A DNA stretch of 64,000 nt from NCBI RefSeq assembly GCF_014200605.1, contig NZ_JACHCE010000004.1, forward strand, positions 447,619 through 511,618, given 5' to 3'. Numbering within the stretch: the stretch's first letter is position 1; every line of letters starts with the position of its first letter. The notes beneath the pieces are model-generated. The model did not search any database. It worked only from the letters and a program-made list of their open reading frames with translations, and had not been told where the DNA came from. The position numbers were made by a program, and so were the translations under genes. This stretch comes from Pedobacter cryoconitis (lineage in GTDB: Bacteria; Bacteroidota; Bacteroidia; Sphingobacteriales; Sphingobacteriaceae). Of this stretch, positions 1 through 64,000 are shown piece after piece.

Positions 1-524
1 TGATCGTAAGTAATTGCACCAGAAGCCAGTCTTGCACCAGTAAAGGCATAAACATCACGTCCGTGGAAAGTATATGATTTTTCAGAATCTTTACGGCGGT
101 TTTTCACTTCGTTAATTTCCCGCACTTCTTCAATTCCAAGCGATTGGGCAACCAGCGTCAATGTTCCATTATCAGGGGTAACAATAAATTGTCCGGTTTT
201 AGTTTTAAGTACTACAGATTTCCTGGAAGTCCCTACTCCAGGGTCTACTACAGAAACAAATACAGTTCCGGCAGGATAATAAGGTACAGTCTGTACTAAA
301 CGGTAAGCAGCCTCCCAAATGTTATATGCAGGGATTTCGTGGGTAAGATCAAATATTCTAAGATCTGGTGAAACACCAATGGCTACTCCCTTCATTGCAG
401 AGACCGCACCATCTTTAAGGCCAAAGTCCGACTGAAAAACAAGGATCTTATTTTGGGCAAAGGCCAGGTGAGTAATAAACAGTAAAAAAATTAAGGTAAA
501 ATTGCGTTTTAGGTTTGTGATCAT
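1..524 (-). CDS. SAM hydroxide adenosyltransferase-like protein (DUF62/PF01887), exported, 3' end cut by window edge
   Basis: The 174 visible codons begin with an N-terminal signal peptide (hydrophobic LIFLLFITHLAFAQ) followed by the family core: FQSDFGLKDGAVSAMKG near residue 31, DPGVGTSRKSVV near 97, TPDNGTLTL near 118 and FHGRDVYAFTGA near 155. Known members hydrolyse S-adenosylmethionine to adenosine and methionine using an activated hydroxide and are related to SAM chlorinase/fluorinase. The start is the ATG at 524. It lies 78 bp downstream of the large NRPS gene on the same strand, so co-transcription is possible. The signal peptide is odd, because SAM is a cytoplasmic substrate. The family call is secure from the motifs; activity on SAM in the periplasm is doubtful. 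The C-terminal domain lies outside the window. Confidence 0.85.
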   Translation of the reverse strand, partial: MITNLKRNFTLIFLLFITHLAFAQNKILVFQSDFGLKDGAVSAMKGVAIGVSPDLRIFDLTHEIPAYNIWEAAYRLVQTVPYYPAGTVFVSVVDPGVGTSRKSVVLKTKTGQFIVTPDNGTLTLVAQSLGIEEVREINEVKNRRKDSEKSYTFHGRDVYAFTGARLASGAITYD

Positions 525-602
525 CAGGTTATATTTAAAGTCTACAAATCTAGTAGAATACACTGGAACTGCAACAAAAAAATTACCTGAAGATCAAAAC
601 GT

Positions 603-3600
603 CTATTTGACAAACTTAGCAGGTGAACCTGCCCATTGTGTTTGTTTAGGAATTGTTTCCCCTTTCATCACTAAAGACAAAGCCTGCAGGGTTGCACCCT
701 CTTCAATCGTAGAATCGTATAAAACCACGCTCATTGCACCAATATTACAGTTATCACCAATATGCAGATGTGCCATTTTCATTACACGATCTTCAAAAAG
801 GTGTGTTTGCAATGTACACATATGATTAATTGCTACATGATCACCAATATGTACCAGGTCAAATTCTGTAATTTCACTGGTATCCATATAAACATCCTTT
901 CCTATATCACAACCCATCATCCTGAAAAATATAGGTGCAAATGGCGTTCCCAGTAAAGTATTGACCAGTAAAGGATATACCATATTTTCACACAATGAAT
1001 TAACCAGTTCATTTTTCCAGACAAACATGCTCCATAAAGGCTGGTTTGCAGGTTTATAAGTACCAATCAATACTTTCTTAAATAAAACAGTTACTAAAGC
1101 TGAAACCGCAATCAGTGCAATCAATAACAATGGGGCCAGACAAAGTGTATAAACCAGGTGTCTTCCCGAATGGTCATAATAGTTATCCACTATATGATAA
1201 AACAACATCAGGATCACCGAGGTAATCGCATAAGGCAGCGTGATTTTAAAAAGCTCGATCAGCCCGCGCTGAAAGTATAACTTATTGGTAGGTCTGAAAG
1301 TTAAATCATCCGAAAACTTCACACTCTCCTGTCTCTTTGGTAAATACATCGGCGGTGCGCCAAGCCACGAAGAATCATTAATATATTTACGCTCTATATT
1401 AGCTGGTGGCGTAGACAAGACACCAATCAGGCAGTTACTTCCAATCGTATCACCAGAAGATATTACCGCGCTGTTTCCAATAAAGGTTTTATTCCCAATC
1501 GTAATGCGGCGTAAATACATCGTTCCCTGGTGAACTTCCGGAGAGCCCAGACTAACCGAATCTGCCAGAAAACTTCCTGCCCCTATTTTTACAAGGTCAG
1601 TAGTAATCTGATTAACAGTCGATATTTCTGTTGCTTTACCAATCCTTGTGCCCATCAGTCTTAACCACGAAGACAGGTATATCGTTGCATAAACAGATCT
1701 GAAATAAGTTAAACTCATATTCATCAGGGAATCAACCGCCCACTTCCTGATATATTTAAAGCTGTAAACACTAAAAGGTTCTTCTTTTAACTTACCAATA
1801 ATCAACCACTTAAACAGTGCTACCGATGCACAGTAAATGATAATATACATGGCAGAAATCGGAATCGAAAGTATCATTGCCCAGCCAAGACCAAAAGAAA
1901 GGATTACTTCATAATAAATGACGATAAAAGGGATACTCAATCCAAATGGAAAAAGGAATACAAAACCCAGTGTAACGATAAGCAATGACACATACAGTGC
2001 AAAATTCATCGGTTTATTTTGTCCTGAGAACTGCATCGGTTCAATGGCTTTATTAACCCCAACATAGACTGCGGGCGTTCCTTTCCAGTAAGCCCCTGCA
2101 GGAATTGTGGTGTCGGGCTGTAACTGAGACAACTCACCAATTCCAGAACCATCTTCCATCACTGCCCCGCAGGAAATCACAGAGCGCGTCCCCACAAAAC
2201 AATTCTCACCAATAGTCAGACTTCCTATAATCAGGGCTCCGTCCTCAATTTTATAACCTAATAAATGTGATTCTTTTGAAATACTCGAGCCATCACCAAT
2301 AGTGAGCAGGTCAAATACCCTGATCCTGTCAGAGCCAAGAAATACACGTTTACCAATTTTAGCCCCCATCAGGCTGAAATACCATTTCAGAAATGGTGTT
2401 CCGCTCAAAATACCTATCGGACTCAGATCAATCAGTTTCTTTACAATCCAGAAACGCAGAAAATACCAACCCCAAAGCGGGTACCTTCCTGCTTTGAACT
2501 TACCGATCAATATCCATTTTGCCAGTATAGACAGGATAATAATAGAAAAGAATATAGCCGAAAAACCAGTTACCCCATAAACAAGCAGATCATATACATT
2601 CGTAGCAGATCCAAAATGCCTGATCACAAATGGCCCCATTAATCCGGCAGAACCGATCATAAAAAAGATCAGAACACTAATTAATTGTAATCCGGACACC
2701 AATGCTTTCAGACCCGATGATACTTTTAACCTTACAGTTGGTTCACTCTTCTCTTTAGGCAACTGTTGAATATCATCAGCAATATCACTGATCTTTGCAG
2801 CCAGCTTCTCCAATGTCCGGCAGGTATAAATATCCTGTACAGAGATTTGAGCAGCTGCCCCTGTTTTTCTTAATTCCGAGACCATCATAGAGGCCACAAG
2901 CGAATGCCCGCCCAGGTCAAAGAAGTCATCAGTCACAGAAACTTCCTGTGGCTCAAAATACTTTTTCCATACCTCCAGCAGCATTACTTCTGTAGGGGTG
3001 CGCGCTGCCACAAGTTTACGCCCTTCTGCTCTATATTTTTTTACCGGCTGAGGCAGGAGTTTGCGGTCTACCTTACCGCTTGCCAGTAATGGAAATGCAT
3101 CCATCACCACAAATACAGCAGGAACCATATAAGGGGCCAGTCTTGACTTCAGCTGTATTTTACATGCTTCCTCATTAAAAGTATCTTTCTCCCCTTTCAG
3201 AATCAGGTAAGCGACCAGACGCTGCACTTTCTGCTCATCTTCTTTTACAGTAACTACAGCATTTTTAATGCTTTCGATCTGTAATAATTGTGATTCTATC
3301 TCCGAAAGTTCAATTCTGTAACCTCTTAACTTAACCTGCAGGTCGATACGGCCTAAAAACTCAATATTTCCATCTCCGTTAAAACGGGCAAGGTCACCAC
3401 TGCGGTATAAACAAGGCGATACCCCGTCAGGCATTGGAAAAGATGGCTGAATAAACTTTTCGGCAGTAAGTGCAGGCTGATGTAAATAGCCTATAGCTAA
3501 ACCGGGGCCGCCAATACAAAGCTCGCCCGGTACACCTATGGGTACTGGTAAAAGCTTCTCATCAAGGATACAGGTATAATAGTTTACAGCTGGTTTCCCA

Positions 3601-5069
3601 ATCGTAATTTTATGTAAAGGATCAAAATCAGCATAGGTAGCAATGACCGTTGCTTCTGTAGGCCCATAGGTATTGACAATACGTAAACCACTACTGTGCC
3701 ATGGCAAAAGTAATTCATGCGGACAGTTCTCTCCGCCAAGGATCAATAAACGCAGTGAAGGTAAAGGGCCCTGCATCATAGAAAGCATCGTTGGTACTGT
3801 AGACAATACCGTCAGCTGATGATCATTGATAAATTCACTCAGCTCAGCTCCCGAATGCATCACTGCCTCTGAAACCGGCACTAAAGTAGCTCCCGATCTG
3901 AAAGCAAGCCATATTTCTTCTAAAGAGGCATCAAATGCGACAGAAAAAACCTGTGCAACTTTATCTTTAGGGCCTAATTGAAATAAACGCTCCTCCCCTT
4001 TAACCAGGTTACTAATAGAAGCATGAGAGATAATTACCCCTTTTGGCCTTCCGGTCGAACCCGAAGTATAGATCATATAAGCAGCATCAGCCACAGTAAT
4101 ATCAACTAAAGGGGCATCAGGTATATTTTTATGCACAGCGAAAGAGCTGTCATCAACTGTAATTACCTCACAGGAAAGCTTAAATGAAGAAGAAGAAGCA
4201 GGGTCACTCAGTAAAAATTTAGCGCCGCAGTCTTCCAGAATGAAACTCACCCTGTCTTCCGGATAACCAATATCCAGTGGGACATAAGCAGCTCCGGCTT
4301 TAAGAATAGCCAGCATAGAAAGATAAACTTCCGGAGAACGTTTTAATAAAATACCTACGAAATCACCTTTTTGTATTCCTTTAGCTATCAGTACTGCTGC
4401 AAGCTGATTGGCAGCATGATTTAATTCTTCGTAAGTAATTTGTCTGCTTGCACTAAATACCGCCCTGTTTTGAGGAAAAACCTGCGCAGTCTGTTCAAAC
4501 AAAGAATGTAATAACTCTGGAGTTCCAACCTCATTATCGACCAGTCCTGCATTAAAAACAGCAAGACGTTCCAGCTCTTCGGTGTCCATAAAAGTCAGAT
4601 CTGAGATCAGTACGTCCGGATTTTCGGCTACCTGCTGCAAAACATTCATCAGGTGGGCGTCCGCATTTTTAAAAGAAGCTGCATAAAAAGCAGTGTCACT
4701 GCAAGTAAAAACTGAAGAGATAACATCTCCGTTTTCTATACGGATAATACCCTTATATACATTAGCCTGATCGTCACTTTTCCAGATAATCACTAAAGAG
4801 AAATCTTCACTGGAACTGGTATAAAAAGCATCAATACGATGCGCAATATGATCACTTAATTCACTGAAAGACATGCCGGTAACCAGTGGATATTCAAATT
4901 CCAGAGATGGCCGTTTACTTCCAGATTGTTTATTTTCATCAATGCTCAGTCCGATCTTTACAACATCGTTCAGATAGGCCTGGTATTTATTCAACAGCAC
5001 ATAAACAGCTCCTGTAACAGCACTTAATAAGTTCAAAGTTTGTTTAGAAGACCCGGTTAATTCATTCAT
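603..5069 (-). CDS. Pls/PosA-type single-module non-ribosomal peptide synthetase (A-T-membrane-three hexapeptide-like domains), predicted lysine-activating
   Basis: Domain order by residue: a short remnant resembling the end of a condensation domain (about 50-175), an adenylation domain (185-675) with YTSGSTGRPKG at 334, NTYGPTEAT at 466, YRSGDLARF at 555 and ASGKVDRK at 663, then a carrier domain with DLGGHSL (phosphopantetheine Ser723). The last 700 residues alternate membrane helices (about 790-855, 1022-1090, 1273-1333) with three soluble domains rich in hexapeptide-like IG-x4 repeats (about 890-1000, 1130-1245, 1370-1488). This is the layout of the Pls/PosA family, which includes Streptomyces epsilon-poly-lysine synthetase. 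There is no thioesterase. Aligned by hand to GrsA, the pocket is D380 A381 E384 S423 I443 G445 T467 V475 I476 K666 (DAESIGTVIK), close to lysine codes as I remember them. Family call strong; product inferred. Confidence 0.85.
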   Translation of the reverse strand: MNELTGSSKQTLNLLSAVTGAVYVLLNKYQAYLNDVVKIGLSIDENKQSGSKRPSLEFEYPLVTGMSFSELSDHIAHRIDAFYTSSSEDFSLVIIWKSDDQANVYKGIIRIENGDVISSVFTCSDTAFYAASFKNADAHLMNVLQQVAENPDVLISDLTFMDTEELERLAVFNAGLVDNEVGTPELLHSLFEQTAQVFPQNRAVFSASRQITYEELNHAANQLAAVLIAKGIQKGDFVGILLKRSPEVYLSMLAILKAGAAYVPLDIGYPEDRVSFILEDCGAKFLLSDPASSSSFKLSCEVITVDDSSFAVHKNIPDAPLVDITVADAAYMIYTSGSTGRPKGVIISHASISNLVKGEERLFQLGPKDKVAQVFSVAFDASLEEIWLAFRSGATLVPVSEAVMHSGAELSEFINDHQLTVLSTVPTMLSMMQGPLPSLRLLILGGENCPHELLLPWHSSGLRIVNTYGPTEATVIATYADFDPLHKITIGKPAVNYYTCILDEKLLPVPIGVPGELCIGGPGLAIGYLHQPALTAEKFIQPSFPMPDGVSPCLYRSGDLARFNGDGNIEFLGRIDLQVKLRGYRIELSEIESQLLQIESIKNAVVTVKEDEQKVQRLVAYLILKGEKDTFNEEACKIQLKSRLAPYMVPAVFVVMDAFPLLASGKVDRKLLPQPVKKYRAEGRKLVAARTPTEVMLLEVWKKYFEPQEVSVTDDFFDLGGHSLVASMMVSELRKTGAAAQISVQDIYTCRTLEKLAAKISDIADDIQQLPKEKSEPTVRLKVSSGLKALVSGLQLISVLIFFMIGSAGLMGPFVIRHFGSATNVYDLLVYGVTGFSAIFFSIIILSILAKWILIGKFKAGRYPLWGWYFLRFWIVKKLIDLSPIGILSGTPFLKWYFSLMGAKIGKRVFLGSDRIRVFDLLTIGDGSSISKESHLLGYKIEDGALIIGSLTIGENCFVGTRSVISCGAVMEDGSGIGELSQLQPDTTIPAGAYWKGTPAVYVGVNKAIEPMQFSGQNKPMNFALYVSLLIVTLGFVFLFPFGLSIPFIVIYYEVILSFGLGWAMILSIPISAMYIIIYCASVALFKWLIIGKLKEEPFSVYSFKYIRKWAVDSLMNMSLTYFRSVYATIYLSSWLRLMGTRIGKATEISTVNQITTDLVKIGAGSFLADSVSLGSPEVHQGTMYLRRITIGNKTFIGNSAVISSGDTIGSNCLIGVLSTPPANIERKYINDSSWLGAPPMYLPKRQESVKFSDDLTFRPTNKLYFQRGLIELFKITLPYAITSVILMLFYHIVDNYYDHSGRHLVYTLCLAPLLLIALIAVSALVTVLFKKVLIGTYKPANQPLWSMFVWKNELVNSLCENMVYPLLVNTLLGTPFAPIFFRMMGCDIGKDVYMDTSEITEFDLVHIGDHVAINHMCTLQTHLFEDRVMKMAHLHIGDNCNIGAMSVVLYDSTIEEGATLQALSLVMKGETIPKQTQWAGSPAKFVK

Positions 5070-5218
5070 TCTATAGCAGCGTATTATTTTAATTCTTGGC
5101 TAAAATCAGCTTGTAACTTCCCATTTTAAGGGATCTACAACATAGTTTATTTTTTTCTTATTCCCATGATCCCTTTTTAATTAAATGATGTGACATAAAT
5201 TATAAGCTGCAAAAAACG

Positions 5219-5332
5219 ATCAGCTAAAATTTACATCTTTCTTAATTACAGGATATCTCAAAACCGGTTCAATTGCGTTTGTTATTACCATTGACAAAAA
5301 CCAGTCCTAAAGGATTAATCAGCTAAAATTTA
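5219..5332. repeat. 15-bp direct repeat pair upstream of the NRPS gene
   Basis: The sequence atcagctaaaattta occurs at 5219-5233 and again at 5318-5332, 99 bp apart, in the region upstream of the NRPS start codon. The near-integral number of helical turns would suit paired operator sites, but no binding protein can be named. Confidence 0.5.
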
Positions 5333-5356
5333 TATTTTCTAAGTTCATATTTTTAT

Positions 5357-5396
5357 CCTCTTTAAAATATGTAATTAATCACATATTTTAAAGAGG
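5357..5396 (-). terminator. Large perfect inverted repeat, probable terminator of the GH43 gene
   Basis: Arms of 16 bp (cctctttaaaatatgt at 5357-5372 and its exact complement at 5381-5396) flank an 8-nt loop, about 100 bp past the GH43 stop codon. No long T tract follows on either strand, so a regulatory palindrome for the NRPS gene is an alternative. Confidence 0.5.
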
Positions 5397-5499
5397 GTGC
5401 AAAAATGAACAAAACAAATGATAAAATAATACAGTCAGGCAAGAACAAAATGTGCTTTATAGCGTCAAAAATGTAACAATTTGCAAACCTGCGGGTTGC

Positions 5500-6483
5500 T
5501 TAACGAATAGGATTTGCTTTCACTCCTTCAAAGGTAATTTTTACTGGCTTGATCAGACCATTGGTGTCAAATTCCATCCGATCAATACAGGTTACCCTGT
5601 TATTACCGTTAGTTTCACCCAGCGGCCTTCGGTGGTAAACAATATAGTAGTCATTGGTTTGCGGATGTTTAATCACAGAATGGTGTCCGGCACCAGTCGC
5701 TACTTTAGGGTCCTGCTGTAAGATCTTATCAATTCTTTTGAAGGGACCCATCGGTGAATCGGCAATCGCATAAGCTACACAATAATCAGGTCCTGTCCAC
5801 CCTCCTTCAGACCACATAAAGTAATATTTTCCATTCCGCATAAACATATAAGGACCTTCCACATATCCTTTAGGTGTAATTTCATGGAATATTTTACCAT
5901 CCTCAAAAGGAATAAACCCGGTAAAATCAGCTTTCAGTTTTCCGATATTACAGTGTCCCCAGCCTCCGTAAATTAAGTAATATTGTCCGTCTTTATCTTT
6001 AAATACAAACTGGTCAATAGGCTGCGCACCATTATAGAATTTATCAACCAGGGGTTTCCCCAGGTAATCTTTAAACGGGCCTTCTGGTTTATCTGAAACC
6101 CCGATACCTATCCCTCCTGTTTCCTGATCACTTTGTATATCATTCGCTCCGAATAAAAGATAATATTTATTATCTTTTTTAATTATTGAGGGTGCCCATA
6201 CCGCTTTTTTAGCCCATTTGAAATTAGCCGTATCAATAACGTGTTCATGTTTTTCCCATTTCACCAGATCTTTAGAAGAGAAAGCGTCCATAAATACCTG
6301 TTCCTCATATTTAGCAGAATAAGTAGGATATACCCAAAATCTGTTTTCAAAGACAGCACCTTCGGGGTCTGCATACCACCCGGGAAAGATTGGGTTTCCG
6401 GAAGTTGCGACTGGTTTTTTCTGGGCATACAAACAGGTTCCTATAGCTGAACAAGCTAAAAGTATTAAAATACGTTTCATCAA
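5500..6483 (-). CDS. Secreted glycoside hydrolase family 43 protein
   Basis: A 327-aa protein with an N-terminal signal peptide (MKRILILLACSAIGTCLYAQ) and a five-bladed beta-propeller glycosidase signature. WYADPEG (about residue 38) carries the likely catalytic base Asp, PIDQFVF the pKa-modulating Asp, and YVEGPYMF the general acid Glu; VWAPSII and GAGHHSV are further family landmarks. Known GH43 enzymes are arabinosidases, xylosidases or galactosidases acting on plant polysaccharide side chains, and the substrate cannot be read here. The length is that of a single-domain enzyme without a binding module. It stands alone: no SusC/SusD or other glycosidase is adjacent. Two ATG codons open the frame, with the second at 6480 equally possible. 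Confidence 0.88.
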   Translation of the reverse strand: MMKRILILLACSAIGTCLYAQKKPVATSGNPIFPGWYADPEGAVFENRFWVYPTYSAKYEEQVFMDAFSSKDLVKWEKHEHVIDTANFKWAKKAVWAPSIIKKDNKYYLLFGANDIQSDQETGGIGIGVSDKPEGPFKDYLGKPLVDKFYNGAQPIDQFVFKDKDGQYYLIYGGWGHCNIGKLKADFTGFIPFEDGKIFHEITPKGYVEGPYMFMRNGKYYFMWSEGGWTGPDYCVAYAIADSPMGPFKRIDKILQQDPKVATGAGHHSVIKHPQTNDYYIVYHRRPLGETNGNNRVTCIDRMEFDTNGLIKPVKITFEGVKANPIR

Positions 6484-6607
6484 TGAGGTTCTTTGGTTAG
6501 GTTTTATAGTTAAAGCACAGCAGCTCCGGCAACTAATTTAAGGGATAATCAATTAGGATCAAACAGATGACTATAAGAAGTCATTGAAAAAGGTTTAATT
6601 AAGAAAA

Positions 6608-6640
6608 TGGGGTGACTCTTTTGATCAGAAATTCACCCCA
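6608..6640 (-). terminator. Stem-loop terminator
   Basis: An 8-bp stem, tggggtga at 6608-6615 and tcacccca at 6633-6640, with a 17-nt loop, sits about 30 bp past the stop of the lipoprotein gene at 6672-7808. T- and A-rich sequence flanks both sides. Confidence 0.7.
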
Positions 6641-6671
6641 ATTTTTTACTGCTGCTTTAATGAATCAGTAT

Positions 6672-7808
6672 TTACTGATTGACCACACCTCCATCTTGAG
6701 TATCAAACATGATAAATGGAGAAAAGAGCACTTCTGGATTACTAAAAACCCCACCTGGCTGTATCATTACTGAAAATTCAGTAAAAAGCAGTCCTACAGT
6801 TTTCCAATATACATTAGGATTATTAGATAAACGAGGTACAACAACATAGTTTATGAATTGAGCATTACCTCTTGCATTTGGATCTATCGCACTAATATTT
6901 CCCTGGAGTCCCTCAGAAATGGCTAGTACGCGATCAAAACGTTCAACATTGTATAACCCATCAAAATAATTCGGATTTAAGTTTATATATTTCACATCTC
7001 CAGAAAGATCTGCTGGAATATGATCATACCAAACGCTCATACCAGGAGTTTTTCCAGATACCGGCGTAAAATTAGCGCTCATACGAACATCACGATAGGT
7101 TCCAAAAATGTTTTTATGTTCAGCCATACCTTCTAATGACGAAAAACTCTGATAGCCAAAAACAGGACTATTAATATTATACAACTTCATTCTGAATAAC
7201 ACCCGGCCGCGGTCTTTATTTATAATATACCAGCCGCCAATGTTTGAAGTAAACGAATTTGGATTAGGAGCTCTCCCATTCAGCTCTGTACTGATCTTTG
7301 ATTCAATCATTTCCAGTGCCTTTTGATAAGTTGTTTCTTTATAAGTAGTGATACCTTTTTCAGAAGCATACAAGTAATCGTTTCCAACTTTTATAATTCC
7401 TTTTTTATTGGCAAGTGCCGATTCCCTGATTCCTGAAGAATTAATTTTATAACTATCATCTGTAAATAGTATTGCACCTTTATATTCTTGCTGGAGCGAT
7501 TTGAATCCACTAAAATAACTTTCTTTAGTACCTTTTTCCAGCACATCTAATTCATTATTGAATTTGTTGTATAATGTTGTTAAAGAACTAAAACTTAAAG
7601 ACTGCTCCCATTTTACTCTTTCAGAATCGGAGAGTGTCGAATTTAACTGATAGTATTTGAAGAAAGTTGCATAATCCTTGAAAGCTAAATAATCATTTTC
7701 TAATTTAACCTCCGGGAATTGTTCATGAGATGAGGGAACAGACTGTTTCTTACAAGAGAGGGTAACCAGCGCCAAGCCTAGCGCCAGAATTGTCAATTTC
7801 AATTTCAT
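6672..7808 (-). CDS. Lipoprotein of unknown function
   Basis: A 378-aa protein with a clear lipoprotein signal, LALVTLSCKKQ, with the lipidated Cys at residue 19. The mature part is hydrophilic. A helical N-terminal half (about 40-190, with LSDSERVKWEQSL and YKGAILFTDDSYKINSSG) precedes a beta-rich C-terminal half (about 190-378) with GGWYIINKDRGRVLFRMKLYN and a region resembling small Bacteroidota surface lipoproteins. I recognise no catalytic motif and no named family. It is flanked by its own terminator at 6608-6640 and by a 412-bp AT-rich gap upstream, so it is probably a single-gene unit anchored in the outer membrane. Confidence 0.8.
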   Translation of the reverse strand: MKLKLTILALGLALVTLSCKKQSVPSSHEQFPEVKLENDYLAFKDYATFFKYYQLNSTLSDSERVKWEQSLSFSSLTTLYNKFNNELDVLEKGTKESYFSGFKSLQQEYKGAILFTDDSYKINSSGIRESALANKKGIIKVGNDYLYASEKGITTYKETTYQKALEMIESKISTELNGRAPNPNSFTSNIGGWYIINKDRGRVLFRMKLYNINSPVFGYQSFSSLEGMAEHKNIFGTYRDVRMSANFTPVSGKTPGMSVWYDHIPADLSGDVKYINLNPNYFDGLYNVERFDRVLAISEGLQGNISAIDPNARGNAQFINYVVVPRLSNNPNVYWKTVGLLFTEFSVMIQPGGVFSNPEVLFSPFIMFDTQDGGVVNQ

Positions 7809-8121
7809 TGTTTTTTTGATTTAGATTTTTTTTGTAAACATTTAATTATTAGTAAAAAACCTCGAAAAGCATCATTTACACTGTAAGTTATTAAAACTAA
7901 TAATTAATACATTTTTGTTTACGCAAACACAGCTAAATATTACGTAAAATCATTAAAAAATTACGCAAAATACAAATTACATCTATAAGACAATTATTTT
8001 TTATTACATAATAATATAAAAACAGCTCATCTTATAAATCGAAAAGATTAACATTAATCGAATTGACAGAAAATAGCTAAAGAATTTAGAACAAATTTAA
8101 ATTATCTTAAAAAAACACTTA
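7809..8121. other. AT-rich intergenic region, no feature seen
   Basis: This stretch is very AT-rich and has stops in all frames. It presumably holds the promoter of the lipoprotein gene on the minus strand. I see no RNA gene and no repeat beyond homopolymer runs. Confidence 0.5.
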
Positions 8122-8173
8122 TAACAAGACGGGCCATTTCCTAATAAAAATCAGAGAATGGCCCGTCTTGTTA
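8122..8173 (-). terminator. Strong stem-loop terminator of the betaine-uptake operon
   Basis: A perfect 17-bp stem, taacaagacgggccatt at 8122-8138 and its complement at 8157-8173, with an 18-nt loop, lies about 50 bp past the stop of the substrate-binding gene, the last gene of the operon. Confidence 0.85.
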
Positions 8174-8220
8174 CAAATATTATCAACTATCAGATAATAT
8201 TCTTCTTATTTAAAATCTTG

Positions 8221-9087
8221 TTATTTTACCGATTCACTCTTTAAAAAAGAGCTCATTCTCACTGCAAATTCATTATGATCAGCTAACCATTTATCAATCG
8301 CTGCTTTTTCATCATCAGCTCCATTAAGTGCAGCCATTAACGACCCCAACTGATCATCATCCAATTGAAAATTCCTGAAAAATGAACTCACCTGCGGGTT
8401 TGCTTTCACAAAATCCTTGTTCGCAACAGTCTGTAAAGTTTCCACTTTACCAAAAACACCTTTAGGATCACTTAAAAACTTCAATTTATAGGTACTGAAA
8501 ATATAATGCGGTGACCAGCCGGTAATCACTACTGGTTTCTTTGCATCTATGCTTTTCTTTAAAATCGCAAGCATCGCAGCTTCACTGGCCGATTGCAGTT
8601 CATACTTTAATTTATAATCTTTAATAGCGGCTTCTGCTTTATTCATGATTCCTGCACCCGCATCAATTCCTATGATTTTACCTTCAAAAAGAGAAGTATT
8701 GGCATTCAATTCATCAATACTGTTAATTTTCACATAATCAGGCACGACTAAACCTATACGTGCATTCGCATAATTTGTACCTAAAACTTCTAGTCTTGCA
8801 CCAAATTTATCCATATACTCTTTATGGGTAACCGGCATCCAGGCATCCATAAAAACATCTGCATCACCACCAGCCACAGCTGCAAAAATTGGTGCTACAT
8901 CTGCATTTTTCAATTCTACAGTATAACCTTCATTTTGAAGCAATACTTTTGATAATTGTGTCATTGCAACTCCTTCAGCCCAGTTCACATAACCTATAGT
9001 CACTTTTTTTTGGTTACCCGCACTACCACAAGAATACATTAAAGTTGCTGTCAGTGCGATTAATAATCCGCTAATTACTTTTTTCAT
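8221..9087 (-). CDS. Glycine betaine/choline ABC transporter substrate-binding lipoprotein (ProX/OpuAC type)
   Basis: A 288-aa protein starting at the ATG at 9087; an upstream TTG is also in frame. A lipoprotein signal ends at LMYSCGSAG. The mature part matches the OpuAC family: VTIGYVNWAEGVAMTQLSK, the aromatic-rich DVFMDAWMPVTHKEY, IGIDAGAGIMNKAEAAIK and VITGWSPHYIFSTYKLKFL. Trp residues in these segments form the aromatic cage that holds quaternary ammonium groups in known members. It is the last gene of a four-gene operon with ATPase, permease and porin and is followed by a strong terminator. The exact ligand (betaine, choline, carnitine or proline betaine) cannot be told. Confidence 0.93.
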   Translation of the reverse strand: MKKVISGLLIALTATLMYSCGSAGNQKKVTIGYVNWAEGVAMTQLSKVLLQNEGYTVELKNADVAPIFAAVAGGDADVFMDAWMPVTHKEYMDKFGARLEVLGTNYANARIGLVVPDYVKINSIDELNANTSLFEGKIIGIDAGAGIMNKAEAAIKDYKLKYELQSASEAAMLAILKKSIDAKKPVVITGWSPHYIFSTYKLKFLSDPKGVFGKVETLQTVANKDFVKANPQVSSFFRNFQLDDDQLGSLMAALNGADDEKAAIDKWLADHNEFAVRMSSFLKSESVK

Positions 9088-9156
9088 TTGATTCAATTTA
9101 ATTTTTTGTTTCCGATACTATTCCCGCAAGGCGGTTTACGACCAGCTTATTCTTCC

Positions 9157-9987
9157 CTATGCCGCTATTTTTTTCTTTGTATTTCCAAAAGACTGTGTAA
9201 TACGATCCAGGATAATCGCCAGGATCACTACTGCAATACCACCTTCAAATCCTAATCCTATTTTCAACTGTGTAATTCCTTTCAAAACCACCTCTCCCAG
9301 TCCGCCGGCAGCAATCATGGCCGAAATAACCACCATAGAAAGCGCCATCATAATTGTCTGGTTCACACCAGCCAATATCGTTGGCAAGGCTAAAGGCAAT
9401 TCCACTTTAAAAAGCAATTGTCCTGGCGTTGCCCCAAATGAACGGGTAGCTTCCACTATTTCTTTAGGCACCTGGCTAATTCCCAATGTAGTTAAACGAA
9501 CTGCAGGGGGCATCGCAAATATAATTGTTGCAAACGCTCCGGGTACTTTCCCCAGTCCAAAGAACAATACTGCCGGTATCAGGTAAACAAAAGCCGGCAT
9601 TGTCTGCATTAAATCCAGTACCGGGCGCATGATTTTTCCGGCAAGAGGATTTTTAGCAGCCCATATTCCCATCGGTACGCCCATTAATAAAGCTATAAAA
9701 GCGGCAGATAAAATCAGCGCCAGAGTTGCCATCGTTTGTCCCCAGTAACCCATTGCCCAAATCAGGGTTAGTCCTAAAATGGTAAATATCGTCACACCCA
9801 AACCAGTACGTTTCCAAGCCAGAAAAGCCACCAGTAAGATGATCACATAAAACGGGGGGAACATTAATACCCATTCCACCGAGTCTACAACAGAGATCAC
9901 AATGATCTTTATGATATTAAATAAGGCTCCAAAATTGCTGGTAAGCCAGTTTATAAATTCTTCTATATAAGGTCCTATATGTATCAT
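9157..9987 (-). CDS. Glycine betaine ABC transporter permease (ProW/OpuAB type)
   Basis: A 276-aa inner-membrane protein with six or seven hydrophobic helices and the binding-protein-dependent permease loop at about residues 177-210 (EATRSFGATPGQLLFKVELPLALP), which contacts the ATPase. MPPAVRLTTLGI and MALSMVVISAMIAAGGLGE are typical of the OpuAB/ProW group. It starts 1 bp past the stop of the ATPase gene and the binding-protein gene follows about 70 bp on, so the three are clearly one transporter. Quaternary-amine import protects against osmotic stress or feeds carbon and nitrogen metabolism. Confidence 0.93.
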   Translation of the reverse strand: MIHIGPYIEEFINWLTSNFGALFNIIKIIVISVVDSVEWVLMFPPFYVIILLVAFLAWKRTGLGVTIFTILGLTLIWAMGYWGQTMATLALILSAAFIALLMGVPMGIWAAKNPLAGKIMRPVLDLMQTMPAFVYLIPAVLFFGLGKVPGAFATIIFAMPPAVRLTTLGISQVPKEIVEATRSFGATPGQLLFKVELPLALPTILAGVNQTIMMALSMVVISAMIAAGGLGEVVLKGITQLKIGLGFEGGIAVVILAIILDRITQSFGNTKKKIAA

Positions 9988-9988
9988 A

Positions 9989-11227
9989 TTATATTACTTC
10001 GTTTTGTAAATTATCAATTGAATTTCCGTTCACATTTTCCCAGGAAGTCCCGGTGGTTTCTATAAGCAAAGAAGTCTGTGCTACGATTCCAAGCAGTTTA
10101 TTAGTTTTTATATCGACAATGGGTACTGCCCTACCATTCTCCGCAATAAACGGAAGCATTTGTTCTACGGTAGTTTCCGGATAAGCAACTGGAATATCTT
10201 TAATAATAGCCAGTTCTATGGTATGATGGCCTTTAGCTTTCAGTTCAAGAATATCTTTTAGATAAACAAAACCAAGGAAATGTTTATCAACCGAAACCGC
10301 TGGTAAAGTAGTCAGTCCTGAAGAACGCATTTTTCTTAAAGTCCCCTCTACCCCATCTTTCTTAAAAATGGCTACTGTTGGTTTATCAAATAAAAGGCTG
10401 GCAGCAGTAATGATCGTTTTCCGGTCTACTTTTTCTACAAAAGAGGACACATAGTCATCTGCCGGATTAGTTAAAATATCCTCGGGAGTACCAATCTGAA
10501 TGACTTCACCATCTTTCATAATGACAATACGGTCACCCAAACGAATAGCTTCGTCAAGATCATGCGTAATAAAAACAATAGTTTTATGCATTTTCTCCTG
10601 CAAATCAATCAGTTCGTCCTGCATTTGCGTACGGATCAGCGGATCAAGTGCTGAAAAAGCCTCATCCATTAAAAGGATCTCAGGATCATTGGCCAAAGCC
10701 CTCGCTAAGCCAACACGCTGCTGCATTCCACCAGAAAGTTCTGAAGTATTCTGATGCTCATAGCCTTTCAGACTAACCATCTCAATAACTTCCTGAGCTT
10801 TTGCTTCCCGCTCTTCTTTTGGAATATCCTGTAACTCTAAACCGAAAGCGACATTTTCCAATACCGTCCGGTGAGGCAACAGACCAAAATTCTGGAAAAC
10901 CATGGCCATCTCTTTTTTACGGACATTCTGTAACTCCTTATCTCCAAGACTGGTAATATTTACATCGTTCAGAATTACGTTTCCCGAAGTCGGTTCAATC
11001 AAGCGGTTAAAACATCTCAGTAAACTGGATTTACCACTTCCTGACAAACCCATAATCACAAAGAATTCACCTTTTTCTATATTGAAACTGGCATTCTTTA
11101 CCGCTACTGTACAACCTGTTTCTTTCAGGATCTCAGCTTTAGTTTTTCCTTGCTTTAATAGTGCAAGCGCCTTCTCTTTTTCTTTACCGAATATGAGTGT
11201 AAGGTCTTCTATCTTAAGTTTAGACAT
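9989..11227 (-). CDS. Glycine betaine ABC transporter ATP-binding protein with CBS domains (ProV/OpuAA type)
   Basis: A 412-aa ATPase: Walker [10 protein letters not shown] (about 59-67), Q-loop [10 protein letters not shown], signature LSGGMQQRV, Walker B EILLMDEA and the H-loop ITHDLDEA. The N-terminal [20 protein letters not shown] helix is typical of OpuAA/ProV. The last ~130 residues are a CBS pair ([15 protein letters not shown] and LPAVSV...KDILEL segments). In OpuA of Lactococcus, CBS domains gate the transporter by ionic strength, so osmotic gating is a reasonable inference. The gene follows the porin gene after 17 bp and nearly abuts the permease gene. Confidence 0.94.
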
Positions 11228-11244
11228 AGTATAGATGTTATATG

Positions 11245-12420
11245 TTAAAAATAATAACCGATATTAATGTTGAACCGGCTGCTCCATTTTGAATCCGGGT
11301 TACCTGTTGATAATCCGTTTTGCCAGTCTGGCCCTAACCAGGGCTGATTTTTTCCTGCTGCCCAGTCTACATAGGTCACCAGATTCCCTGCATTGATCAT
11401 ACAGCCTAATACATTCATCTGTGTATCTTTGAAATCTGCCTGAGGCTTATTCATATAAGAATAGTTCTCATAAAAGACAAGCGACTTTATTGGGCCCAGT
11501 TTAACTGGCTGTGTATAAGCAAAAGATGCAGTATGCAGGTAAGCTTTTCGGGCTACATCGTACGATGAACCATAGGCTGCCAGCTGTACTATATTTTTAT
11601 ACTGAACCGAATCAGATAAATTATACTGATAGTACATAGACTGTAGCTTAACATTAACCCTGCCAAAAGTCAGGTCTGTATGTAAAGCAGCGGCCCATCT
11701 TGCGCCCATTCTCCCTGTAGGAACATTATATACTCCGCCAAGCATCCCCGAAACACCAATCTTTTTATCTTCTGCCAGCAGATATTCTGTTTTGATATTA
11801 CCCTGATTAACTTCTTTATTTCTGCCCGCAACATCATAAGAATAACGGGAAGGATCTGTTTCAGATTTATCTCCAAAATTCAGCTCCATAGCATTTTTAA
11901 AGAAAGCAATATCATAGACCCAGCGGTTTCTGCGCTGATGAAAATTAACTCCCATAGAGAATTTATCTTCGAAACCTACATAATATGGAAGGTTAAAAAA
12001 CCAGTTATGTGAGTTATAGGCTGTATTACCAAATGGATTCTGAACCAGTCCTATATCCATGCGGGTACTATCATTGAAATGATATCTTACATAACCTTCT
12101 TTCAGAAAACTCCCTCCAAAATCTTTGGAGTAAAAGCGATATTCTGCGTGGAAATCTAATTTTTTATAAGCGACGTCTGCATTGATCCGGAACATATCCA
12201 GGCCAAAATCACCGCCTCTTTTCACTTGTTCTTTTTTCCAGGAAGAAAGATTGTAGTTGAATCTTAATGCACCGCCGATTTTCAGTACCGGTTTGTCTGG
12301 ACGCTGAGGGATAATCGTTGTATCCTTTTTTACTGATGTAGAGTCTTGCGCTATTAATGTAATGGGTAAAATAACGGTAAATACTATACAGCTTAATAAA
12401 TGCTGTAATCTTATTTTCAT
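11245..12420 (-). CDS. Outer-membrane porin-like beta-barrel linked to betaine uptake
   Basis: A 391-aa protein with a signal peptide ending at LIAQDS, a short Ser/Thr/Pro-rich linker, then about 350 residues of alternating aromatic and polar beta-strand pattern ending in the outer-membrane signature NINIGYYF with C-terminal Phe. Repeated strands such as [33 protein letters not shown] and [14 protein letters not shown] suggest a 16-strand OprP/OprO-like porin. It is the first gene of the operon, 17 bp ahead of the ATPase gene. Uptake of osmolytes normally uses general porins, so a dedicated channel in the operon is notable. The barrel call is strong; substrate specificity is inferred only from context. 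Confidence 0.82.
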
Positions 12421-13063
12421 AATTTTTTATTCCTTTTTCAATAGTCATAAAACTTGCAGGAGAAGCTTGTTCAAGGCTTAAGAGCGAATAGACCCGTGCA
12501 GGTTTTATATAAATAATTTATATATGCAGGCCGAATTGCCGCATACCATAAAATGCTTTAAATAAAACATTAACTAACAAATATCCCGGGCGTAAATACC
12601 CTGAATATTTAAACAGAAATTGTGCTGTTTCTTTCTAGAATTTAACGCTCAGATGGCGTCTTTAACAGCGGACGTTTAAACTAAAAACATTACAAAGGTA
12701 AGCAAAATTTATGTGTTTTTAGCCCCTGTGACCAATATTGGCTTAGAACCGACCCGATTTTACGGTCCGAAATCAAGAAAAAAAACAATTAATTTAAGCC
12801 GGTTTTAAGGCTTAAAAAAGACGAATAATTCTAAGCCGGTTTCACAGAAAAAACCATGCACCATCAATTATTGATATGCTCAAAAAAAAGTGGGCATACG
12901 TAAAATAAAGAATGATTTTTGCGCATATCCACCCCTATCGAAAGGCTTTGTTTTCCCTTGAATACGGATCATAATTTCAGCTGTTCAGGGCAGTCAATCC
13001 GGCTCTTGAACAAGGGGCAAAAATCACACCTTTAAAATAGACGGTATTTTATTTTGTTTTTTT
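12421..13063. other. Long leader region of the betaine operon with possible RNA structure
   Basis: This 643-bp gap has no convincing gene. Close to the porin start on the minus strand, arms at 12449-12458 and 12497-12506 pair over 10 bp with one mismatch and enclose a smaller imperfect hairpin at 12463-12479. An AT palindrome (tatataaataatttatata) lies at about 12507-12525. This could be a structured 5' leader; it matches no riboswitch class I know. The far part, next to 13063, shows nothing. Confidence 0.35.
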
Positions 13064-13528
13064 TTATTTTTCGAAATATTCAAAGCTGAAATTTAGCAAA
13101 TCTGGCTCCGGACCGGACTCTTTTACCGATTTTTTATCCGCAGCTAAGAACTGTTTAAAGATGCTTAATGAGAGGGGTAATCCGTTTTCCATATTAAACA
13201 CCAGATGGTCCCGGCGGGCACCTACTGTTTTGTCCAGAATCAGGTTCCCCTGTTCATCTTTGAAAAAGCTTTCCGTCATGATATTTATTTCATCATCATC
13301 CGGATGCTCCTTATAATGGATCGTAAATAGCAATTCCCAGTTCGTATTAGAATAAATGGTTGCCGGTGAAGACAGTTTATCGTTCGGCTTATTTACTTTA
13401 TGAAAAACCCTGCCTTTGCGGATATAGCGGTCTCTGGAATGATTACCAACAGCAATCACCGTATCCCCTGCATAATAAAATCTATTGATACGGCTCCCAT
13501 GGTTTATAAACTCATAGGGGTGCCCCAT
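13064..13528 (-). CDS. Hypothetical protein, probably frameshifted near its N-terminus
   Basis: The open frame gives 154 aa from ATG 13528, with no recognised family. The N-terminal part has alternating beta-like segments (RFYYAGDTVIAVGNHSRDRYI, TNWELLFTIHYKEH), and there is no signal peptide or membrane segment. A better start lies upstream: ATG at 13589, preceded by aaagagg, opens a second frame reading MRGQWTEMRRLKDTFF and VTCKDGAP before stopping at 13512. Deleting one base of the run of four C (plus-strand g at 13517-13520) would join KDGAP directly to YEFINHG and give an intact ~175-aa protein. I therefore infer one gene, 13064-13589, broken by a 1-base change in a homopolymer: a sequencing error, a real mutation or programmed slippage. 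Confidence 0.6.
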   Translation of the reverse strand: MGHPYEFINHGSRINRFYYAGDTVIAVGNHSRDRYIRKGRVFHKVNKPNDKLSSPATIYSNTNWELLFTIHYKEHPDDDEINIMTESFFKDEQGNLILDKTVGARRDHLVFNMENGLPLSLSIFKQFLAADKKSVKESGPEPDLLNFSFEYFEK

Positions 13529-13608
13529 CTTTACAGGTCACAAAAAAGGTATCTTTTAGCCTACGCATTTCCGTCCATTGCCCTCTCATAAAAACCTCTT
13601 TATAGCAA

Positions 13609-13649
13609 TACGGCCCGATTACTATACAAAGATAGTACATCGGGCCGTA
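13609..13649 (-). terminator. Long stem-loop between purL and the small gene
   Basis: tacggcccgat at 13609-13619 pairs with atcgggccgta at 13639-13649, and the intervening bases tactat and atagta extend the stem. It lies 60 bp beyond the purL stop on the same strand and just ahead of the small gene's ATG at 13589, so it can end the purL transcript. Confidence 0.7.
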
Positions 13650-13653
13650 ATAG

Positions 13654-13677
13654 AGGACCTGTCTAAAAACAGGTCCT
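13654..13677 (-). terminator. Second stem-loop after purL
   Basis: A perfect 9-bp stem, aggacctgt at 13654-13662 and acaggtcct at 13669-13677, with a 6-nt loop, about 30 bp past the purL stop codon. It is in tandem with the larger stem-loop at 13609-13649. Confidence 0.7.
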
Positions 13678-13709
13678 GAATATAATCAATAAGCTATTTC
13701 AGCAAATAC

Positions 13710-16700
13710 TTATTTCTCTAATTTCTCAATCCATTTCCTTGCATTTACAAAGGCTTCCATCCATGGAGAAACTTCATCTTTACGTCCCTGTGGATAATTA
13801 GCCCAGTGCCATTGGAACAATGAACGCTCAATATGCGGCATCATCACCAAATGTCTTCCTGTCTGGTCACATAACATGGCTGTATTGTAATCAGATCCGT
13901 TAGGGTTAGCCGGATAGCTTTCATAAGCATATTTGGATACGATATTGTATTTCCCTTCTGCATATGGCATCTGGAACTTACCTTCACCATGTGAAATCCA
14001 TACCCCTAAAGTACTTCCTGCTAAAGTAGAAAGCATTACTGAGTTATTTTCCTGTATCGTTAATGACGTAAAACCACTCTCATGTTTCGCACTGTCATTA
14101 TGCAGCATTTTAGGTTTTTCTTCATGATCTTCATTGATCAGGCCAAGCTCTATAAACAACTGACAGCCATTACAAATACCAACAGATAAAGTATCTTCAC
14201 GTTTAAAGAAGTTCTCCAGTGCATTTTTCGCTTTCTCATTGTACAAGAACGCTCCTGCCCAGCCTTTAGCCGACCCTAACACATCCGAGTTAGAGAATCC
14301 ACCTACAGCACCGATAAACTGAATATCTTCCAGTGTCTCTCTGCCTGAGATTAAGTCAGTCATATGTACATCTTTCACATCAAAACCAGCCAAATACATC
14401 GCATTTGCTAATTCTCTTTCAGAGTTACTACCTTTTTCACGGATAACTGCCGCTTTAGGTCTTGGTTTAGATGGATCAATAACTGGCTTCCTTCCATCAA
14501 AACTCAATGGGAAGCTATAGTTTAATACATGGTTTTTATAGTTATCAAAACGCTCTTTAGCTTTAACAGGACCACTTTGTTTCTGATCAAGCAGGTAAGA
14601 AGTTTTAAACCATACATCACGTAAATGATCAATATCAAAACTCCATTGACCAGCAGTATTTTTAACTGTTAACTCAGCGTTCTCAGTTACGTTACCTATT
14701 TTATGGTAAACTACCCCATTAGCTTCAAGAACTGCTTCAGCAGTCGCATCCGCCTGGAATACGATACCGATATTCTCCGCAAAAAGTGTTTCTATAATAT
14801 CCTGATCTCCTAAAACAGAAAGATCAAGGGAAGCACCCAGGTTGCGGTCTGCAAAACACAATTCCAAGAGTGTAGTAATTAAACCACCGCTACCTATATC
14901 ATGTCCTGCCTGGATTTTACCAGCTTTAATTAATTCCTGTAAAGTATTAAAAGTAGTTTTGAATTGTCCTGCATCTAAAACGTCAGGCGTTTCAGTACCT
15001 ATTTTATTTAAGATCTGTGCAAATGACGATCCACCTAATTTATAACGGTCTGCTGAAAGATTGATATAATAGATTGCACCACCATTTTTGCGTAAAACAG
15101 GCTCTACAACTGCGGTAATATCATCACAATGACCAGCAGCAGAGATAATCACTGTACCTGGTGCGATAACCTCACCGTCTTTATATTTTTGTTTCATTGA
15201 TAAAGAGTCTTTACCAGTAGGGATATTAATACCTAAACTGATCGCAAACTCTGAACAAGCTTTTACTGCTTTATATAAACGGGCATCTTCACCTTCGTTT
15301 TTACAGGCCCACATCCAGTTGGCCGAAAGTGAAATACTTTCCAGACCATCTTTTAAAGGAGCCCAAACGATATTAGAAAGAGATTCAGCAATGGCATTTC
15401 TGCTACCTGCAGCCGGATCAATCAATGCTGAAAGCGGTGCATGACCGATTGAAGTGGCAATACCGTCTTTACCCTGAAAATCCAATGCCATTACCCCACA
15501 GTTATTCAGTGGTAATTGTAAAGGACCTGCACATTGCTGTTTAGCTACACGGCCACCCACACAACGGTCAACTTTATTAGTTAACCAGTCTTTACTTGCT
15601 ACAGCCTCTAATTGTAATACCTGCTCCAGGTAAGTACTCAGCTGAGCAGTATCATAAGCTACCGGCTCATATTTCCTGTCTACTGTTTTATCCTGCATGA
15701 TTACCTTTGGAGAACTGCCAAACATATCTTCCATTTTCAGATCCATTGGTTTAGATCCGTTAGTAGCCGACTCAAAAGTAAAACGGTGATCTCCGGTCAC
15801 TTCACCTACAGTATACATTGGAGCCCTTTCACGGTCCGCAATTTTTTGCAGGGTATCTATATTTTCTTTACTGATCACTAGCCCCATACGTTCCTGAGAC
15901 TCGTTCCCAATAATTTCTTTCGCTGAAAGCGTTGGATCACCTACCGGCAATTTATCCAGATCAATCTTTCCGCCGGTTTCTTCAACCAGTTCCGAAAGAC
16001 AGTTCAGGTGACCACCTGCTCCATGATCATGGATAGATACAATCGTATTGTGATCGCTTTCTACCATACCACGTACTGCATTGGCAACTCTTTTCTGCAT
16101 TTCAGGATTAGAACGCTGAATCGCATTCAATTCAATACCTGAACCTAAAGCTCCTGTATCGGCAGATGATACCGCAGCACCACCCATTCCTATTCTATAA
16201 TTTTCTCCGCCTAATACAACGATTTTATCATTCAGTGCAGGTTTTGCTTTTTTAGCCTGATCAGCCTTTCCATAACCTACCCCGCCTGCCTGCATAATTA
16301 CTTTATCATAACCCAGCTTTCTTGCGTCTTCTTCATGCTCAAAAGTCAGGATTGAACCTGTGATCAGCGGCTGACCGAATTTGTTACCAAAATCAGAAGC
16401 CCCGTTCGAAGCTTTAATCAGGATATCCATTGGGGTCTGATATAACCAGTCTCTTTCATTCACTGCTTTTTCCCATGGACGATTTTCTTCCAGACGAGAG
16501 AAAGAAGTCATATAAACAGCTGTTCCTGCCAAAGGCAATGAACCCTGTCCACCTGCTAACCTGTCTCTGATTTCACCACCAGAACCAGTTGCTGCACCAT
16601 TGAATGGTTCTACAGTAGTAGGAAAGTTATGTGTTTCTGCTTTCAGTGAGATTACTGAATCAAAATCTTTCAATTCATAGTATTCCGGTACATCAGCTCT

Positions 16701-17375
16701 TTTAGGTGCAAACTGCTGAACTCTCGGGCCTTTAACGAAGGCTACGTTATCTTTATATGCTGAAACAATGCCATTAGGGTTTGTTTCAGATGTTTTACGG
16801 ATAAGTTTGAATAATGACAAAGGCTGTTCTTCCCCATCAATCACAAAGGTACCGTTGAAAATCTTGTGACGGCAATGTTCTGAGTTAACCTGAGAAAAAC
16901 CGAATACTTCGGAATCTGTTAATTTACGTCCCAGTTTCTCTGCTAACCTGTTTAAATAATCTACTTCTTCTTCACTTAATGAAAGACCTTCCTGTTGATT
17001 ATACGCTGCTACATCATCAATTTCCAGGATAGATTCTGGCTGGATGCTGATTGTATAGATTTCCTGATTAAGCTCGCTGTATTTCTGGAACAGCATCGGG
17101 TCAAAATCAGTAAAGTCTGCAGACGTATTTTTAAATTCCTCAATTCTGATGATCCCATGAATATCCATATTCTGGGTAATTTCAACAGCATTCGTGCTCC
17201 ATGGAGTTATCATTGCAGCGCGCGGACCAATAAAGAACTCCGTTAAAACGGTTTCTTGTTTGAATTGGGCCCCGCCAAACAGCCAAGTTAACTTTGAAAT
17301 ATCTGACGATGAGAGAGTTTGCTCTGATTGTAAAGCAAAAACGGTATTATGCTCGTTGGAGAAGAAATAAATCAT
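13710..17375 (-). CDS. purL: Phosphoribosylformylglycinamidine synthase (large, single-chain)
   Basis: A 1221-aa enzyme of the fourth step of purine synthesis: FGAR + glutamine + ATP to FGAM. It has the single-chain architecture: an N-terminal PurS-like part, a linker with GFSQVNSEHCRHKIFNG, two AIRS-type synthetase halves (SLKAETHNFPTTVEPFNGA; GVMALDFQGKDG and GKDSLSMKQKY), and a C-terminal class I glutaminase domain from about residue 974. The glutaminase triad is visible as Cys1068 (SVGICNGCQ), His1181 and Glu1183 (PHIER). The length is a little below that of E. coli PurL. It is flanked by its own stem-loops and is not in a pur cluster, as is common in this phylum. A cytoplasmic housekeeping gene. 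Confidence 0.98.
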   Translation of the reverse strand: MIYFFSNEHNTVFALQSEQTLSSSDISKLTWLFGGAQFKQETVLTEFFIGPRAAMITPWSTNAVEITQNMDIHGIIRIEEFKNTSADFTDFDPMLFQKYSELNQEIYTISIQPESILEIDDVAAYNQQEGLSLSEEEVDYLNRLAEKLGRKLTDSEVFGFSQVNSEHCRHKIFNGTFVIDGEEQPLSLFKLIRKTSETNPNGIVSAYKDNVAFVKGPRVQQFAPKRADVPEYYELKDFDSVISLKAETHNFPTTVEPFNGAATGSGGEIRDRLAGGQGSLPLAGTAVYMTSFSRLEENRPWEKAVNERDWLYQTPMDILIKASNGASDFGNKFGQPLITGSILTFEHEEDARKLGYDKVIMQAGGVGYGKADQAKKAKPALNDKIVVLGGENYRIGMGGAAVSSADTGALGSGIELNAIQRSNPEMQKRVANAVRGMVESDHNTIVSIHDHGAGGHLNCLSELVEETGGKIDLDKLPVGDPTLSAKEIIGNESQERMGLVISKENIDTLQKIADRERAPMYTVGEVTGDHRFTFESATNGSKPMDLKMEDMFGSSPKVIMQDKTVDRKYEPVAYDTAQLSTYLEQVLQLEAVASKDWLTNKVDRCVGGRVAKQQCAGPLQLPLNNCGVMALDFQGKDGIATSIGHAPLSALIDPAAGSRNAIAESLSNIVWAPLKDGLESISLSANWMWACKNEGEDARLYKAVKACSEFAISLGINIPTGKDSLSMKQKYKDGEVIAPGTVIISAAGHCDDITAVVEPVLRKNGGAIYYINLSADRYKLGGSSFAQILNKIGTETPDVLDAGQFKTTFNTLQELIKAGKIQAGHDIGSGGLITTLLELCFADRNLGASLDLSVLGDQDIIETLFAENIGIVFQADATAEAVLEANGVVYHKIGNVTENAELTVKNTAGQWSFDIDHLRDVWFKTSYLLDQKQSGPVKAKERFDNYKNHVLNYSFPLSFDGRKPVIDPSKPRPKAAVIREKGSNSERELANAMYLAGFDVKDVHMTDLISGRETLEDIQFIGAVGGFSNSDVLGSAKGWAGAFLYNEKAKNALENFFKREDTLSVGICNGCQLFIELGLINEDHEEKPKMLHNDSAKHESGFTSLTIQENNSVMLSTLAGSTLGVWISHGEGKFQMPYAEGKYNIVSKYAYESYPANPNGSDYNTAMLCDQTGRHLVMMPHIERSLFQWHWANYPQGRKDEVSPWMEAFVNARKWIEKLEK

Positions 17376-17492
17376 GGTATGTTTTTATGGCGCAAATTTA
17401 ATTTAAAAAAATTCTATGCCGTTATATATTGCAAAAATAGATGCAACAATTTGCAAATTCTACTTTAATATGTAGAATCACAGGGGTTTTTA

Positions 17493-20330
17493 TCATTTCC
17501 ATTTATTCACCTGTTCGCTTTTCTGCTCAAATTCGGAAGATAAAGACTGCATTCTTGATTTCAGCAGTAACTTTCTCCCCTCCAAAGTTCTTGTAAATAT
17601 CAAATTGCACGGGCCTACCAAAGCTTTCCACTGTACTTTGAGATATTCTGCAAGGTTTTTATTTCTTGCCAGGATTTCTGGTACCGCGTGATAATCTTTT
17701 TGTCTGAAAACAGAAAACAGCCAGCTTTTTCGAACCATTATATATCTTGGGTTATCCATGATATCAACAACTTCTTTTAAGGCATTGATGAACACAGAAT
17801 TTTCGAACGTTGTCCCTCCTTTCAAATGACAGTAAACAGCACCATAATTATCATGGACGGCAATAATCTCTAATTGTGAAGGATCAGACTGGATTGCTTT
17901 AGCTTTAATCAGTGATTTTAATATCGCATTAGAGATCTGAAACATATCTTTTGATATATCACGGTATTTTAAATATAACCTCAAAGCTTTATAAAGCTGT
18001 CTTCCAAAGTAAATAAAGCCTAAAACCCCTGCAAGGATCAACCAGTTAAAGAAAGAATCCAGATTTTTCATCTGCCTTAAAGAGCGAAAGAATAACCGGA
18101 TCATATCCATTCCGAAACTCATCAAACCAAAAAACAACTCCGCTAAAAGATAAGCGAGTGTTTTATTCAGATACATCTTTTTCTGTTTTTGGTAGGGTTT
18201 CTTCTCCGAAAAGGGGATTTTAATTTCTTCTACAAGTTCTACACCGGCCTTTAATGCGCTATTCCAATTTTCTTTCAAAGATGCCCTGTCACCGGCATAA
18301 TACAGAGTTTCCTGATTTCTGGTCGCGATTTCCCCGGCACTGTGAATTCTTTGAGGAATATTTAAGCGGCCTATCCCATTCTCAATTCCTGCTTCCTTTT
18401 TAAATGAAACCCCTGCAAATCCTTTGAACCTTCGTTTCAGCATTTCAAAATCTTCACCACCTGTGGCCGAAGTTGGATCTATACAGACTAAATGCCAGAT
18501 ATTCCCTGTTTTACCAGGATTATCCTTTTGCGTTCTTATCGCCCTGCCTCTCATCTGATTAGACAAAACAAAAGAGCCTACAAAACTTGCCAGGATTAAT
18601 GAATTGATCGCTGGTGCATCCCATCCCTCTCCCAACAAAGATTTAGTACCAATCAGCACTTCAATACCACCAGACTGAAAAACAGCAGTGACCAGTTTTA
18701 TAATTGAATTTCTCAGCTTTCCATCGGCTTGAATTAACAGATAATCTGCATCAAATGGCAAGGCCGATACACTAACCTGTAAAAACCCCTCTGCTTTTGA
18801 CAATACTTCAAAACAGGCATAAGCACTTTTAGGAAGAATAACAATAGAACCTGTCAATACACCTATTTTCATTTGCGCAGGATTATCCCTTCTCAGCTTC
18901 TCAAAAATTGGCATTACCCCCATTTTGTTCAGCACCATTGCATGTTCAGCAGAATTCACATAAAATTCTTTCCTAATATAGTCCGAAAGGATTACCATTC
19001 TCAGTGCTGCACCCAACTGCTGATATTCAAAATCAGCAATCTCTTTAATACTATTTAACTTATTGGTACTTGAAGTTAAGAAACCTGTTACCTTTTTATT
19101 ATGCCATAAATTGATCTGTTTGCCATTAACAATTCCGTAATGTGTTAAACGGTTCCTGAGTTTTTCACGATGTTCATCAAACTCCTTAAAATATTCACCA
19201 TTAAAAAGATAGAACTGCAATATGTTTTCCATCCGGGTATAATCCAATATCGGAATCTCAAATTTTGAACCTCCGGCAACTTCCAGGTGCTGATCCGGTA
19301 TCTCTGCTCCGCTGGCTTTCAGAAAAATCAGGCAGGCAGCATAAACAGAGAAATTTCCATAAATCCATTCCAGGTGCGCAGTTGGGTTTATCCATACAGT
19401 CCAGGTCTTTAATGCTGTGATTAAAGTTTCATCAGCCTTTATCTCTAAATACAAATCAGAAACAGACTGCCTGAAAGATTTTATACGCTGCTCATCCTCC
19501 GCAGTTGGCAACGTAAAATGAATATAATCCTGATGCGGGCATAAATCATTTTCTATCACTAGTTCGGGGACAGAGATTTCAATATCTACAGGCCCGTTAA
19601 GTTCCAGATATCTTTGCCATTCATTTACAGAAACATCATATGGAGGGGTTGCTGTCAGGCCAACAATAACAGGATTAAGTTGATCTTTAACTTTAGTCAG
19701 TGTTTTCCACCACTCATTTTTCAGATGATGTGCTTCATCTACTATAACCGTATTGATATTTTGGGCGATCAGCCCTTTAACAATCTGAGCCAGATTTTTA
19801 TCATCGCTATCTTCTAAAAACCGTTTGGCTTTTCTGGTCCCTTTGATTGCTTTGGTTTTTGCATCAATCTCATCGCTTTCAAGTTCCGTTTCAGGATGAA
19901 CTGCAATTTCAAGTTCCGTTTCGGACTCTATGTCAATTTCAGACTCGTTAATGCGCAAATTATTACAAGCCGCGTGCAGTGCCTGATAAGTTACAACTGT
20001 CATCAAACAAGGTTTCCGGATATCCGTTGATATCCAGTCTGGTATCTGATCAGTTTGTAAAAACAGTTCGCTGAATCTTTGTATCCACTGCTGTCTGATC
20101 GCAACTGTTGGCGCCAGGATCAAAACGGGTCTATTGAGTCTTAGTGCAACCTCTAATCCCAGGATCGTCTTTCCAGAACCCGGAGGGGCAATTACATGCA
20201 GATGTCCATCTCTTAAATAATGATCAAGTCTGTCAAAAACGCGCTGCTGATATTTTCTCCAGCTATATTTAAACCTGATCCCTTTTGGAAATTCTGTCAA
20301 TACCTGTCTCTTGTCTATTAATGACTCCAA
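17493..20330 (-). CDS. SF2 DEAH-box helicase with C-terminal membrane segments
   Basis: A 945-aa protein. Helicase motifs: I APPGSGKT (48-55), II DEAH (198-201), III LTATP (225-229), and motif VI QMRGRAIRT in the second RecA domain, which also has GTKSLLGEGWDAPAINSLIL. An acidic, Glu-rich insert (about 128-175) separates motifs Ia and II. After the helicase core come two hydrophobic helices (about 722-746 and 761-782) and a ~150-aa C-terminal domain (LEIIAVHDNYGAVYCHLKGG) that I do not recognise. Membrane anchoring is rare for SF2 helicases, so nuclease-less defence or membrane-linked nucleic-acid handling is possible, but this is inference. The gene follows the methyltransferase gene on the same strand with a 42-bp gap, which suggests a pair. 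Confidence 0.85.
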   Translation of the reverse strand: MESLIDKRQVLTEFPKGIRFKYSWRKYQQRVFDRLDHYLRDGHLHVIAPPGSGKTILGLEVALRLNRPVLILAPTVAIRQQWIQRFSELFLQTDQIPDWISTDIRKPCLMTVVTYQALHAACNNLRINESEIDIESETELEIAVHPETELESDEIDAKTKAIKGTRKAKRFLEDSDDKNLAQIVKGLIAQNINTVIVDEAHHLKNEWWKTLTKVKDQLNPVIVGLTATPPYDVSVNEWQRYLELNGPVDIEISVPELVIENDLCPHQDYIHFTLPTAEDEQRIKSFRQSVSDLYLEIKADETLITALKTWTVWINPTAHLEWIYGNFSVYAACLIFLKASGAEIPDQHLEVAGGSKFEIPILDYTRMENILQFYLFNGEYFKEFDEHREKLRNRLTHYGIVNGKQINLWHNKKVTGFLTSSTNKLNSIKEIADFEYQQLGAALRMVILSDYIRKEFYVNSAEHAMVLNKMGVMPIFEKLRRDNPAQMKIGVLTGSIVILPKSAYACFEVLSKAEGFLQVSVSALPFDADYLLIQADGKLRNSIIKLVTAVFQSGGIEVLIGTKSLLGEGWDAPAINSLILASFVGSFVLSNQMRGRAIRTQKDNPGKTGNIWHLVCIDPTSATGGEDFEMLKRRFKGFAGVSFKKEAGIENGIGRLNIPQRIHSAGEIATRNQETLYYAGDRASLKENWNSALKAGVELVEEIKIPFSEKKPYQKQKKMYLNKTLAYLLAELFFGLMSFGMDMIRLFFRSLRQMKNLDSFFNWLILAGVLGFIYFGRQLYKALRLYLKYRDISKDMFQISNAILKSLIKAKAIQSDPSQLEIIAVHDNYGAVYCHLKGGTTFENSVFINALKEVVDIMDNPRYIMVRKSWLFSVFRQKDYHAVPEILARNKNLAEYLKVQWKALVGPCNLIFTRTLEGRKLLLKSRMQSLSSEFEQKSEQVNKWK

Positions 20331-20372
20331 ATCTAATCTATTATTGATCCAAATCTTAACGCACGTTTAATT

Positions 20373-21158
20373 TTAAATCTTACCCCTTACCTCTTTTAAT
20401 TTCATGGTCATTTGTTCTGCACCGGCAACGATCCACTGCTCATACTCTTCAATCGCTTTGAGTCTCAGTTCATCTGAAAGATAACCTTCCTCTACCATTT
20501 GAGTCGAGCCGGCAACTTTTGACCAGATACCAATCCGCTGTAAAAAGTTATCATCCTGCTTGCGATAAACCTCTTCGGCATTCAAGACTTCAATCTCCTG
20601 AAAACCAGTCTCCTCAAAATAACCGGCCAGATCTTCCGCAATATGATTATTCATCCCTGCATCAGCACGCCATTTTAAAAAGGTCCGGTAAAAAGCTAAC
20701 ATACTTTCTGGCGGCTGAGGCTCCCAGCTCAACTGCTCATGGTTATAATCCAGAACAGAAAGCTGTCCGCCTGGTTTTAACAAAGACTTCAATTTCTGTA
20801 AAGCTTCTTTTGGATTGTTTAACCATTGCAAAGTACGTGCAGAAACAATCAGGTCAAATTTCTCTTCCGGCTCATAACTAAACAAATCGTGATGAAGCAA
20901 TTCAAGGTTCAGGGTCGTTTGATAACTTTCTTTACCACTAACAATAAACTTCTCTGTATTATCAATTCCAATAACAAACCCTTCAGGGCCTACTCTTTCG
21001 GCAATATCTTTTGATATCGCGCCTGTTCCGCAACCAATATCCAGCACACGGAGCCCCTGTTTCAGAACAGGGATTAAGGTCGCATAGTCCTTCTCTAAAC
21101 TCCTGTTATCAAATATCTTATTTGTGGTCTGATGATCGCGCTGGATAGTTTTATTCAT
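20373..21158 (-). CDS. Class I SAM-dependent methyltransferase
   Basis: Reads MNKTIQRDHQTTNKIFDNRS from the ATG at 21158 (261 aa); an upstream ATG at 21182 adds eight residues and is less likely. Motif I is VLDIGCGTGAISKDIAE, the acidic end of strand 2 is VIGIDNTEKF, and motif post-II is FDLIVSARTLQWLNNPKEAL, typical of UbiE/Tam-like small-molecule methyltransferases. The C-terminal part (residues ~165-261) is mostly helical with conserved aromatic residues and may shape the substrate pocket. The substrate is unknown. It lies upstream of the helicase gene on the same strand. Confidence 0.88.
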   Translation of the reverse strand: MNKTIQRDHQTTNKIFDNRSLEKDYATLIPVLKQGLRVLDIGCGTGAISKDIAERVGPEGFVIGIDNTEKFIVSGKESYQTTLNLELLHHDLFSYEPEEKFDLIVSARTLQWLNNPKEALQKLKSLLKPGGQLSVLDYNHEQLSWEPQPPESMLAFYRTFLKWRADAGMNNHIAEDLAGYFEETGFQEIEVLNAEEVYRKQDDNFLQRIGIWSKVAGSTQMVEEGYLSDELRLKAIEEYEQWIVAGAEQMTMKLKEVRGKI

Positions 21159-21210
21159 ATCGTAAGTTACAAGAATTACCACAAAAACAAATAAAATACA
21201 TTTAACACGA

Positions 21211-21266
21211 AATCAATAATACAATAATGGCCAGAATAAATTCAGGCCATTATTGTATTATTGATT
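21211..21266 (-). terminator. Very long perfect stem-loop terminator of the SusC/SusD unit
   Basis: A perfect 22-bp stem, 21211-21232 with 21245-21266, and a 12-nt loop lie about 30 bp past the susD stop and ahead of the methyltransferase start. The stem contains aataatggcc and its complement. Confidence 0.85.
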
Positions 21267-21294
21267 TATAATTAAGTTTAATCGCTTATTATTA

Positions 21295-22794
21295 TCAATT
21301 AGTAATCAGCGGATTCGCATTCAGCTCAAGCTGAGGAATATTAAACAAATAATAAGGACTATTCGGTTTAAATGCCGTTTTATCAGGAAACCTCAAAGTA
21401 GTATGCTGTTCTGCCTGTACCGTTTTAGTCTTTCCATCAGGAGTAACAATGGTGACCAGCTTAGGCTGCCCTTTGTCATCTACATAAGCAGAACGCTGTA
21501 CAGAAGCCTGAGTCCTTAAAATATCAGAAAGTGAGAAACCCTCCCCCCATAATTCCTTTCTTCTTTCTATCAGGATCGCATTAATAACATCATCTGCAGT
21601 TTTTCCGGCAAGCACAAACTGGTCAGCTCTTCTGGCCGTACGTAACTCATTTAAATACTGAACCGCCTTACTCAAATCAGAATTTCTTGCAAATCCTTCC
21701 GCTTGTATCAGAACCATTTCTGCCGAACGCATCAGTACAATATCCCCAGTCTGATCCTGACGCATTTTAAACTTCGCATAACGCAGAAAGCCTTCTCTGC
21801 CAGGCCATCCATCCCAGGCAAACAATTGGGTACGGATATCATTATCATCAAATAAAGATTTAAAATTCGGGTCGGCCATAAAACTATAATAGCCAGATGC
21901 TTCAGAACTTACATCCAGGTATTGAAAAGTATAACTGGCATTGCTTTGATTCGGGGTCTGGCCCTGTCCCCAGATCCACTCGTTATTCTTCAAATCATTA
22001 AAACCTAAATAATAATCTGCCGGGGCCATAAAAGTATAGTTTGCCCTCGCTTCTCCTGCTTTTTGTGCAGCAAGATCCCATTTGCCCATATTCAGATAAG
22101 TTCTGGCTTGTAAACCATGCACCACATCAATATTGATTTTATATTTAGCAGTCCTGGAATATTTAGCCAATAGAGTTTCTGCCTGCGTTAAATCGGCTGT
22201 AATTAATTTATACACATCTTCCAGGCTAGACTTTGCTTTACCATTTGTCGAAGCCACGGTTGGTTCAGTATAGATAGGTACCGCTTTTGCCTGTGGATCT
22301 TTCAGATAAGTAAACTGATAATAAGTAGCCAGGTTCAAATAGCTATTCGCACGTAAAGCATAAGCCTGTCCTTTAACCTGCGCTTTTTTATCCGCCGATC
22401 CGCTTGCTGCATCAGTCTTGGCAATAATATTATTGCAGTTATCAATTACCTTATATAAGATAGTCCATACCGCTTCTAAACGGCTTTGATTATTAGCTCC
22501 GTTAAAAGCATAAGCATCTGCATAGCCATATTTATTGGGGTTCACTGCAATATCATTTCCCATTGCATCACTGGTTCTTAATATCGTCGTATAACCGGGA
22601 TTTGCATAAGTGAAAAATTGTTCATGCATATAAGCCCAGGTACCATTTAAAACAGCTTCTATATTGGCTACATCCGTATAAATTGCAGATTCTGGTACGT
22701 CCCTGGAAGATGATGTCGTCAGCTCTTTCTTACACCCGGTAAAGGACAAAAGTAAAGTACCAACTAGTATTGAAGTAATTATCCTGATATTCAT
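21295..22794 (-). CDS. SusD/RagB-family nutrient-binding lipoprotein
   Basis: Starting at ATG 22794 gives 499 aa with a lipoprotein signal (LVGTLLLSFTGCKKE); a start at 22815 adds seven residues. Family landmarks: an N-terminal TPR-like helical region with AYALRANSYLNLATYYQFTY, YKLITADLTQAETLL, the RSAEMVLIQAEGFAR helix and the C-terminal ELWGEGFSLSDILR and YYLFNIPQLELNANPLI. SusD proteins sit on the cell surface over the SusC channel and bind the imported glycan or peptide. The gene directly follows its susC partner with at most a few bases between them. No degradative enzyme is encoded nearby, so the substrate is unknown. Confidence 0.93.
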   Translation of the reverse strand: MNIRIITSILVGTLLLSFTGCKKELTTSSSRDVPESAIYTDVANIEAVLNGTWAYMHEQFFTYANPGYTTILRTSDAMGNDIAVNPNKYGYADAYAFNGANNQSRLEAVWTILYKVIDNCNNIIAKTDAASGSADKKAQVKGQAYALRANSYLNLATYYQFTYLKDPQAKAVPIYTEPTVASTNGKAKSSLEDVYKLITADLTQAETLLAKYSRTAKYKINIDVVHGLQARTYLNMGKWDLAAQKAGEARANYTFMAPADYYLGFNDLKNNEWIWGQGQTPNQSNASYTFQYLDVSSEASGYYSFMADPNFKSLFDDNDIRTQLFAWDGWPGREGFLRYAKFKMRQDQTGDIVLMRSAEMVLIQAEGFARNSDLSKAVQYLNELRTARRADQFVLAGKTADDVINAILIERRKELWGEGFSLSDILRTQASVQRSAYVDDKGQPKLVTIVTPDGKTKTVQAEQHTTLRFPDKTAFKPNSPYYLFNIPQLELNANPLITN

Positions 22795-22817
22795 ATTGAA
22801 ATAATTAGAGGTCATTG

Positions 22818-25800
22818 TTAAAAAGTCACGTTAATTCCTGCAGAAACAGTACGCATTGCAGGGTATCTGAAATAAGTTGATCCGCTGATTGTCTGCTCAG
22901 GGTCCATTCCTTTATGTCCATAAAAAGTAAGCAGGTTTTCACCAGTCAGCGTAACCCTCAGGTTTTGAACACCCAGTCTGCCTGATACTTTTTTCGGCAG
23001 ATTATAGCCAAGCGTTACCGTTTTTAATCTTGCATAAGTTGCGCTGTACAACTGACGGGTAGAGGTTTGAGTCCAGCCCAGGTTATCTGTAGTTAATCGT
23101 GGTACATCTGTATTTGGATTTTCAGGCGTCCAGTGATTTAACATTTCTTCTGACCAGGTTCCTCCGGTACGGTTACCATTATGCAATAATGAAGCGTAGT
23201 CACGATCTAATACCTTACCACCTAAACTGTAAGCCAGCATAGCCGATAGTTCGAACTGCTTATAATTGAAAGTATTCGTTATCCCTCCCAGTACATCCGG
23301 CAGAGAAGTACCTTCCAGATAAAATGACGCCTGGGTATAATCATTCGTTTTAACTTTTTCTCCTTTACCATTGTCCTTATACCATAAAGGGTCTCCATTT
23401 GCAGGATCTACTCCAGCCCATTCTTTGATATAAAAATCATTAATAGAACCACCAACCCTTAATAATTTTGTGCCTGCAATCTGATTATTCTGTGGTAAAT
23501 CTGTAATCTTGTTTTTGTAATGCGTTGCATTGATACTGAAAGTCCATTTAAAATCAGTGGTCAGTACAGGAACTGCATTAAGCTGTATTTCTATCCCCGT
23601 ATTTTTCAAGGCACCAATATTGGCATCAATAGATTTGAAACCAGTTGAAAGTGCTTTAGGCAAACTAAACAGCAGGTTTTTGGAAGCTCTGTTGAAATAC
23701 TCTACCGAACCGGAGATACGGTCTTTTAAGATGCCGAAATCTACCCCAATATTCAGGTTAAGATTCGTTTCCCATTTTAAATCGGGCGTAGCCAAACGTT
23801 TAGTTACTAATCCGTTTTCTCCAAGATTGTTATAAATTGAATATAAACCATCATAAGCATAAAAAGTACCGATATCATCATTTCCCTGCGCACCATAACT
23901 CGCTCTGAAAGTCAGGTTATTTAACCAGACAGAATTACTCAGGAATTCTTCTTTAGAAGCTCTCCATGAACCACCCAGCGACCAGAATGTCCCCCATCTT
24001 GTTTCCGGAGAAAATCTTGATGAACCATCTGTGCGTAAAGATCCTGAGAAAAAGTATTTACTTTTATAATCATACTCTGCTCTTCCAAAAAAACTCAATA
24101 ACCTGTAATTATCAGCAAATCCATTGAAATCATTCAGCTGAGCTGCTGCATCCGGTTCATATAGATTTGGCAATACAAATCCCTGACGGCTTCCGGATAT
24201 CTGTCTGACATTATCACTATAAAACTCCTGGCCTGCCAGCAAGTTCAGATGATGGTCTTCATGGATAGTTTTTTCATATGTAAAGATATTATTCCAGGTA
24301 AAGGAATATTCACGGTTATTATTTCTTGAAACTGAACCTCTGATCGGTGCATTTTCCCCTAACAAAGGATTGGTGTAAAAATTCCTGTTGATATTCTTAT
24401 AATCGCCGCTATAAGAAGTTTTAAACTTCAGCCCCGGCAGCATACTGGCTTCCAGGAAAGTCCTGATCGATGCATTATCCGTTAAGATCTCATTTCTATC
24501 CAGATCAGTTGTCGCTGCGAGATTAGATCTCGGCATCGCTGAACTTGGTCTGTAATTACCAAAATCAAATGCTTTATTACCCTTTTCATCAAATATAAAT
24601 GAGCCATCAGGATTACGCTGATACACCGGATAGAAACTTGGTATAGACCTGGAAACCAGGATAATATTCGCTGTATTGCTATCCTCAGACTGCGGGTAAT
24701 CCTGTTTAGTATTAGAAGCCGAGAGGTTTAAACCTGCTTTAAGCCATTTTTTTGCCTGCGTCGTTAAGTTTACCCTTGCATTATATCTTTTAAAACCAGA
24801 GCCAATCGCTATACCTTTATCATTCAGGTAACCACCAGAAATAAAGTACTGGCTTTTCTCACTACCACCGCTAAAATTCAGGTCTGCCTGCGTGCGGCTT
24901 GCATTTCTTTCTAAAACATCACGCCATTGATCATCCCATAAAGGTGCAGCACCAGGAACAATTTTACCATCCAGCCCTACGGGCTCAGGATAATTTGCCC
25001 CATAAGGATTAATCCCTAAAGCTTTAGTTATCCTGCTGCTTGCACTTGTTCTGGCCTGTGCATCAGTTAAACCATTAGTCAGTTGTTTATTTCTTAAAGC
25101 GAGCCAGTAACTTTCAAAATACTGGTCCGTATTCATTTGCTTATAATCCTTCACCGCACGGTTTGAAACCCCACGGCTAAAGCTGGCATTAATCCTTGTT
25201 CCATCAGAGGACCTGCCGGTTTTGGTGGTGATAATAATCACCCCGTTTGCTCCTCTTGATCCGTATAAAGCGCTTGAAGATGCATCTTTAAGCACACTTA
25301 TAGATGCAATATCACTTACATTAATAGAATTAATATCTCCCTGAAAAGGCGCACCATCCACCACATACAAAGGGGCACTCGACGCATTGATAGATCCAAT
25401 ACCCCTTATCCTGATCGTAGCCTGAGTACCTGGCTGTCCACTTGCCGAAGCAACCTGTATACCAGGAGCCAGTCCCTGTAAAGCCTTACTAATATTGGAG
25501 ACCTGTCTGTTTTCTAATTGTTCTCCTTTGATCTGAGATAAGGAACCCACAAAACCTGATCGTTTTACAGTACCGTAAGCCACAACCAGGACTTCGTTCA
25601 GTTCGCCCGGTGTACTTATCAAAATTACATTCATCAAACCATCAGCAGCAGGAATTTCCCTGGTTTCATAGCCAAGATAAGAGAAAACCAGGATCTCATT
25701 GACAGAAACCCCGGAGATCATAAATCTTCCGTCTCCATCTGTAATCGTGCCTTTATCTTTTCCTTTAACACGTACTGTGGCCCCTATAACCGGCAAACCA

Positions 25801-26231
25801 GACTCATCAATCACCCTGCCTCTGTAAACAACAGGATCTGCATTCATGGCTGCGAAATTAGGCGTACGCAGCTCTTTGCGCTTAATAATAACTGTTTTTT
25901 CTTCAATGGTATAAGTTAACGGCAAGCCTTCTAAACAGACATTCAAGGCTTCTTCGAGCGTTACATTACTCACTTTGATATTAATCCTTTTATCCTGCTG
26001 AATAAGGTTCGCATTAAAAATAAAATCATAACCCGTTTGGTGGCGGATTTCTTTAAAAACCTTCTCTATTAAAACGTTTTTTTCATTCAGTGAAACTTTT
26101 TGCGCATAACCTGCGGCACTCACCTGCATAAAGGTGGCGATTAATATGATGATGGTCAGTCTCATATAGAGGAGAATATTACGGGCAGGAGAAAGCCCCA
26201 CACCATTTTTCTTGGTATATATTTTATACAT
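22818..26231 (-). CDS. SusC/RagA TonB-linked outer-membrane transporter with STN signalling domain
   Basis: An 1137-aa protein. After a signal-anchor region (about 23-44) comes an STN domain (about 48-115, VLIEKVFKEIRHQTGYDFIF and LEEALNVCLEGLPLTY), a carboxypeptidase-regulatory-like domain (GRVIDESGLPVIGATVRVKG, about 137-215), the plug with SINASSAPLYVVDGAPFQGD and DASSSALYGSRGANGVI, then the 22-strand barrel ending AGINVTF. The STN domain marks it as a transducer that signals to FecR, whose gene precedes it, so substrate sensing and sigma-factor release are coupled as in FecA-FecR-FecI. It forms one transport unit with the SusD protein encoded next. Substrate unknown. Confidence 0.95.
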   Translation of the reverse strand: MYKIYTKKNGVGLSPARNILLYMRLTIIILIATFMQVSAAGYAQKVSLNEKNVLIEKVFKEIRHQTGYDFIFNANLIQQDKRINIKVSNVTLEEALNVCLEGLPLTYTIEEKTVIIKRKELRTPNFAAMNADPVVYRGRVIDESGLPVIGATVRVKGKDKGTITDGDGRFMISGVSVNEILVFSYLGYETREIPAADGLMNVILISTPGELNEVLVVAYGTVKRSGFVGSLSQIKGEQLENRQVSNISKALQGLAPGIQVASASGQPGTQATIRIRGIGSINASSAPLYVVDGAPFQGDINSINVSDIASISVLKDASSSALYGSRGANGVIIITTKTGRSSDGTRINASFSRGVSNRAVKDYKQMNTDQYFESYWLALRNKQLTNGLTDAQARTSASSRITKALGINPYGANYPEPVGLDGKIVPGAAPLWDDQWRDVLERNASRTQADLNFSGGSEKSQYFISGGYLNDKGIAIGSGFKRYNARVNLTTQAKKWLKAGLNLSASNTKQDYPQSEDSNTANIILVSRSIPSFYPVYQRNPDGSFIFDEKGNKAFDFGNYRPSSAMPRSNLAATTDLDRNEILTDNASIRTFLEASMLPGLKFKTSYSGDYKNINRNFYTNPLLGENAPIRGSVSRNNNREYSFTWNNIFTYEKTIHEDHHLNLLAGQEFYSDNVRQISGSRQGFVLPNLYEPDAAAQLNDFNGFADNYRLLSFFGRAEYDYKSKYFFSGSLRTDGSSRFSPETRWGTFWSLGGSWRASKEEFLSNSVWLNNLTFRASYGAQGNDDIGTFYAYDGLYSIYNNLGENGLVTKRLATPDLKWETNLNLNIGVDFGILKDRISGSVEYFNRASKNLLFSLPKALSTGFKSIDANIGALKNTGIEIQLNAVPVLTTDFKWTFSINATHYKNKITDLPQNNQIAGTKLLRVGGSINDFYIKEWAGVDPANGDPLWYKDNGKGEKVKTNDYTQASFYLEGTSLPDVLGGITNTFNYKQFELSAMLAYSLGGKVLDRDYASLLHNGNRTGGTWSEEMLNHWTPENPNTDVPRLTTDNLGWTQTSTRQLYSATYARLKTVTLGYNLPKKVSGRLGVQNLRVTLTGENLLTFYGHKGMDPEQTISGSTYFRYPAMRTVSAGINVTF

Positions 26232-26319
26232 TTGTTTAGGTCGGTTTCACGATTTGCCTTTATGTTTCGAAGCTTCGGCATTTCGCGGGTTAATTATTAT
26301 TTTTTTAATTATCAGACTT

Positions 26320-26346
26320 AAACCAGGAGTTTCCAGCTTCTGGTTT
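26320..26346 (-). terminator. Short stem-loop between fecR and susC
   Basis: aaaccag at 26320-26326 pairs with ctggttt at 26340-26346. It lies directly after the fecR stop and before the susC start, where it could attenuate read-through from the sigma-fecR transcript. T-rich sequence follows on the plus strand only, so its role is uncertain. Confidence 0.4.
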
Positions 26347-26357
26347 TTTTGTAAACA

Positions 26358-27488
26358 CTATTTAGTCACCACTACCCTCCTTCCCTGAACTTTAAAATGA
26401 ACTTCCCCTGTTAACTCCATCACTTTCAGTATAGAAACAATACTTTTCTGACGGGATATCCACCCATGTAAGGTCACATCCTGCGGAGCAGAATGATCAT
26501 AAACAACCTCTACATTATACCATCTTGCCAGCTGACGCATAGCACCGCGAAAATCATTTTGTCCTAAATTGAAATCCCCGTTTTTCCAGGCTATGGCATT
26601 ATCCGTATCTACATTAAGTATGCTGATCTTCTCTGTTACAGCGGACTCCTGGCCGGGTTTTAGAATTTCATAGTTATTATTAACCGTAACTTTGATTGAT
26701 CCTTCCAGTAAAGTTGTTTTGATAGCAGGCTCATCACCATAACTATTGATATTAAAATGCGTTCCCAGAACCTCAGCAACCTGTTTGCCCGTCACAATGA
26801 TAAAAGGCCTGGACCGGTCATGGGCTACCTCAAAATAAGCCTCTCCGGTTAAGGTTACACGACGTGTTTTAAGCCCCGAAAAAGTGGATGGATAAGTTAA
26901 TTTAGAAGCAGCATTTAACCATACTTTAGTACCATCTGGTAAATTTAACTGCCACTGTCCGCCCTGCGGTGTTTCAATTGTATTTGGGACAGAAGCAACG
27001 TCTCCGTTCTTTTTATCATCTGCACGGTAAACCAATTGCCCGTCTCTGGTTTTAGTAATCACTGTCCCCTGCTGCTCAATGACATTACCATTGACGGCAT
27101 CGTCAAGTGCAATCCGGCTTCCATTTCCAAGGGTTAGAAAAGCTTTGTTTTTTCCGGATGGAACATCATTCACATAAATACTATGCCCGGTAGCTGCCAC
27201 AGGCGATAAACGTAAATAGAAAAATAAAATCAGCGAAGCTGCCAGCAGAATTGATGCAGCTGCAATATATTTAAGGACAGAAAATCTTTTGACGGGCCGT
27301 GCTGCTAATTTTGCTTCCAGCCGGGTCCATACCAAAGCCAGATCTTCTGCTGTTTCCTCTTCGCTCAGTCCGGGAATATCACTGCCATCTTCTTTCAGGA
27401 ACCAGGCTTCCAGTATAGCTTCTTCTGCAGGTGTACATTGGCCAGCAACATATTTATTTAAAAGCGTCCTAAGTTCTTTTTCATTCAT
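26358..27488 (-). CDS. FecR-family anti-sigma factor
   Basis: A 376-aa protein. The cytoplasmic N-terminal part (1-80) has the Bacteroidota form LLNKYVAGQCTPAEEAILEAWF, one membrane helix lies at about 88-107 (IAAASILLAASLILFFYLRL), and the periplasmic FecR domain (about 125-290) contains TPQGGQWQLNLPDGTKVWLN, LTGEAYFEVAHD and LGTHFNINSYGDE. The C-terminal DUF4974-like segment ends with the STN-like HFKVQGRRVVVTK. FecR holds its cognate ECF sigma factor until the STN-type SusC signals substrate. Encoded between the sigma factor and SusC genes, in the standard order. Confidence 0.95.
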   Translation of the reverse strand: MNEKELRTLLNKYVAGQCTPAEEAILEAWFLKEDGSDIPGLSEEETAEDLALVWTRLEAKLAARPVKRFSVLKYIAAASILLAASLILFFYLRLSPVAATGHSIYVNDVPSGKNKAFLTLGNGSRIALDDAVNGNVIEQQGTVITKTRDGQLVYRADDKKNGDVASVPNTIETPQGGQWQLNLPDGTKVWLNAASKLTYPSTFSGLKTRRVTLTGEAYFEVAHDRSRPFIIVTGKQVAEVLGTHFNINSYGDEPAIKTTLLEGSIKVTVNNNYEILKPGQESAVTEKISILNVDTDNAIAWKNGDFNLGQNDFRGAMRQLARWYNVEVVYDHSAPQDVTLHGWISRQKSIVSILKVMELTGEVHFKVQGRRVVVTK

Positions 27489-27571
27489 ATTTTTCCAGCT
27501 ATAAATTGAATAGGTTTAGCCACTATACAAGATACAGCCCAAAAAGGCTTAGGGGGTAAAAAAGATATAAA

Positions 27572-28171
27572 TTAAATTCTGAAAGCCAGAAGCAAAAATA
27601 GCAGGATAAACATATCCAGCTTAACCCTCAATATTTTCAAGGCATGCTGTATATGTTTTCTCACCGTTTGTTCAGATAAATCAAGTTTTTCGGCAATTTC
27701 ACGGTGGCTGAAACTTTCATTTCTGGAGAGTTTAAAAACAGCCTGCATTTTTTTAGGTAATACAGCAATTTCTTTATCAATAATCAGGCGAAGCTCCCTT
27801 TCCCTCAGCGCGTGGTCGGTGACATATTCACCCTGATCAATAAGCTGCTGCACAGAAGCGATGTAAGTTGAAACTATCCGTTGATGAGAAAGTAAATTGA
27901 ATATTCTATTGCGTACTGCAGCATAAAGAAAAGGGCCCAGATTAGCTGAATAAGAAAGAGTTTCCCTTTTAGTCCATAGATTGGAGAACACTTCGTGGAT
28001 GATATCTTTCGCATCATCTCTGTCCTTTGTCCATTTATAAGCATGTCTGTGCAATAAGGATTTATACCGCTCATAAATTTCAGTAAAAGCCAGCCGATCA
28101 CCAGACCTGAGCAAAGCCGCCAGCTCAGTATCTGTTAATTTGCTGTAATCTGAAAATTCATAGAAACCCAT
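27572..28171 (-). CDS. ECF sigma factor, Bacteroidota SusC/FecR-associated type
   Basis: A 199-aa sigma factor. Region 2 contains FTEIYERYKSLLHRHAYKWTKDRDDAKDIIHEVFSNLWTKRE, split here only by reading as residues ~29-72, and region 4 has the helix-turn-helix FSHREIAEKLDLSEQTVRKHIQHAL (about 155-180). The hydrophobic tail LFLLLAFRI is typical of this family in the phylum. It should direct transcription of the downstream susC/susD unit when released by FecR. The gene has a TATATTTG box 23 bp ahead of its ATG. Confidence 0.95.
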   Translation of the reverse strand: MGFYEFSDYSKLTDTELAALLRSGDRLAFTEIYERYKSLLHRHAYKWTKDRDDAKDIIHEVFSNLWTKRETLSYSANLGPFLYAAVRNRIFNLLSHQRIVSTYIASVQQLIDQGEYVTDHALRERELRLIIDKEIAVLPKKMQAVFKLSRNESFSHREIAEKLDLSEQTVRKHIQHALKILRVKLDMFILLFLLLAFRI

Positions 28172-28193
28172 ACGCTAATTCCGACGCTGAATC

Positions 28194-28201
28194 CAAATAT
28201 A
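28194..28201 (-). promoter_or_regulatory. Bacteroidota -7 box (TATATTTG) ahead of the ECF sigma gene
   Basis: On the minus strand TATATTTG fits the phylum consensus TAnnTTTG and lies 23 bp before the start codon. No good -33 TTTG box is found at the usual 19-21 bp spacing. Confidence 0.45.
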
Positions 28202-28260
28202 TCTATTATTTCAACAAAATTTCATATAAAACAAATAGTGAGATTAATTCATGTAACCGT

Positions 28261-28293
28261 GCGATATTTAAGCAAACACTGCTTAAATATCGC
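28261..28293. repeat. Perfect 14-bp palindrome between divergent genes
   Basis: gcgatatttaagca at 28261-28274 and its exact complement at 28280-28293 flank a 5-nt loop. It lies between the start of the sigma factor gene (minus) and the HD hydrolase gene (plus), so no gene ends here and a terminator role does not fit easily. An operator or RNA structure is possible. Confidence 0.55.
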
Positions 28294-28351
28294 CAACTTA
28301 CATTCATTTGTAATATTTGATAATCCTGCCCTGTAAATCACATTCCATTTT

Positions 28352-28359
28352 TATATTTG
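28352..28359 (+). promoter_or_regulatory. Bacteroidota -7 box (TATATTTG) ahead of the HD hydrolase gene
   Basis: TATATTTG fits TAnnTTTG and lies 18 bp before the ATG at 28378. It also argues against the earlier in-frame TTG at 28357, which falls inside it. The -33 box is not clear. Confidence 0.45.
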
Positions 28360-28377
28360 AGAATTATTTCCATTCTT

Positions 28378-28980
28378 ATGAGTTCAGATAAATTATTACA
28401 GCAAATTGCTTTCATCCACGAAATCGATAAACTTAAATATATACAGCGCAAAACCCGTCTTTTTAATAGTGACAGAAGAGAAAATGATGCAGAACATAGC
28501 TGGCATCTTGCTATGATGTCGCTTATCCTTGCAGAACACGCTAATGAGCCGGTAGATACTTTAAAAGTTTTAAAAATGCTGCTGATCCATGATGTGGTAG
28601 AGATTGATTCGGGTGATGTCTTTTTATACGACACCATTGTAAACCACGACAATACCATTGCAGAGCGTAAAGCAGCAGAAAGGATCTTTGGTTTACTACC
28701 TGAAGAACAGGCAAAAGAATTTATTGCAATCTGGGAAGAATTTGAAACCGGTGATACTGCAGAAGCCAGATTTGCCCGTTCCATGGACAGGTTTGAACCT
28801 ATCTTACAAAACGTATCTAACCAGGGGGGCACCTGGACAGAATATGATGTCCCTTATGATACAGTGATGCAGAAAACCAGCAAAATCCAGCATGGTTCTA
28901 AAGTAATATGGGATTTCACAGAAACCCTGATCGATGACAGCGTAGAAAAAGGATATATCAGAAAAACAGACGATCAGTAA
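28378..28980 (+). CDS. HD-domain nucleotide phosphohydrolase (YfbR-like)
   Basis: A 200-aa protein from ATG 28378. The HD metal ligands are visible: RENDAEHSWHLAMMSLILAEHA (His of the HSWH motif), LLIHDVVEIDSGD (His-Asp) and MDRFEPILQN (distal Asp). The family includes 5'-deoxynucleotidase YfbR and human HDDC2, which dephosphorylate deoxynucleoside monophosphates with a divalent metal, so nucleotide-pool cleaning is the likely role. It is cytoplasmic, monocistronic, and ends at a bidirectional stem-loop shared with the convergent gene. Confidence 0.9.
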   Translation: MSSDKLLQQIAFIHEIDKLKYIQRKTRLFNSDRRENDAEHSWHLAMMSLILAEHANEPVDTLKVLKMLLIHDVVEIDSGDVFLYDTIVNHDNTIAERKAAERIFGLLPEEQAKEFIAIWEEFETGDTAEARFARSMDRFEPILQNVSNQGGTWTEYDVPYDTVMQKTSKIQHGSKVIWDFTETLIDDSVEKGYIRKTDDQ

Positions 28981-28992
28981 AATTTCAGGAGC

Positions 28993-29024
28993 AATAAAAT
29001 TTCAGGTACGCCCGAAATTTTATT
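28993..29024. terminator. Bidirectional stem-loop terminator
   Basis: aataaaatttc at 28993-29003 pairs perfectly with gaaattttatt at 29014-29024 across a 10-nt loop, between the convergent HD hydrolase and the membrane-anchored protein gene. Confidence 0.8.
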
Positions 29025-29026
29025 TC

Positions 29027-29842
29027 TTATTTTCTGCTGACCATATACAGTTTATCTTCACTGATTAAAAATGCGCCTTCAACCCGGGACCTGAATCTTT
29101 CCGGGACTTCTGAATACTTAAGGAGATAGGCACCTGAAAAATCATCATCCTGCGAAAACAAGACTGCCCCACTCGAAACTGCCGCTACAAATTTCAACAC
29201 TTCTTTGTTGTAAACTAAATTGTAAAAACCTCTGCCGCTCCAAAAATAACAGACACTGCCGCCCGTAGGGCTGCCCCATCCACGCAGCGGATTAAAGCAA
29301 TGGGAGTTAAACTCATCTTTGGAGAAATGAGCTATGTATATTGGTTTTGATTGGTTTAGCCAGGGCTGAAAAGGTAAAATCTGATCTTTAAGCAAAAGAC
29401 CGTTTTTAGCAAGATCTGCACTATCTTTTTTCGTCTGGGTATCAGATAAAATTTTGCCTTTTTTATTAAAAGTGATATAATGGCTCTGTCCACGGTACTT
29501 TTCGTTTTGAGGCCCTCCGGATTTTGTTTCAACCTTAAACACATCCTGTACAGTATCTAAATAAACATTTCCCTCATAAGTCACATAATTTACTGGCAGT
29601 TGCGATGCCGTACCAATAGATAAGCTTGAAGAATCAACCACATTGGTATTCCCATTCTTTGACTGGATAAATCCAGGTAAAGGAACTCTTTTAAGTTCGT
29701 AGTTTGCAGAAGAAGCCCCCTGATCAAGGCTTTTATAGGACCTGGTATAAAAAAGACTAGCGAGGTTATTAGCTGCTACAATTAAAAAAGGAATGACAAT
29801 AATTACGGCAAGGCCGATGAGTATTTTCGTTCTTCTTCTCAT
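29027..29842 (-). CDS. Membrane-anchored protein of unknown function
   Basis: A 271-aa protein with one N-terminal transmembrane helix (about 7-27, ILIGLAVIIVIPFLIVAANNL) preceded by MRRRTK, so the bulk lies outside the cytoplasm. The soluble part has beta-rich segments (YVTYEGNVYLDTVQDVFKVE, SHYITFNKKGKILSDTQ) and two Cys (HCFNPLRGWGSPTGGSVCYFWSGRGFY, about 180-206) that could form a disulfide. I recognise no family. It lies 6 bp downstream of the 200-aa gene, so the two form an operon and may work together. Confidence 0.75.
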   Translation of the reverse strand: MRRRTKILIGLAVIIVIPFLIVAANNLASLFYTRSYKSLDQGASSANYELKRVPLPGFIQSKNGNTNVVDSSSLSIGTASQLPVNYVTYEGNVYLDTVQDVFKVETKSGGPQNEKYRGQSHYITFNKKGKILSDTQTKKDSADLAKNGLLLKDQILPFQPWLNQSKPIYIAHFSKDEFNSHCFNPLRGWGSPTGGSVCYFWSGRGFYNLVYNKEVLKFVAAVSSGAVLFSQDDDFSGAYLLKYSEVPERFRSRVEGAFLISEDKLYMVSRK

Positions 29843-29848
29843 GAAGAG

Positions 29849-30451
29849 CTAAAATTGAGATAAGAGGAAATCTTCACTATCCGGCTTCCCATAAGCGTCA
29901 GCTTCTGTTAAATGGCCATCCTGTCCGCTTACCCTGGTCAGTTTCTTTCCCTGTCTGAAGACTAATTGTAAACCATGCTCCTGATCCCAGTCACAGGCAC
30001 AGGCAACCTGAACATAAAGATCTTCCTGCTCATACAACCTTCTGGTCACATAGATTTCTGTAGGCTGTACAAATTTCCAGACCTCACTTTCGCTGGTGAT
30101 CGCCCTTAGTTCATCATCTGCCTCATCAGGTTCCATTGCTTCCAGAAAATCCATACAGTTTTTATAGACAAGGTGTGTTACAGCGTCCCTGTCCTGAGTA
30201 GTCAGTGCTAAAAAATGCTGTAATGCTTCATCAGCTTCTGCTAAAAAAGTTTCATCATGTTCACGGTCGTAATCTGTAAAACTGATACCTACCTTTTCCT
30301 GATCAAAAAATGGAATGGCAACTTCTTCCCCTATCCACCAGTCCGGAAGGCTGTCATCTTCAGTTAAAGTACCAATTACCTTTGATATGATCTTTTCTCC
30401 CATTTCCTTTTTTTTCGAAAAATTAAGCATTTTTATTAAGAAATCCATCAT
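29849..30451 (-). CDS. Cytoplasmic acidic protein of unknown function (DUF6985-like)
   Basis: A 200-aa soluble protein rich in Asp and Glu. VAIPFFDQEKVGISFTDYDREHDETFLAEADEALQHFLAL (about 46-85), read as consecutive segments, and VYKNCMDFLEAM followed by YVQVACACDWDQEHGLQLVFRQ resemble small proteins often found near toxin or immunity loci and carrying DUF6985-type domains; this assignment is from memory and tentative. No signal peptide and no catalytic motif. The membrane-anchored protein gene follows after 6 bp. Confidence 0.7.
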   Translation of the reverse strand: MMDFLIKMLNFSKKKEMGEKIISKVIGTLTEDDSLPDWWIGEEVAIPFFDQEKVGISFTDYDREHDETFLAEADEALQHFLALTTQDRDAVTHLVYKNCMDFLEAMEPDEADDELRAITSESEVWKFVQPTEIYVTRRLYEQEDLYVQVACACDWDQEHGLQLVFRQGKKLTRVSGQDGHLTEADAYGKPDSEDFLLSQF

Positions 30452-30593
30452 TTGAATTAATTGAAGCGAAATCAGTATTTACAGACAGGTTCAGCACTTC
30501 AACCGCAGCCCCCCCTCTATTTAAGTACAAAAAAAACCGGAAAACAGGCAAAACAAGACAACATGAATTGATGATTACAGGCTAATACAAAAA

Positions 30594-30616
30594 AGCCCGC
30601 CGTTTTAGGGCAGGCT
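30594..30616 (-). terminator. Classical hairpin and T-tract terminator
   Basis: On the minus strand an 8-bp stem with one G-T pair (AGCCTGCC / GGCGGGCT) is followed at once by six T. It lies 16 bp past the stop of the 283-aa lipoprotein gene. Confidence 0.9.
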
Positions 30617-30631
30617 ATTTTGCTGTAAATA

Positions 30632-31483
30632 TTATTTTTTGCTTTCAGTATATAAAGCTTTACCGTCTTTGGATATTCCAAATTCCCAAAGACCATTTTT
30701 CTTTTCTAAGAAAGAGGTACTGCCAGGAGTAGTACTTGCATAAGAAGTTTCTGATTTCCGGGTTAAAATAAAATTACCTTCTTTAGCAAAAACCTCAGCC
30801 TGCTTTTTGTCATCAGCAATCACAACTCCAGCAATCATGCTCCCTTTAGGGTCAGATAGTTTTAAGGGTAATTCAAATACGCGGATACAAGCCTTTTTAA
30901 TTGTACTCCAGGTATAACCGGCAGAGGCTTTGCAACCATGCGCATCAGCATCTCCGCCAACCATAGCTACAGGAGCTGCTGCCGAAGAGGAAAATTGTGC
31001 TAATACATCTTTTGTATTTTTACCTGCACCGGTCTCTCCCTTATAATTTACATTATCTATTTTCCATTTTTTACCATTTTTGAGCAGTACCACATCATCT
31101 TTCCAGGTGATATTATTCTGATCTTTGTTTTTAAATTCTACCGAAGCAATAGCTTTATCCCCTTCTATTCTAATATCCCCAATCTTAAAACCTGTATAAC
31201 CCTGACTTAAACTGGTAAAAATATCACCCTCAATCACAGCTGGTTTTTCAGTTGATCTGGAGTTTCTGATTTTTTCAGCAGATTCGGCCTCTTTAGCAAG
31301 GGCCTTATCAATCAGGGCCGACAAGGAGTCCGAAAGCAATCCCTTATCAGCACTTACATATTTACCACTATAATGTTTGTAAAATGAGTCAACTACCCCA
31401 GTGACTGCATTGTTTTTAGAATTGCTGCAGCCAAAAAAAATTGTGACAGCAATCAGAGACGATAATAGAATTTTAATTTTCAT
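30632..31483 (-). CDS. Lipoprotein, paralogue of the upstream neighbour (DUF3828-like)
   Basis: A 283-aa protein with lipoprotein signal (IAVTIFFGCSNSK). Its N-terminal ~150 residues (VDSFYKHYSGKYVSADKGLLSDSLSALIDKAL, GDIFTSLSQGYTGFKIG, KKWKIDNVNY) resemble DUF3828-type periplasmic domains; the match is from memory and tentative. The C-terminal ~110 residues (WSTIKKACIRVFELPLKL, LEKKNGLWEFGISKDGKALY) form a second beta-rich domain. The adjacent gene encodes a close paralogue aligned along the whole length, so they arose by tandem duplication. Function unknown; envelope location is secure. Confidence 0.8.
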   Translation of the reverse strand: MKIKILLSSLIAVTIFFGCSNSKNNAVTGVVDSFYKHYSGKYVSADKGLLSDSLSALIDKALAKEAESAEKIRNSRSTEKPAVIEGDIFTSLSQGYTGFKIGDIRIEGDKAIASVEFKNKDQNNITWKDDVVLLKNGKKWKIDNVNYKGETGAGKNTKDVLAQFSSSAAAPVAMVGGDADAHGCKASAGYTWSTIKKACIRVFELPLKLSDPKGSMIAGVVIADDKKQAEVFAKEGNFILTRKSETSYASTTPGSTSFLEKKNGLWEFGISKDGKALYTESKK

Positions 31484-31595
31484 AAATTTATATTTGGTTT
31501 TAGGTGAAGAGCCTTATCCAATATAAGAAAATACCTGTAAAAAACCATATATAATCTCCTTAAAATTAACGGTTTAGCAACTGAACAATGACAAG

Positions 31596-32438
31596 TTATT
31601 CCATATTTCCAGAATAAATCGTTTTTCCGTCCTTTAACTCTCCAAGTCTCCAGACGTTATTTCTTTTCTCCAGAAATACACCTCCTTCAACAGCTTCAGT
31701 TTCGTAAGCTGTCAAAGATTTCTTATTCAATACCCAGCTTGTTTTTTGTGTAAATACTTCCGCCTTTTTCTGATCATCTGAAAAGATAACACTGGCAATT
31801 GAAGTTCTGTCCATACTTCTTAATTTGAAAGGTAATTCAAAAACGCGGATACATCCCTTTTTGATATTACTCCATTGGTATTGACTGCCAGCAGACAAGC
31901 GGCAACGCTGATCATCAGCATCGGTACGGACCAGGGTAATAGGGGTCAGAAATTGTGCTAAAACATCTTTGGTACTTTTTCCTACAGCACGTTCCCCTTT
32001 ATAACGAACATTATCAATTTTCCATTCCCCATTTTCTTTGATCAGTTCTATTTCGTCTTTCCAGGTTTCCAGACCCAATTTATTATTGGTAAATTCTACC
32101 ATTACCGCAGCCCTATTATCATTAATTTTAGTCTTCCCTATTTCATAAGAAGTAAAACTTTCGGACAGGCTGGTAAAGATATCCCCTTCAATCATGGCGG
32201 GTTTATCTGTAGATCTGATAGCTTTCAGCTCTTTAGCAGATTTGACCTCTTCTGCAATTGCTTTATCGACCAGAGCTGATAAAGAGGCAGATAGCAATTT
32301 TTTATCCACGTCTTCGAACGGCCCTTTATGCTTGACATAAAAAGCATTAATTACTTTGTTAATCTCATTATTTTTGAAAGGATTACAACTGAACAAGAGC
32401 GCTGTTACAATCAATGATAACAGGATTTTTAATTTCAT
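31596..32438 (-). CDS. Lipoprotein, tandem paralogue (DUF3828-like)
   Basis: A 280-aa protein with lipoprotein signal (VTALLFSCNPFK). It aligns end to end with the next gene: LLSASLSALVDKAIAEE, GDIFTSLSESFTSYEIG, NGEWKIDNVRYKGE and QWSNIKKGCIRVFELPFKLR match LLSDSLSALIDKALAKE, GDIFTSLSQGYTGFKIG, KKWKIDNVNYKGE and WSTIKKACIRVFELPLKL. The most diverged stretch is the linker near residue 170. A 112-bp AT-rich gap separates the copies. No enzymatic motif is visible, and I infer only a cell-envelope role. Confidence 0.8.
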   Translation of the reverse strand: MKLKILLSLIVTALLFSCNPFKNNEINKVINAFYVKHKGPFEDVDKKLLSASLSALVDKAIAEEVKSAKELKAIRSTDKPAMIEGDIFTSLSESFTSYEIGKTKINDNRAAVMVEFTNNKLGLETWKDEIELIKENGEWKIDNVRYKGERAVGKSTKDVLAQFLTPITLVRTDADDQRCRLSAGSQYQWSNIKKGCIRVFELPFKLRSMDRTSIASVIFSDDQKKAEVFTQKTSWVLNKKSLTAYETEAVEGGVFLEKRNNVWRLGELKDGKTIYSGNME

Positions 32439-32534
32439 ATAGCTTAATTATTTTTTTTGAATGATTTAAACAGTTTTAATAATGTTATAAACGCCTTTAA
32501 GGCCAGATACCCCTATTTAGGACAGGAAATATTT

Positions 32535-32542
32535 TACATTTG
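32535..32542 (+). promoter_or_regulatory. Bacteroidota -7 box (TACATTTG) just ahead of the DUF4198-like gene
   Basis: TACATTTG fits TAnnTTTG and lies only 8 bp before the ATG at 32551, so the transcript would be nearly leaderless. The 11-mer atacccctatt shortly upstream (near 32508) recurs near 36051 ahead of the histidine kinase gene. Confidence 0.4.
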
Positions 32543-32550
32543 TATCGATT

Positions 32551-33270
32551 ATGAAAAGAAATATTTATCTCCTTTTACTTTTGGTTAGTTTACCGTTCAT
32601 CAGCCAGGCTCACGGTTATTGGTTTGACATTAAAGGCTCAGGAAAAGCGAATCAGCCTGTTCAGATTCAAATTTGTTTTGGAGAAATAGACGAATACAAC
32701 ATACGTCACCGCGAAACCGGGCCGGAACTGATACAATTGGGCGATTTCAAAATCACTGTAATTGATGCGCATGGCAAAAAAACAAGTATACAGATACACC
32801 CTAAAGCAGATTGCTGGGAAGGGACATTTATACCTAAAGAAAAGGGTGTTTACCAGATTCTGGGGATCAATGAGACGCTTCCTGTAGTAGACCGCTCTAA
32901 GACTGGTGGAAAAAATGTCCGCCCTATCGATTATTTATGTGCAGCTTACCAGGTAGAACAGAGCGGATATATCTCCGGTCCCGTACAGTTTTTAGATATA
33001 GTGACCTCAAAAAGAGAAAAACTGGTCGTTGTCAAAGCTTTCAATAACGGTCATCCGGCAAGCAGCACCACCAAATTACGGGTTTTCAATCCTGAAAACT
33101 GGGAAAAATCACTGGAAATTGATGAACACGGAGAGGCTGTTTTTATGCCAGCAATGAAAGGTTTATATATTATCAGAGAGGATTTCACTGTACCGGTGAC
33201 AGGTACTTATCAGGGTTTACCTTACACAAGTATCCGCCACCGCTGCAATTACAGTTTATTAGTCAATTAA
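32551..33270 (+). CDS. Secreted DUF4198-like protein, possible metal-related
   Basis: A 239-aa protein with a signal peptide ending in SQA, so the mature chain begins HGYWFDIKG. The leading His and the HGYW motif are hallmarks of DUF4198 periplasmic proteins, often encoded beside metal or TonB transporters, where the N-terminal His may bind a metal. The remaining chain is predicted beta-sandwich (VQIQICFGEIDEYNIRHR, GDFKITVIDAHGKK, EGTFIPKEKGVYQILG). Its stop lies 1 bp from the end of the convergent TonB siderophore receptor gene, and a functional link is only suggested by position. Confidence 0.75.
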   Translation: MKRNIYLLLLLVSLPFISQAHGYWFDIKGSGKANQPVQIQICFGEIDEYNIRHRETGPELIQLGDFKITVIDAHGKKTSIQIHPKADCWEGTFIPKEKGVYQILGINETLPVVDRSKTGGKNVRPIDYLCAAYQVEQSGYISGPVQFLDIVTSKREKLVVVKAFNNGHPASSTTKLRVFNPENWEKSLEIDEHGEAVFMPAMKGLYIIREDFTVPVTGTYQGLPYTSIRHRCNYSLLVN

Positions 33271-33271
33271 A

Positions 33272-35632
33272 TTAGAACCTTACAGTCAGGTTAGCCAGAT
33301 AACGGGCAGGGCTCTGAGGCGTTAAGCGTACAGACCATGCCTTTTCGCTGGTTAGGTTATCCACTTTAACACCAATTCTAAAACGGCGCTGATCATAGAA
33401 AACAGTCGCGTCAAACATGGTATATGCAGGGATAATTACCTTAGAAGTGGTTGTATTTGTCTGAAAAGAAGAACTTCCTGCATTTCCGCCAAAGCCAGCA
33501 CCAAAACCTTTGAGCTGTCCATGCTGGAATTTATAGCTCAACCAGAAATTAACCATTTTGTCAGGACCAGATAAAGCTGGTCTTAAACCCTCAACCGAAG
33601 GTGCTGCGTCAATAAACTTACTGTCATTATACGCATAACCCGCTATAATGTTGAAACCTGGAAATGGATTGGCAGTCAGTTCAAATTCAACCCCTCTGCT
33701 TTTTTGATTTCCATCCTGGATCTGATAACCAGCATTAGCCACATCATCACGGGTCATATTTTTTACTTTAATATCGTAGTAGCTAATGGTACCGACTAAT
33801 TTATGATCAAAAATATCTGCCTTAATCCCTGTTTCAAATTGATTGGCCTCTTCTGGTTTGAAAACATTCCCGTTCACATCAGCACCGGATTTATTGGTAA
33901 AGGAGTTCATATAACTTCCAAAAAGAGACACTCTGTCTTTAATCAATTGATAAACCAAACCCAATTTAGGAGACAGCGCGGTTTGGCCATAGGCACCTTT
34001 ATTGACATCCGTAACTTTATTAGTTACACCGTCAGCCTGATAACGGTCCAGACGAAGACTTAACATCGCTAAAAGTCTTTCACTAACATTGAATACGTTA
34101 GATGCATAAACCGCATAGCTATTATCAGCATTGGATTCATTTCTGACTACAGTCGATTTTGGGTTGAAAGCCAGATCGTCAATAGTTTTTCTGCTGATCC
34201 CTGAATCAGCTCCAGGATTTACAAAATTAACTTTTGGCCCGGTTACATGTACGCGGTCAAAAACATTGGTATTGTTATAAAAATCAAGCCCGATAACTAC
34301 GCGGTTCCGGTGAGAACCGATTTTAAAATCACCCGTAAAATTCTGCTGAAGATCAGTCGCAGTAAATGCAGTATATCCTCTCATCACCAATGGGCTTAGT
34401 TCTGTATCAGATACGCCGTTTAAGGCAGAAATATATCCTCTGATAATTGTGCTTGCTCTGGACATTACGGTTTGTGAAGTCCAGTTTTCGGACATCTTAT
34501 AATTAAACTGTGCAAATACGTTCACCATTTGCGTCCGGTAAGCCAGGTCATTGCTTCCAAACAATTTATCATAAGGGAAGCCCATATCCCTGATATTCTG
34601 AATTTTGACACTTCCGTCCTTAGCTGTATTCTTTGTATATGGATTAAAACGCACTACAGAAGTACCTTCAGCTTTTCCATATTCCACATCAAACAACATA
34701 GAAAGTTTATCGGTAATCTGGTAAGAGAAACTTGGTGCAATACTTAAGCTTTTTGTAAATCCGGCATCCTGAAAACTGTTTTCATAGGTACCTGCCCCGT
34801 TTAAACGGAACAATACAGTTTTATCTGCATTTAAAGGTGTATTGATGTCAAAAGCCATACGTTTATAATCCCAGCTTCCGCCAAATAAAGAAACTTCACC
34901 ACCAACCCCGTTATAAGGTTTCTTGGTTACCCGGTTAAACAAACCGCCATAACTCGATAAGTTAGTTCCAAATAAGGTTGCAGAAGGGCCTTTAATGGCC
35001 TCTATACGTTCCAGATTTGCAGGATCGATAGCCGTATAGGCAAAACCAGCAACCCCATTTCTTACCATAGGCTCTGTTTCAAAACCCCGGGAACGGAAGG
35101 TTACCCTTCCCTGGTTGGCCAGCATAGGGATACCTGAACCTGAAACGTTTTTAGCAATACTGCCTAAATCAACTGCCAGCTGTTCCTGAATCAGTTCTTT
35201 AGGAACAGAAATATAAACCTGTGGATTTTCCAGGTTTTTTAGCGGAAGGCGCGCAATATAGACACTCTCCTTTTTAGAGAATTTATTGGCAGTACCGCCA
35301 ATACTCACTTCCTGTAAAGCCTGAACATTTTCTTTAGCAAGCTGATAATTGGAATGAGCGGTCTGTCCGGCAATCACAGTTACAGACAAATCTTTTTGAG
35401 CGGCTCCAAGCATTTGAACCCTGATGGTATAATTTCCCGGGGTTACTTTTTTAAAGGTATAATTACCATGATCATCGGTCAGGGTATTTTTATGCAGTTC
35501 TACCAGTGAAACTGAAACCGATCCGGCTGGCTGACCATCAACTAAAGCGACTTTTCCGTCAATATTTCCCGTTGTTTGGGCAAAACTGGTATAAAAACCT
35601 GATAACAGCAAAGTAGTAAATAAAAATTTCAT
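33272..35632 (-). CDS. TonB-dependent siderophore receptor
   Basis: A 786-aa protein from ATG 35632; an upstream TTG is in frame. Signal peptide, then a carboxypeptidase-regulatory-like domain (about 23-100, NIDGKVALVDGQPAGSVSVSL), then the plug (about 115-245) with GRVTFRSRGFETEPMVRNG, NLERIEAIKGPSATLFG and GGLFNRVTKKP, and a barrel ending with YLANLTVRF. The plug wording GPSATLFG...NRVTKKP is that of the FhuA/FpvA siderophore group, so ferric-siderophore uptake is expected. It has no STN domain. Palindromic sites upstream may bind an iron regulator. Confidence 0.92.
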   Translation of the reverse strand: MKFLFTTLLLSGFYTSFAQTTGNIDGKVALVDGQPAGSVSVSLVELHKNTLTDDHGNYTFKKVTPGNYTIRVQMLGAAQKDLSVTVIAGQTAHSNYQLAKENVQALQEVSIGGTANKFSKKESVYIARLPLKNLENPQVYISVPKELIQEQLAVDLGSIAKNVSGSGIPMLANQGRVTFRSRGFETEPMVRNGVAGFAYTAIDPANLERIEAIKGPSATLFGTNLSSYGGLFNRVTKKPYNGVGGEVSLFGGSWDYKRMAFDINTPLNADKTVLFRLNGAGTYENSFQDAGFTKSLSIAPSFSYQITDKLSMLFDVEYGKAEGTSVVRFNPYTKNTAKDGSVKIQNIRDMGFPYDKLFGSNDLAYRTQMVNVFAQFNYKMSENWTSQTVMSRASTIIRGYISALNGVSDTELSPLVMRGYTAFTATDLQQNFTGDFKIGSHRNRVVIGLDFYNNTNVFDRVHVTGPKVNFVNPGADSGISRKTIDDLAFNPKSTVVRNESNADNSYAVYASNVFNVSERLLAMLSLRLDRYQADGVTNKVTDVNKGAYGQTALSPKLGLVYQLIKDRVSLFGSYMNSFTNKSGADVNGNVFKPEEANQFETGIKADIFDHKLVGTISYYDIKVKNMTRDDVANAGYQIQDGNQKSRGVEFELTANPFPGFNIIAGYAYNDSKFIDAAPSVEGLRPALSGPDKMVNFWLSYKFQHGQLKGFGAGFGGNAGSSSFQTNTTTSKVIIPAYTMFDATVFYDQRRFRIGVKVDNLTSEKAWSVRLTPQSPARYLANLTVRF

Positions 35633-35649
35633 CAAATAATGTGTGTGTT

Positions 35650-35703
35650 GGTGTGAATATTACACCGGCAAATATAGAGCTTTATTTATATTAAGTCTAA
35701 ATA
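35650..35703 (-). promoter_or_regulatory. Operator-like palindromes ahead of the siderophore receptor gene
   Basis: ggtgtgaatattacacc (35650-35666) is a 5-bp-armed palindrome 18 bp before the start codon. Arms tattta and taaata (35683-35703, 9-bp spacer) form a second, AT-rich inverted repeat of the kind bound by iron repressors. Assignment to Fur is inference only. Confidence 0.3.
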
Positions 35704-35860
35704 GAAGACGGATAATCTCTCTCTTTGTAGTCAAAAAAATTGAGTCCCGATTCTTGTAATTTCAGCCCGGTATTTTGTGAATTGGGTCGTTCCAAAACAA
35801 ATCCAGCACCCTATATTCTGATCTTTGTCACATTCAAATAATGAAAAGGAGATTTATACC

Positions 35861-35980
35861 ATGACCCTAAAAGCGAAAACAACATCCTCGGTAAGAAAAA
35901 TATATGACCTGATCAAATTAGCACCTGTTATATTGATCGTTCTGATTGCACTGTTATCCTGCGGATTGATATTTTTATAG
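35861..35980 (+). CDS. 39-aa single-pass membrane peptide
   Basis: A short gene preceded by a strong ribosome site (aaggagat, 9 bp before ATG). It encodes 39 residues: a basic N-terminus (MTLKAKTTSSVRKIYDLIK) and one hydrophobic helix (LAPVILIVLIALLSCGLIFL). It ends 90 bp before the LytS-type kinase gene on the same strand, so it may be part of that regulatory unit. The clean RBS, lysine-rich head and uninterrupted helix are typical of real membrane microproteins. No family is recognised. Confidence 0.6.
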   Translation: MTLKAKTTSSVRKIYDLIKLAPVILIVLIALLSCGLIFL

Positions 35981-36057
35981 AATCCGCAAGATAAACTGAT
36001 TTATCAATTGGAATAGGATTACGATTTGTAAATGACATTTATATAAATCTATACCCC

Positions 36058-36065
36058 TATTTTTG
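36058..36065 (+). promoter_or_regulatory. Bacteroidota -7 box (TATTTTTG) at the kinase gene start
   Basis: TATTTTTG fits TAnnTTTG but lies only 5 bp before the annotated ATG, with no clear -33 box. Either the transcript is leaderless or the true start is a later codon. Confidence 0.3.
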
Positions 36066-36070
36066 TCTAA

Positions 36071-37129
36071 ATGTCTACTTCAGGTTACAGATCTTTCAGG
36101 TTATATGGATATCCTAGTTTTGGGTTAATCCTGATCCTGCTATTTTTCCTGATTAATCCCTACGAAAGATCAATTCACAGCTGGAGACAATTCTCTTTCC
36201 TGGATTTCATTTTTGTAGATGTCCTGCTGACGATGTCTTATGCTGCCCTATTATTTGAAACCGGCATACAACTAACTTTAAGGCTCAATAAAAGACTCCC
36301 CTGGGAAAGGAAAATCATGACCAGGTTTGTGGTCCAGTTTCTTTTGCATATTTCACTGATCTCGATCACCCTGATCCCCATTTTCCAGATCGAACTGCCC
36401 AGTAAGTTCGCTGCCGATCAGCTTTTATTCCGGCAGATTATTATTTTTAGTTTCATCTTTTCTTTACTGGCTACTGCGGTATTTGCCGCTGAACATTTTT
36501 TCCATAAATGGAAAGACAACCAGTTAGAAACCTCGGTGATGAGACAACATGCCACACAAGCACAGCTGGATGCATTAAAGCTTCAGTTAGATCCGCATTT
36601 TTTGTTCAATAATTTAAGCACCCTTGCCTCTCTTATTCCCGACAATCCGGCGCTGTCCGTTGATTATGTAATCAAATTATCTTCTATTTACCGCTATATG
36701 CTGACCAACCGGCCACAGAATATCATTTCTATCAAAGCCGAGCTGGAATTTATCAATGCCTACCTATTTTTATATCAGACCCGTTATGGTAAAGCGATAC
36801 GGATTAAGATCTCAGATATTGAAGAATTAAGTACTAAAGGCATTGCCCCTTTAACACTACAGTTACTTATCGAAAATGCAATTAAACATAATTCCTTCTC
36901 CGCTGAATCACCTTTAACAATTGACATCTTCTCAAAAGATAAGAAATGGCTCATTGTAAAAAACAATAAATCCCTTAAACTGACCAGGGACCCTGGTTCA
37001 CAGTTAGGATTGAAAAATATCAGGGAACGATACCTGCTTTTAGGTGACGGGGAACCTGTAATAAATAATCAGGACGACTACTTTGAAGTAAAAATACCGT
37101 TATTACTATTAAATAGTAATAACCACTGA
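36071..37129 (+). CDS. LytS/YehU-type membrane sensor histidine kinase
   Basis: A 352-aa protein with four hydrophobic helices in the first 145 residues and no periplasmic sensor domain. The His-kinase (PF06580) box is LKLQLDPHFLFNNL with phospho-acceptor His176, the N-box is LLIENAIKHNSF, and a short GLKNIRERY replaces the usual G-rich end of the ATPase domain. It phosphorylates the LytTR regulator encoded 26 bp downstream. The signal is unknown; kinases of this kind often sense peptides or membrane state. It lies next to the 39-aa membrane peptide, a possible partner. Confidence 0.93.
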   Translation: MSTSGYRSFRLYGYPSFGLILILLFFLINPYERSIHSWRQFSFLDFIFVDVLLTMSYAALLFETGIQLTLRLNKRLPWERKIMTRFVVQFLLHISLISITLIPIFQIELPSKFAADQLLFRQIIIFSFIFSLLATAVFAAEHFFHKWKDNQLETSVMRQHATQAQLDALKLQLDPHFLFNNLSTLASLIPDNPALSVDYVIKLSSIYRYMLTNRPQNIISIKAELEFINAYLFLYQTRYGKAIRIKISDIEELSTKGIAPLTLQLLIENAIKHNSFSAESPLTIDIFSKDKKWLIVKNNKSLKLTRDPGSQLGLKNIRERYLLLGDGEPVINNQDDYFEVKIPLLLLNSNNH

Positions 37130-37155
37130 CCATTATTGACCATACAAAATCAGAT

Positions 37156-37920
37156 ATGCTTAGCGTTTTAATAATAGAAGATGAAATCCCGAATGCATTA
37201 AGGTTAAAAGAAATGCTGCTCAAACTGGATAATACGATAGAAATTATCGGACAATTACAGACCATCAGGGCCAGTATGCAATGGCTCAATGAAAATAAAC
37301 ATCCTGATTTGATCTGTATGGATATCCGTTTAACGGACGGATTAAGTTTTGAGCTTTTTAATCAGCTTGAAATCCAGTCGCAGGTTATCTTTATTACCGC
37401 TTATGATGAATATGCACTCCGGGCTTTTGAAGTCAATGGTATTGACTATCTGTTAAAACCACTGGAAGCTGCCAAATTGGAGAACAGTATCCGTAAGGTT
37501 AAAAATATGATCGGCAAGGCTGATCATTCCGGGATGCAGGAAATTCTCCAGAAGATAGAAATCAAAGAAAATGTTTACCGTTCCCGTTTTCTGGTCTCCT
37601 ACCGTGATATGTTTGTGCCTGTAATCACCGCTGATATTGCTTATTTCACCTCAGAAAATAAAAAGAATTACCTGACTACACATCAGGGACAGCGTTATAT
37701 GATTGAACAGACGCTCGAAGAACTTGAACATGAATTAAATCCACAGGATTTTTTCAGGATCAGCCGTCAGTATATTGTTTCGGTCAGGTCTATTCACAAA
37801 ATTTATCAGTCTTTTAATGGCAAATTGAAAATAGAACTGATCCCTGCAAATGAGGATAGTATTTTAGTAAGCCGTGACCGTTCGGCAGGTTTAAAAAAGT
37901 GGCTGAACAGTTCTTTTTAA
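37156..37920 (+). CDS. LytTR-family response regulator
   Basis: A 254-aa protein with an N-terminal receiver domain: acidic pocket IIEDE, phospho-acceptor Asp56 in LICMDIRLTDG, conserved Thr in VIFITAYDEYA and Lys in YLLKPLEAAKLE. The C-terminal LytTR DNA-binding domain spans about residues 150-250 (VITADIAYFTSENKKNYL, FFRISRQYIVSVRSI, LVSRDRSAGLKKWL). It is the cognate partner of the preceding kinase; the genes are 26 bp apart. Targets are not visible, but LytTR proteins often regulate nearby membrane or exopolysaccharide genes. Confidence 0.95.
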   Translation: MLSVLIIEDEIPNALRLKEMLLKLDNTIEIIGQLQTIRASMQWLNENKHPDLICMDIRLTDGLSFELFNQLEIQSQVIFITAYDEYALRAFEVNGIDYLLKPLEAAKLENSIRKVKNMIGKADHSGMQEILQKIEIKENVYRSRFLVSYRDMFVPVITADIAYFTSENKKNYLTTHQGQRYMIEQTLEELEHELNPQDFFRISRQYIVSVRSIHKIYQSFNGKLKIELIPANEDSILVSRDRSAGLKKWLNSSF

Positions 37921-37941
37921 AGACCGCTTAAGCGGCGGTCT
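37921..37941 (+). terminator. Stem-loop after the response regulator
   Basis: agaccgc and gcggtct form a 7-bp stem immediately after the TAA stop codon, with a 7-nt loop; no T tract follows. Confidence 0.6.
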
Positions 37942-38004
37942 CATTGACAGATTAAAATATTTATTTAGATCATTGCTTAAACATTTAGCGTAAATTGCCT
38001 GTGC

Positions 38005-39048
38005 ATGGACTCTAATGACGTAAAAATATCCCGCAAAAAACCAATTTTTCCGGTTACTCCTGAACTCCAGAAGTACCTGAGGACTTATCAGCGCGATTCA
38101 AAACTTCCTATTACCTATAACGATTTGTTAGTCTTTAACGAAGCTTATCCGATTATGGATAAATATGGAAAAGATTCACTTTGGGAAGGCCCTATTTATC
38201 CTGCAGACCAGATTGAACACTTACATAACGGGTTAAAAGTTATTTATGCCAATTTAAAGGCATCGGGTAACCTGCGCATTGTTCAGCATAAGTATATCGA
38301 AAAAATTGAATACTGCACTTTCGGGAATACACATCCCTTCCGGATCAAAATTGTGAACCGCTTAAATGATGTATATGATTATTTCTATGTTAAAAAGGCA
38401 GATGCGTCAAGGATTTACGGTTTAGAGCTGGAAGAGATTCTGTCTCCAAATCAGGTGAATTACTTAGTGGATGGGGAAACGCTTATTGAAGAACATGTTG
38501 CCGGAATTCCGGGAGACGTTTTTGCAAAAATGTATCTGCATAATCCGGAGTATAATCCAACAAGGATCGCCAAAGAATTTGTAAAGTTTAATGAACGTTG
38601 CCTGGTCATGTTATTAGGCGATATGAGAGCTTATAATTTTGTGGTACAGATTACCCCCGACTTTGACGACATCCAGTTCAGGATCAGGGCTATCGACTTT
38701 GATCAGCAATTTTATGAAGGAAATATCAAAGTATATCTCGCCCAGTTTTTCAAAGAGAACCTTCCTTATGTAAAAATGTGTATGGAGCAGTTGACTGATA
38801 AAACTTATCTGCAATATCAGCAGGAAGAAAAATCGTCTATATTACACCGTGTCCGTAGTGAACGTCATCGCCTCGCTGATTTACGCGACGTATCAAATAC
38901 AGAAATCCTAACCACACCCGAAAATATAAAAACACTGATTCAAGGCATGTCTGAACATTTTGCAGATCTGAATTATCTGGAATGCAAGACTATGACAGAC
39001 ATTGTAGAACTGAATATCAAGAATATTATCAGACAGGTCAAACTATAA
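38005..39048 (+). CDS. Protein-kinase-like fold protein of unknown function
   Basis: A 347-aa soluble protein that I assign to no named family. Kinase-like landmarks appear in the correct order: DYFYVKKAD (Lys130, candidate beta3 lysine), a hinge-like LIEEHVAGIPG (160-170), a catalytic-loop-like GDMRAYNFVV with Asp206 and Asn211, and a DFG-like IDFDQ (Asp231, Asp233). This order is seen in HipA, aminoglycoside phosphotransferase and lantibiotic-type kinases, so ATP-dependent phosphotransfer is a plausible inference. The first ~90 residues and the helical C-terminus (about 245-347) are unlike standard kinases. The next gene, 22 bp downstream, encodes a PH/GRAM-like small protein, suggesting a functional pair. 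Confidence 0.65.
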   Translation: MDSNDVKISRKKPIFPVTPELQKYLRTYQRDSKLPITYNDLLVFNEAYPIMDKYGKDSLWEGPIYPADQIEHLHNGLKVIYANLKASGNLRIVQHKYIEKIEYCTFGNTHPFRIKIVNRLNDVYDYFYVKKADASRIYGLELEEILSPNQVNYLVDGETLIEEHVAGIPGDVFAKMYLHNPEYNPTRIAKEFVKFNERCLVMLLGDMRAYNFVVQITPDFDDIQFRIRAIDFDQQFYEGNIKVYLAQFFKENLPYVKMCMEQLTDKTYLQYQQEEKSSILHRVRSERHRLADLRDVSNTEILTTPENIKTLIQGMSEHFADLNYLECKTMTDIVELNIKNIIRQVKL

Positions 39049-39070
39049 AATATAGCTTTCAAATTAAACT

Positions 39071-39460
39071 ATGGTATTACAATCCGGCACTGTCTTATGG
39101 GTATTTGACTATGAATTTCCCGAATTCACTCTTTTAGAGAAAATTGGAATGCTGTTTTCGGGGGTTAATCCATTACATAAACATTCAGGTACGGTCTATC
39201 TCACGCAGGATCAGCTTCGTTTAGCCGCGCAGGACGATGAATTAATTATTCCGCTGAGGGATATTACCCAGCTTTATATGGGTTTTGACGAAATCTATAA
39301 AGTAACCTATGTTAAAAGCATGGGTACTTTCTGGCAGCCTGTCAGAATAGTTTATGACCAGGGCAATGAAACTAAAACAGTATACCTGGTCATTGATCTG
39401 AATTATTTATCATCCGGTAACAACCAGTGGTTCGGCATGCTTAAAGAAATGCTTTCTTAA
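39071..39460 (+). CDS. Small PH/GRAM-like protein, partner of the kinase-like protein
   Basis: A 129-aa soluble protein, probably one beta-rich domain. LQSGTVLWVFDYEFPEF, HSGTVYLTQDQLRLAAQDDELIIPLRDITQLYMGFD and KVTYVKSMGTFWQPVRIVYD show the alternation of short strands ending in a helix (NQWFGMLKEML) found in GRAM/bacterial PH domains. Such domains bind lipids, peptides or other proteins. It follows the kinase-like gene after 22 bp on the same strand and lies 18 bp from the end of the convergent 7TMR gene. The fold is inferred only from pattern; I recognise no family member. Confidence 0.65.
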   Translation: MVLQSGTVLWVFDYEFPEFTLLEKIGMLFSGVNPLHKHSGTVYLTQDQLRLAAQDDELIIPLRDITQLYMGFDEIYKVTYVKSMGTFWQPVRIVYDQGNETKTVYLVIDLNYLSSGNNQWFGMLKEMLS

Positions 39461-39478
39461 TTTAAATACTGGCTTATT

Positions 39479-41305
39479 TCAATTAGCAGCCGGGTCCAGC
39501 ACCAGTTTACTCCAGCCGCCTTCGCCTGTATTTTTCAGTTCTTTTTTCCGCTCTTCCAGGATTTTCTGCATTTTACTATTATAAGCCCAGCAGGTACTTT
39601 GCCTGATCAGCAATATATCTGAAAGTTTATGAGAAGAGATTTTTCCTTTGGTAGAATAGACCAGGAAAAGCATATAAAAAGCCTTATTAATCGGGATCTT
39701 GCTATTCTGAAAAATCGTGTATGCAATGACAGATTCATCATAACCACATTTGGTACATCTCCTGCTATAAGGTAAAAAACCAGCCAGAAAGGTTGTATTT
39801 GTACACTTACGACAAGTATATCCCTTTGCCCATTTCAACTCGGAAAGATATTTAAAACAGGTTTCCCGGTCAGGATAAATCTTACTGAATTCAGCAAAAT
39901 CTACTTCGTAAGACATTACCCTTGCTTTGGTCACTTTCTCAATGTCCACATGCAATTCCCTATTGTTCTTTTGCAACCTTGCATTCATTGAAGAAATTTC
40001 TTCATTCTGCTTTTCAATAATCGCCGCTTTTGACCTGACTTCCCTGGTACGCTCATCTACCAAAGTACTCAGTTCATTGTTCAGGGTATCTTTTAAGGTC
40101 CTTACACTTTCGCCGATTGCGAAAGAAACCAGGATCATTTCAAACACAAAACAGAAACTTAAACTGTAATAACTGACCGGCCCATAGGGCATCCAGCTCA
40201 CCCCCAGCAACAACAGGATCTTGATGAGAAATCCGGCAACCAGAAAACTATAACCGATCACAAAAAAGGTAGCAGGCCGGTAACCGTCCCTTAAAACCTT
40301 AATCCCAGTCACATAAGCGGCTAGTAATGGAATAAATTCTACCAGTTTATAATTGAAAAGATGAGTATTGAAAATGCAGACTACAAAAAACAGGCTGCGC
40401 AAGACAATAATGGTCAGGATTAATTTGTAGAATTCTGGTGCTTTTGTTTTTACCTGCAGAAAACTCAGTGTGAACATCAGCCCAAAAAAACTGCTCAGAT
40501 ATAAGGCTAAACCGATGCCATATTCATTCCATAAAGGCGAATCCGGCCAGAGGTATTGAAAAGCTATTCCATCAATACTCATTTCATACAGACCGATACT
40601 CAGGTTATACAGGACATAATAGAGATACTGCATTTGTCTGACCGCAAAAAACATCAGTAAATTATACAGGCTAAACACGATAACCATTCCGTAGAACAGG
40701 CCAAAAAACAGGTATTCGTTTAATGCATAACTTACAAACCAGCGAATATCCCGCAGCACGATAATCGCAGTTATAGATTGCGGGGATTTTATCCTCAGAT
40801 AATAGGTCAGTTCCGCATCCGAAGAGTTTTTCAGTTCATAAATGAAATTCTTATGCTGATATTCCCTTTTCCTGAAAGGATAAGCCGTACCGGAATGATA
40901 GACATGATAGCTATTTTGATTATCAGGGACATATAAGCTGAAATTATTGATAGACTGATCAAAAAATTCAAGAATCCAGTTCTTCTCTGAGGCTGCTGAA
41001 TGTTTGATCTTAAATTTATACCAGTAAGCAGAGCCGGGATGATAATTTTTGGGAGTATACTTCTTATTGACAAGAAATTCTGAATTGACAGCCGGCTTCA
41101 GAATATCAGACAGTGAGAGCTTACTGGTTTTATCTTCCAGATACTCAATTTCCCCATACGAGAAAATATAATGGGGTATTTTATCATTAATTGCCACAAC
41201 TTTTTGGGCAAAAGTCAACCTGGAGGTTAGCATTAAAAAAAGGCACACAACCATAAGGATTCTAACCAAATGGCCGATCAGAGAGTTAAAAACAAGTTTA
41301 GTCAT
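39479..41305 (-). CDS. 7TMR-DISM receptor fused to an IS1595-type zinc-ribbon DNA-binding domain
   Basis: A 608-aa protein. N-terminal signal, then an extracellular 7TMR-DISM beta-sandwich (about 55-190, YWYKFKIKHSAASEKNWILEFFDQSINNFSLYV), seven membrane helices (about 200-400), and a coiled coil (about 405-465, SKAAIIEKQNEEISSMNARLQK). The cytoplasmic C-terminal domain (about 468-595) is unmistakably like the zinc-ribbon and following helices of IS1595-family transposases: Cys498-x2-Cys501 and Cys517-x2-Cys520, YTIFQNSKIPINKAFYMLFL and an HTH-like SSHKLSDILLIRQSTCWAYNSKMQ. The catalytic transposase core is absent. The simplest reading is a membrane receptor that binds DNA directly. Domain boundaries are approximate. 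Confidence 0.88.
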   Translation of the reverse strand: MTKLVFNSLIGHLVRILMVVCLFLMLTSRLTFAQKVVAINDKIPHYIFSYGEIEYLEDKTSKLSLSDILKPAVNSEFLVNKKYTPKNYHPGSAYWYKFKIKHSAASEKNWILEFFDQSINNFSLYVPDNQNSYHVYHSGTAYPFRKREYQHKNFIYELKNSSDAELTYYLRIKSPQSITAIIVLRDIRWFVSYALNEYLFFGLFYGMVIVFSLYNLLMFFAVRQMQYLYYVLYNLSIGLYEMSIDGIAFQYLWPDSPLWNEYGIGLALYLSSFFGLMFTLSFLQVKTKAPEFYKLILTIIVLRSLFFVVCIFNTHLFNYKLVEFIPLLAAYVTGIKVLRDGYRPATFFVIGYSFLVAGFLIKILLLLGVSWMPYGPVSYYSLSFCFVFEMILVSFAIGESVRTLKDTLNNELSTLVDERTREVRSKAAIIEKQNEEISSMNARLQKNNRELHVDIEKVTKARVMSYEVDFAEFSKIYPDRETCFKYLSELKWAKGYTCRKCTNTTFLAGFLPYSRRCTKCGYDESVIAYTIFQNSKIPINKAFYMLFLVYSTKGKISSHKLSDILLIRQSTCWAYNSKMQKILEERKKELKNTGEGGWSKLVLDPAAN

Positions 41306-41380
41306 TAAAAATTGTACAGATGTTGATCACAGGATTATTAAATATAATCAATTGCAATGAACAATTTAATAACCAAATGA

Positions 41381-41408
41381 CTGGCCCGGCAAATAGTTAC
41401 CGGACCAG
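41381..41408 (-). terminator. Imperfect stem-loop after the PL14-like gene
   Basis: ctggcccgg (41381-41389) and ccggaccag (41400-41408) pair with one mismatch, about 10 bp past the stop codon of the PL14-like gene. Confidence 0.5.
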
Positions 41409-41417
41409 ACAGGAGCA

Positions 41418-42299
41418 TTAGTTGATTTTATTTACCTTCAAATTATCGTAATAGATATAATCTGTAGTATTTGTTTTCCATTCGTCCTGGCTTCCGCCTC
41501 TGAAAGTATGGAAAGTAAGTTTATTGATTAACCTCTGGCTATCATTGGTTGTCCAGCGGATATCATTGTCCAATATCGTTGTACCGTCTATAATAATCTG
41601 GGCACGTCCGTTCGTATTAGAACCTGTATTACTTTTAACATACATGTGTACATGATACCAAACCCCTTTTTGAAGTGATCCGCTGGCGGGGAACCTTTTG
41701 GTATAAGTATCGCCAAATTTAGTTGGCTGATCTTTATGATAAACATAAGGCTGGAAAAACACTCTGTCTGCACTTGGGGAATACCACATCAATCTCAGGG
41801 TACCACCATTACCGTCCCATCCCGGGTCACCTCCGGTATTACCTTCGCCAATGGCAAAACCAAAACCAATCTTTCCGCCACGGCCAAAATTGAAATTACT
41901 ATGGAATTTTACATCAAAATCAAGTTCATAGGCAGAACCCTGATTCAGATTGGTATTGCTCACCATCCCCCCTGCTGCCGAAAGCGCATTTGGTAATAAA
42001 GTAATTCTTAAGCCATTTGCATCTTTACCGTTTGTGATATAAGCCCTTGAATCCTGCCAGCCCGAAACATTCCCGAAATCGGCAGAAGCTTGTGAATTGG
42101 TATAGGCAGATCCGTTTGTTCTATTTTCCCAGTTCAGGTTTAAAGATGAATTTACAGCACTTACTTCTGTTTTTGAGGTTTCCTTGTCAGGAGTGCCTGC
42201 TGATTGCTGATTTACGTCTTTTTTACAAGATGTACCGAACAATACTGCTAATAATAACATAGCAGCCATTAACTGTCTGTTGTTAGTGTTTTTTCTCAT
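41418..42299 (-). CDS. Secreted polysaccharide lyase 14-like lipoprotein
   Basis: A 293-aa protein with a lipoprotein signal (LLLAVLFGTSCKKD), a Ser/Thr-rich linker to about residue 55, then a jelly-roll domain. YELDFDVKFHSNFNFGRGGKIGFGFAIGEG, GGTLRLMWYSPSADRVFFQPYVYHKD and KGVWYHVHMYVKSN are the paired core strands of polysaccharide lyase family 14-type enzymes (alginate and glucuronan lyases) and related concanavalin-like glucanases. Likely catalytic Tyr, His and Lys fall in these strands, but I cannot assign them with certainty. It is divergent from the GH99-like gene across a 421-bp gap, so the two may share regulation. The substrate is inferred to be an acidic polysaccharide. Confidence 0.75.
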   Translation of the reverse strand: MRKNTNNRQLMAAMLLLAVLFGTSCKKDVNQQSAGTPDKETSKTEVSAVNSSLNLNWENRTNGSAYTNSQASADFGNVSGWQDSRAYITNGKDANGLRITLLPNALSAAGGMVSNTNLNQGSAYELDFDVKFHSNFNFGRGGKIGFGFAIGEGNTGGDPGWDGNGGTLRLMWYSPSADRVFFQPYVYHKDQPTKFGDTYTKRFPASGSLQKGVWYHVHMYVKSNTGSNTNGRAQIIIDGTTILDNDIRWTTNDSQRLINKLTFHTFRGGSQDEWKTNTTDYIYYDNLKVNKIN

Positions 42300-42720
42300 T
42301 GGATAAATATTTGGTTGGCATAAATTTAAAGGAGTTTTATTGACATAAACAAGTTAAAAACAACACAATTAACTGTATATCAAATGATTAAACAAAAACT
42401 GATACGCTTTAAATCATAGATTTTATATCATGACCGCCATATATGCTATGCTCAAACCAGTTTGACTGTCTTTTGGCTTTAAGGCCGATACGCTTACACC
42501 ACAAAGAAATATTTATTCTTTTTTTTATATCGTTTTTTCATTTCTCAGAAAGAATAAAAAATAGCAGGGCCTGTTTCTGATTTTTTAATATATTCGGCCT
42601 CTATATACCTTAAAAACCATATTAAATCGATTCAATGGCTCAAATATCAATTCACAGCCAGGGGAAATAATCAGGGTAAATTCAAGCATCACCTGCCAAT
42701 AAACATCTATACTATATTTT
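42300..42720. other. Divergent promoter region, AT-rich
   Basis: The 421 bp between the divergent PL14-like and GH99-like genes must contain both promoters. It is AT-rich with several A/T runs. I see no clear operator, RNA gene or coding sequence. Confidence 0.5.
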
Positions 42721-44376
42721 ATGAAAACAATTACAAACGTTTATCTGCTGGCATCACTATGCCTGCTATTTAGCTGTGCAAAACAAAAACTTAATGCGCA
42801 GTCCGACAACCAGCAGAACACTAAACTGGTACAATCCTCACCTGCTGGCGATGTAGTCGGTAAAATTACTGTTGGTTACCAGGGCTGGTTTGCCTGTATC
42901 GGAGATGGCTCACCTATTAATGCCTGGTGGCATTGGGCACCAAATGCTTCACAGCAGCCCTCTTCGGGCAATAATGGAATTAAATCCTGGCCGGATATGC
43001 GGGAATATACTTCATCTTATCAAACAGGGTTCTCTAATCTTGGTAATGGTCAGCAGGCCAGACTGTTTTCTTCTTACAGCGACCAGACCATTGATATCCA
43101 TTTCAAGTGGATGGAACAAAATGGCATAGATGCAGCAGCTTTACAGCGTTTCAACCCTAATGGCTGGGAAGGCCCGATAAGAGACGCGGTAACCAGCAAA
43201 GTAAAAATTGCTGCCGAGGCGCATAACCGTAAGTTTTATATCATGTATGATGTAAGTGGCTGGGCAAATATGCAGCCGGAAATCAAAGCTGACTGGACTT
43301 CGAAAATGTCGGCTTATACGTCTTCACCGGCATATGCCAAACAGAACGGTAAGCCAGTAGTCTGCATCTGGGGTTTTGGATTCGATGACAATAATCATCC
43401 CTGGTCTGCAGATGTATGTCTGGATGTAATTAACTGGTTTAAAGCAAAAGGCTGTTATGTAATTGGCGGGGTACCTACGCATTGGCGTGATGGGAACAGC
43501 GATTCAAGACCAAATTTCCTGCAGGCTTATAAAGCTTTAAATATGATTTCGCCCTGGATGGTTGGCCGGATAGGTAATGTGAACGATGCTGATAATTTTT
43601 ATAGCAATGTCAATGTACCTGATCAGGCTTTTTGTAATGCAAATGGAATTGATTATCAGCCCTGCGTATTACCTGGTGATTTACAAGAGAGACAACGTGC
43701 ACATGGTGACTTTATGTGGCGCCAGTTTTACAATATGATCAAGGCGGGCTGTCAGGGTATATATATATCTATGTTTGATGAATATAATGAGGGCAATCAG
43801 ATTGCTAAAACTGCCGAAAACACAAGTATGGTCCCTTCAGGAGCTGGTTTTCTGGCGCTGGACGAAGATGGGGTAAAATGTTCTGCTGACTATTACCTGA
43901 GGTTAACCAATGATGGAGGTAAAATGTTAAAGGGACAGATCCCGCTGACAGCTGTCAGACCTACCGAGCCTGTAATTGGCGGAGGCACTATTGGCGGAAT
44001 CCCTTTTGACCAGACTGTGAGCTTAAAAGGTTCCAATAATCTTTTTGTAAGCACAGGTGGCAGTATACAGAATATGTTTTGTAACCGCAGCGCGGCAGCA
44101 GGAACAGAACGTTTTATTGTTGTTAATGCAGGAAATGGAAAAGTTGCCCTGAAAAATGGCGATAAATATGTGTCTTCTGAGAATGGTGCATTACCAATTA
44201 GCTGCAGCCGTACTGCTATAGGGATCTGGGAACAGTTTGACTGGGTTAAAAACAGCAATGGAACGATATCACTGCGCGGGAATAATGGAAAGTTTATTTC
44301 CACAGAAAACGGTACACAGGCTATGACTTGTAACCGCGACTCTGCAGGGATCTGGGAACAGTTCAACTTTAACTAA
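42721..44376 (+). CDS. Secreted glycoside hydrolase family 71/99-like protein with C-terminal beta-trefoil
   Basis: A 551-aa protein with a lipoprotein-like signal (LLFSCAKQK). Residues ~55-390 form a TIM-barrel with GH99/71 landmarks: KITVGYQGWFACIGDGSP, HFKWMEQNGIDAAALQRF and the catalytic-site-like QGIYISMFDEYNEGNQI. GH99 enzymes act on mannans and GH71 on alpha-1,3-glucan. After a Pro-rich linker, residues ~425-551 form a fascin/ricin-like domain of repeats (VSLKGSNNLFVSTGGS, VALKNGDKYVSSENG, ISLRGNNGKFISTENG), with two copies of a GIWEQF motif, that probably binds carbohydrate. A strong terminator follows. Substrate unproven. Confidence 0.82.
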   Translation: MKTITNVYLLASLCLLFSCAKQKLNAQSDNQQNTKLVQSSPAGDVVGKITVGYQGWFACIGDGSPINAWWHWAPNASQQPSSGNNGIKSWPDMREYTSSYQTGFSNLGNGQQARLFSSYSDQTIDIHFKWMEQNGIDAAALQRFNPNGWEGPIRDAVTSKVKIAAEAHNRKFYIMYDVSGWANMQPEIKADWTSKMSAYTSSPAYAKQNGKPVVCIWGFGFDDNNHPWSADVCLDVINWFKAKGCYVIGGVPTHWRDGNSDSRPNFLQAYKALNMISPWMVGRIGNVNDADNFYSNVNVPDQAFCNANGIDYQPCVLPGDLQERQRAHGDFMWRQFYNMIKAGCQGIYISMFDEYNEGNQIAKTAENTSMVPSGAGFLALDEDGVKCSADYYLRLTNDGGKMLKGQIPLTAVRPTEPVIGGGTIGGIPFDQTVSLKGSNNLFVSTGGSIQNMFCNRSAAAGTERFIVVNAGNGKVALKNGDKYVSSENGALPISCSRTAIGIWEQFDWVKNSNGTISLRGNNGKFISTENGTQAMTCNRDSAGIWEQFNFN

Positions 44377-44391
44377 TTATAGGTCTTAATT

Positions 44392-44436
44392 AAAGCAGAA
44401 GCCCCCGGATTTAAACAATCCGGGGGCTTCTGCTTT
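44392..44436. terminator. Strong bidirectional terminator
   Basis: A perfect 20-bp stem (44392-44411 with 44417-44436, core agaagcccccggatt) and 5-nt loop lie between the convergent GH99-like and sulfatase genes, with AT-rich sequence on both sides. Confidence 0.92.
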
Positions 44437-44452
44437 AGTGCGTTTATAGTTT

Positions 44453-46285
44453 TTAATAATTTTTATGGAGCCTTAAATTATAGACATCGTCCCAGGTAAT
44501 ATATGGATAGAGGTTGTATTTCCTGGCCTGTACTTCAAATAGGGCTTTCAGCTCTTCCAGTTTTTCCGGATACTTTTTAGCCAGATTGATCCTTTCATTG
44601 AAATCTTCATTCAGGTTATATAATTCCCAAACGTTTTCGGTATAATTTTTAGCAAGGCCTTCTTTATTATTTGCTACATCGATCAGATCAGGATGATAAG
44701 GTAGTGCTGCTTTCCAGCCATTGCTATAAATCGATCTTGCGCCAAAGATATAATAATGCTGAATGGTATGTCTTGACGGAGCTTTTGCGTTATCAAAAGA
44801 GTAGACCAGCGAAGTTCCCTGGATAGAATCCTGTTTAATCCCCCTGATATATTCAGGAGCTTTAATTCCGGTATACTCCAAAGTAGTCGGTAAAAGATCG
44901 ATCACGTGACCATATTGTGTACGGATGCCTCCTTTATCTTTAATCCCTTTAGGATAATAAACAATTAAAGGGTTGCGTGTTCCTCCCTCAGAATCAGCAT
45001 CTTGCTTCCATTGCTTAAAGGGAGTGTTTAAGGCCTGTGCCCAACCTAAAGGATAATTGCCCTGAATTGCATCCGGAGTTCCTATTTCACTGATTACCTC
45101 TGTATTGTGTTTTAATGATTCCTGTAAACTCAGTTTTGCAGAAGCAGCTCTTTGCAAATCAATGGTACCATTTATGGTTCCTTCTTTACTTGCCCCATTA
45201 TCACCAATAATCACAAATACAACCGTATTCTCCAGTTGTCTGATATCTTTCAGGTGTTGAATCAACCGGCCAACCTCATGATCGGTATAGGTAAGATAAC
45301 CTGCGTAGACTTCCATAAAACGGGTATATAATTTCCGCTCCTGATCAGTTAGTTTATTCCATGCCCTGATATTTGGGTTACGTTCCGGCAGTACTGCATT
45401 GGCGGGGATAATGCCCAGTTTCTTTTGTCTGCTAAATACTTCTTCTCTGAATACATCCCAGCCTTTATCAAATTTCCCTTTATATAAATCACTCCACTGT
45501 GCAGCTACCTGATGAGGGGAATGTGTAGCGCCCGGTGCATAATATAAAAAGAATGGCTTACCTGAATTTGCTTTTTGCTGTCTGTCAATAAAACTGATTG
45601 CTTTATCTGTGATCTGCTCATTCAAATGTCTGCCATCGGGTTTAACATGTGCATTATCCTCTACTAAATCTGGTTTATACTGATCTGTTGCCGAACCTAA
45701 GAAACCAAAGAAATGGTCAAAGCCTTTTCCCAAAGGCCACCTGTCAAAAGGGCCTGCATCTGTAGCATCTTCATCGGGTGTTAAACCGTACTTTCCAACA
45801 GCAAAAGTATTGTAACCACTTTCACGGAGGATCTCTGCAATAGTTCCTTTATCGGAAGGGATTCTGCCATCATAGCCTGGAAAACCAGCAGACATAACAA
45901 TATGCGAAAAGCCCCCCTCATGTACTGAGTGACTATTCCGGCCTGTCAACAGTGCAGAACGTGTGGGTGCACAAATTGCCGTGGTATGGAAATTAGTATA
46001 CTTTAAACCTTCATTGGCCAGGGTATCAAAAGTGGGCGTACTGATCACACCGCCTAAAGTACTTGTGGCACCAAAACCGACATCATCGAGCAATACCCAA
46101 AGGACGTTCGGCGCCCCTTTTGGTGCAGTGACCGGTTTAGTCCAGGACTCTTTTGATTCTGCCAGGGTTTTGCCGATTACCCCTTTAAAAGGTTCTTGCT
46201 GCTGCGTAATATTTTGTGAATAGCCAGCAGTATAGCTTAACCCTGCCATGAACGTCATCAACGCAATAATATGTTTTCTATTCAT
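44453..46285 (-). CDS. Exported arylsulfatase (formylglycine type, AtsA-like)
   Basis: A 610-aa protein with an N-terminal signal peptide. The sulfatase signature is ICAPTRSALLTGRNSH, where Cys105 would be converted to formylglycine (C-x-P-T-R). Metal ligands appear as LLDDVGFG (Asp67, Asp68) and the late VFVIIGDNGASKEG (Asp-Asn). The order and the KPVTAPKGAPNVLW start resemble Pseudomonas AtsA. It removes sulfate from aryl or alkyl sulfate esters, probably in the periplasm. Its start overlaps the stop of the rhodanese-thioredoxin gene by 8 bp. It is the last gene of the sulfur-scavenging operon. Confidence 0.95.
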   Translation of the reverse strand: MNRKHIIALMTFMAGLSYTAGYSQNITQQQEPFKGVIGKTLAESKESWTKPVTAPKGAPNVLWVLLDDVGFGATSTLGGVISTPTFDTLANEGLKYTNFHTTAICAPTRSALLTGRNSHSVHEGGFSHIVMSAGFPGYDGRIPSDKGTIAEILRESGYNTFAVGKYGLTPDEDATDAGPFDRWPLGKGFDHFFGFLGSATDQYKPDLVEDNAHVKPDGRHLNEQITDKAISFIDRQQKANSGKPFFLYYAPGATHSPHQVAAQWSDLYKGKFDKGWDVFREEVFSRQKKLGIIPANAVLPERNPNIRAWNKLTDQERKLYTRFMEVYAGYLTYTDHEVGRLIQHLKDIRQLENTVVFVIIGDNGASKEGTINGTIDLQRAASAKLSLQESLKHNTEVISEIGTPDAIQGNYPLGWAQALNTPFKQWKQDADSEGGTRNPLIVYYPKGIKDKGGIRTQYGHVIDLLPTTLEYTGIKAPEYIRGIKQDSIQGTSLVYSFDNAKAPSRHTIQHYYIFGARSIYSNGWKAALPYHPDLIDVANNKEGLAKNYTENVWELYNLNEDFNERINLAKKYPEKLEELKALFEVQARKYNLYPYITWDDVYNLRLHKNY

Positions 46286-47114
46286 GTCCTTTTCTATTGA
46301 TCAATGTTTCTAATTCAGCAGCAGATGATAATCCGGCTTTTTTCCATATTTGTTTGCCACCCTGATAAAGTACAAGGGTTGGCAATTGATTAATTTTCAA
46401 ATCTTTTAATAATTCTGTATTGTCATAGGCTTCAATCCTGATAATTTTAGCTTTCAAATCCTGTTTCTTTTCTAAGGAATCCAGTACAGGGATCAACTGT
46501 TTACAAGCGCCGCAATATCTTGAACCAAAATCAACAAGCACCAAATCTGAAGATCCCGTTAAAGTATTAAACTGGGCGGAAGACAAGGCTAACCCTTTTT
46601 TAGTGTTGCTGATAATCGGATAACCCGATCCGATCCAATTGGCAATGCCACCCGGCAATACATTGACTTCTTTAAATCCTTTAGCCCTCAATTCTTTTGC
46701 AACGGTAACACTGCGTCCGTTTGCTATAGAATAAATAAAAACAGGTTTTTCTTTAGCCAGTTCTGCAATCTGTTTTGCATAGCCTGCAGATGCAGGGTCA
46801 ATATTGATCGCCCCTTTGATATGGTTTTGGATAAACTCTTCGTGCGTGCGGGCATCGATGAGCTGTGCACTTGCTTTTTTAACACTGAATGCAAATTCTG
46901 CAAGCGTTAAAAAGGATTCTTTAGCAGCAGTCTGCTCCTTTGGCCGGGAAGAAGCTGGCCCATTTGTCTTTGATAGTGCCGTATGAGCTCCGGAAGAAGC
47001 TAACCCATTAGCTTTTGCCAGTGCCTGGTGGTTTTCTCCGGGACTTTGCTGTGCCTTAACCGTTCCGGCTGCCGAAACGAGTAACATTAAAATAAAGTGT
47101 TTAATCTGTTTCAT
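46278..47114 (-). CDS. Exported rhodanese-like/thioredoxin fusion, rhodanese Cys replaced by Ser
   Basis: From ATG 47114 the protein has 278 aa; a longer frame to 47162 overlaps the neighbouring gene. Signal peptide, then an imperfect 2-fold repeat (ALAKANGLASS / ALSKTNGPASS, about 31-56), a rhodanese domain (68-168, LIDARTHEEFIQNHIKGAIN), and a thioredoxin domain (180-278) with CGAC at 201-204 and cis-Pro245 in LPTLVLY. The rhodanese catalytic loop reads YSIANGRS: Ser129 sits where Cys is needed, so sulfurtransferase activity is unlikely. The thioredoxin end looks active and may keep Cys in the sulfatase or a partner reduced. It sits between the two sulfatase genes, overlapping one by 8 bp. 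Confidence 0.9.
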   Translation of the reverse strand: MKQIKHFILMLLVSAAGTVKAQQSPGENHQALAKANGLASSGAHTALSKTNGPASSRPKEQTAAKESFLTLAEFAFSVKKASAQLIDARTHEEFIQNHIKGAINIDPASAGYAKQIAELAKEKPVFIYSIANGRSVTVAKELRAKGFKEVNVLPGGIANWIGSGYPIISNTKKGLALSSAQFNTLTGSSDLVLVDFGSRYCGACKQLIPVLDSLEKKQDLKAKIIRIEAYDNTELLKDLKINQLPTLVLYQGGKQIWKKAGLSSAAELETLINRKGHE

Positions 47115-47116
47115 AA

Positions 47117-48685
47117 TTATTTGATTTTGTTCCAGTCCCGGACACCAACTTTTGCAGCCCATGCCAGGTATTTTTTTTCCATTTGTTTAACTTGTTCAGG
47201 ATATTTCAGCGCCAGATCATGGGTTTCAGTCCGGTCTGTTTTCAGATTATATAATTCCCAGGGGGCATTCAGTTCAGCAACCAGCTTCCAATCCTTTTCC
47301 CTGATTGCCCTGCTCCCTTCATGTTCCCAGTAAAGTGCAGCTCTGCTATTGTTTGCCTTACCTTTAAAAACGGGCACCAGACTATACCCTTCTAGCTTTT
47401 TCAACTGGTTACCCTTAAATTTCTCGGGATATTTCAAACCCGAGACCTCCAGTAAAGTGGGTAATAAGTCAATAAAATGGGCTGGTCGGTTACTTCTTGA
47501 TCCCGCCTTAATTACCCCTGGATAATAAGCGATAAATGGAGTTGAAATCCCTCCTTCATGCGTGTTTTTCTTAAATAGCCTGAAAGGGGTATTACTTGCA
47601 TTTCCCCATGGGGCTTCATAGCTGTCTATAGAATTTACACTGCCGGGAACACCATTCTTCTGTGTCACGTAATCCCATTTTTTCACTTCATCGGCACTTC
47701 CGCCATTATCGGAGAGAAAAACAACCAGCGTATTTTTATCTCTTTTAATCTGCTTGATTTTATTCAGGATCTGGCCAATACCAGCATCCATCCGGTCAAT
47801 CATAGCGGCATAAATTGCCATCCGGGTATCCCATAGTTCTTTCTCCTGCTCAGATAAAGTATCCCATGCCTTTACACTTTCAAAACGCGGGGATAAAGCC
47901 CACTCCTTTTTGATTATCCCCAGGGCCAGAAGCTTTTTATACCGCTGTTGCCTGAGGGCATCCCAGCCATTTAAATATTTGCCTTTATATCTTGCAATAT
48001 CCTCAGGCAAAGCCTGAATAGGCCAGTGCGGTGCATTATAAGCTACATAGAGTAAAAATGGATTTGGCCGGTCTTTAACTTCATCCAGAGATTTTAAAGC
48101 AAAATTGGTAATTGCCTGTGTCAGGTATAAAGAGGTATCCTGCCTTTCCACCTCCTTGCCATTCAATAAGAAATTCACCGTCCTGCCGTCATTATATAAG
48201 GGTTTCGAATTAAAATAACTGCTTCCATTGTTTTGTAGTGTGAAAGATTTTTCAAAGCCCCTGTTTACAGCCCAGGCAGAAGGCACCAGTCCAATATGCC
48301 ATTTACCGGAAACAATTGTGCTGTACCCCCCGGCTTTTAACAACTCACCAATTGTAGCACAATTGGAATTCAGGAATCCCTGATAAGCCTCAGAACCTTT
48401 ATTCTGCACCATATCACCAACCCCGGCCTGATGCGGATAAAGCCCGGTCAGCAAGGCAGCCCGCGAAGGACAGCATCTGCCTGCATTATAAAACTGATTC
48501 ATCAAAAGCCCTTGTTTCGCCAGTTTATCCAGAACTGGTGTATGAATTTCAGAGCCAAATGCACCGAGATCAGAAAACCCTAAATCATCGGCCAGGATCA
48601 CAACAATATTTGGCCTGGACTTTTGAGCAGAAACATTCAAAGCCATCATGCAAAATATGATAAACAGGCTTAAGTGATTTTTCAT
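47117..48685 (-). CDS. Exported sulfatase (formylglycine type)
   Basis: From ATG 48685 the protein has 522 aa; an upstream ATG at 48709 adds eight residues. Signal peptide ends at LNVSAQKS. The sulfatase signature is GRCCPSRAALLTGLYPHQ, with C71-C72-P73-S74-R75, so Cys71 is the residue to be oxidised to formylglycine. LADDLGFSD and VFLSDNGGSADE supply metal ligands. FGly enzymes of this kind hydrolyse sulfate esters and sulfated sugars. It lies 28 bp downstream of the rhodanese gene and 2 bp upstream of the rhodanese-thioredoxin gene, in the sulfur-scavenging operon. Paralogous to the downstream sulfatase but only distantly. Confidence 0.95.
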   Translation of the reverse strand: MKNHLSLFIIFCMMALNVSAQKSRPNIVVILADDLGFSDLGAFGSEIHTPVLDKLAKQGLLMNQFYNAGRCCPSRAALLTGLYPHQAGVGDMVQNKGSEAYQGFLNSNCATIGELLKAGGYSTIVSGKWHIGLVPSAWAVNRGFEKSFTLQNNGSSYFNSKPLYNDGRTVNFLLNGKEVERQDTSLYLTQAITNFALKSLDEVKDRPNPFLLYVAYNAPHWPIQALPEDIARYKGKYLNGWDALRQQRYKKLLALGIIKKEWALSPRFESVKAWDTLSEQEKELWDTRMAIYAAMIDRMDAGIGQILNKIKQIKRDKNTLVVFLSDNGGSADEVKKWDYVTQKNGVPGSVNSIDSYEAPWGNASNTPFRLFKKNTHEGGISTPFIAYYPGVIKAGSRSNRPAHFIDLLPTLLEVSGLKYPEKFKGNQLKKLEGYSLVPVFKGKANNSRAALYWEHEGSRAIREKDWKLVAELNAPWELYNLKTDRTETHDLALKYPEQVKQMEKKYLAWAAKVGVRDWNKIK

Positions 48686-48712
48686 AGTTATTTTGCTAGT
48701 CTTTAACATAAC

Positions 48713-49138
48713 CTAATGCCCATTTTCCAAAGGAAAACCCGATTTAGCCAGGCTATCCAAACCACCAATATTATAGCCTCTTTTATAGCCGAAAGTTTGC
48801 AAGGTGTCTGTCGCCTTTCCGCTCCTGCTCCCAGATCTGCAATACAGATAAACACGCTTATTTTTATTCAGCTTACTGATTTCAGTCCCGAAGTCAGCAG
48901 ATTTAATATCCATGTTTTTTGCATATTTCAAATGACTGCCTTTGTACTCCTCAGCGGTACGGACATCTACCAGGTAAGCATCTCCGCTTGCGATCTGAGC
49001 CAAAAGTTTTTGACTGAGCTGTGTGGTGACTACAATTTTATTAGGGCTTTTTTGTACATATCCCTGATGGCCTGTTTGTGCTGCAGCCCCCAGCACGGCC
49101 AGTAATAACAAGAAAAGCACAATTCTGAATAATTTCAT
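48713..49138 (-). CDS. Exported single-domain rhodanese
   Basis: A 141-aa protein with a signal peptide (LFRIVLFLLLLAVLGAAAQ) and one rhodanese domain: AYLVDVRTAEEYKGSHLKYAKN and the active-site loop YLYCRSGSRSG with Cys100. Rhodaneses move sulfane sulfur from thiosulfate or persulfides to acceptors. In this locus it may process reduced sulfur compounds outside the inner membrane. It follows susD after 43 bp and precedes the 522-aa sulfatase, suggesting common control with the sulfatases. Unlike the neighbouring fusion protein, its catalytic Cys is intact. Confidence 0.93.
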   Translation of the reverse strand: MKLFRIVLFLLLLAVLGAAAQTGHQGYVQKSPNKIVVTTQLSQKLLAQIASGDAYLVDVRTAEEYKGSHLKYAKNMDIKSADFGTEISKLNKNKRVYLYCRSGSRSGKATDTLQTFGYKRGYNIGGLDSLAKSGFPLENGH

Positions 49139-49181
49139 TTCAATAATTTTAGGTGGTCAATAATTAGTTATAGCTGTTCTT

Positions 49182-50738
49182 TTACCAGCCAGGGTTTTGT
49201 ATCAATTTGGCATTCAGATCAATTTCCTGCTGAGGGATCGGAAACAACAGGTGTTTAGGAACAGAAACATTAGTTTTACCTGCTTTTTTAAGTGCATCTT
49301 CCAGAATAATCTTTCCGGTTGCGTCCTTTTCTCTGATCAGATCAAACCAGCGCTGATTTTCCCAGACCAGTTCAAGCCTGCGGTCCAGGTAAAGTGAATC
49401 CCTGAATTGATTTTGACTTAAAGCATTGAAAGGTGTCAGGCCAGCACGTTCACGCACGCGGTTATAAGCGGCATAAGCTTTTGCTGAAGGCCCGCTAAGC
49501 TCGTTCTCCGCTTCTGCCAGGATTAGTAGTACCTCAGAAAATCTGATTACAGGTACATTAGCCGCCGACTCACTTAAATTAGCAACCTGTCCCGGGTCCC
49601 AGTATTTGTTCAGATAAGGAATAGAATCTCCGGGAATAGATTTATCTACTAAATCTCCATACCATTTACCATCAGAGCCTAAGAAACGGGTTACAAAAGT
49701 TCCGTTCTTTTTTCTGCGGTCATTTGCACTGTATAACTTATAAATACTAAAGTTTTTGTCCGTTCCCTGGGTATAAAACCTAACCTGATCAGCATAAGAA
49801 CCAACCATACCCGGTACCCCGGAACGTGCGCCCCTTGGAGCCTGGTTATTGCCTTGTCCCAAAGAGTTCGATTTAAACTGGGCAGACAGAATATGTTCCT
49901 TTCCATTTTTAAAAGCAGGAAGAAATACCTGCGAATAATCGGTAAAAAGATCATATTTATAAGGGCTTGAACCTGCACTATAAGGATAAGGGCCTGTTAC
50001 TTCTTCGGCCTTTGAAACCGCAAGGGCCCATTTCCCCTCGGTCAGATAGACTTTGGCAAGCAGCGATTTTGCCGCGCCTGCTGTCGCCCTGCCAAGATCT
50101 GCACCGCTATAAGAATCCGGCAGGGCCGATGCCGCATCAGACAAATCCTTTTCAATCTGTGTATATACTCCGGCAACAGGGGTTTGTTCAATCGCAAAAT
50201 CAACGATCGTCACGCCTTCCTGATCATGTAAAATCAAAGGCACGGCGCCAAATAAACGCACGATATTGAAATAGTATAGCGCCCTGAGCAGTTTGGCTTC
50301 CCCGACCAGTCTTTTTTTAAGATCTTCTGTTAAAGCCGCATCTGTAATTCCCGGCACCCGGTCAATCGCAATATTTGCCTTCTTAATTCCTGCATAGTGC
50401 TGCTGCCATAACTGTAAAACCCTAAGCCCGGTAGAAGAATGGTTCAGCACAGCCTGAGAGCGCACATCGGCATTGGTCGCACCCGGCCCCGGATCAATAT
50501 CATCGGACATAAAGTCCATACCTGTAGCAAATAGCGTATTGTAAGGGGTTTGAACGGAAGTCCCTCCGGAATTTAAAAGAAAATAAACAGCATTGACCGC
50601 ATTAATCGCATCTGCTTTAGTTTTATAATAATCCTTTGCAGGAATAAAAGAATCAGGATTTTCTTTCAGTTTGGCACAGGAGCTGATTACGCCAAGGGTC
50701 AATGCCAGCAGAAAATATTTATAAGTCGTTTTCATCAT
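49182..50738 (-). CDS. SusD/RagB-family lipoprotein of the sulfur locus
   Basis: A 518-aa protein with lipoprotein signal (LTLGVISSCAKLK). SusD landmarks: YYKTKADAINAVNAVYFLL, LVGEAKLLRALYYFNIVRLFGAVPLI, AAKSLLAKVYLTEGKWALAV, VIRFSEVLLILAEAEN, RRLELVWENQRWFDLIR and the C-terminal PIPQQEIDLNAKLIQNPGW. It binds substrate on the cell surface for the SusC channel encoded 9 bp upstream. Context with two sulfatases suggests a sulfated organic compound as ligand. The binding site cannot be read from sequence alone. Confidence 0.95.
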   Translation of the reverse strand: MMKTTYKYFLLALTLGVISSCAKLKENPDSFIPAKDYYKTKADAINAVNAVYFLLNSGGTSVQTPYNTLFATGMDFMSDDIDPGPGATNADVRSQAVLNHSSTGLRVLQLWQQHYAGIKKANIAIDRVPGITDAALTEDLKKRLVGEAKLLRALYYFNIVRLFGAVPLILHDQEGVTIVDFAIEQTPVAGVYTQIEKDLSDAASALPDSYSGADLGRATAGAAKSLLAKVYLTEGKWALAVSKAEEVTGPYPYSAGSSPYKYDLFTDYSQVFLPAFKNGKEHILSAQFKSNSLGQGNNQAPRGARSGVPGMVGSYADQVRFYTQGTDKNFSIYKLYSANDRRKKNGTFVTRFLGSDGKWYGDLVDKSIPGDSIPYLNKYWDPGQVANLSESAANVPVIRFSEVLLILAEAENELSGPSAKAYAAYNRVRERAGLTPFNALSQNQFRDSLYLDRRLELVWENQRWFDLIREKDATGKIILEDALKKAGKTNVSVPKHLLFPIPQQEIDLNAKLIQNPGW

Positions 50739-50747
50739 TATATCAGA

Positions 50748-53700
50748 TTAAAAGGAAAGTGTAGCACCACCCATGATGGTTTTACTATTCGGGTAAACAC
50801 CATTATCCACGCCCGAATTGATCGCAGACTGCCCATTATAATTTGCCTCAGGATCATAACCTGTATAATTGGTCCAGGTCCATAAATTCTGTGCAGAGAC
50901 ATAAAACCTTATCGCTTTTATACCCGCTTTATTCAATAATTTATGGGGTAAAGTATAACCGAACGTTACATTTTTGAGGCGCAGGTACGAAGCATCTTCA
51001 ATAAACCTGTCCGAAATGGTGACCGCCGGGTCGGTATAAGCGCTATGCACATCTGTATTGGTATGGGTAGCGGTATAACGGTCCAATAAATTGCGTGAAG
51101 CATTGGTATAGCCCGTCCCCAATTCTAAAGTACCCCTGTTCTGATTGTAGAGTTTATTACCATAAGAAGTCTGAAAAAACACTGATAAATCAAAATTTCT
51201 GAAACTAAAATTGTTTGTAATCCCTCCTGTAAATAAGGGCTGGTTAGAGATGATATACCTGTCCCCTGCCTGGGTAATCTTTCCGTCTCCATTTTTGTCC
51301 ACATATTGCTGGCCGCCCGGTGCTTTATTTCCAGAAGGCGTCAACGCTAAGGCCGCAGGGGTTCCGGCAGGGATCAAACCATCAGTTTTGTAAACAATAA
51401 AAGACCCGATCGGGTAACCTACTGCTGCAATTGAAGGCAGAGAGCTATCCGGGATGAGCTGGCTGACATTGTCCAGGCTCAGCACCTTATTCCTGTTTAA
51501 CGCAAAGATGATACTGGAAGACCATTTAAAATCGCCAACCAGATTTTTGGTATTGATCCCCAGTTCAAATCCTTTATTCTGCACTGCTCCGATATTCTGG
51601 TAAATCTGGCTTTGCAGTGTGTTGAAATCCAGCAAACCACTTGTAGCAGGTACGGTGATATTGTATAACAGATCGGTGGTTTTTTTATAGTAAACATCTG
51701 CAACAACGTTAATCCGGTTATTGAATAAAGCGAGGTCAATTCCCAAATTGTACTGCGCCGTTTTTTCCCAGGTAAGATTAGGGTTGGCATTGGTTCCCGG
51801 AGCATAGCCCGATGCATTGGTCCCGTTAAAATTATACCTGTAAAAAACCTCTCTGGAATAAGACTGATAAGGAGGGATTTCCTGATTACCGGTCAGACCT
51901 GCACTAAAGCGTACTTTTAAATTGGTGATTGCCGGGCTGTTCTTTAAAAACCCCTCTTCACTTACATTCCAGGCTATAGCTGCCGAAGGAAATGTCCCCC
52001 ACTGATGACCTGGTGAAAAACGCGAAGAACCATCAGCTCTCAGAGTCAGGGTCAGGAGATATTTATTGCTGTAACCGTAATTTGCCCTGGCCAGAAATGA
52101 TCTTAAAGCAGTCTGATAAGAAGTGGAAGATGGCGTTTGAGAGATAATCCCAGAAGAAAGATCATTGTAAGCCGTTTCATCTGTAGCAAAACCAGCGGCA
52201 CCGGCAATAGCACCTTTAGTGACCGCAGACTCCTGGGTATATCCAACCAATACATTGATATTATGGTTATTGTTTAGCTGCCTGGTATAGTTCAGTGTGT
52301 TCTCGTTCAACCAGCGCGTGGTAAACAAGGTACCCACCTGAGCAAGCCCTGCTGTACCTGTACCTTCATAAACCGTAGATGGCAGATAGCGGTTTTGCTT
52401 ATTATCTACAATGAGTACCCCCGCCGATACTTTGGCTTGTAAACCCTCAATGATCTTGTAATCTGCTGATGCATTTCCCAATACCAGGTTAGTGCGGGTT
52501 TCGTTCAGCTGGTTATACAGGGTATTGATCGGATTTCCATAAGTACCCTCAAAAGGACTTTTCAGATAGAAAGAACCATCCGGATTGTAAATCGGAATAG
52601 CAGGGGTCATCAGTAATAAATTGGGTACAACGGATTGCGGTGCAACCTGTGCTTTTGAACTGCTTCCGGCAATATAAGACACGATTTTTAAACGGTCATT
52701 ATATTGATGTTCAACATTTAAACGGCCCGAATAACGTGTAAAATCAGTATTCTGTAATACACCGTCCTGCTTGAAATAATTACCCGAAAGCGCAAATTTG
52801 GTTTTCTCTGTACCTGTCAGAATGGATAAGTTATGGCTCTGAACAGCAGCATTCCGAAAAGCCGCCTCCTGCCAGTCTGTTCCTACCCCTAAAGCATCGA
52901 GCTGTGCCTGCGTATAATAAGGAGATTTCCCGGCATTGACCAGGGCGTCATTTCTCAGTTGCCCCCATTCGGTGGCATTCAGTAAAGGAATGGTTTTCAC
53001 CACTTCCTGCGTACCATAATAACTGTCAAAATTGACCGAAGATTTCCCGGCAGTCCCTTTTTTAGTATTGATAATGATGACACCGTTTGCTCCCCTGGAA
53101 CCATAAATAGCTGTAGAAGAAGCGTCTTTTAAAACGTCAATAGATTCTATATCCCCAGGATTTATTGCAGAGAGCAAATTGATTTTAGGCCCGCTGGTTA
53201 CACCTGCATCTGCCAGTTTTTCATCATTATAGAAAGGAAAACCGTCAATGACATAAAGTGGCTGTGAACCCGCGGTAAGTGATGCAGTACCTCTCACCTG
53301 TACACTCACGCCACCACCCGGCTGACCGGTCGATTGCGTCACCTGAACGCCCGGGATTGATCCCTGAAGTAATCTTTCGGGAGAACTTACGGGTTGTCCT
53401 TTGACCTCTTCCAGTTTGATAGAAGCGACAGATCCCGTAATATCTTTACGCCGCTGTGTTCCATAACCCACTACCACTACATCATTCAGATTGTTGGTGG
53501 TTTCTTTGAGTAAGATCTCAACGGGGCTGCCGTCTACGCTTAATTCCAGTTTTTCGTAACCGATAAAACTGACTACCAGTGTATAGGGAAACTTCTGTCC
53601 TGTTTTGAAGTTGAATTTTCCTTTATCATCTGTGGCAACTTTATGCGTAGTCCCTTTGATCTGTACTAAAACGCCCGGTAAAGCTTCTTTTGTTTTTTCA

Positions 53701-53921
53701 TCCAACACCCTGCCTGCAAGCGTTGAATTGATGAGCGGCTGATTTTCCTGCGCGGCAGTAGTTAAGGAAAAAGTAAACAAGAAAAACAGTAATATACTGA
53801 AAGACAGTGCAAAGGTATAAGTTTCTACTAGTTTTTGTAAGTTAAGAACAGCAGTATTTTTTGCTGCTGTATAGATTAAAGCCGGGACATAACTCTCCCC
53901 GGCTTTAGCAAAATTTTGCAT
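50748..53921 (-). CDS. SusC/RagA TonB-linked transporter of the sulfur locus
   Basis: From ATG 53921 the protein has 1057 aa; an upstream TTG at 53945 is in frame but lies next to the conserved repeat. A long N-terminal extension (about 35 residues) precedes a signal segment (FALSFSILLFFLFTFSLTTAAQ). Then a carboxypeptidase-regulatory-like domain (AGRVLDEKTKEALPGVLVQIKG), the plug (SLTAGSQPLYVIDGFPFYND, DASSTAIYGSRGANGVIIINTKKG) and a barrel ending MGGATLSF. No STN domain, so it is not a FecR-type transducer; control is more likely by the leader upstream. It pairs with the SusD protein and probably imports the product or substrate of the sulfatases. Confidence 0.95.
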   Translation of the reverse strand: MQNFAKAGESYVPALIYTAAKNTAVLNLQKLVETYTFALSFSILLFFLFTFSLTTAAQENQPLINSTLAGRVLDEKTKEALPGVLVQIKGTTHKVATDDKGKFNFKTGQKFPYTLVVSFIGYEKLELSVDGSPVEILLKETTNNLNDVVVVGYGTQRRKDITGSVASIKLEEVKGQPVSSPERLLQGSIPGVQVTQSTGQPGGGVSVQVRGTASLTAGSQPLYVIDGFPFYNDEKLADAGVTSGPKINLLSAINPGDIESIDVLKDASSTAIYGSRGANGVIIINTKKGTAGKSSVNFDSYYGTQEVVKTIPLLNATEWGQLRNDALVNAGKSPYYTQAQLDALGVGTDWQEAAFRNAAVQSHNLSILTGTEKTKFALSGNYFKQDGVLQNTDFTRYSGRLNVEHQYNDRLKIVSYIAGSSSKAQVAPQSVVPNLLLMTPAIPIYNPDGSFYLKSPFEGTYGNPINTLYNQLNETRTNLVLGNASADYKIIEGLQAKVSAGVLIVDNKQNRYLPSTVYEGTGTAGLAQVGTLFTTRWLNENTLNYTRQLNNNHNINVLVGYTQESAVTKGAIAGAAGFATDETAYNDLSSGIISQTPSSTSYQTALRSFLARANYGYSNKYLLTLTLRADGSSRFSPGHQWGTFPSAAIAWNVSEEGFLKNSPAITNLKVRFSAGLTGNQEIPPYQSYSREVFYRYNFNGTNASGYAPGTNANPNLTWEKTAQYNLGIDLALFNNRINVVADVYYKKTTDLLYNITVPATSGLLDFNTLQSQIYQNIGAVQNKGFELGINTKNLVGDFKWSSSIIFALNRNKVLSLDNVSQLIPDSSLPSIAAVGYPIGSFIVYKTDGLIPAGTPAALALTPSGNKAPGGQQYVDKNGDGKITQAGDRYIISNQPLFTGGITNNFSFRNFDLSVFFQTSYGNKLYNQNRGTLELGTGYTNASRNLLDRYTATHTNTDVHSAYTDPAVTISDRFIEDASYLRLKNVTFGYTLPHKLLNKAGIKAIRFYVSAQNLWTWTNYTGYDPEANYNGQSAINSGVDNGVYPNSKTIMGGATLSF

Positions 53922-53932
53922 ATTTGATCGTT

Positions 53933-53979
53933 TTAAAAATGACAAGACATAAGCAGGTCCAACGCCAATTGATTCCTGA
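53933..53979 (-). repeat. Conserved leader element, copy A (upstream of susC)
   Basis: Minus-strand blocks CAATTGGCGTTGG and CTTGTCATTT, separated by 12 nt, match copies at 55582-55626 and 55935-55980. It lies 12 bp before the susC ATG. The shared bases, with a variable middle, suggest a protein- or RNA-binding element rather than a gene. Confidence 0.7.
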
Positions 53980-54034
53980 ACTTATTTGAATTAATCTGTA
54001 GAAATAGCTAAATAATATTTTTGTGCGGTATAAA

Positions 54035-55099
54035 TTAGAAATTGGTTCCTGCCTGAAGGGCTACTTCTTTCAAAATCAACAGTTCTTCCTCTTTCAGAGT
54101 CCGCTGTTCCTGCTCTTTTAAATTTTGCTTTTCTTCTTCTTCCAGAACCTGCTGTTCCTGTTCTGCTAAAATCTGCTGTTCCACTTTCTTTAAAATCCGC
54201 TCTTCTTGTTCCTCATCTTCGTGATCAATTGAAATATCGGGCTTAACCATCGGGCCATCGGCAGCCAGCTCACTTCCTGCAACATTAGATTTGAAAACAG
54301 GCCATAATAACTGTGCATACCAGGGATCTTCCTGGTAATGTGAAATGCCATAAACAGCAGGATATTGTCTGGAAATATGAGCGGTCCCGAAAATGATATC
54401 CCACAAAAAGAACATGTTTCCGAAATTGCCCTTATAATAACCTACCCCATCATCTGTGGTCGCTGCATGATGGGCATGGTGTGTTGCTGGTGTAGAAATT
54501 AAGCGTTCTAAAACCCAGGCAACCGGATGCAGTATTTTGTATTGATAAAAAGGCTTATCCCAGGGGATACTGGAATGCGCTAAGGTCGTGATCGTACTTT
54601 TTATAGCCCCTACTACGATTCTAGGTGCTCCCAGGCCAAGATAGACCAGAATAGTGGTAACGTAAGTCTGAGAAAAAAACAAGGTATAAATCGCATTTTG
54701 TCTGCTCGCCATAGCCATTCCCATATAAGGTGCAGAATGGTGCGTCCGGTGAAAACGCCATAACCATGGAATTTCATGGTGCAACCGATGATACCAATAT
54801 TGGGTCAGATCATCTGCAATGGCGATAATCAGTACGCCCCAGCCAAAAGACACCCAGCTAAACTGATTGCTCAAAGCAGGAATGACAGCGGGTAAGAACT
54901 TAAGTCCGAAAAATGCAATAGCAGGTCTGATTACCAGTTTAGGTAAGACAAAACAAGCGATATCAACCATTTTTTCGTTCTTGTTCCAGCGTTTTTTATA
55001 GAGGCCGAAAGAAAACTCCAGTATCCCTAATACGAGTACCAGTACACTTAGTCCGTAACCATTCAGGTTATCGATGACTTCTTGAATAATTTTAATCAT
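54035..55099 (-). CDS. Sterol desaturase/fatty acid hydroxylase-family membrane enzyme with Glu/Gln-rich tail
   Basis: A 354-aa protein with membrane helices in the first 170 residues and the di-iron histidine boxes YHRLHH (103-108), FHRTHHS (117-122) and THHAHHAA (207-213). These are diagnostic of the fatty acid hydroxylase superfamily (PF04116), which adds hydroxyl groups or double bonds to lipids using O2. Residues ~293-346 are a highly charged coiled coil of imperfect repeats (LKEQEQRTLKEEELLILKE), unusual for the family. Two ~50-aa membrane proteins are encoded just upstream. Bacteroidota make sulfonolipids, but linking this enzyme to them is speculation. Confidence 0.92.
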   Translation of the reverse strand: MIKIIQEVIDNLNGYGLSVLVLVLGILEFSFGLYKKRWNKNEKMVDIACFVLPKLVIRPAIAFFGLKFLPAVIPALSNQFSWVSFGWGVLIIAIADDLTQYWYHRLHHEIPWLWRFHRTHHSAPYMGMAMASRQNAIYTLFFSQTYVTTILVYLGLGAPRIVVGAIKSTITTLAHSSIPWDKPFYQYKILHPVAWVLERLISTPATHHAHHAATTDDGVGYYKGNFGNMFFLWDIIFGTAHISRQYPAVYGISHYQEDPWYAQLLWPVFKSNVAGSELAADGPMVKPDISIDHEDEEQEERILKKVEQQILAEQEQQVLEEEEKQNLKEQEQRTLKEEELLILKEVALQAGTNF

Positions 55100-55122
55100 T
55101 GTTGATGGTTTTAGGTGGTTGA

Positions 55123-55284
55123 TTATTTACTAATATGGCTGGTTTTAACAGCCTTTTTTAACCAGGGCCGCTGTCCTGTAAAATAAAAGGTGAAAAACAT
55201 CAGTAAAATGGGCAGCGCATAGATAAACAGGCTAAGGAATACATTCTTAATGATCCTTTGCTTTACAGCTTCTTCGATTTTCAT
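55123..55284 (-). CDS. 53-aa single-pass membrane protein
   Basis: Reads MKIEEAVKQRIIKNVFLSLF and continues as a hydrophobic helix (about residues 14-35, FLSLFIYALPILLMFFTFYF) with a Lys-rich cytoplasmic or periplasmic tail (QRPWLKKAVKTSH). It starts 5 bp past the stop of the 52-aa membrane protein and ends 23 bp before the desaturase start, so the three are co-transcribed. Its composition is that of a real membrane microprotein, perhaps a partner of the hydroxylase. It is too short to be found by a simple ORF cut-off. Confidence 0.7.
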   Translation of the reverse strand: MKIEEAVKQRIIKNVFLSLFIYALPILLMFFTFYFTGQRPWLKKAVKTSHISK

Positions 55285-55289
55285 ATTAT

Positions 55290-55448
55290 TTACTTAAGAT
55301 GAACGGTGGTAGATGGAGACAAAGGATTGTCTGATAAAACTGTTTGGATAAGCCATAGCCCTCCTAATAGAATGACGAGTGGAACAGTAGCTACTACGAT
55401 TCCGACTACGATCTTCTTTCCGATTAATTGTAAGTCTGAAATAGTCAT
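55290..55448 (-). CDS. 52-aa single-pass membrane protein
   Basis: Reads MTISDLQLIGKKIVVGIVVA and continues as one long hydrophobic helix (about residues 13-36, VVGIVVATVPLVILLGGLWLIQ) followed by a polar tail (NPLSPSTTVHLK). It is the first gene after the conserved repeat copy B and precedes the 53-aa membrane protein by 5 bp. The larger minus-strand frame 55294-55569 that overlaps it has no protein-like pattern and I reject it. Function unknown; a subunit or regulator of the nearby di-iron enzyme is possible. Confidence 0.7.
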   Translation of the reverse strand: MTISDLQLIGKKIVVGIVVATVPLVILLGGLWLIQTVLSDNPLSPSTTVHLK

Positions 55449-55581
55449 ATGGTGAATTTTTAGGTGCGAAACAACTCATCTCTCTTTCTGTCCGATACGT
55501 AGAACCGCAGGATAAAGAGGGTATAAAAAGGGCATAGTAAACCCAAAAGAGTCCCGAAAGAGATTGCATGATGATTTATTC

Positions 55582-55626
55582 TTTAAATGACAAGATTGAA
55601 CAGTACCAACGCCAATTGAACTCCTG
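55582..55626 (-). repeat. Conserved leader element, copy B (downstream of the poly-Cys leader)
   Basis: Minus-strand CAATTGGCGTTGG, then 11 nt, then CTTGTCATTTAAA: the same blocks as copies A and C. It lies between the leader stem-loop and the first microprotein gene, inside the predicted transcript. Confidence 0.75.
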
Positions 55627-55642
55627 TTCTTTTATTAAATAG

Positions 55643-55665
55643 GCTGATTCTTATAGAGAATCAGC
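55643..55665 (-). promoter_or_regulatory. Stem-loop after the poly-Cys leader, candidate attenuator
   Basis: A perfect 9-bp stem (gctgattct / agaatcagc) with a 5-nt loop begins 30 bp past the leader's stop codon on the minus strand. Ribosome stalling at the Cys codons would lie next to it, which fits an attenuation or translation-coupling design. No strong T tract follows. Confidence 0.5.
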
Positions 55666-55694
55666 GTGCTGTCCATCGGTAGAGGGAGAATTAG

Positions 55695-55790
55695 CTAACA
55701 ACAACAACAGTATCCTGCATCATGAGAAAACATTAAGTTTTCATTGGCAGAATTCATTTTAAAACCGGTATGTAATTTTAATTTTAACAT
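55695..55790 (-). CDS. Poly-cysteine leader peptide (31 aa) ahead of the sulfur-scavenging operon
   Basis: The frame reads MLKLKLHTGFKMNSANENLM and continues FSHDAGYCCCC, so four consecutive TGT codons stand immediately before the TAG stop. An internal ATG would give 20 aa with the same end. Such an arrangement marks a leader peptide that senses cysteine supply through charged tRNA-Cys. Downstream on the same strand are a stem-loop, the conserved repeat copy B, two membrane microproteins, a di-iron enzyme, SusC/SusD and two sulfatases. A TATATTTG promoter box with a TTG box 20 bp upstream lies 32 bp before the ATG. Cys-rich leaders upstream of sulfur genes are known from Actinobacteria; here the role is inferred. 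Confidence 0.75.
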   Translation of the reverse strand: MLKLKLHTGFKMNSANENLMFSHDAGYCCCC

Positions 55791-55821
55791 TGGTTATGTG
55801 CTGTTTTGTAGAGCGTTAGTA

Positions 55822-55852
55822 CAAATATATAATATGAAAATCATAAATACAA
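55822..55852 (-). promoter_or_regulatory. Bacteroidota promoter for the poly-Cys leader operon
   Basis: On the minus strand TTG (55850-55852), a 20-bp spacer and TATATTTG (55822-55829) fit the phylum consensus TTTG-N19-21-TAnnTTTG. Transcription would begin about 25 nt ahead of the leader ATG at 55790. Confidence 0.65.
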
Positions 55853-55934
55853 TTAAATCTATAAATTTAGTAGATTATATTCTAAATATTGCGAATTAGT
55901 ATTCCTGATGCTATTTATTTATCTTTACCAAAGG

Positions 55935-55980
55935 TTTAAATGACAAGATTGAATCGGGTCCAACGCCAAATTTCACCTGG
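55935..55980 (-). repeat. Conserved leader element, copy C (upstream of the leader promoter)
   Basis: Minus-strand TTTGGCGTTGGACC and TTCAATCTTGTCATTTAAA match copies A and B. It lies about 85 bp upstream of the leader promoter, so this copy is outside the predicted leader transcript, favouring a DNA-level or ancestral role. Confidence 0.7.
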
Positions 55981-55998
55981 TTCAGTTATTAATCCGTG

Positions 55999-56053
55999 GG
56001 GGGCTGTCCGGAAGTTTATCAAACAATTGGTTTTGAACTTCCGAACAGCCCCC
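55999..56053 (-). terminator. Long GC-rich stem-loop next to conserved element copy C
   Basis: Arms of 18 bp (55999-56016 and 56036-56053) pair perfectly except one position, which is G-U in minus-strand RNA but C-A in plus-strand RNA. This bias suggests a minus-strand transcript ends or folds here. Confidence 0.55.
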
Positions 56054-56284
56054 TGTTTATTAAATAATCTAGTCAGCAATATTCTGCACTCACCCGGACA
56101 GGAAATCAAAAGGAAGGCTATATAGCAGATTATTTATTCATCTAAACGGGATCAGCAAATATCAGCGGTATAAAGGGAAAAAACTCTTCGCAGAAACTAC
56201 GCTTTCAGAGTTATCTGAGCTAATGAGGGCTCAGGATACTGGCTAATGGGCACCAGAATTCAAAAGATTTATTAATATATATTT
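56054..56284. other. Intergenic region with possible gene remnant
   Basis: No intact gene is seen. On the plus strand, 56132-56245 is stop-free for 38 codons with protein-like sequence (GISKYQRYKGKKLFAETT, LSELSELMRAQDTG) and no start codon near. It may be the tail of a decayed gene; I cannot name it. Confidence 0.3.
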
Positions 56285-56322
56285 ATTCTCTTCCCATAAA
56301 GATAAGTTTATGGGAAGAGAAT
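56285..56322 (-). terminator. Perfect stem-loop terminator of the M23-like gene
   Basis: A perfect 16-bp stem (attctcttcccataaa, 56285-56300, with 56307-56322) and 6-nt loop begin 17 bp past the stop of the M23-like gene on the minus strand, followed by AT-rich sequence. Confidence 0.88.
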
Positions 56323-56339
56323 ACTGATCGCACTGCAAG

Positions 56340-57266
56340 CTATTTGTTAAACTGTTTCAGTTCTCTTTTGTTCAGTTCTTTCCTGATAATGTCAGGGGTA
56401 TCACCGGCAGTATAATCCTGGCCTTTAACCAATATTGCATTGTCAATACCAGCTGAATAGAAATGCGGGGTTATAAAACCATACATGCTTTTATGGTTTT
56501 CATTTCTTGCATTCTCAAAATCTTTGGAATTAAGATACATGAGAATAAAAGAGATATTAAAATTATCATTTCCATTGGTCTGACTATTTAAGCCTAAAGC
56601 TGTACCCGGAAAAACGGTTTGTCCTAATTTAACTGCAAAACTGCCCTTTTTAAAACCTGTATATCTGGCAAGTGTTCCATCGGGATGTTCAATGGTGATT
56701 TCATTAACTTTTGAGGTAAATTGTACTTCTCCAGGCCTTTCAGGATCATAACCATCTTTTAACTCCACAACCATACCCTTTCTGACAGCAGTAACAGTAT
56801 CTTCATCTTTGGTATAAAAGCGATAAGATTTCCAATCCGCAGGAGCCGTCTTACCAAAATACTGAGTCATCACATAGTTACTTTCTTTTGCATTGACTTT
56901 AGTTCCTGTTTTATATGGAAGAAGGTAGACAAAATCAGCATCATATTTAGGGTTTAATTTCCCTCTGATGTAGTTTGATCTATAATTAAAACCAATATTT
57001 AATAGTTTATTTTCAGGTCTTAAGTTCATGAAACTTCCGGCTGTCCCTTTTAGTGTAAACTCACGTTCCATCGGCCCCGAACAATTGGTTAGTTCTGAGA
57101 ATTTAATAATTATAGTATAACTGCCCGGATCATTTTTATCATAACTGAAATTGACAGACCGGTCATCATTAGTTCTTTGTGAAAACTTTATCTGGGCATC
57201 TTGCGCATTCACTTTAAATAAGCTTCCGCTTATGAACAGGAAAAATAGTATTGTTTTTAGTTTCAT
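56340..57266 (-). CDS. Exported degenerate M23/LytM-like protein
   Basis: A 308-aa protein with a signal peptide (LFFLFISGSLFKVNAQ). The first ~150 residues are beta-rich and unknown. Residues ~180-260 follow the LytM/M23 peptidase framework: VRKGMVVELKDG, ITIEHPDGTLARYTGFKKGSFAVKLGQTVFPGTALG and FNISFILMYLNSKDF. The zinc-binding HxxxD is absent and the HxH motif is replaced by NFNIS, so peptidase activity is unlikely. Degenerate M23 domains often serve as activators or binding modules at the cell wall. A strong terminator follows. Confidence 0.75.
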   Translation of the reverse strand: MKLKTILFFLFISGSLFKVNAQDAQIKFSQRTNDDRSVNFSYDKNDPGSYTIIIKFSELTNCSGPMEREFTLKGTAGSFMNLRPENKLLNIGFNYRSNYIRGKLNPKYDADFVYLLPYKTGTKVNAKESNYVMTQYFGKTAPADWKSYRFYTKDEDTVTAVRKGMVVELKDGYDPERPGEVQFTSKVNEITIEHPDGTLARYTGFKKGSFAVKLGQTVFPGTALGLNSQTNGNDNFNISFILMYLNSKDFENARNENHKSMYGFITPHFYSAGIDNAILVKGQDYTAGDTPDIIRKELNKRELKQFNK

Positions 57267-57346
57267 TGGTGATAAAAGGTTTAGGCTATTAAAATTGAAT
57301 GTTTAAAATTTATTATCGGTCAAAAAATTCATTTATTTTTTTAAAT

Positions 57347-57386
57347 GAATATGCCTCAAACTATGACTAAAGTTGGAGGCATATTC
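57347..57386 (-). terminator. Stem-loop terminator after the RiPP-like precursor gene
   Basis: gaatatgcctc (57347-57357) pairs perfectly with gaggcatattc (57376-57386) about 30 bp past the stop codon of the small gene, with A/T-rich sequence beyond it on the minus strand. Confidence 0.75.
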
Positions 57387-57415
57387 CTATTAAAAAACCG
57401 TTCGGTTTATACTAT

Positions 57416-57592
57416 CTAAATTATTTCTGTTATTGTTGTGTAAGGAGGTTTATCTATGCATGCGGGACAAAATGATCCACTTTTACGGTCATCATTTCCA
57501 AATTCATTTGTCTTCCCTGCGGTATTAAATACAGCGACAATAACTTTTCCAAGTGACACTTTTTTCTCATTTGATTTTTCTTTCTTCATCAT
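57416..57592 (-). CDS. Orphan RiPP-like precursor peptide (58 aa), possible class I lanthipeptide type
   Basis: Reads MMKKEKSNEKKVSLGKVIVA then VFNTAGKTNEFGNDDRKSG and SFCPACIDKPPYTTITEII. The Lys-rich KKVSLGKVIVAVFN leader resembles the Bacteroidota natural-product precursor leader (KKL-x-L-x-K-x-x-I-A), followed by an acidic linker and a core with two Cys and several Ser/Thr (SGSFCPAC...PPYTTIT). That is compatible with a lanthipeptide or other RiPP. No dehydratase, cyclase or transporter is encoded within the window, so the modifying enzymes would be elsewhere. A terminator follows at 57347-57386. The gene call is good; the family call is inference. Confidence 0.6.
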   Translation of the reverse strand: MMKKEKSNEKKVSLGKVIVAVFNTAGKTNEFGNDDRKSGSFCPACIDKPPYTTITEII

Positions 57593-57676
57593 TATTTATA
57601 TTAATCTATTTAAGCAAAGATTCTGTATTAAACCCCTCTGATTTATCAAATAAATTGGGAAGGAAATCAATTCTAA

Positions 57677-58465
57677 TTAAACCTGCGAATAAACAGCAGG
57701 TAATAACAGAGTTGATGTAATTTTATTGACCAGCAGTGCATCGGCATACCCTGCTGCAGTACTTATCTTTTTCCATTGCGGATCATCGATAAAAGACTTC
57801 CAATGAGCATCTTTAGCCTCCAGGTTATCAAAAGTAACCATGTAGGTCAGGTTAGGCCTCAACGGCCCTATTACAGTTTCACCCCAGAATACAGGTTTAA
57901 AACCCAGACGTTTAAAAATATCAATCTCTCCCTGATCATTAAACATTTCGATTTTCTTTTTACCTGCAGCCTCACTGGCGCTTTGATATTGGCGGAGTTC
58001 AAAAATCCTGGACCTGCCGGCAGGAACTATCATTTTTGGAGCATATGCAAAGGCTTTCATCATAGAACTTTCTATCCTTTCATAAGCTGGCTCTGTTGCT
58101 GGTGCAGTCAGATAAGCGGCACCTTTTTGCTGATAGGCTTTATCATTATCCAATTGATTAAGTATCTCATTGAAATGGACAAGGTTCTGATAAGGAATCA
58201 ATACAAATAACTTTGTTTGTCCCACAGGTTTTAACTCCGTAAAAACACCAACATGCCGGATACCTAAACGGTTAAATGCTGGTATAGCAGCTTTACTATA
58301 AAAATCTTCGACCAGCTTTTGCTGCATACTATTCTTTAAGGTATATACTCTTAATTCATAGAATTCAGCAGATTCGGCTTTAACCATCGCAAGATTCACA
58401 ACCGGAGCAGCCATTACAGCCGTACCTGTCATTAAGGATGTTTTTACGAATGAACGTCTTTTCAT
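57677..58465 (-). CDS. Exported NIPSNAP-family protein
   Basis: A 262-aa protein with a Tat-like N-terminus (MKRRSFVKTSLMTGTAVMAAP). Two NIPSNAP domains follow: FYELRVYTLKNSMQQKLVEDFY at residues ~35-56 and IFELRQYQSASEAAGKKKIEMF at ~152-173, each with the ferredoxin-like strand-helix pattern (GVFTELKPVGQTKLFVLIPY; PVFWGETVIGPLRPNLTYMV). NIPSNAP proteins are alpha-beta barrel dimers; biochemical roles are poorly known, and exported forms are common in Bacteroidota. It is divergent from the tetR gene across a palindromic operator, so it is probably under TetR control. Confidence 0.88.
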   Translation of the reverse strand: MKRRSFVKTSLMTGTAVMAAPVVNLAMVKAESAEFYELRVYTLKNSMQQKLVEDFYSKAAIPAFNRLGIRHVGVFTELKPVGQTKLFVLIPYQNLVHFNEILNQLDNDKAYQQKGAAYLTAPATEPAYERIESSMMKAFAYAPKMIVPAGRSRIFELRQYQSASEAAGKKKIEMFNDQGEIDIFKRLGFKPVFWGETVIGPLRPNLTYMVTFDNLEAKDAHWKSFIDDPQWKKISTAAGYADALLVNKITSTLLLPAVYSQV

Positions 58466-58662
58466 ACAAAGGATTAAATTAATTCGATTTCCGAAGGCGC
58501 AATTATAGACTTATCAAAATTAAGTTGTCGGATTATTACGTCAACTACGATATATCTTACACGAACATAAATATACTCTCTATTAAAACCGAATCCTAAT
58601 TGACAGAGGAGATAAATCATTCTTTTGTAAACAATAATAAAAACAATAGGAAATACACTTGA

Positions 58663-58684
58663 TAAGTAAATAAACATTTACTTA
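58663..58684. promoter_or_regulatory. TetR-type operator between the divergent NIPSNAP and tetR genes
   Basis: taagtaaa-taaaca-tttactta is a perfect 8-bp inverted repeat, about 40 bp before the tetR ATG and 200 bp before the NIPSNAP start. Size and position suit binding by the adjacent TetR-family dimer; this is inferred. Confidence 0.6.
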
Positions 58685-58725
58685 CTTTGTATCCGTATTC
58701 AGAGATCATATAGAAAAAGATTACC

Positions 58726-59322
58726 ATGAGACCAAAAAATTTAGAGAAAGAGGAAGCCATTCGTACCATCGCCCTGCAAATTATTGCAGAAGAAGGACTG
58801 GAAAACCTGAGTATGCAGAAACTGGCTAAAGCAGCTAATGTATCACCGCGTACAATCTATATCAAATACGAGAATAAAGAAGATCTTTTAATCAAGCTTT
58901 TTATCGAAGAGGTACTTGGGGCTTATGAAAAAGCTGTCCTGGAAAAATTTACTCCGGATATGGATTTTACTAAAGGGGTGAAAAAACTATGGCAGAACAC
59001 ATTTCAGTATCTAAAAAACAACAGGCATTCATTTGTATTACTTCAATATGGAAAATCTTCACCCCTGCTGAATAAAGCATTTCAGCAGGCTAATATACAG
59101 CAAGGTCATTTCTTTGCCCCTATTCACCAATTTTTAGAGCTTAACGCAGCAAAGGGTATTATAAAAATATTTCCACAGGATGTTTACAGGGCCTTGTTGT
59201 TTTCTCCGGTTCTTGATCTGGTCAAGGAGTATTTTGATTATCAGGAACGACCTAAACAGATCATTACAGAAAAAATAGTATCAGAATGCTGTGATGCAGT
59301 TATCAAAGGAATTCTTAAATAA
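58726..59322 (+). CDS. TetR/AcrR-family transcriptional regulator
   Basis: A 198-aa protein. The N-terminal helix-turn-helix spans residues ~10-55: AIRTIALQIIAEEGLENLSMQKLAKAANVSPRTIYIKYENKEDLL, read as consecutive helices, with the recognition helix VSPRTIYIKYENK. The C-terminal part is all-helical and binds an unknown ligand. It lies 11 bp upstream of the FAD monooxygenase gene and beside a perfect palindrome, so it probably represses its own operon, and perhaps the divergent NIPSNAP gene, until a substrate of the monooxygenase appears. Confidence 0.94.
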   Translation: MRPKNLEKEEAIRTIALQIIAEEGLENLSMQKLAKAANVSPRTIYIKYENKEDLLIKLFIEEVLGAYEKAVLEKFTPDMDFTKGVKKLWQNTFQYLKNNRHSFVLLQYGKSSPLLNKAFQQANIQQGHFFAPIHQFLELNAAKGIIKIFPQDVYRALLFSPVLDLVKEYFDYQERPKQIITEKIVSECCDAVIKGILK

Positions 59323-59333
59323 ATAGATAGACC

Positions 59334-60467
59334 ATGAACACAATTATTAATAAAAATATAGCAATTATAGGTGGTGGCCCTGGTGGATTAACACTGGCAA
59401 GACTTTTACAAATGAACGGTGCAACTGTAAAAGTATATGAAAGAGATATACATAAAGATGCCAGAATGAAGGGTGCAACTTTAGACCTCCATGAAGAATC
59501 AGGGCTGAAAGCTTTAGAAGAAGCCGGATTAATGGAAGCTTTCAAAGCAAATTATCGTCCGGGAGCGGATAAATTACGGATCACGGATAAAAAAGCGAAT
59601 ATCCTTTTTGAAGATAACGGACAGGAAAGTTCGCGTCCTGAGATTGACCGCGGACCACTGCAAAACATCTTATTAGATTCTTTACAGCCGGATACTGTGG
59701 TGTGGGACAGTCATTTTGTATCGCTAACCCCGCAAAATGATTCCTGGAAAATAGAGTTTAAAAATGGGAATACTTCCATTGCAGACATCGTGATCGGTGC
59801 AGATGGCGCGAACTCAAAAATACGTCCATACATTACGCCTATTAAGCCTTTTTATTCGGGTGTAACGGCAATTGAAGGTGCGGTGTATAATTCTGAAAAC
59901 ACTATTCCAAAGATACACCAGCTCATCAATGGTGGAAAAGTATTCGCCATGGATGATTCAAAAACTTTAATCGCAGGCTCAAAGGGAGATGGAAGTATTA
60001 TATTTTATCCTGGATTTAACACAAATGAAGACTGGAGCCGCACAGCCGGAATAGATTTTTCAGATAAAAAACAAGTACTGGCCTGGTTCAAAGAAGAATA
60101 TTCAGGCTGGGACAGTATATGGGATGAATTATTTGAAAACGCAGCGGCTCAGTTCGTTCCCCGCCCTCAATATTGTATGCCTTTGGATCAAAACTGGGAG
60201 ACCTTATCAAATCTTACCTTGCTGGGCGATGCAGCACACCTGATGCCGCCTTATGCTGGTGAAGGTGTCAATATGGCTATGCTGGACGCGCTTGAATTAA
60301 GCCAATGTCTGCTGAGTAACGATTTCAAGGATACGCATGCTGCGCTGGCAGCTTATGAAAAACAAATGCTGATCAGGGCTGCTGACGTTGCAAACCAAAC
60401 AATGGAATCAACGGCAGCATTACATTCTCCAAATGCGGTTTCTTTTATGCTTGATATTATGGGATAA
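59334..60467 (+). CDS. FAD-dependent monooxygenase of the TetX-like group
   Basis: A 377-aa flavoprotein: Rossmann GxGxxG at IIGGGPGGLT (11-20), LYS/ARG-rich FAD contacts in RMKGATLDLHEESGLKALE, the GADGANSKIR (GD-like) motif and the FAD-ribityl motif LLGDAAHLMPPYAGEGVNMAMLDA. End-to-end similarity to the tetracycline-modifying enzyme Tet(X) is clear by eye. However, Tet(X) substrate residues as I recall them (Gln192, Arg213, His234) fall on Glu, Lys and Ile here, so tetracycline inactivation is not supported. Co-operonic with tetR. The native substrate, perhaps an aromatic or polyketide, is unknown. Confidence 0.9.
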   Translation: MNTIINKNIAIIGGGPGGLTLARLLQMNGATVKVYERDIHKDARMKGATLDLHEESGLKALEEAGLMEAFKANYRPGADKLRITDKKANILFEDNGQESSRPEIDRGPLQNILLDSLQPDTVVWDSHFVSLTPQNDSWKIEFKNGNTSIADIVIGADGANSKIRPYITPIKPFYSGVTAIEGAVYNSENTIPKIHQLINGGKVFAMDDSKTLIAGSKGDGSIIFYPGFNTNEDWSRTAGIDFSDKKQVLAWFKEEYSGWDSIWDELFENAAAQFVPRPQYCMPLDQNWETLSNLTLLGDAAHLMPPYAGEGVNMAMLDALELSQCLLSNDFKDTHAALAAYEKQMLIRAADVANQTMESTAALHSPNAVSFMLDIMG

Positions 60468-60501
60468 GCTAAATCCAGCTTAATTGCAGACCTACTTATA
60501 A

Positions 60502-60538
60502 CCCGGCAGATTTATATTCGCTTAACTCTTCTGCCGGG
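60502..60538. terminator. Bidirectional stem-loop terminator
   Basis: cccggcaga (60502-60510) and tctgccggg (60530-60538) pair perfectly over 9 bp with a 19-nt loop, between the convergent monooxygenase and rhodanese genes. Confidence 0.8.
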
Positions 60539-60559
60539 CTATAGTAGATCTGCTTTAGC

Positions 60560-60952
60560 TTAACACGCACATTGGATCTCTTCTCCCCCGGTTTTATCAC
60601 TGCCTTCAGTCGCATAACCATCAAACTTCCACCAGACTATCCCTCCTATTAATTCTTTGACCTTAAAACCAAGTTCAGCCATATTCAGGGCCCCTTTGGT
60701 AGAAGCATTACATCCAATACCGTCACAATAGGTTACGTATAAAGCATTTTTATCCAAATGCATCGTAGAGCCTGGGTTCATATCCCGGTGTGGCAGATTT
60801 ACAGCCCCCGGAATGTGTTCCTTTTGATAAGCAAAACCTTTGCGGGCATCAATGACTATAATATTATCTTTTGATGTTATCGCATCAAAAAGATCTGAAG
60901 GGTCCATTTCAAAAGATAGTTTGTCCTGGAAGTGCTGTGTAGCTGTTTTCAT
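60560..60952 (-). CDS. Cytoplasmic rhodanese-like sulfurtransferase
   Basis: From ATG 60952 the protein has 130 aa; an upstream TTG adds four residues. One rhodanese domain: IIVIDARKGFAYQKEHIPGAVNLPHRDMNP and the active-site loop VTYCDGIGCNASTKGA with a Cys in the catalytic position (YCDGIGC). The short C-terminal EEIQCAC has two more Cys, which could carry sulfur. No signal peptide, so it acts in the cytoplasm. It is divergent from the MetR-like regulator gene, which probably controls it in response to sulfur amino acid status. Confidence 0.9.
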   Translation of the reverse strand: MKTATQHFQDKLSFEMDPSDLFDAITSKDNIIVIDARKGFAYQKEHIPGAVNLPHRDMNPGSTMHLDKNALYVTYCDGIGCNASTKGALNMAELGFKVKELIGGIVWWKFDGYATEGSDKTGGEEIQCAC

Positions 60953-61039
60953 TCTGATTATCAATAATTGTGAATGTCAAAAGTAAAAGCAGAACCAGCC
61001 ATATGCTAATGAATTTTGCAGCAAGCCGTCATGCAGATT

Positions 61040-61053
61040 ATTCATGCCTGAAT
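61040..61053. promoter_or_regulatory. Possible LysR/MetR operator
   Basis: attca-tgcc-tgaat is a 5-bp palindrome in the 127-bp region between the divergent rhodanese and LysR genes, built from the TTCA/TGAA half-sites used by MetR proteins, though reversed and with a 4-bp spacer. Only weak support. Confidence 0.3.
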
Positions 61054-61079
61054 GGGTATATTAATAACTATTTTCGTGT

Positions 61080-61970
61080 ATGGAGTTAAGACACCTGAAT
61101 TTAATTAAGACTATTGCAGAAGAAAAAGGGATTACCAAATCACTTGGGAAATTATTTTTGACACAATCTGCCGTCAGTCATCAATTAAAAGATATAGAAG
61201 AACGCATTGGGGCAAAAATCTTTTACCGGACAAAAAATCAGTGGCTGCTTACAGATGAAGGCAAAATATTATATGATAGTGCAGTCATTATTCTCAAAGA
61301 ATTAAACAGCGCTATGGTTAAAGTAAATGAACTCAGGGAAGGATATATGGGCTGTTTACGTATTGCCACAGAATGTTATACCAGTTATCACTGGCTGCCT
61401 TCTTTCTTATCAAAGATGAATATTTTATATCCTGATCTGGAAGTAAAGATTATCATAGAAGCCACGCATAAACCTCTGGAAAAGTTATTGAGTAATGAAC
61501 TTGATGTAGCCATTACCTCCGATCCGGCAACAGATAAAAGTATCCGCTATATCGAACTTTTTAAAGACGAGGTCATAGCCATAGTCCAGAAAGACAATAT
61601 CCTTGCCCGTAAAAAGTATCTGAATGCCCCTGATTTTTCTGATCAGACTTTAATCATTCATTCTTATCCAATGGAAACGGTTACAGTGTATCAGCATTTC
61701 TTAAAAGGCCATCAAACACAACCTAAACAGGTAATTGCAATTCCTCTTACTGAAGTTGCGCTTGAAATGGTCAAAACCGGAATGGGAATCATGACTTTAC
61801 CATTATGGTCATTAAAACCATTTGTTAATTCACCTGAGCTGCTGCAGATTAAAATTGGTCAGAAAGGCCTTATCAGAACACATTATGCAGCTATCAGACA
61901 CGAGGATTCCAGTAAAAAGTATATCCTTGATTTTATTGAAAACCTAAAAGAAGAACTCAGCAACCGATGA
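61080..61970 (+). CDS. LysR-family regulator resembling MetR
   Basis: A 296-aa protein. The N-terminal winged helix covers residues 1-60: MELRHLNLIKTIAEEKGITK, LFLTQSAVSHQLKDIEERIG with recognition helix SAVSHQLKDIE. In the ligand domain, LRIATECYTSYHWLPSFL matches the homocysteine-binding region of E. coli MetR (LRIAIECHSCIQWL as I recall it), and ITSDPATDKSIRY continues it. This suggests homocysteine as coinducer. The gene is divergent from a rhodanese gene, and its stop overlaps the GNAT gene by 4 bp (atga), so the three genes probably share function in sulfur amino acid metabolism. Family strong; ligand inferred. Confidence 0.92.
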   Translation: MELRHLNLIKTIAEEKGITKSLGKLFLTQSAVSHQLKDIEERIGAKIFYRTKNQWLLTDEGKILYDSAVIILKELNSAMVKVNELREGYMGCLRIATECYTSYHWLPSFLSKMNILYPDLEVKIIIEATHKPLEKLLSNELDVAITSDPATDKSIRYIELFKDEVIAIVQKDNILARKKYLNAPDFSDQTLIIHSYPMETVTVYQHFLKGHQTQPKQVIAIPLTEVALEMVKTGMGIMTLPLWSLKPFVNSPELLQIKIGQKGLIRTHYAAIRHEDSSKKYILDFIENLKEELSNR

Positions 61971-62425
61971 ACAACTTTATAATCCGTACAATTAAAGAGA
62001 ATGAACTGGATGACCTGATCCGGTTAATAGAAGAACATACTGCCTATGAAAAAGCTGCATATGATAGCACAGGTAAAAAAGAAAGATTACATGTCCAGTT
62101 ATTTCAGTCCAAAAGTCAGCTGAAATGCTGGGTAGTGGAAATTGACGGTAAGCTCAAAGGGTTTTGCACTTATACGATAGATTATTCGACCTGGGATGCC
62201 GCTAATTTTCTTTATATGGATTGTTTGTATTTATGTGAAGACACCCGTGGAATGGGCATAGGCTCTGAAATCATTAGAAAACTCAAAGAAATAGCCCAGG
62301 AAAATGACTGTGTCAATTTACAATGGCAAACCCCTGTATTTAATCAGCCTGCAATAGATTTCTATAAAAAAAATGGAGCTGCAAGCAAGGACAAAGTAAG
62401 GTTCACACTTACTATCAAAGCTTAA
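61967..62425 (+). CDS. GNAT-family N-acetyltransferase
   Basis: A 152-aa acetyltransferase with the acetyl-CoA site of the fold: LYMDCLYLCEDTRGMGIGSEIIRKLKEIA (R/Q-x-x-G-x-G/A motif RGMGIG, about 104-109) and a C-terminal NQPAIDFYKKNGA. Substrate unknown; members include diamine and amino acid acetyltransferases. Its ATG overlaps the LysR stop (atga), which shows translational coupling. It may act on a sulfur compound or antimetabolite sensed by the regulator; this is only context. Confidence 0.88.
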   Translation: MNNFIIRTIKENELDDLIRLIEEHTAYEKAAYDSTGKKERLHVQLFQSKSQLKCWVVEIDGKLKGFCTYTIDYSTWDAANFLYMDCLYLCEDTRGMGIGSEIIRKLKEIAQENDCVNLQWQTPVFNQPAIDFYKKNGAASKDKVRFTLTIKA

Positions 62426-62665
62426 AAGCCGAAAAGTATCCCTCTTTAAGATTCTTCTGTAAAAAAACCTATAGTGCTCTTATTATTTGCCTGTTATTTT
62501 AAATAAGCAGAGATAAAAGGAGTATAAGAGGATTGATAATTTCATTTTTGTATTTTCGTTATTAACAATAATAAGAATTAATAGCATATTTACGCCCCCA
62601 AACATTCGTAAATCTGTTATTATACTGTTAATTATTATTATAAAATGTAAAAAAAACCATATTAG

Positions 62666-63301
62666 ATGATTGAAGCAACTCTTAAAGACAAGTCTCTCGT
62701 GATTGATATTTTATCAAATTCTTTTGACAGCAATAAAAGTGTCAATTATATTATTAAACAAGATAGCCAGCGTGTTAACAGAATTAAAGCACTTATGTCA
62801 TATTCATTTGATAGTTGCTTTATGTTTGGTAAAGTCTATCTTTCGGACAATAGAAAAGCTTGTGCGCTGATACTTTTTCCTGATCAGAAGAAATTTTCCT
62901 TAAGAGCAATATGGCTGGATCTTTCACTTGTTTTTAAAGCAATAGGCATCAATAGAGCAGGCAAAGCTATGAGCCGTGAAAGTCAGATCAAAAGCAATTA
63001 CCCTAAACAATCATTTTATTACTTATGGTTTTTAGGGGTCCTTGATTCAGAACAGCATAAAGGAACCGGAACCAGCTTATTAGAAGAACTTATTCTGGAT
63101 AGCCAGAAACAAAACAGGGAAATTTACCTGGAAACCTCAACCACTAAAAATATACCGTGGTATAGCAAGTTTAATTTTAAAATCTACAAAGAAATTGATT
63201 TTGGTTATAAATTATATATGCTTAAACGGGATATAACACATTTACCTTATGAAAGTCTTCCATACAGATATGGAACTAATCACACTGATCTTCCTGATTA
63301 G
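62666..63301 (+). CDS. GNAT-family N-acetyltransferase
   Basis: A 211-aa protein of the long GNAT type. FYYLWFLGVLDSEQHKGTGTSLLEELI (about 115-140) contains the acetyl-CoA pyrophosphate loop KGTGTS, and IYLETSTTKNIPWYSKFNFK the C-terminal strand. Residues 1-110 carry an N-terminal extension seen in acetyltransferases resembling those that modify small molecules. No signal peptide. It is separated from the upstream GNAT gene by 240 bp of AT-rich DNA and overlaps the next gene by 32 bp at its 3' end. Confidence 0.85.
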   Translation: MIEATLKDKSLVIDILSNSFDSNKSVNYIIKQDSQRVNRIKALMSYSFDSCFMFGKVYLSDNRKACALILFPDQKKFSLRAIWLDLSLVFKAIGINRAGKAMSRESQIKSNYPKQSFYYLWFLGVLDSEQHKGTGTSLLEELILDSQKQNREIYLETSTTKNIPWYSKFNFKIYKEIDFGYKLYMLKRDITHLPYESLPYRYGTNHTDLPD

Positions 63302-64000
63302 TGAAACGATTATGTTTCTTTACCAGTTACTCTTTTACCTTCAAAAACCCAATGACAAAAAATTAAAATACTACCTTATATTTCTTTTCCTGTTTGTTAT
63401 TTATAACCTGTTCGGCGGACTATATCCAGACCCAAATCAGAATGTTCCTATTGTACTCCAGAACATTTTAGCCTATGGGAGCGGATTCGGCCTGGCTTGT
63501 TATTTCCCTTACTATTTTTATAAAGCCTATGATTTAAAATCATTGAAATTCCATGCGCATTATGGAGTTGTCCTGTTTTTAATTGCGCCCTTTCTGCTTT
63601 TTTTAGTTGTAGAATACAGTATTTACAAAAATATTGATGTAGCCCTTGGCCATGCACTGGTTCTCCCTTTCATTTATGCGATTATAGCTATGATCGCAAT
63701 ATTCAGGGCAATCAGATTCAAATACAAAGATGATGATACCAATAAAACAGAAATGCTTTTGACTTTTGTTTCTATTCTCCCCTGGATATCTATGCCTTTA
63801 TTGAGCTATTTAAAAGTTGAGCAAACCAGCGAAGTCCTGATTATGAATGGTGGTTTTCTGATTACCTCTATCCTTTTCTTCTGGCAACAGGTGAAAGAAT
63901 CCAGAGAAAACAATAAACATCTGAGCCATTTACTATCACCAGAAAATCAGGCGCAGCAAAAAGCACCAGAAATAATATTTATTCAGAATTGTGAATATTA
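63270..64000 (+). CDS. Multi-pass membrane protein, right end cut by window
   Basis: The visible 243 codons begin at ATG 63270, inside the end of the GNAT gene (32-bp overlap), which restores a hydrophobic N-terminus (MELITLIFLISETIMFLYQL). A later ATG at 63312 is the next choice. About six or seven helices are seen (e.g. YYLIFLFLFVIYNLFGGLY, YGVVLFLIAPFLLFLVVEY, ALVLPFIYAIIAMIAIF, LLTFVSILPWISMPLLSYL). The last residues become polar and Gln/Asn-rich (HLSHLLSPENQAQQK), as in membrane-bound regulators that end in a LuxR/AraC-type HTH. The missing part is needed for a call. Confidence 0.75.
   Translation, partial: MELITLIFLISETIMFLYQLLFYLQKPNDKKLKYYLIFLFLFVIYNLFGGLYPDPNQNVPIVLQNILAYGSGFGLACYFPYYFYKAYDLKSLKFHAHYGVVLFLIAPFLLFLVVEYSIYKNIDVALGHALVLPFIYAIIAMIAIFRAIRFKYKDDDTNKTEMLLTFVSILPWISMPLLSYLKVEQTSEVLIMNGGFLITSILFFWQQVKESRENNKHLSHLLSPENQAQQKAPEIIFIQNCEY

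Follow-up and report, generated by a model that had tools for sequence, protein, structure and literature searches.

A poly-cysteine leader frame, probably cysteine-sensing, at the head of a sulfatase/SusCD operon in Pedobacter cryoconitis and related loci

Polycysteine leaderless short ORFs have been described in mycobacteria (Canestrari et al. 2020, as related in PMC9094748 and PMC13236596), and candidate cysteine leaders in Actinobacteria (PMC1262725). The accessible part of PMC1262725 finds no conserved terminator hairpin for the mycobacterial leaders and gives Rho as one suggested possibility; that of PMC13236596 terms the mycobacterial control translation attenuation, not Rho. In Rhodobacterales, uORFC-8-2 lies upstream of cysS with tandem Cys codons and a proposed attenuation (PMC8632094, from the portion available). 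Within Bacteroidota, leader-peptide attenuation has been proposed ahead of amino-acid biosynthesis operons of Flavobacterium psychrophilum, a cysteine leader not being among those met in the part of PMC9723704 at hand. Among the literature matches listed, with subscription papers mostly outside their coverage, there was no earlier description of poly-Cys leaders in Bacteroidota.

We analysed a stretch of 64,000 nucleotides of Pedobacter cryoconitis (the window), in which a frame of this kind precedes a series of genes on the same strand. It shares with the mycobacterial leaders, so far as the partial sources describe them, a short ORF with consecutive Cys codons beside the stop, upstream of sulfur genes, and a Cys run that is conserved while the rest varies. 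It differs from them in belonging to another phylum, in probably not being leaderless and in heading an outer-membrane scavenging operon, where theirs head cysteine synthesis. Tandem Cys codons in a uORF and a proposed attenuation are likewise common to uORFC-8-2, but that motif, unlike the window leader, ends with a U-run terminator before cysS (PMC8632094, same portion). The leader, its promoter and its flanking elements, all read from the sequence, are as follows.

55695..55790, minus strand: poly-Cys leader ORF, MLKLKLHTGFKMNSANENLMFSHDAGYCCCC-stop, 31 codons plus TAG, ending CCCC
55822..55829, minus strand: -7 box of the leader promoter, TATATTTG
55850..55852, minus strand: TTG, candidate -33 element (by inspection)
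55856..55876, minus strand: palindrome AATCTA-N9-TAGATT, candidate operator
55643..55665, minus strand: 9-bp stem-loop, GCTGATTCT-CTATA-AGAATCAGC
55598..55629, minus strand: hairpin GAACAG..CTGTTC with TTGGCGTTG in its loop
53960..53968, minus strand: TTGGCGTTG copy directly upstream of SusC
55961..55969, minus strand: TTGGCGTTG copy upstream of the leader promoter

The genes behind the leader are given in the order in which they follow it.

55290..55448, minus strand: microprotein 1, 52 aa (tblastn match in 68/80 loci)
55123..55284, minus strand: microprotein 2, 53 aa (tblastn match in 77/80 loci)
54035..55099, minus strand: FA_hydroxylase-family membrane di-iron enzyme (PF04116, 1.6e-23)
50748..53921, minus strand: SusC/RagA TonB-linked receptor (TIGR04056, 7.2e-264)
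49182..50738, minus strand: SusD (PF07980, 2e-34)
48713..49138, minus strand: rhodanese-domain protein (PF00581, 1.3e-14)
47117..48709, minus strand: sulfatase, motif CCPSR (PF00884, 4.8e-60)
46278..47162, minus strand: rhodanese-thioredoxin fusion (PF00581 and PF00085)
44453..46285, minus strand: sulfatase, motif CAPTR (PF00884, 4.8e-59)

A preliminary description of this DNA had reported a 31-codon frame with four terminal TGT codons and a stop, a promoter ahead of it and, downstream, two microproteins, a hydroxylase, SusC/SusD, a rhodanese, two sulfatases and a thioredoxin fusion. We recovered all of these from the sequence, the open reading frames and the domain matches: each of the last four codons of the frame (55790-55695, minus strand) is TGT, the TATATTTG box (55829-55822) and TTG (55852-55850) precede it, and the genes lie on the same strand. 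Both sulfatases carry CxPxR, and SusC probably starts at ATG 53921 rather than TTG 53945. Relatives of the hydroxylase in plasmid records (31 records) are all below 60% identity. The leader ATG lies 39 nt past the start of the -7 box, from which we infer a 5' region of about 25–30 nt; a leaderless start of the mycobacterial kind is improbable here. An Rfam scan of the window gave three sub-threshold, chance-like matches, and one of the loci described below gave one tRNA.

The pattern TGYTGYTGYTRR occurs twice in the window against 0.30 expected, and 2 of 100 shuffles reach that count, so that the window by itself is weak evidence for a leader and could suggest a chance frame out of a TG-rich repeat. 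Comparison of loci rules this out and leaves it with virtually no probability. Named genome records supplied 80 loci for it (fewer than 80 genomes, since loci partly share genomes, and not independent counts, since the loci are also related). Short intergenic frames ending CCC are found on the operon strand of 62 of these loci and on the opposite strand of one. When every residue was taken in turn as a control, with ATG starts on the operon strand, Cys gave 63/80 and the next, Leu, 10/80. TGT and TGC are moreover both used in 65 of 77 leaders, which also speaks against a repeat. On the strength of the strand difference, with all residues as control, we regard the leader as confirmed despite the weak evidence of the window.

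A wider rule, allowing CC ends and requiring an ATG start, found leaders in 69 of the 80 loci, with 77 frames left of 82 after five doubtful ones were dropped (L109 at 3085, L177 at 2931, L179 at 13621, L181 at 10947 and L175 at 2895); the dropped frames are excluded from the pairing, terminator, promoter-box, codon-use, composition, tblastn/motif and shuffle-control counts. No leader was found under this rule at L123, L126, L129, L132 and L138, where the sequence stops within the operon or close to it, at L140 (record titled Candidatus Sulfotelmatobacter), L161, L165 and L170, at L175 after the drop, or at L145, where a CCCCMCC frame is present without an ATG start. The Cys-run leader was not found at L104, L161, L165 (the last two both Spirosoma) or L170. 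Among the loci that do carry a poly-Cys leader is L108, of Pedobacter steynii DSM 19110.

The preliminary description had staked its reading on the Cys run being kept in orthologous loci. The run is present in most of the 80 loci. Of 19 same-genus genomes having the hydroxylase (own genome counted), 18 have it as well, the contig of the nineteenth stopping within SusC. One of the scans found the hydroxylase in 15 genomes, of which 13 were extended, our own and G315 (a weak match) making up the rest; six records occur in both samples (G001=L119, G159=L120, G126=L121, G011=L128, G138=L126, G257=L162). The counterpart in same-genus genome G013 is one residue longer and 77% identical. In one genus of another family, 12/12 operons have a leader of 8–10 codons carrying CC or CCC, the same rule giving 0/12 on the antisense strand and 0.11 expected from shuffles. 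A TAnnTTTG box lies at -75 to -8 of 49/81 leaders versus 5/232 windows farther upstream in the same loci. Where gene order is rearranged, the Cys frame keeps its place upstream of the first gene, whether microprotein-hydroxylase genes or SusC. This comparison of sequences shows a short frame that ends in a Cys run and keeps its position upstream of the first operon gene, in most cases a short way behind a promoter box. Sites resembling the palindrome AATCTA-N9-TAGATT were seen by eye ahead of many other leaders.

Only the start, the open frame, the Cys run and the stop are kept among leaders, the N-terminal part being variable, which points to a regulatory leader. We conclude that the frame is probably a leader peptide (uORF) through which an operon for sulfate-ester scavenging senses charged tRNA-Cys. 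The closeness of a terminal Cys run to a di-iron membrane enzyme might instead bring to mind a peptide on which that enzyme acts, either a RiPP precursor or a Cys-rich microprotein with a function of its own. This is highly improbable: we found no recognition sequence conserved among leaders, as a RiPP precursor calls for, and in the leader body third positions show no consistent excess and codon bias gives no sign of translation; none of 20 leaders scanned matched NCBIfam; relocation of the hydroxylase leaves the frame where it is, ahead of the first gene; and comparable frames stand ahead of other genes. At least three further multi-Cys leaders occur in our own genome, two of them preceding TonB-dependent receptors, and the three have no recognisable sulfur genes adjoining. 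The frames L224, L230, L241 and L259 were not counted, being repeats or having no large gene close behind. These come from 131 own-genome matches to TGYTGYTGYTRR (24 for the reversed pattern), 100 of which were listed; 71 were examined besides the window leader, the remaining 28 either ending in TGG or belonging to a single repeat cluster, and 27 of the first 30 inspected fell within long open frames. With that many matches, and TGYTGYTGYTGYTRA matching 143/145 genomes, Cys-stop patterns are useless as a sole genome-wide marker.

As for how such a leader would act, the 9-bp stem-loop named in the preliminary description is present (55665-55643), but its role as a classical attenuator is unsupported: a search for sense intrinsic terminators found none within 280 nt past the window leader, and none in 66 of the 78 intervals that separate a leader from its first gene. 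The preliminary reading is supported in that a conserved poly-Cys leader heads the sulfatase/SusCD/di-iron operon, and is unsupported in that use of the stem-loop. Sense terminator-like hairpins do occur in 12/78 intervals, including AGGCTAACTGCAGAAGTGTAGCC-TTTTTT in a Pedobacter locus where SusC comes first, as would suit an intrinsic terminator before the first gene that is switched by ribosome position. Shuffles, however, give 5.9 or 7.6, so that the excess is small, and strong hairpins (-12 kcal/mol or lower) number 2/78; a general sense terminator is rejected, and we consider this form of attenuation improbable. Translational attenuation, in which RNA that includes the Cys codons would mask the first-gene start until a ribosome stalls there, is rather unlikely too. 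For mycobacterial cysteine genes, translation attenuation is the term used (PMC13236596, available part), and in the family of the 12/12 operons a loop GCAACA, seen by eye, is the complement of UGUUGC in the Cys codons. Against it, simple duplex tests revealed no alternative structure, and pairing of the Cys codons did not exceed shuffles: mean z was -0.2 for the 60 nt that follow, in 77 leaders, and +0.49 for the region of the start, in 29.

The composition of the RNA points elsewhere.

55635..55694, minus strand: first 60 nt past the leader stop, candidate Rho-loading region (C 0.28, G 0.13)

Over 71 leaders, the excess of C over G across the 60 nt past the stop is +0.081, versus +0.003, +0.006 and -0.006 in three controls, and a rho gene is present in our own genome. 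Because the RNA past the leader stop is rich in C and poor in G, we favour Rho, and on base composition attenuation by Rho loading just past the stop is a tentative proposal with somewhat less than an even chance. The operon probably responds to cysteine, by the logic of the pathway: when cysteine is low, ribosomes would stall at the Cys codons that end the leader and the operon would be expressed, and when it is ample the leader would be completed, the ribosome would depart and expression would be attenuated. Rho would load on the C-rich, G-poor RNA directly past the stop, a site that would be covered by a ribosome held up at the final codons. In tnaC of E. coli a ribosome stalled at the leader end shields a Rho site in this way, stalling on free tryptophan; the trigger proposed here would differ in being a lack of charged tRNA-Cys.

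An additional antisense RNA is suggested by conserved terminators on the antisense strand, in 37 of 78 intervals where shuffles give 9.1; 26 of the 37 are strong, for which shuffles give 0.1. The stems of hairpins in the SusC 5' region show compensatory changes, and further pair types in them were not above shuffles; RNAalifold returned the first hairpin only, both stems having been counted with a structure drawn from one of the sequences. Loops of the TTGGCG type occur, and a conserved mini-ORF of 2–4 codons lies just ahead of the antisense terminator in 24/24. These features are what one would expect if a cis-antisense RNA opposite susC repressed the operon, with ribosomes on leader or mini-ORF interfering. 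Such cysteine-gated control is nevertheless unlikely, as the 280 nt past the window leader showed no antisense terminator, inspection by eye ahead of the window SusC gave none either, and the terminators require no link to the leader. DonS-like cis-antisense RNAs opposite susC are described for Bacteroides PULs (PMC7366714, in the part available). The candidate here, proposed from conserved antisense-strand terminators, would be alike in position and would differ in being combined with a poly-Cys leader. Speculatively, and with a similarly low probability, the sequences might reflect a two-input RNA control across Bacteroidota, in which one 5' region combines a poly-Cys leader reading cysteine supply and a cis-antisense RNA that lies opposite susC and bears a recognition loop of the TTGGCG type. 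Whether the antisense RNA forms or pairs would then depend on ribosomes at the leader or the mini-ORF, and its repression would be gated by cysteine.

Amino-acid-sensing leader peptides are classically linked with biosynthesis operons, and the SusCD systems of Bacteroidota are mostly known as glycan-responsive. The same leader device appears to control operons for outer-membrane uptake and sulfatases in several lineages of Bacteroidota. The locus provides a testable case for Rho- or antisense-based attenuation, and a promoter-proximal frame ending Cys-Cys-Cys is a sequence tag that may help to find sulfur-scavenging operons whose substrates are unknown.

The frame reported in the preliminary description to end in a cysteine run and to head a sulfatase operon is present, as are the promoter box and stem-loop said to flank it:

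55876-55856, minus strand: palindromic site adjoining the leader promoter
55829-55822: promoter box TATATTTG, upstream of the leader
55790-55695, minus strand: leader of 31 codons, ending in four TGT codons and then TAG
55665-55643: 9-bp stem-loop downstream of the leader
53921-53880, minus strand: inverted repeat GCCGGG..CCCGGC inside coding DNA at the SusC start (ATG taken to be at 53921)

The same-strand genes follow as claimed, encoding two microproteins, an FA_hydroxylase-family enzyme (the hydroxylase), SusC, SusD, a rhodanese, a sulfatase, a rhodanese-thioredoxin and a second sulfatase, with a CxPxR motif in both sulfatases. Within the window the Cys-stop pattern stands out only slightly (two matches versus 0.30 expected), and the leader matches no Pfam model.

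A search of 41 genomes with the leader protein returned one clear counterpart (genome G013; 77% identical, one residue longer, same frame), the remaining matches being weak. The hydroxylase is present in 19 of 145 same-genus genomes, that of this strain included. In ten of the 19, a frame with a terminal Cys run (RCCCR in one) immediately precedes the microprotein-hydroxylase genes. Another seven have SusC as the first operon gene, preceded at a distance of about 230 nt by a different frame, for example MMPNLFIFSMQVYPSCCC or MHHLQFVSMRMCLSCCC. Genome G107 has MSHLLIFSMRMYPPCCC ahead of one operon copy and no Cys-run leader was found upstream of the other, while the G138 contig breaks off within SusC. 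Conservation of the Cys run in orthologous loci, proposed as a check on the original claim, is thus borne out in 18 of the 19 genomes, and where the genes are reordered the leader still precedes the first gene. At one locus (G009, C1:432671-433530) the hydroxylase match is split into two parts that lie in different frames, so that the gene looks frameshifted, with the poly-Cys leader intact.

Beyond the genus, we scanned named genome records, taking the best 80 of 299 hydroxylase relatives (Pedobacter, Mucilaginibacter, Olivibacter, Larkinella, Spirosoma, Dyadobacter, Chryseolinea, Chitinophaga and others), some of them from records that the genus sample also includes. Intergenic frames of up to 80 aa ending in CCC, with up to two residues after, occur on the operon strand in 62/80 loci versus 1/80 on the other, although these loci are related and the counts are not independent events. 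When terminal triplets of every residue were counted in ATG-started frames of up to 70 aa, the sense strand gave Cys in 63/80 loci, Leu in 10 and Pro in 4, and the antisense strand Leu in 16, Lys in 6 and Cys in 1. Admitting CC ends raises the total to 70/80 (69 once doubtful frames are dropped); five of the loci lacking such a leader are cut off by the end of the sequence, and neither Spirosoma locus has one under this wider rule. Leaders from different clades share little except Met and the Cys run.

Across the phylum, 15 of 395 genomes encode the hydroxylase (this strain included), and the upstream region was taken for 13. Under a strict rule a Cys leader is found on the sense strand in 9/13 and on the antisense strand in 0/13; one of the nine (G257) is the record of a locus already counted (L162), and the other 12 regions come from close relatives in a single genus of another family, 8/12 of which have a leader. 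All 12 of these second-family loci carry an 8-10-codon frame just upstream of SusC, with CCC in seven and only CC in five (MKTMQTCCCK, MKKMHNSCCK and MKKLMCCR are examples), and a looser rule gives 12/12 sense, 0/12 antisense and 0.11 in shuffles. A hairpin, GCCATTTCTGCGGCAACAGAAATGGC, preceded by a run of A, follows the leader stop in all 12 (L279-L290), and by eye it contains GCAACA, the complement of UGUUGC in the Cys codons.

The last 12 codons of 77 leaders contain on average 4.6 Cys (256 TGT, 97 TGC), with both codons used in 65 of the 77. Third-position changes show no consistent excess in six groups of related leaders, and codon bias is therefore no proof of translation. Conservation extends to the start, the open frame, the Cys run and the stop, the pattern expected if a leader's product is unimportant. 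Of 22 aligned leaders, 20 were scanned, and none matches an NCBIfam model. The -7 box of Bacteroidota, TAnnTTTG, lies at -75 to -8 relative to 49/81 leaders versus 5/232 windows 300-700 nt further upstream. By eye, CTATAnAATTAGTAG-like sites similar to the window palindrome precede many other leaders, and such sites near leader promoters may mean that a DNA-binding regulator acts as well.

Gene context was counted by tblastn with the window proteins, accepting matches anywhere in the sequence of the 80 loci. Microprotein 2 is found in 77, SusD in 75, microprotein 1 in 68, SusC in 66, each of the two cross-matching sulfatase queries in 61, rhodanese-thioredoxin in 21 and rhodanese in 18. Microprotein 2 appears fused to the hydroxylase N-terminus in Dyadobacter (L172, L174, L176, L179-L181, L184, L185 and L187) and, by eye, in the second family (L265-L276). 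Such fusion suggests a role for the microproteins as subunits of the enzyme. Among the places examined in the genome of this strain, three more multi-Cys leaders precede a SusC/SusD-like pair, another TonB-dependent receptor and a PhyH-family protein, with no recognisable sulfur gene alongside. At L260, in this genome, a multi-Cys leader is followed by a SusC/SusD-like pair and then by ribonuclease-family (PF00545) and barstar-family (PF01337) proteins. Two loci, L113 and L114, have a second leader ahead of a 189-aa protein, which in L113 (6862-7431) belongs to the carbonic-anhydrase family; a nearby opposite-strand frame resembles, by eye, a cysteine desulfurase.

How might such a leader act? 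Of 78 intervals of up to 280 nt taken from the leader stop onward, 12 hold a sense intrinsic terminator, two of them a strong one (shuffles, 5.9 or 7.6 in two runs), and the window has none within this distance. For the Cys codons, pairing does not exceed shuffles: mean z is -0.2 against the following 60 nt (77 leaders) and +0.49 against the start region (29 loci), for which a leader-body control gives +0.32. The RNA after the leader stop is C-rich and G-poor: C minus G is +0.081 over 60 nt (71 leaders) and +0.145 over the first 20 nt. Controls give +0.003 downstream of other short intergenic frames (1342 of them), +0.006 downstream of long genes (282) and -0.006 downstream of antisense frames (1572). 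Rho loading just after the stop would fit this composition, which is not in itself proof, and a rho gene is present in this genome. A ribosome stalled at the last leader codons would cover the C-rich stretch, for which tnaC is a precedent. For mycobacterial cysteine genes, on the other hand, the control described is translation attenuation and not Rho (PMC13236596).

A second element lies between leader and SusC, where an opposite-strand terminator hairpin is found in 37/78 intervals, 26 of them strong (shuffles, 9.1 and 0.1). Many loci with SusC first (L119, L133, L146 and L151, for instance) have it just upstream of SusC. The loop of the next hairpin is conserved as GTAACGCCAATCAC or a variant of it, and other loci have its reverse complement, with TTGGCG. 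When a structure drawn from one of 22 loci is applied to all of them, 92.6% of cells in the two stems are paired; six pairs have changed on both sides, versus 0 to 3 in slid controls and 2.5 in shuffles, and further pair types are not above shuffles. An ATG followed no more than four codons later by a stop precedes the hairpin by 27-35 nt in 24/24 SusC-first loci (1.0 expected in shuffles), giving mini-ORFs of 2-4 codons in alignment A4 of these loci (MK*, MAL*, MKL* and so on). TTGGCG loops occur in plasmid antisense RNAs. The string UUGGCG was not found in papers on this point, among the matches listed. The conserved terminator suggests a cis-antisense RNA resembling the DonS-like RNAs described opposite susC in Bacteroides (PMC7366714), and the element would probably be a second control layer. 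No such antisense terminator was found in the window (within 280 nt of the leader stop or, by eye, ahead of SusC), despite three TTGGCG copies. The window copies of the TTGGCGTTG element (55969-55961, 55615-55607 and 53968-53960, minus strand) all lie at this locus, the first of them preceded by a long inverted repeat around 56050-55990. Exact matches to AATTGGCGTTGNNNC in this genome number two, both here; when one mismatch is allowed, it is no commoner than the control.

Poly-Cys leaders are known in mycobacteria and other Actinobacteria (PMC1262725, PMC9094748, PMC13236596), as is a Cys-codon uORF ahead of cysS in Rhodobacterales (PMC8632094); leader peptides are proposed ahead of amino-acid biosynthesis operons in F. 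psychrophilum (PMC9723704). The preliminary description knew of no case in Bacteroidota, in agreement with our literature searches, which found none among the matches listed, most subscription literature lying outside the search. As far as could be seen, the Bacteroidota poly-Cys leader is widespread and unreported. Charged tRNA-Cys would be the natural signal for the Cys run at its end, and sulfate-ester scavenging a natural target; the link between the two we infer.
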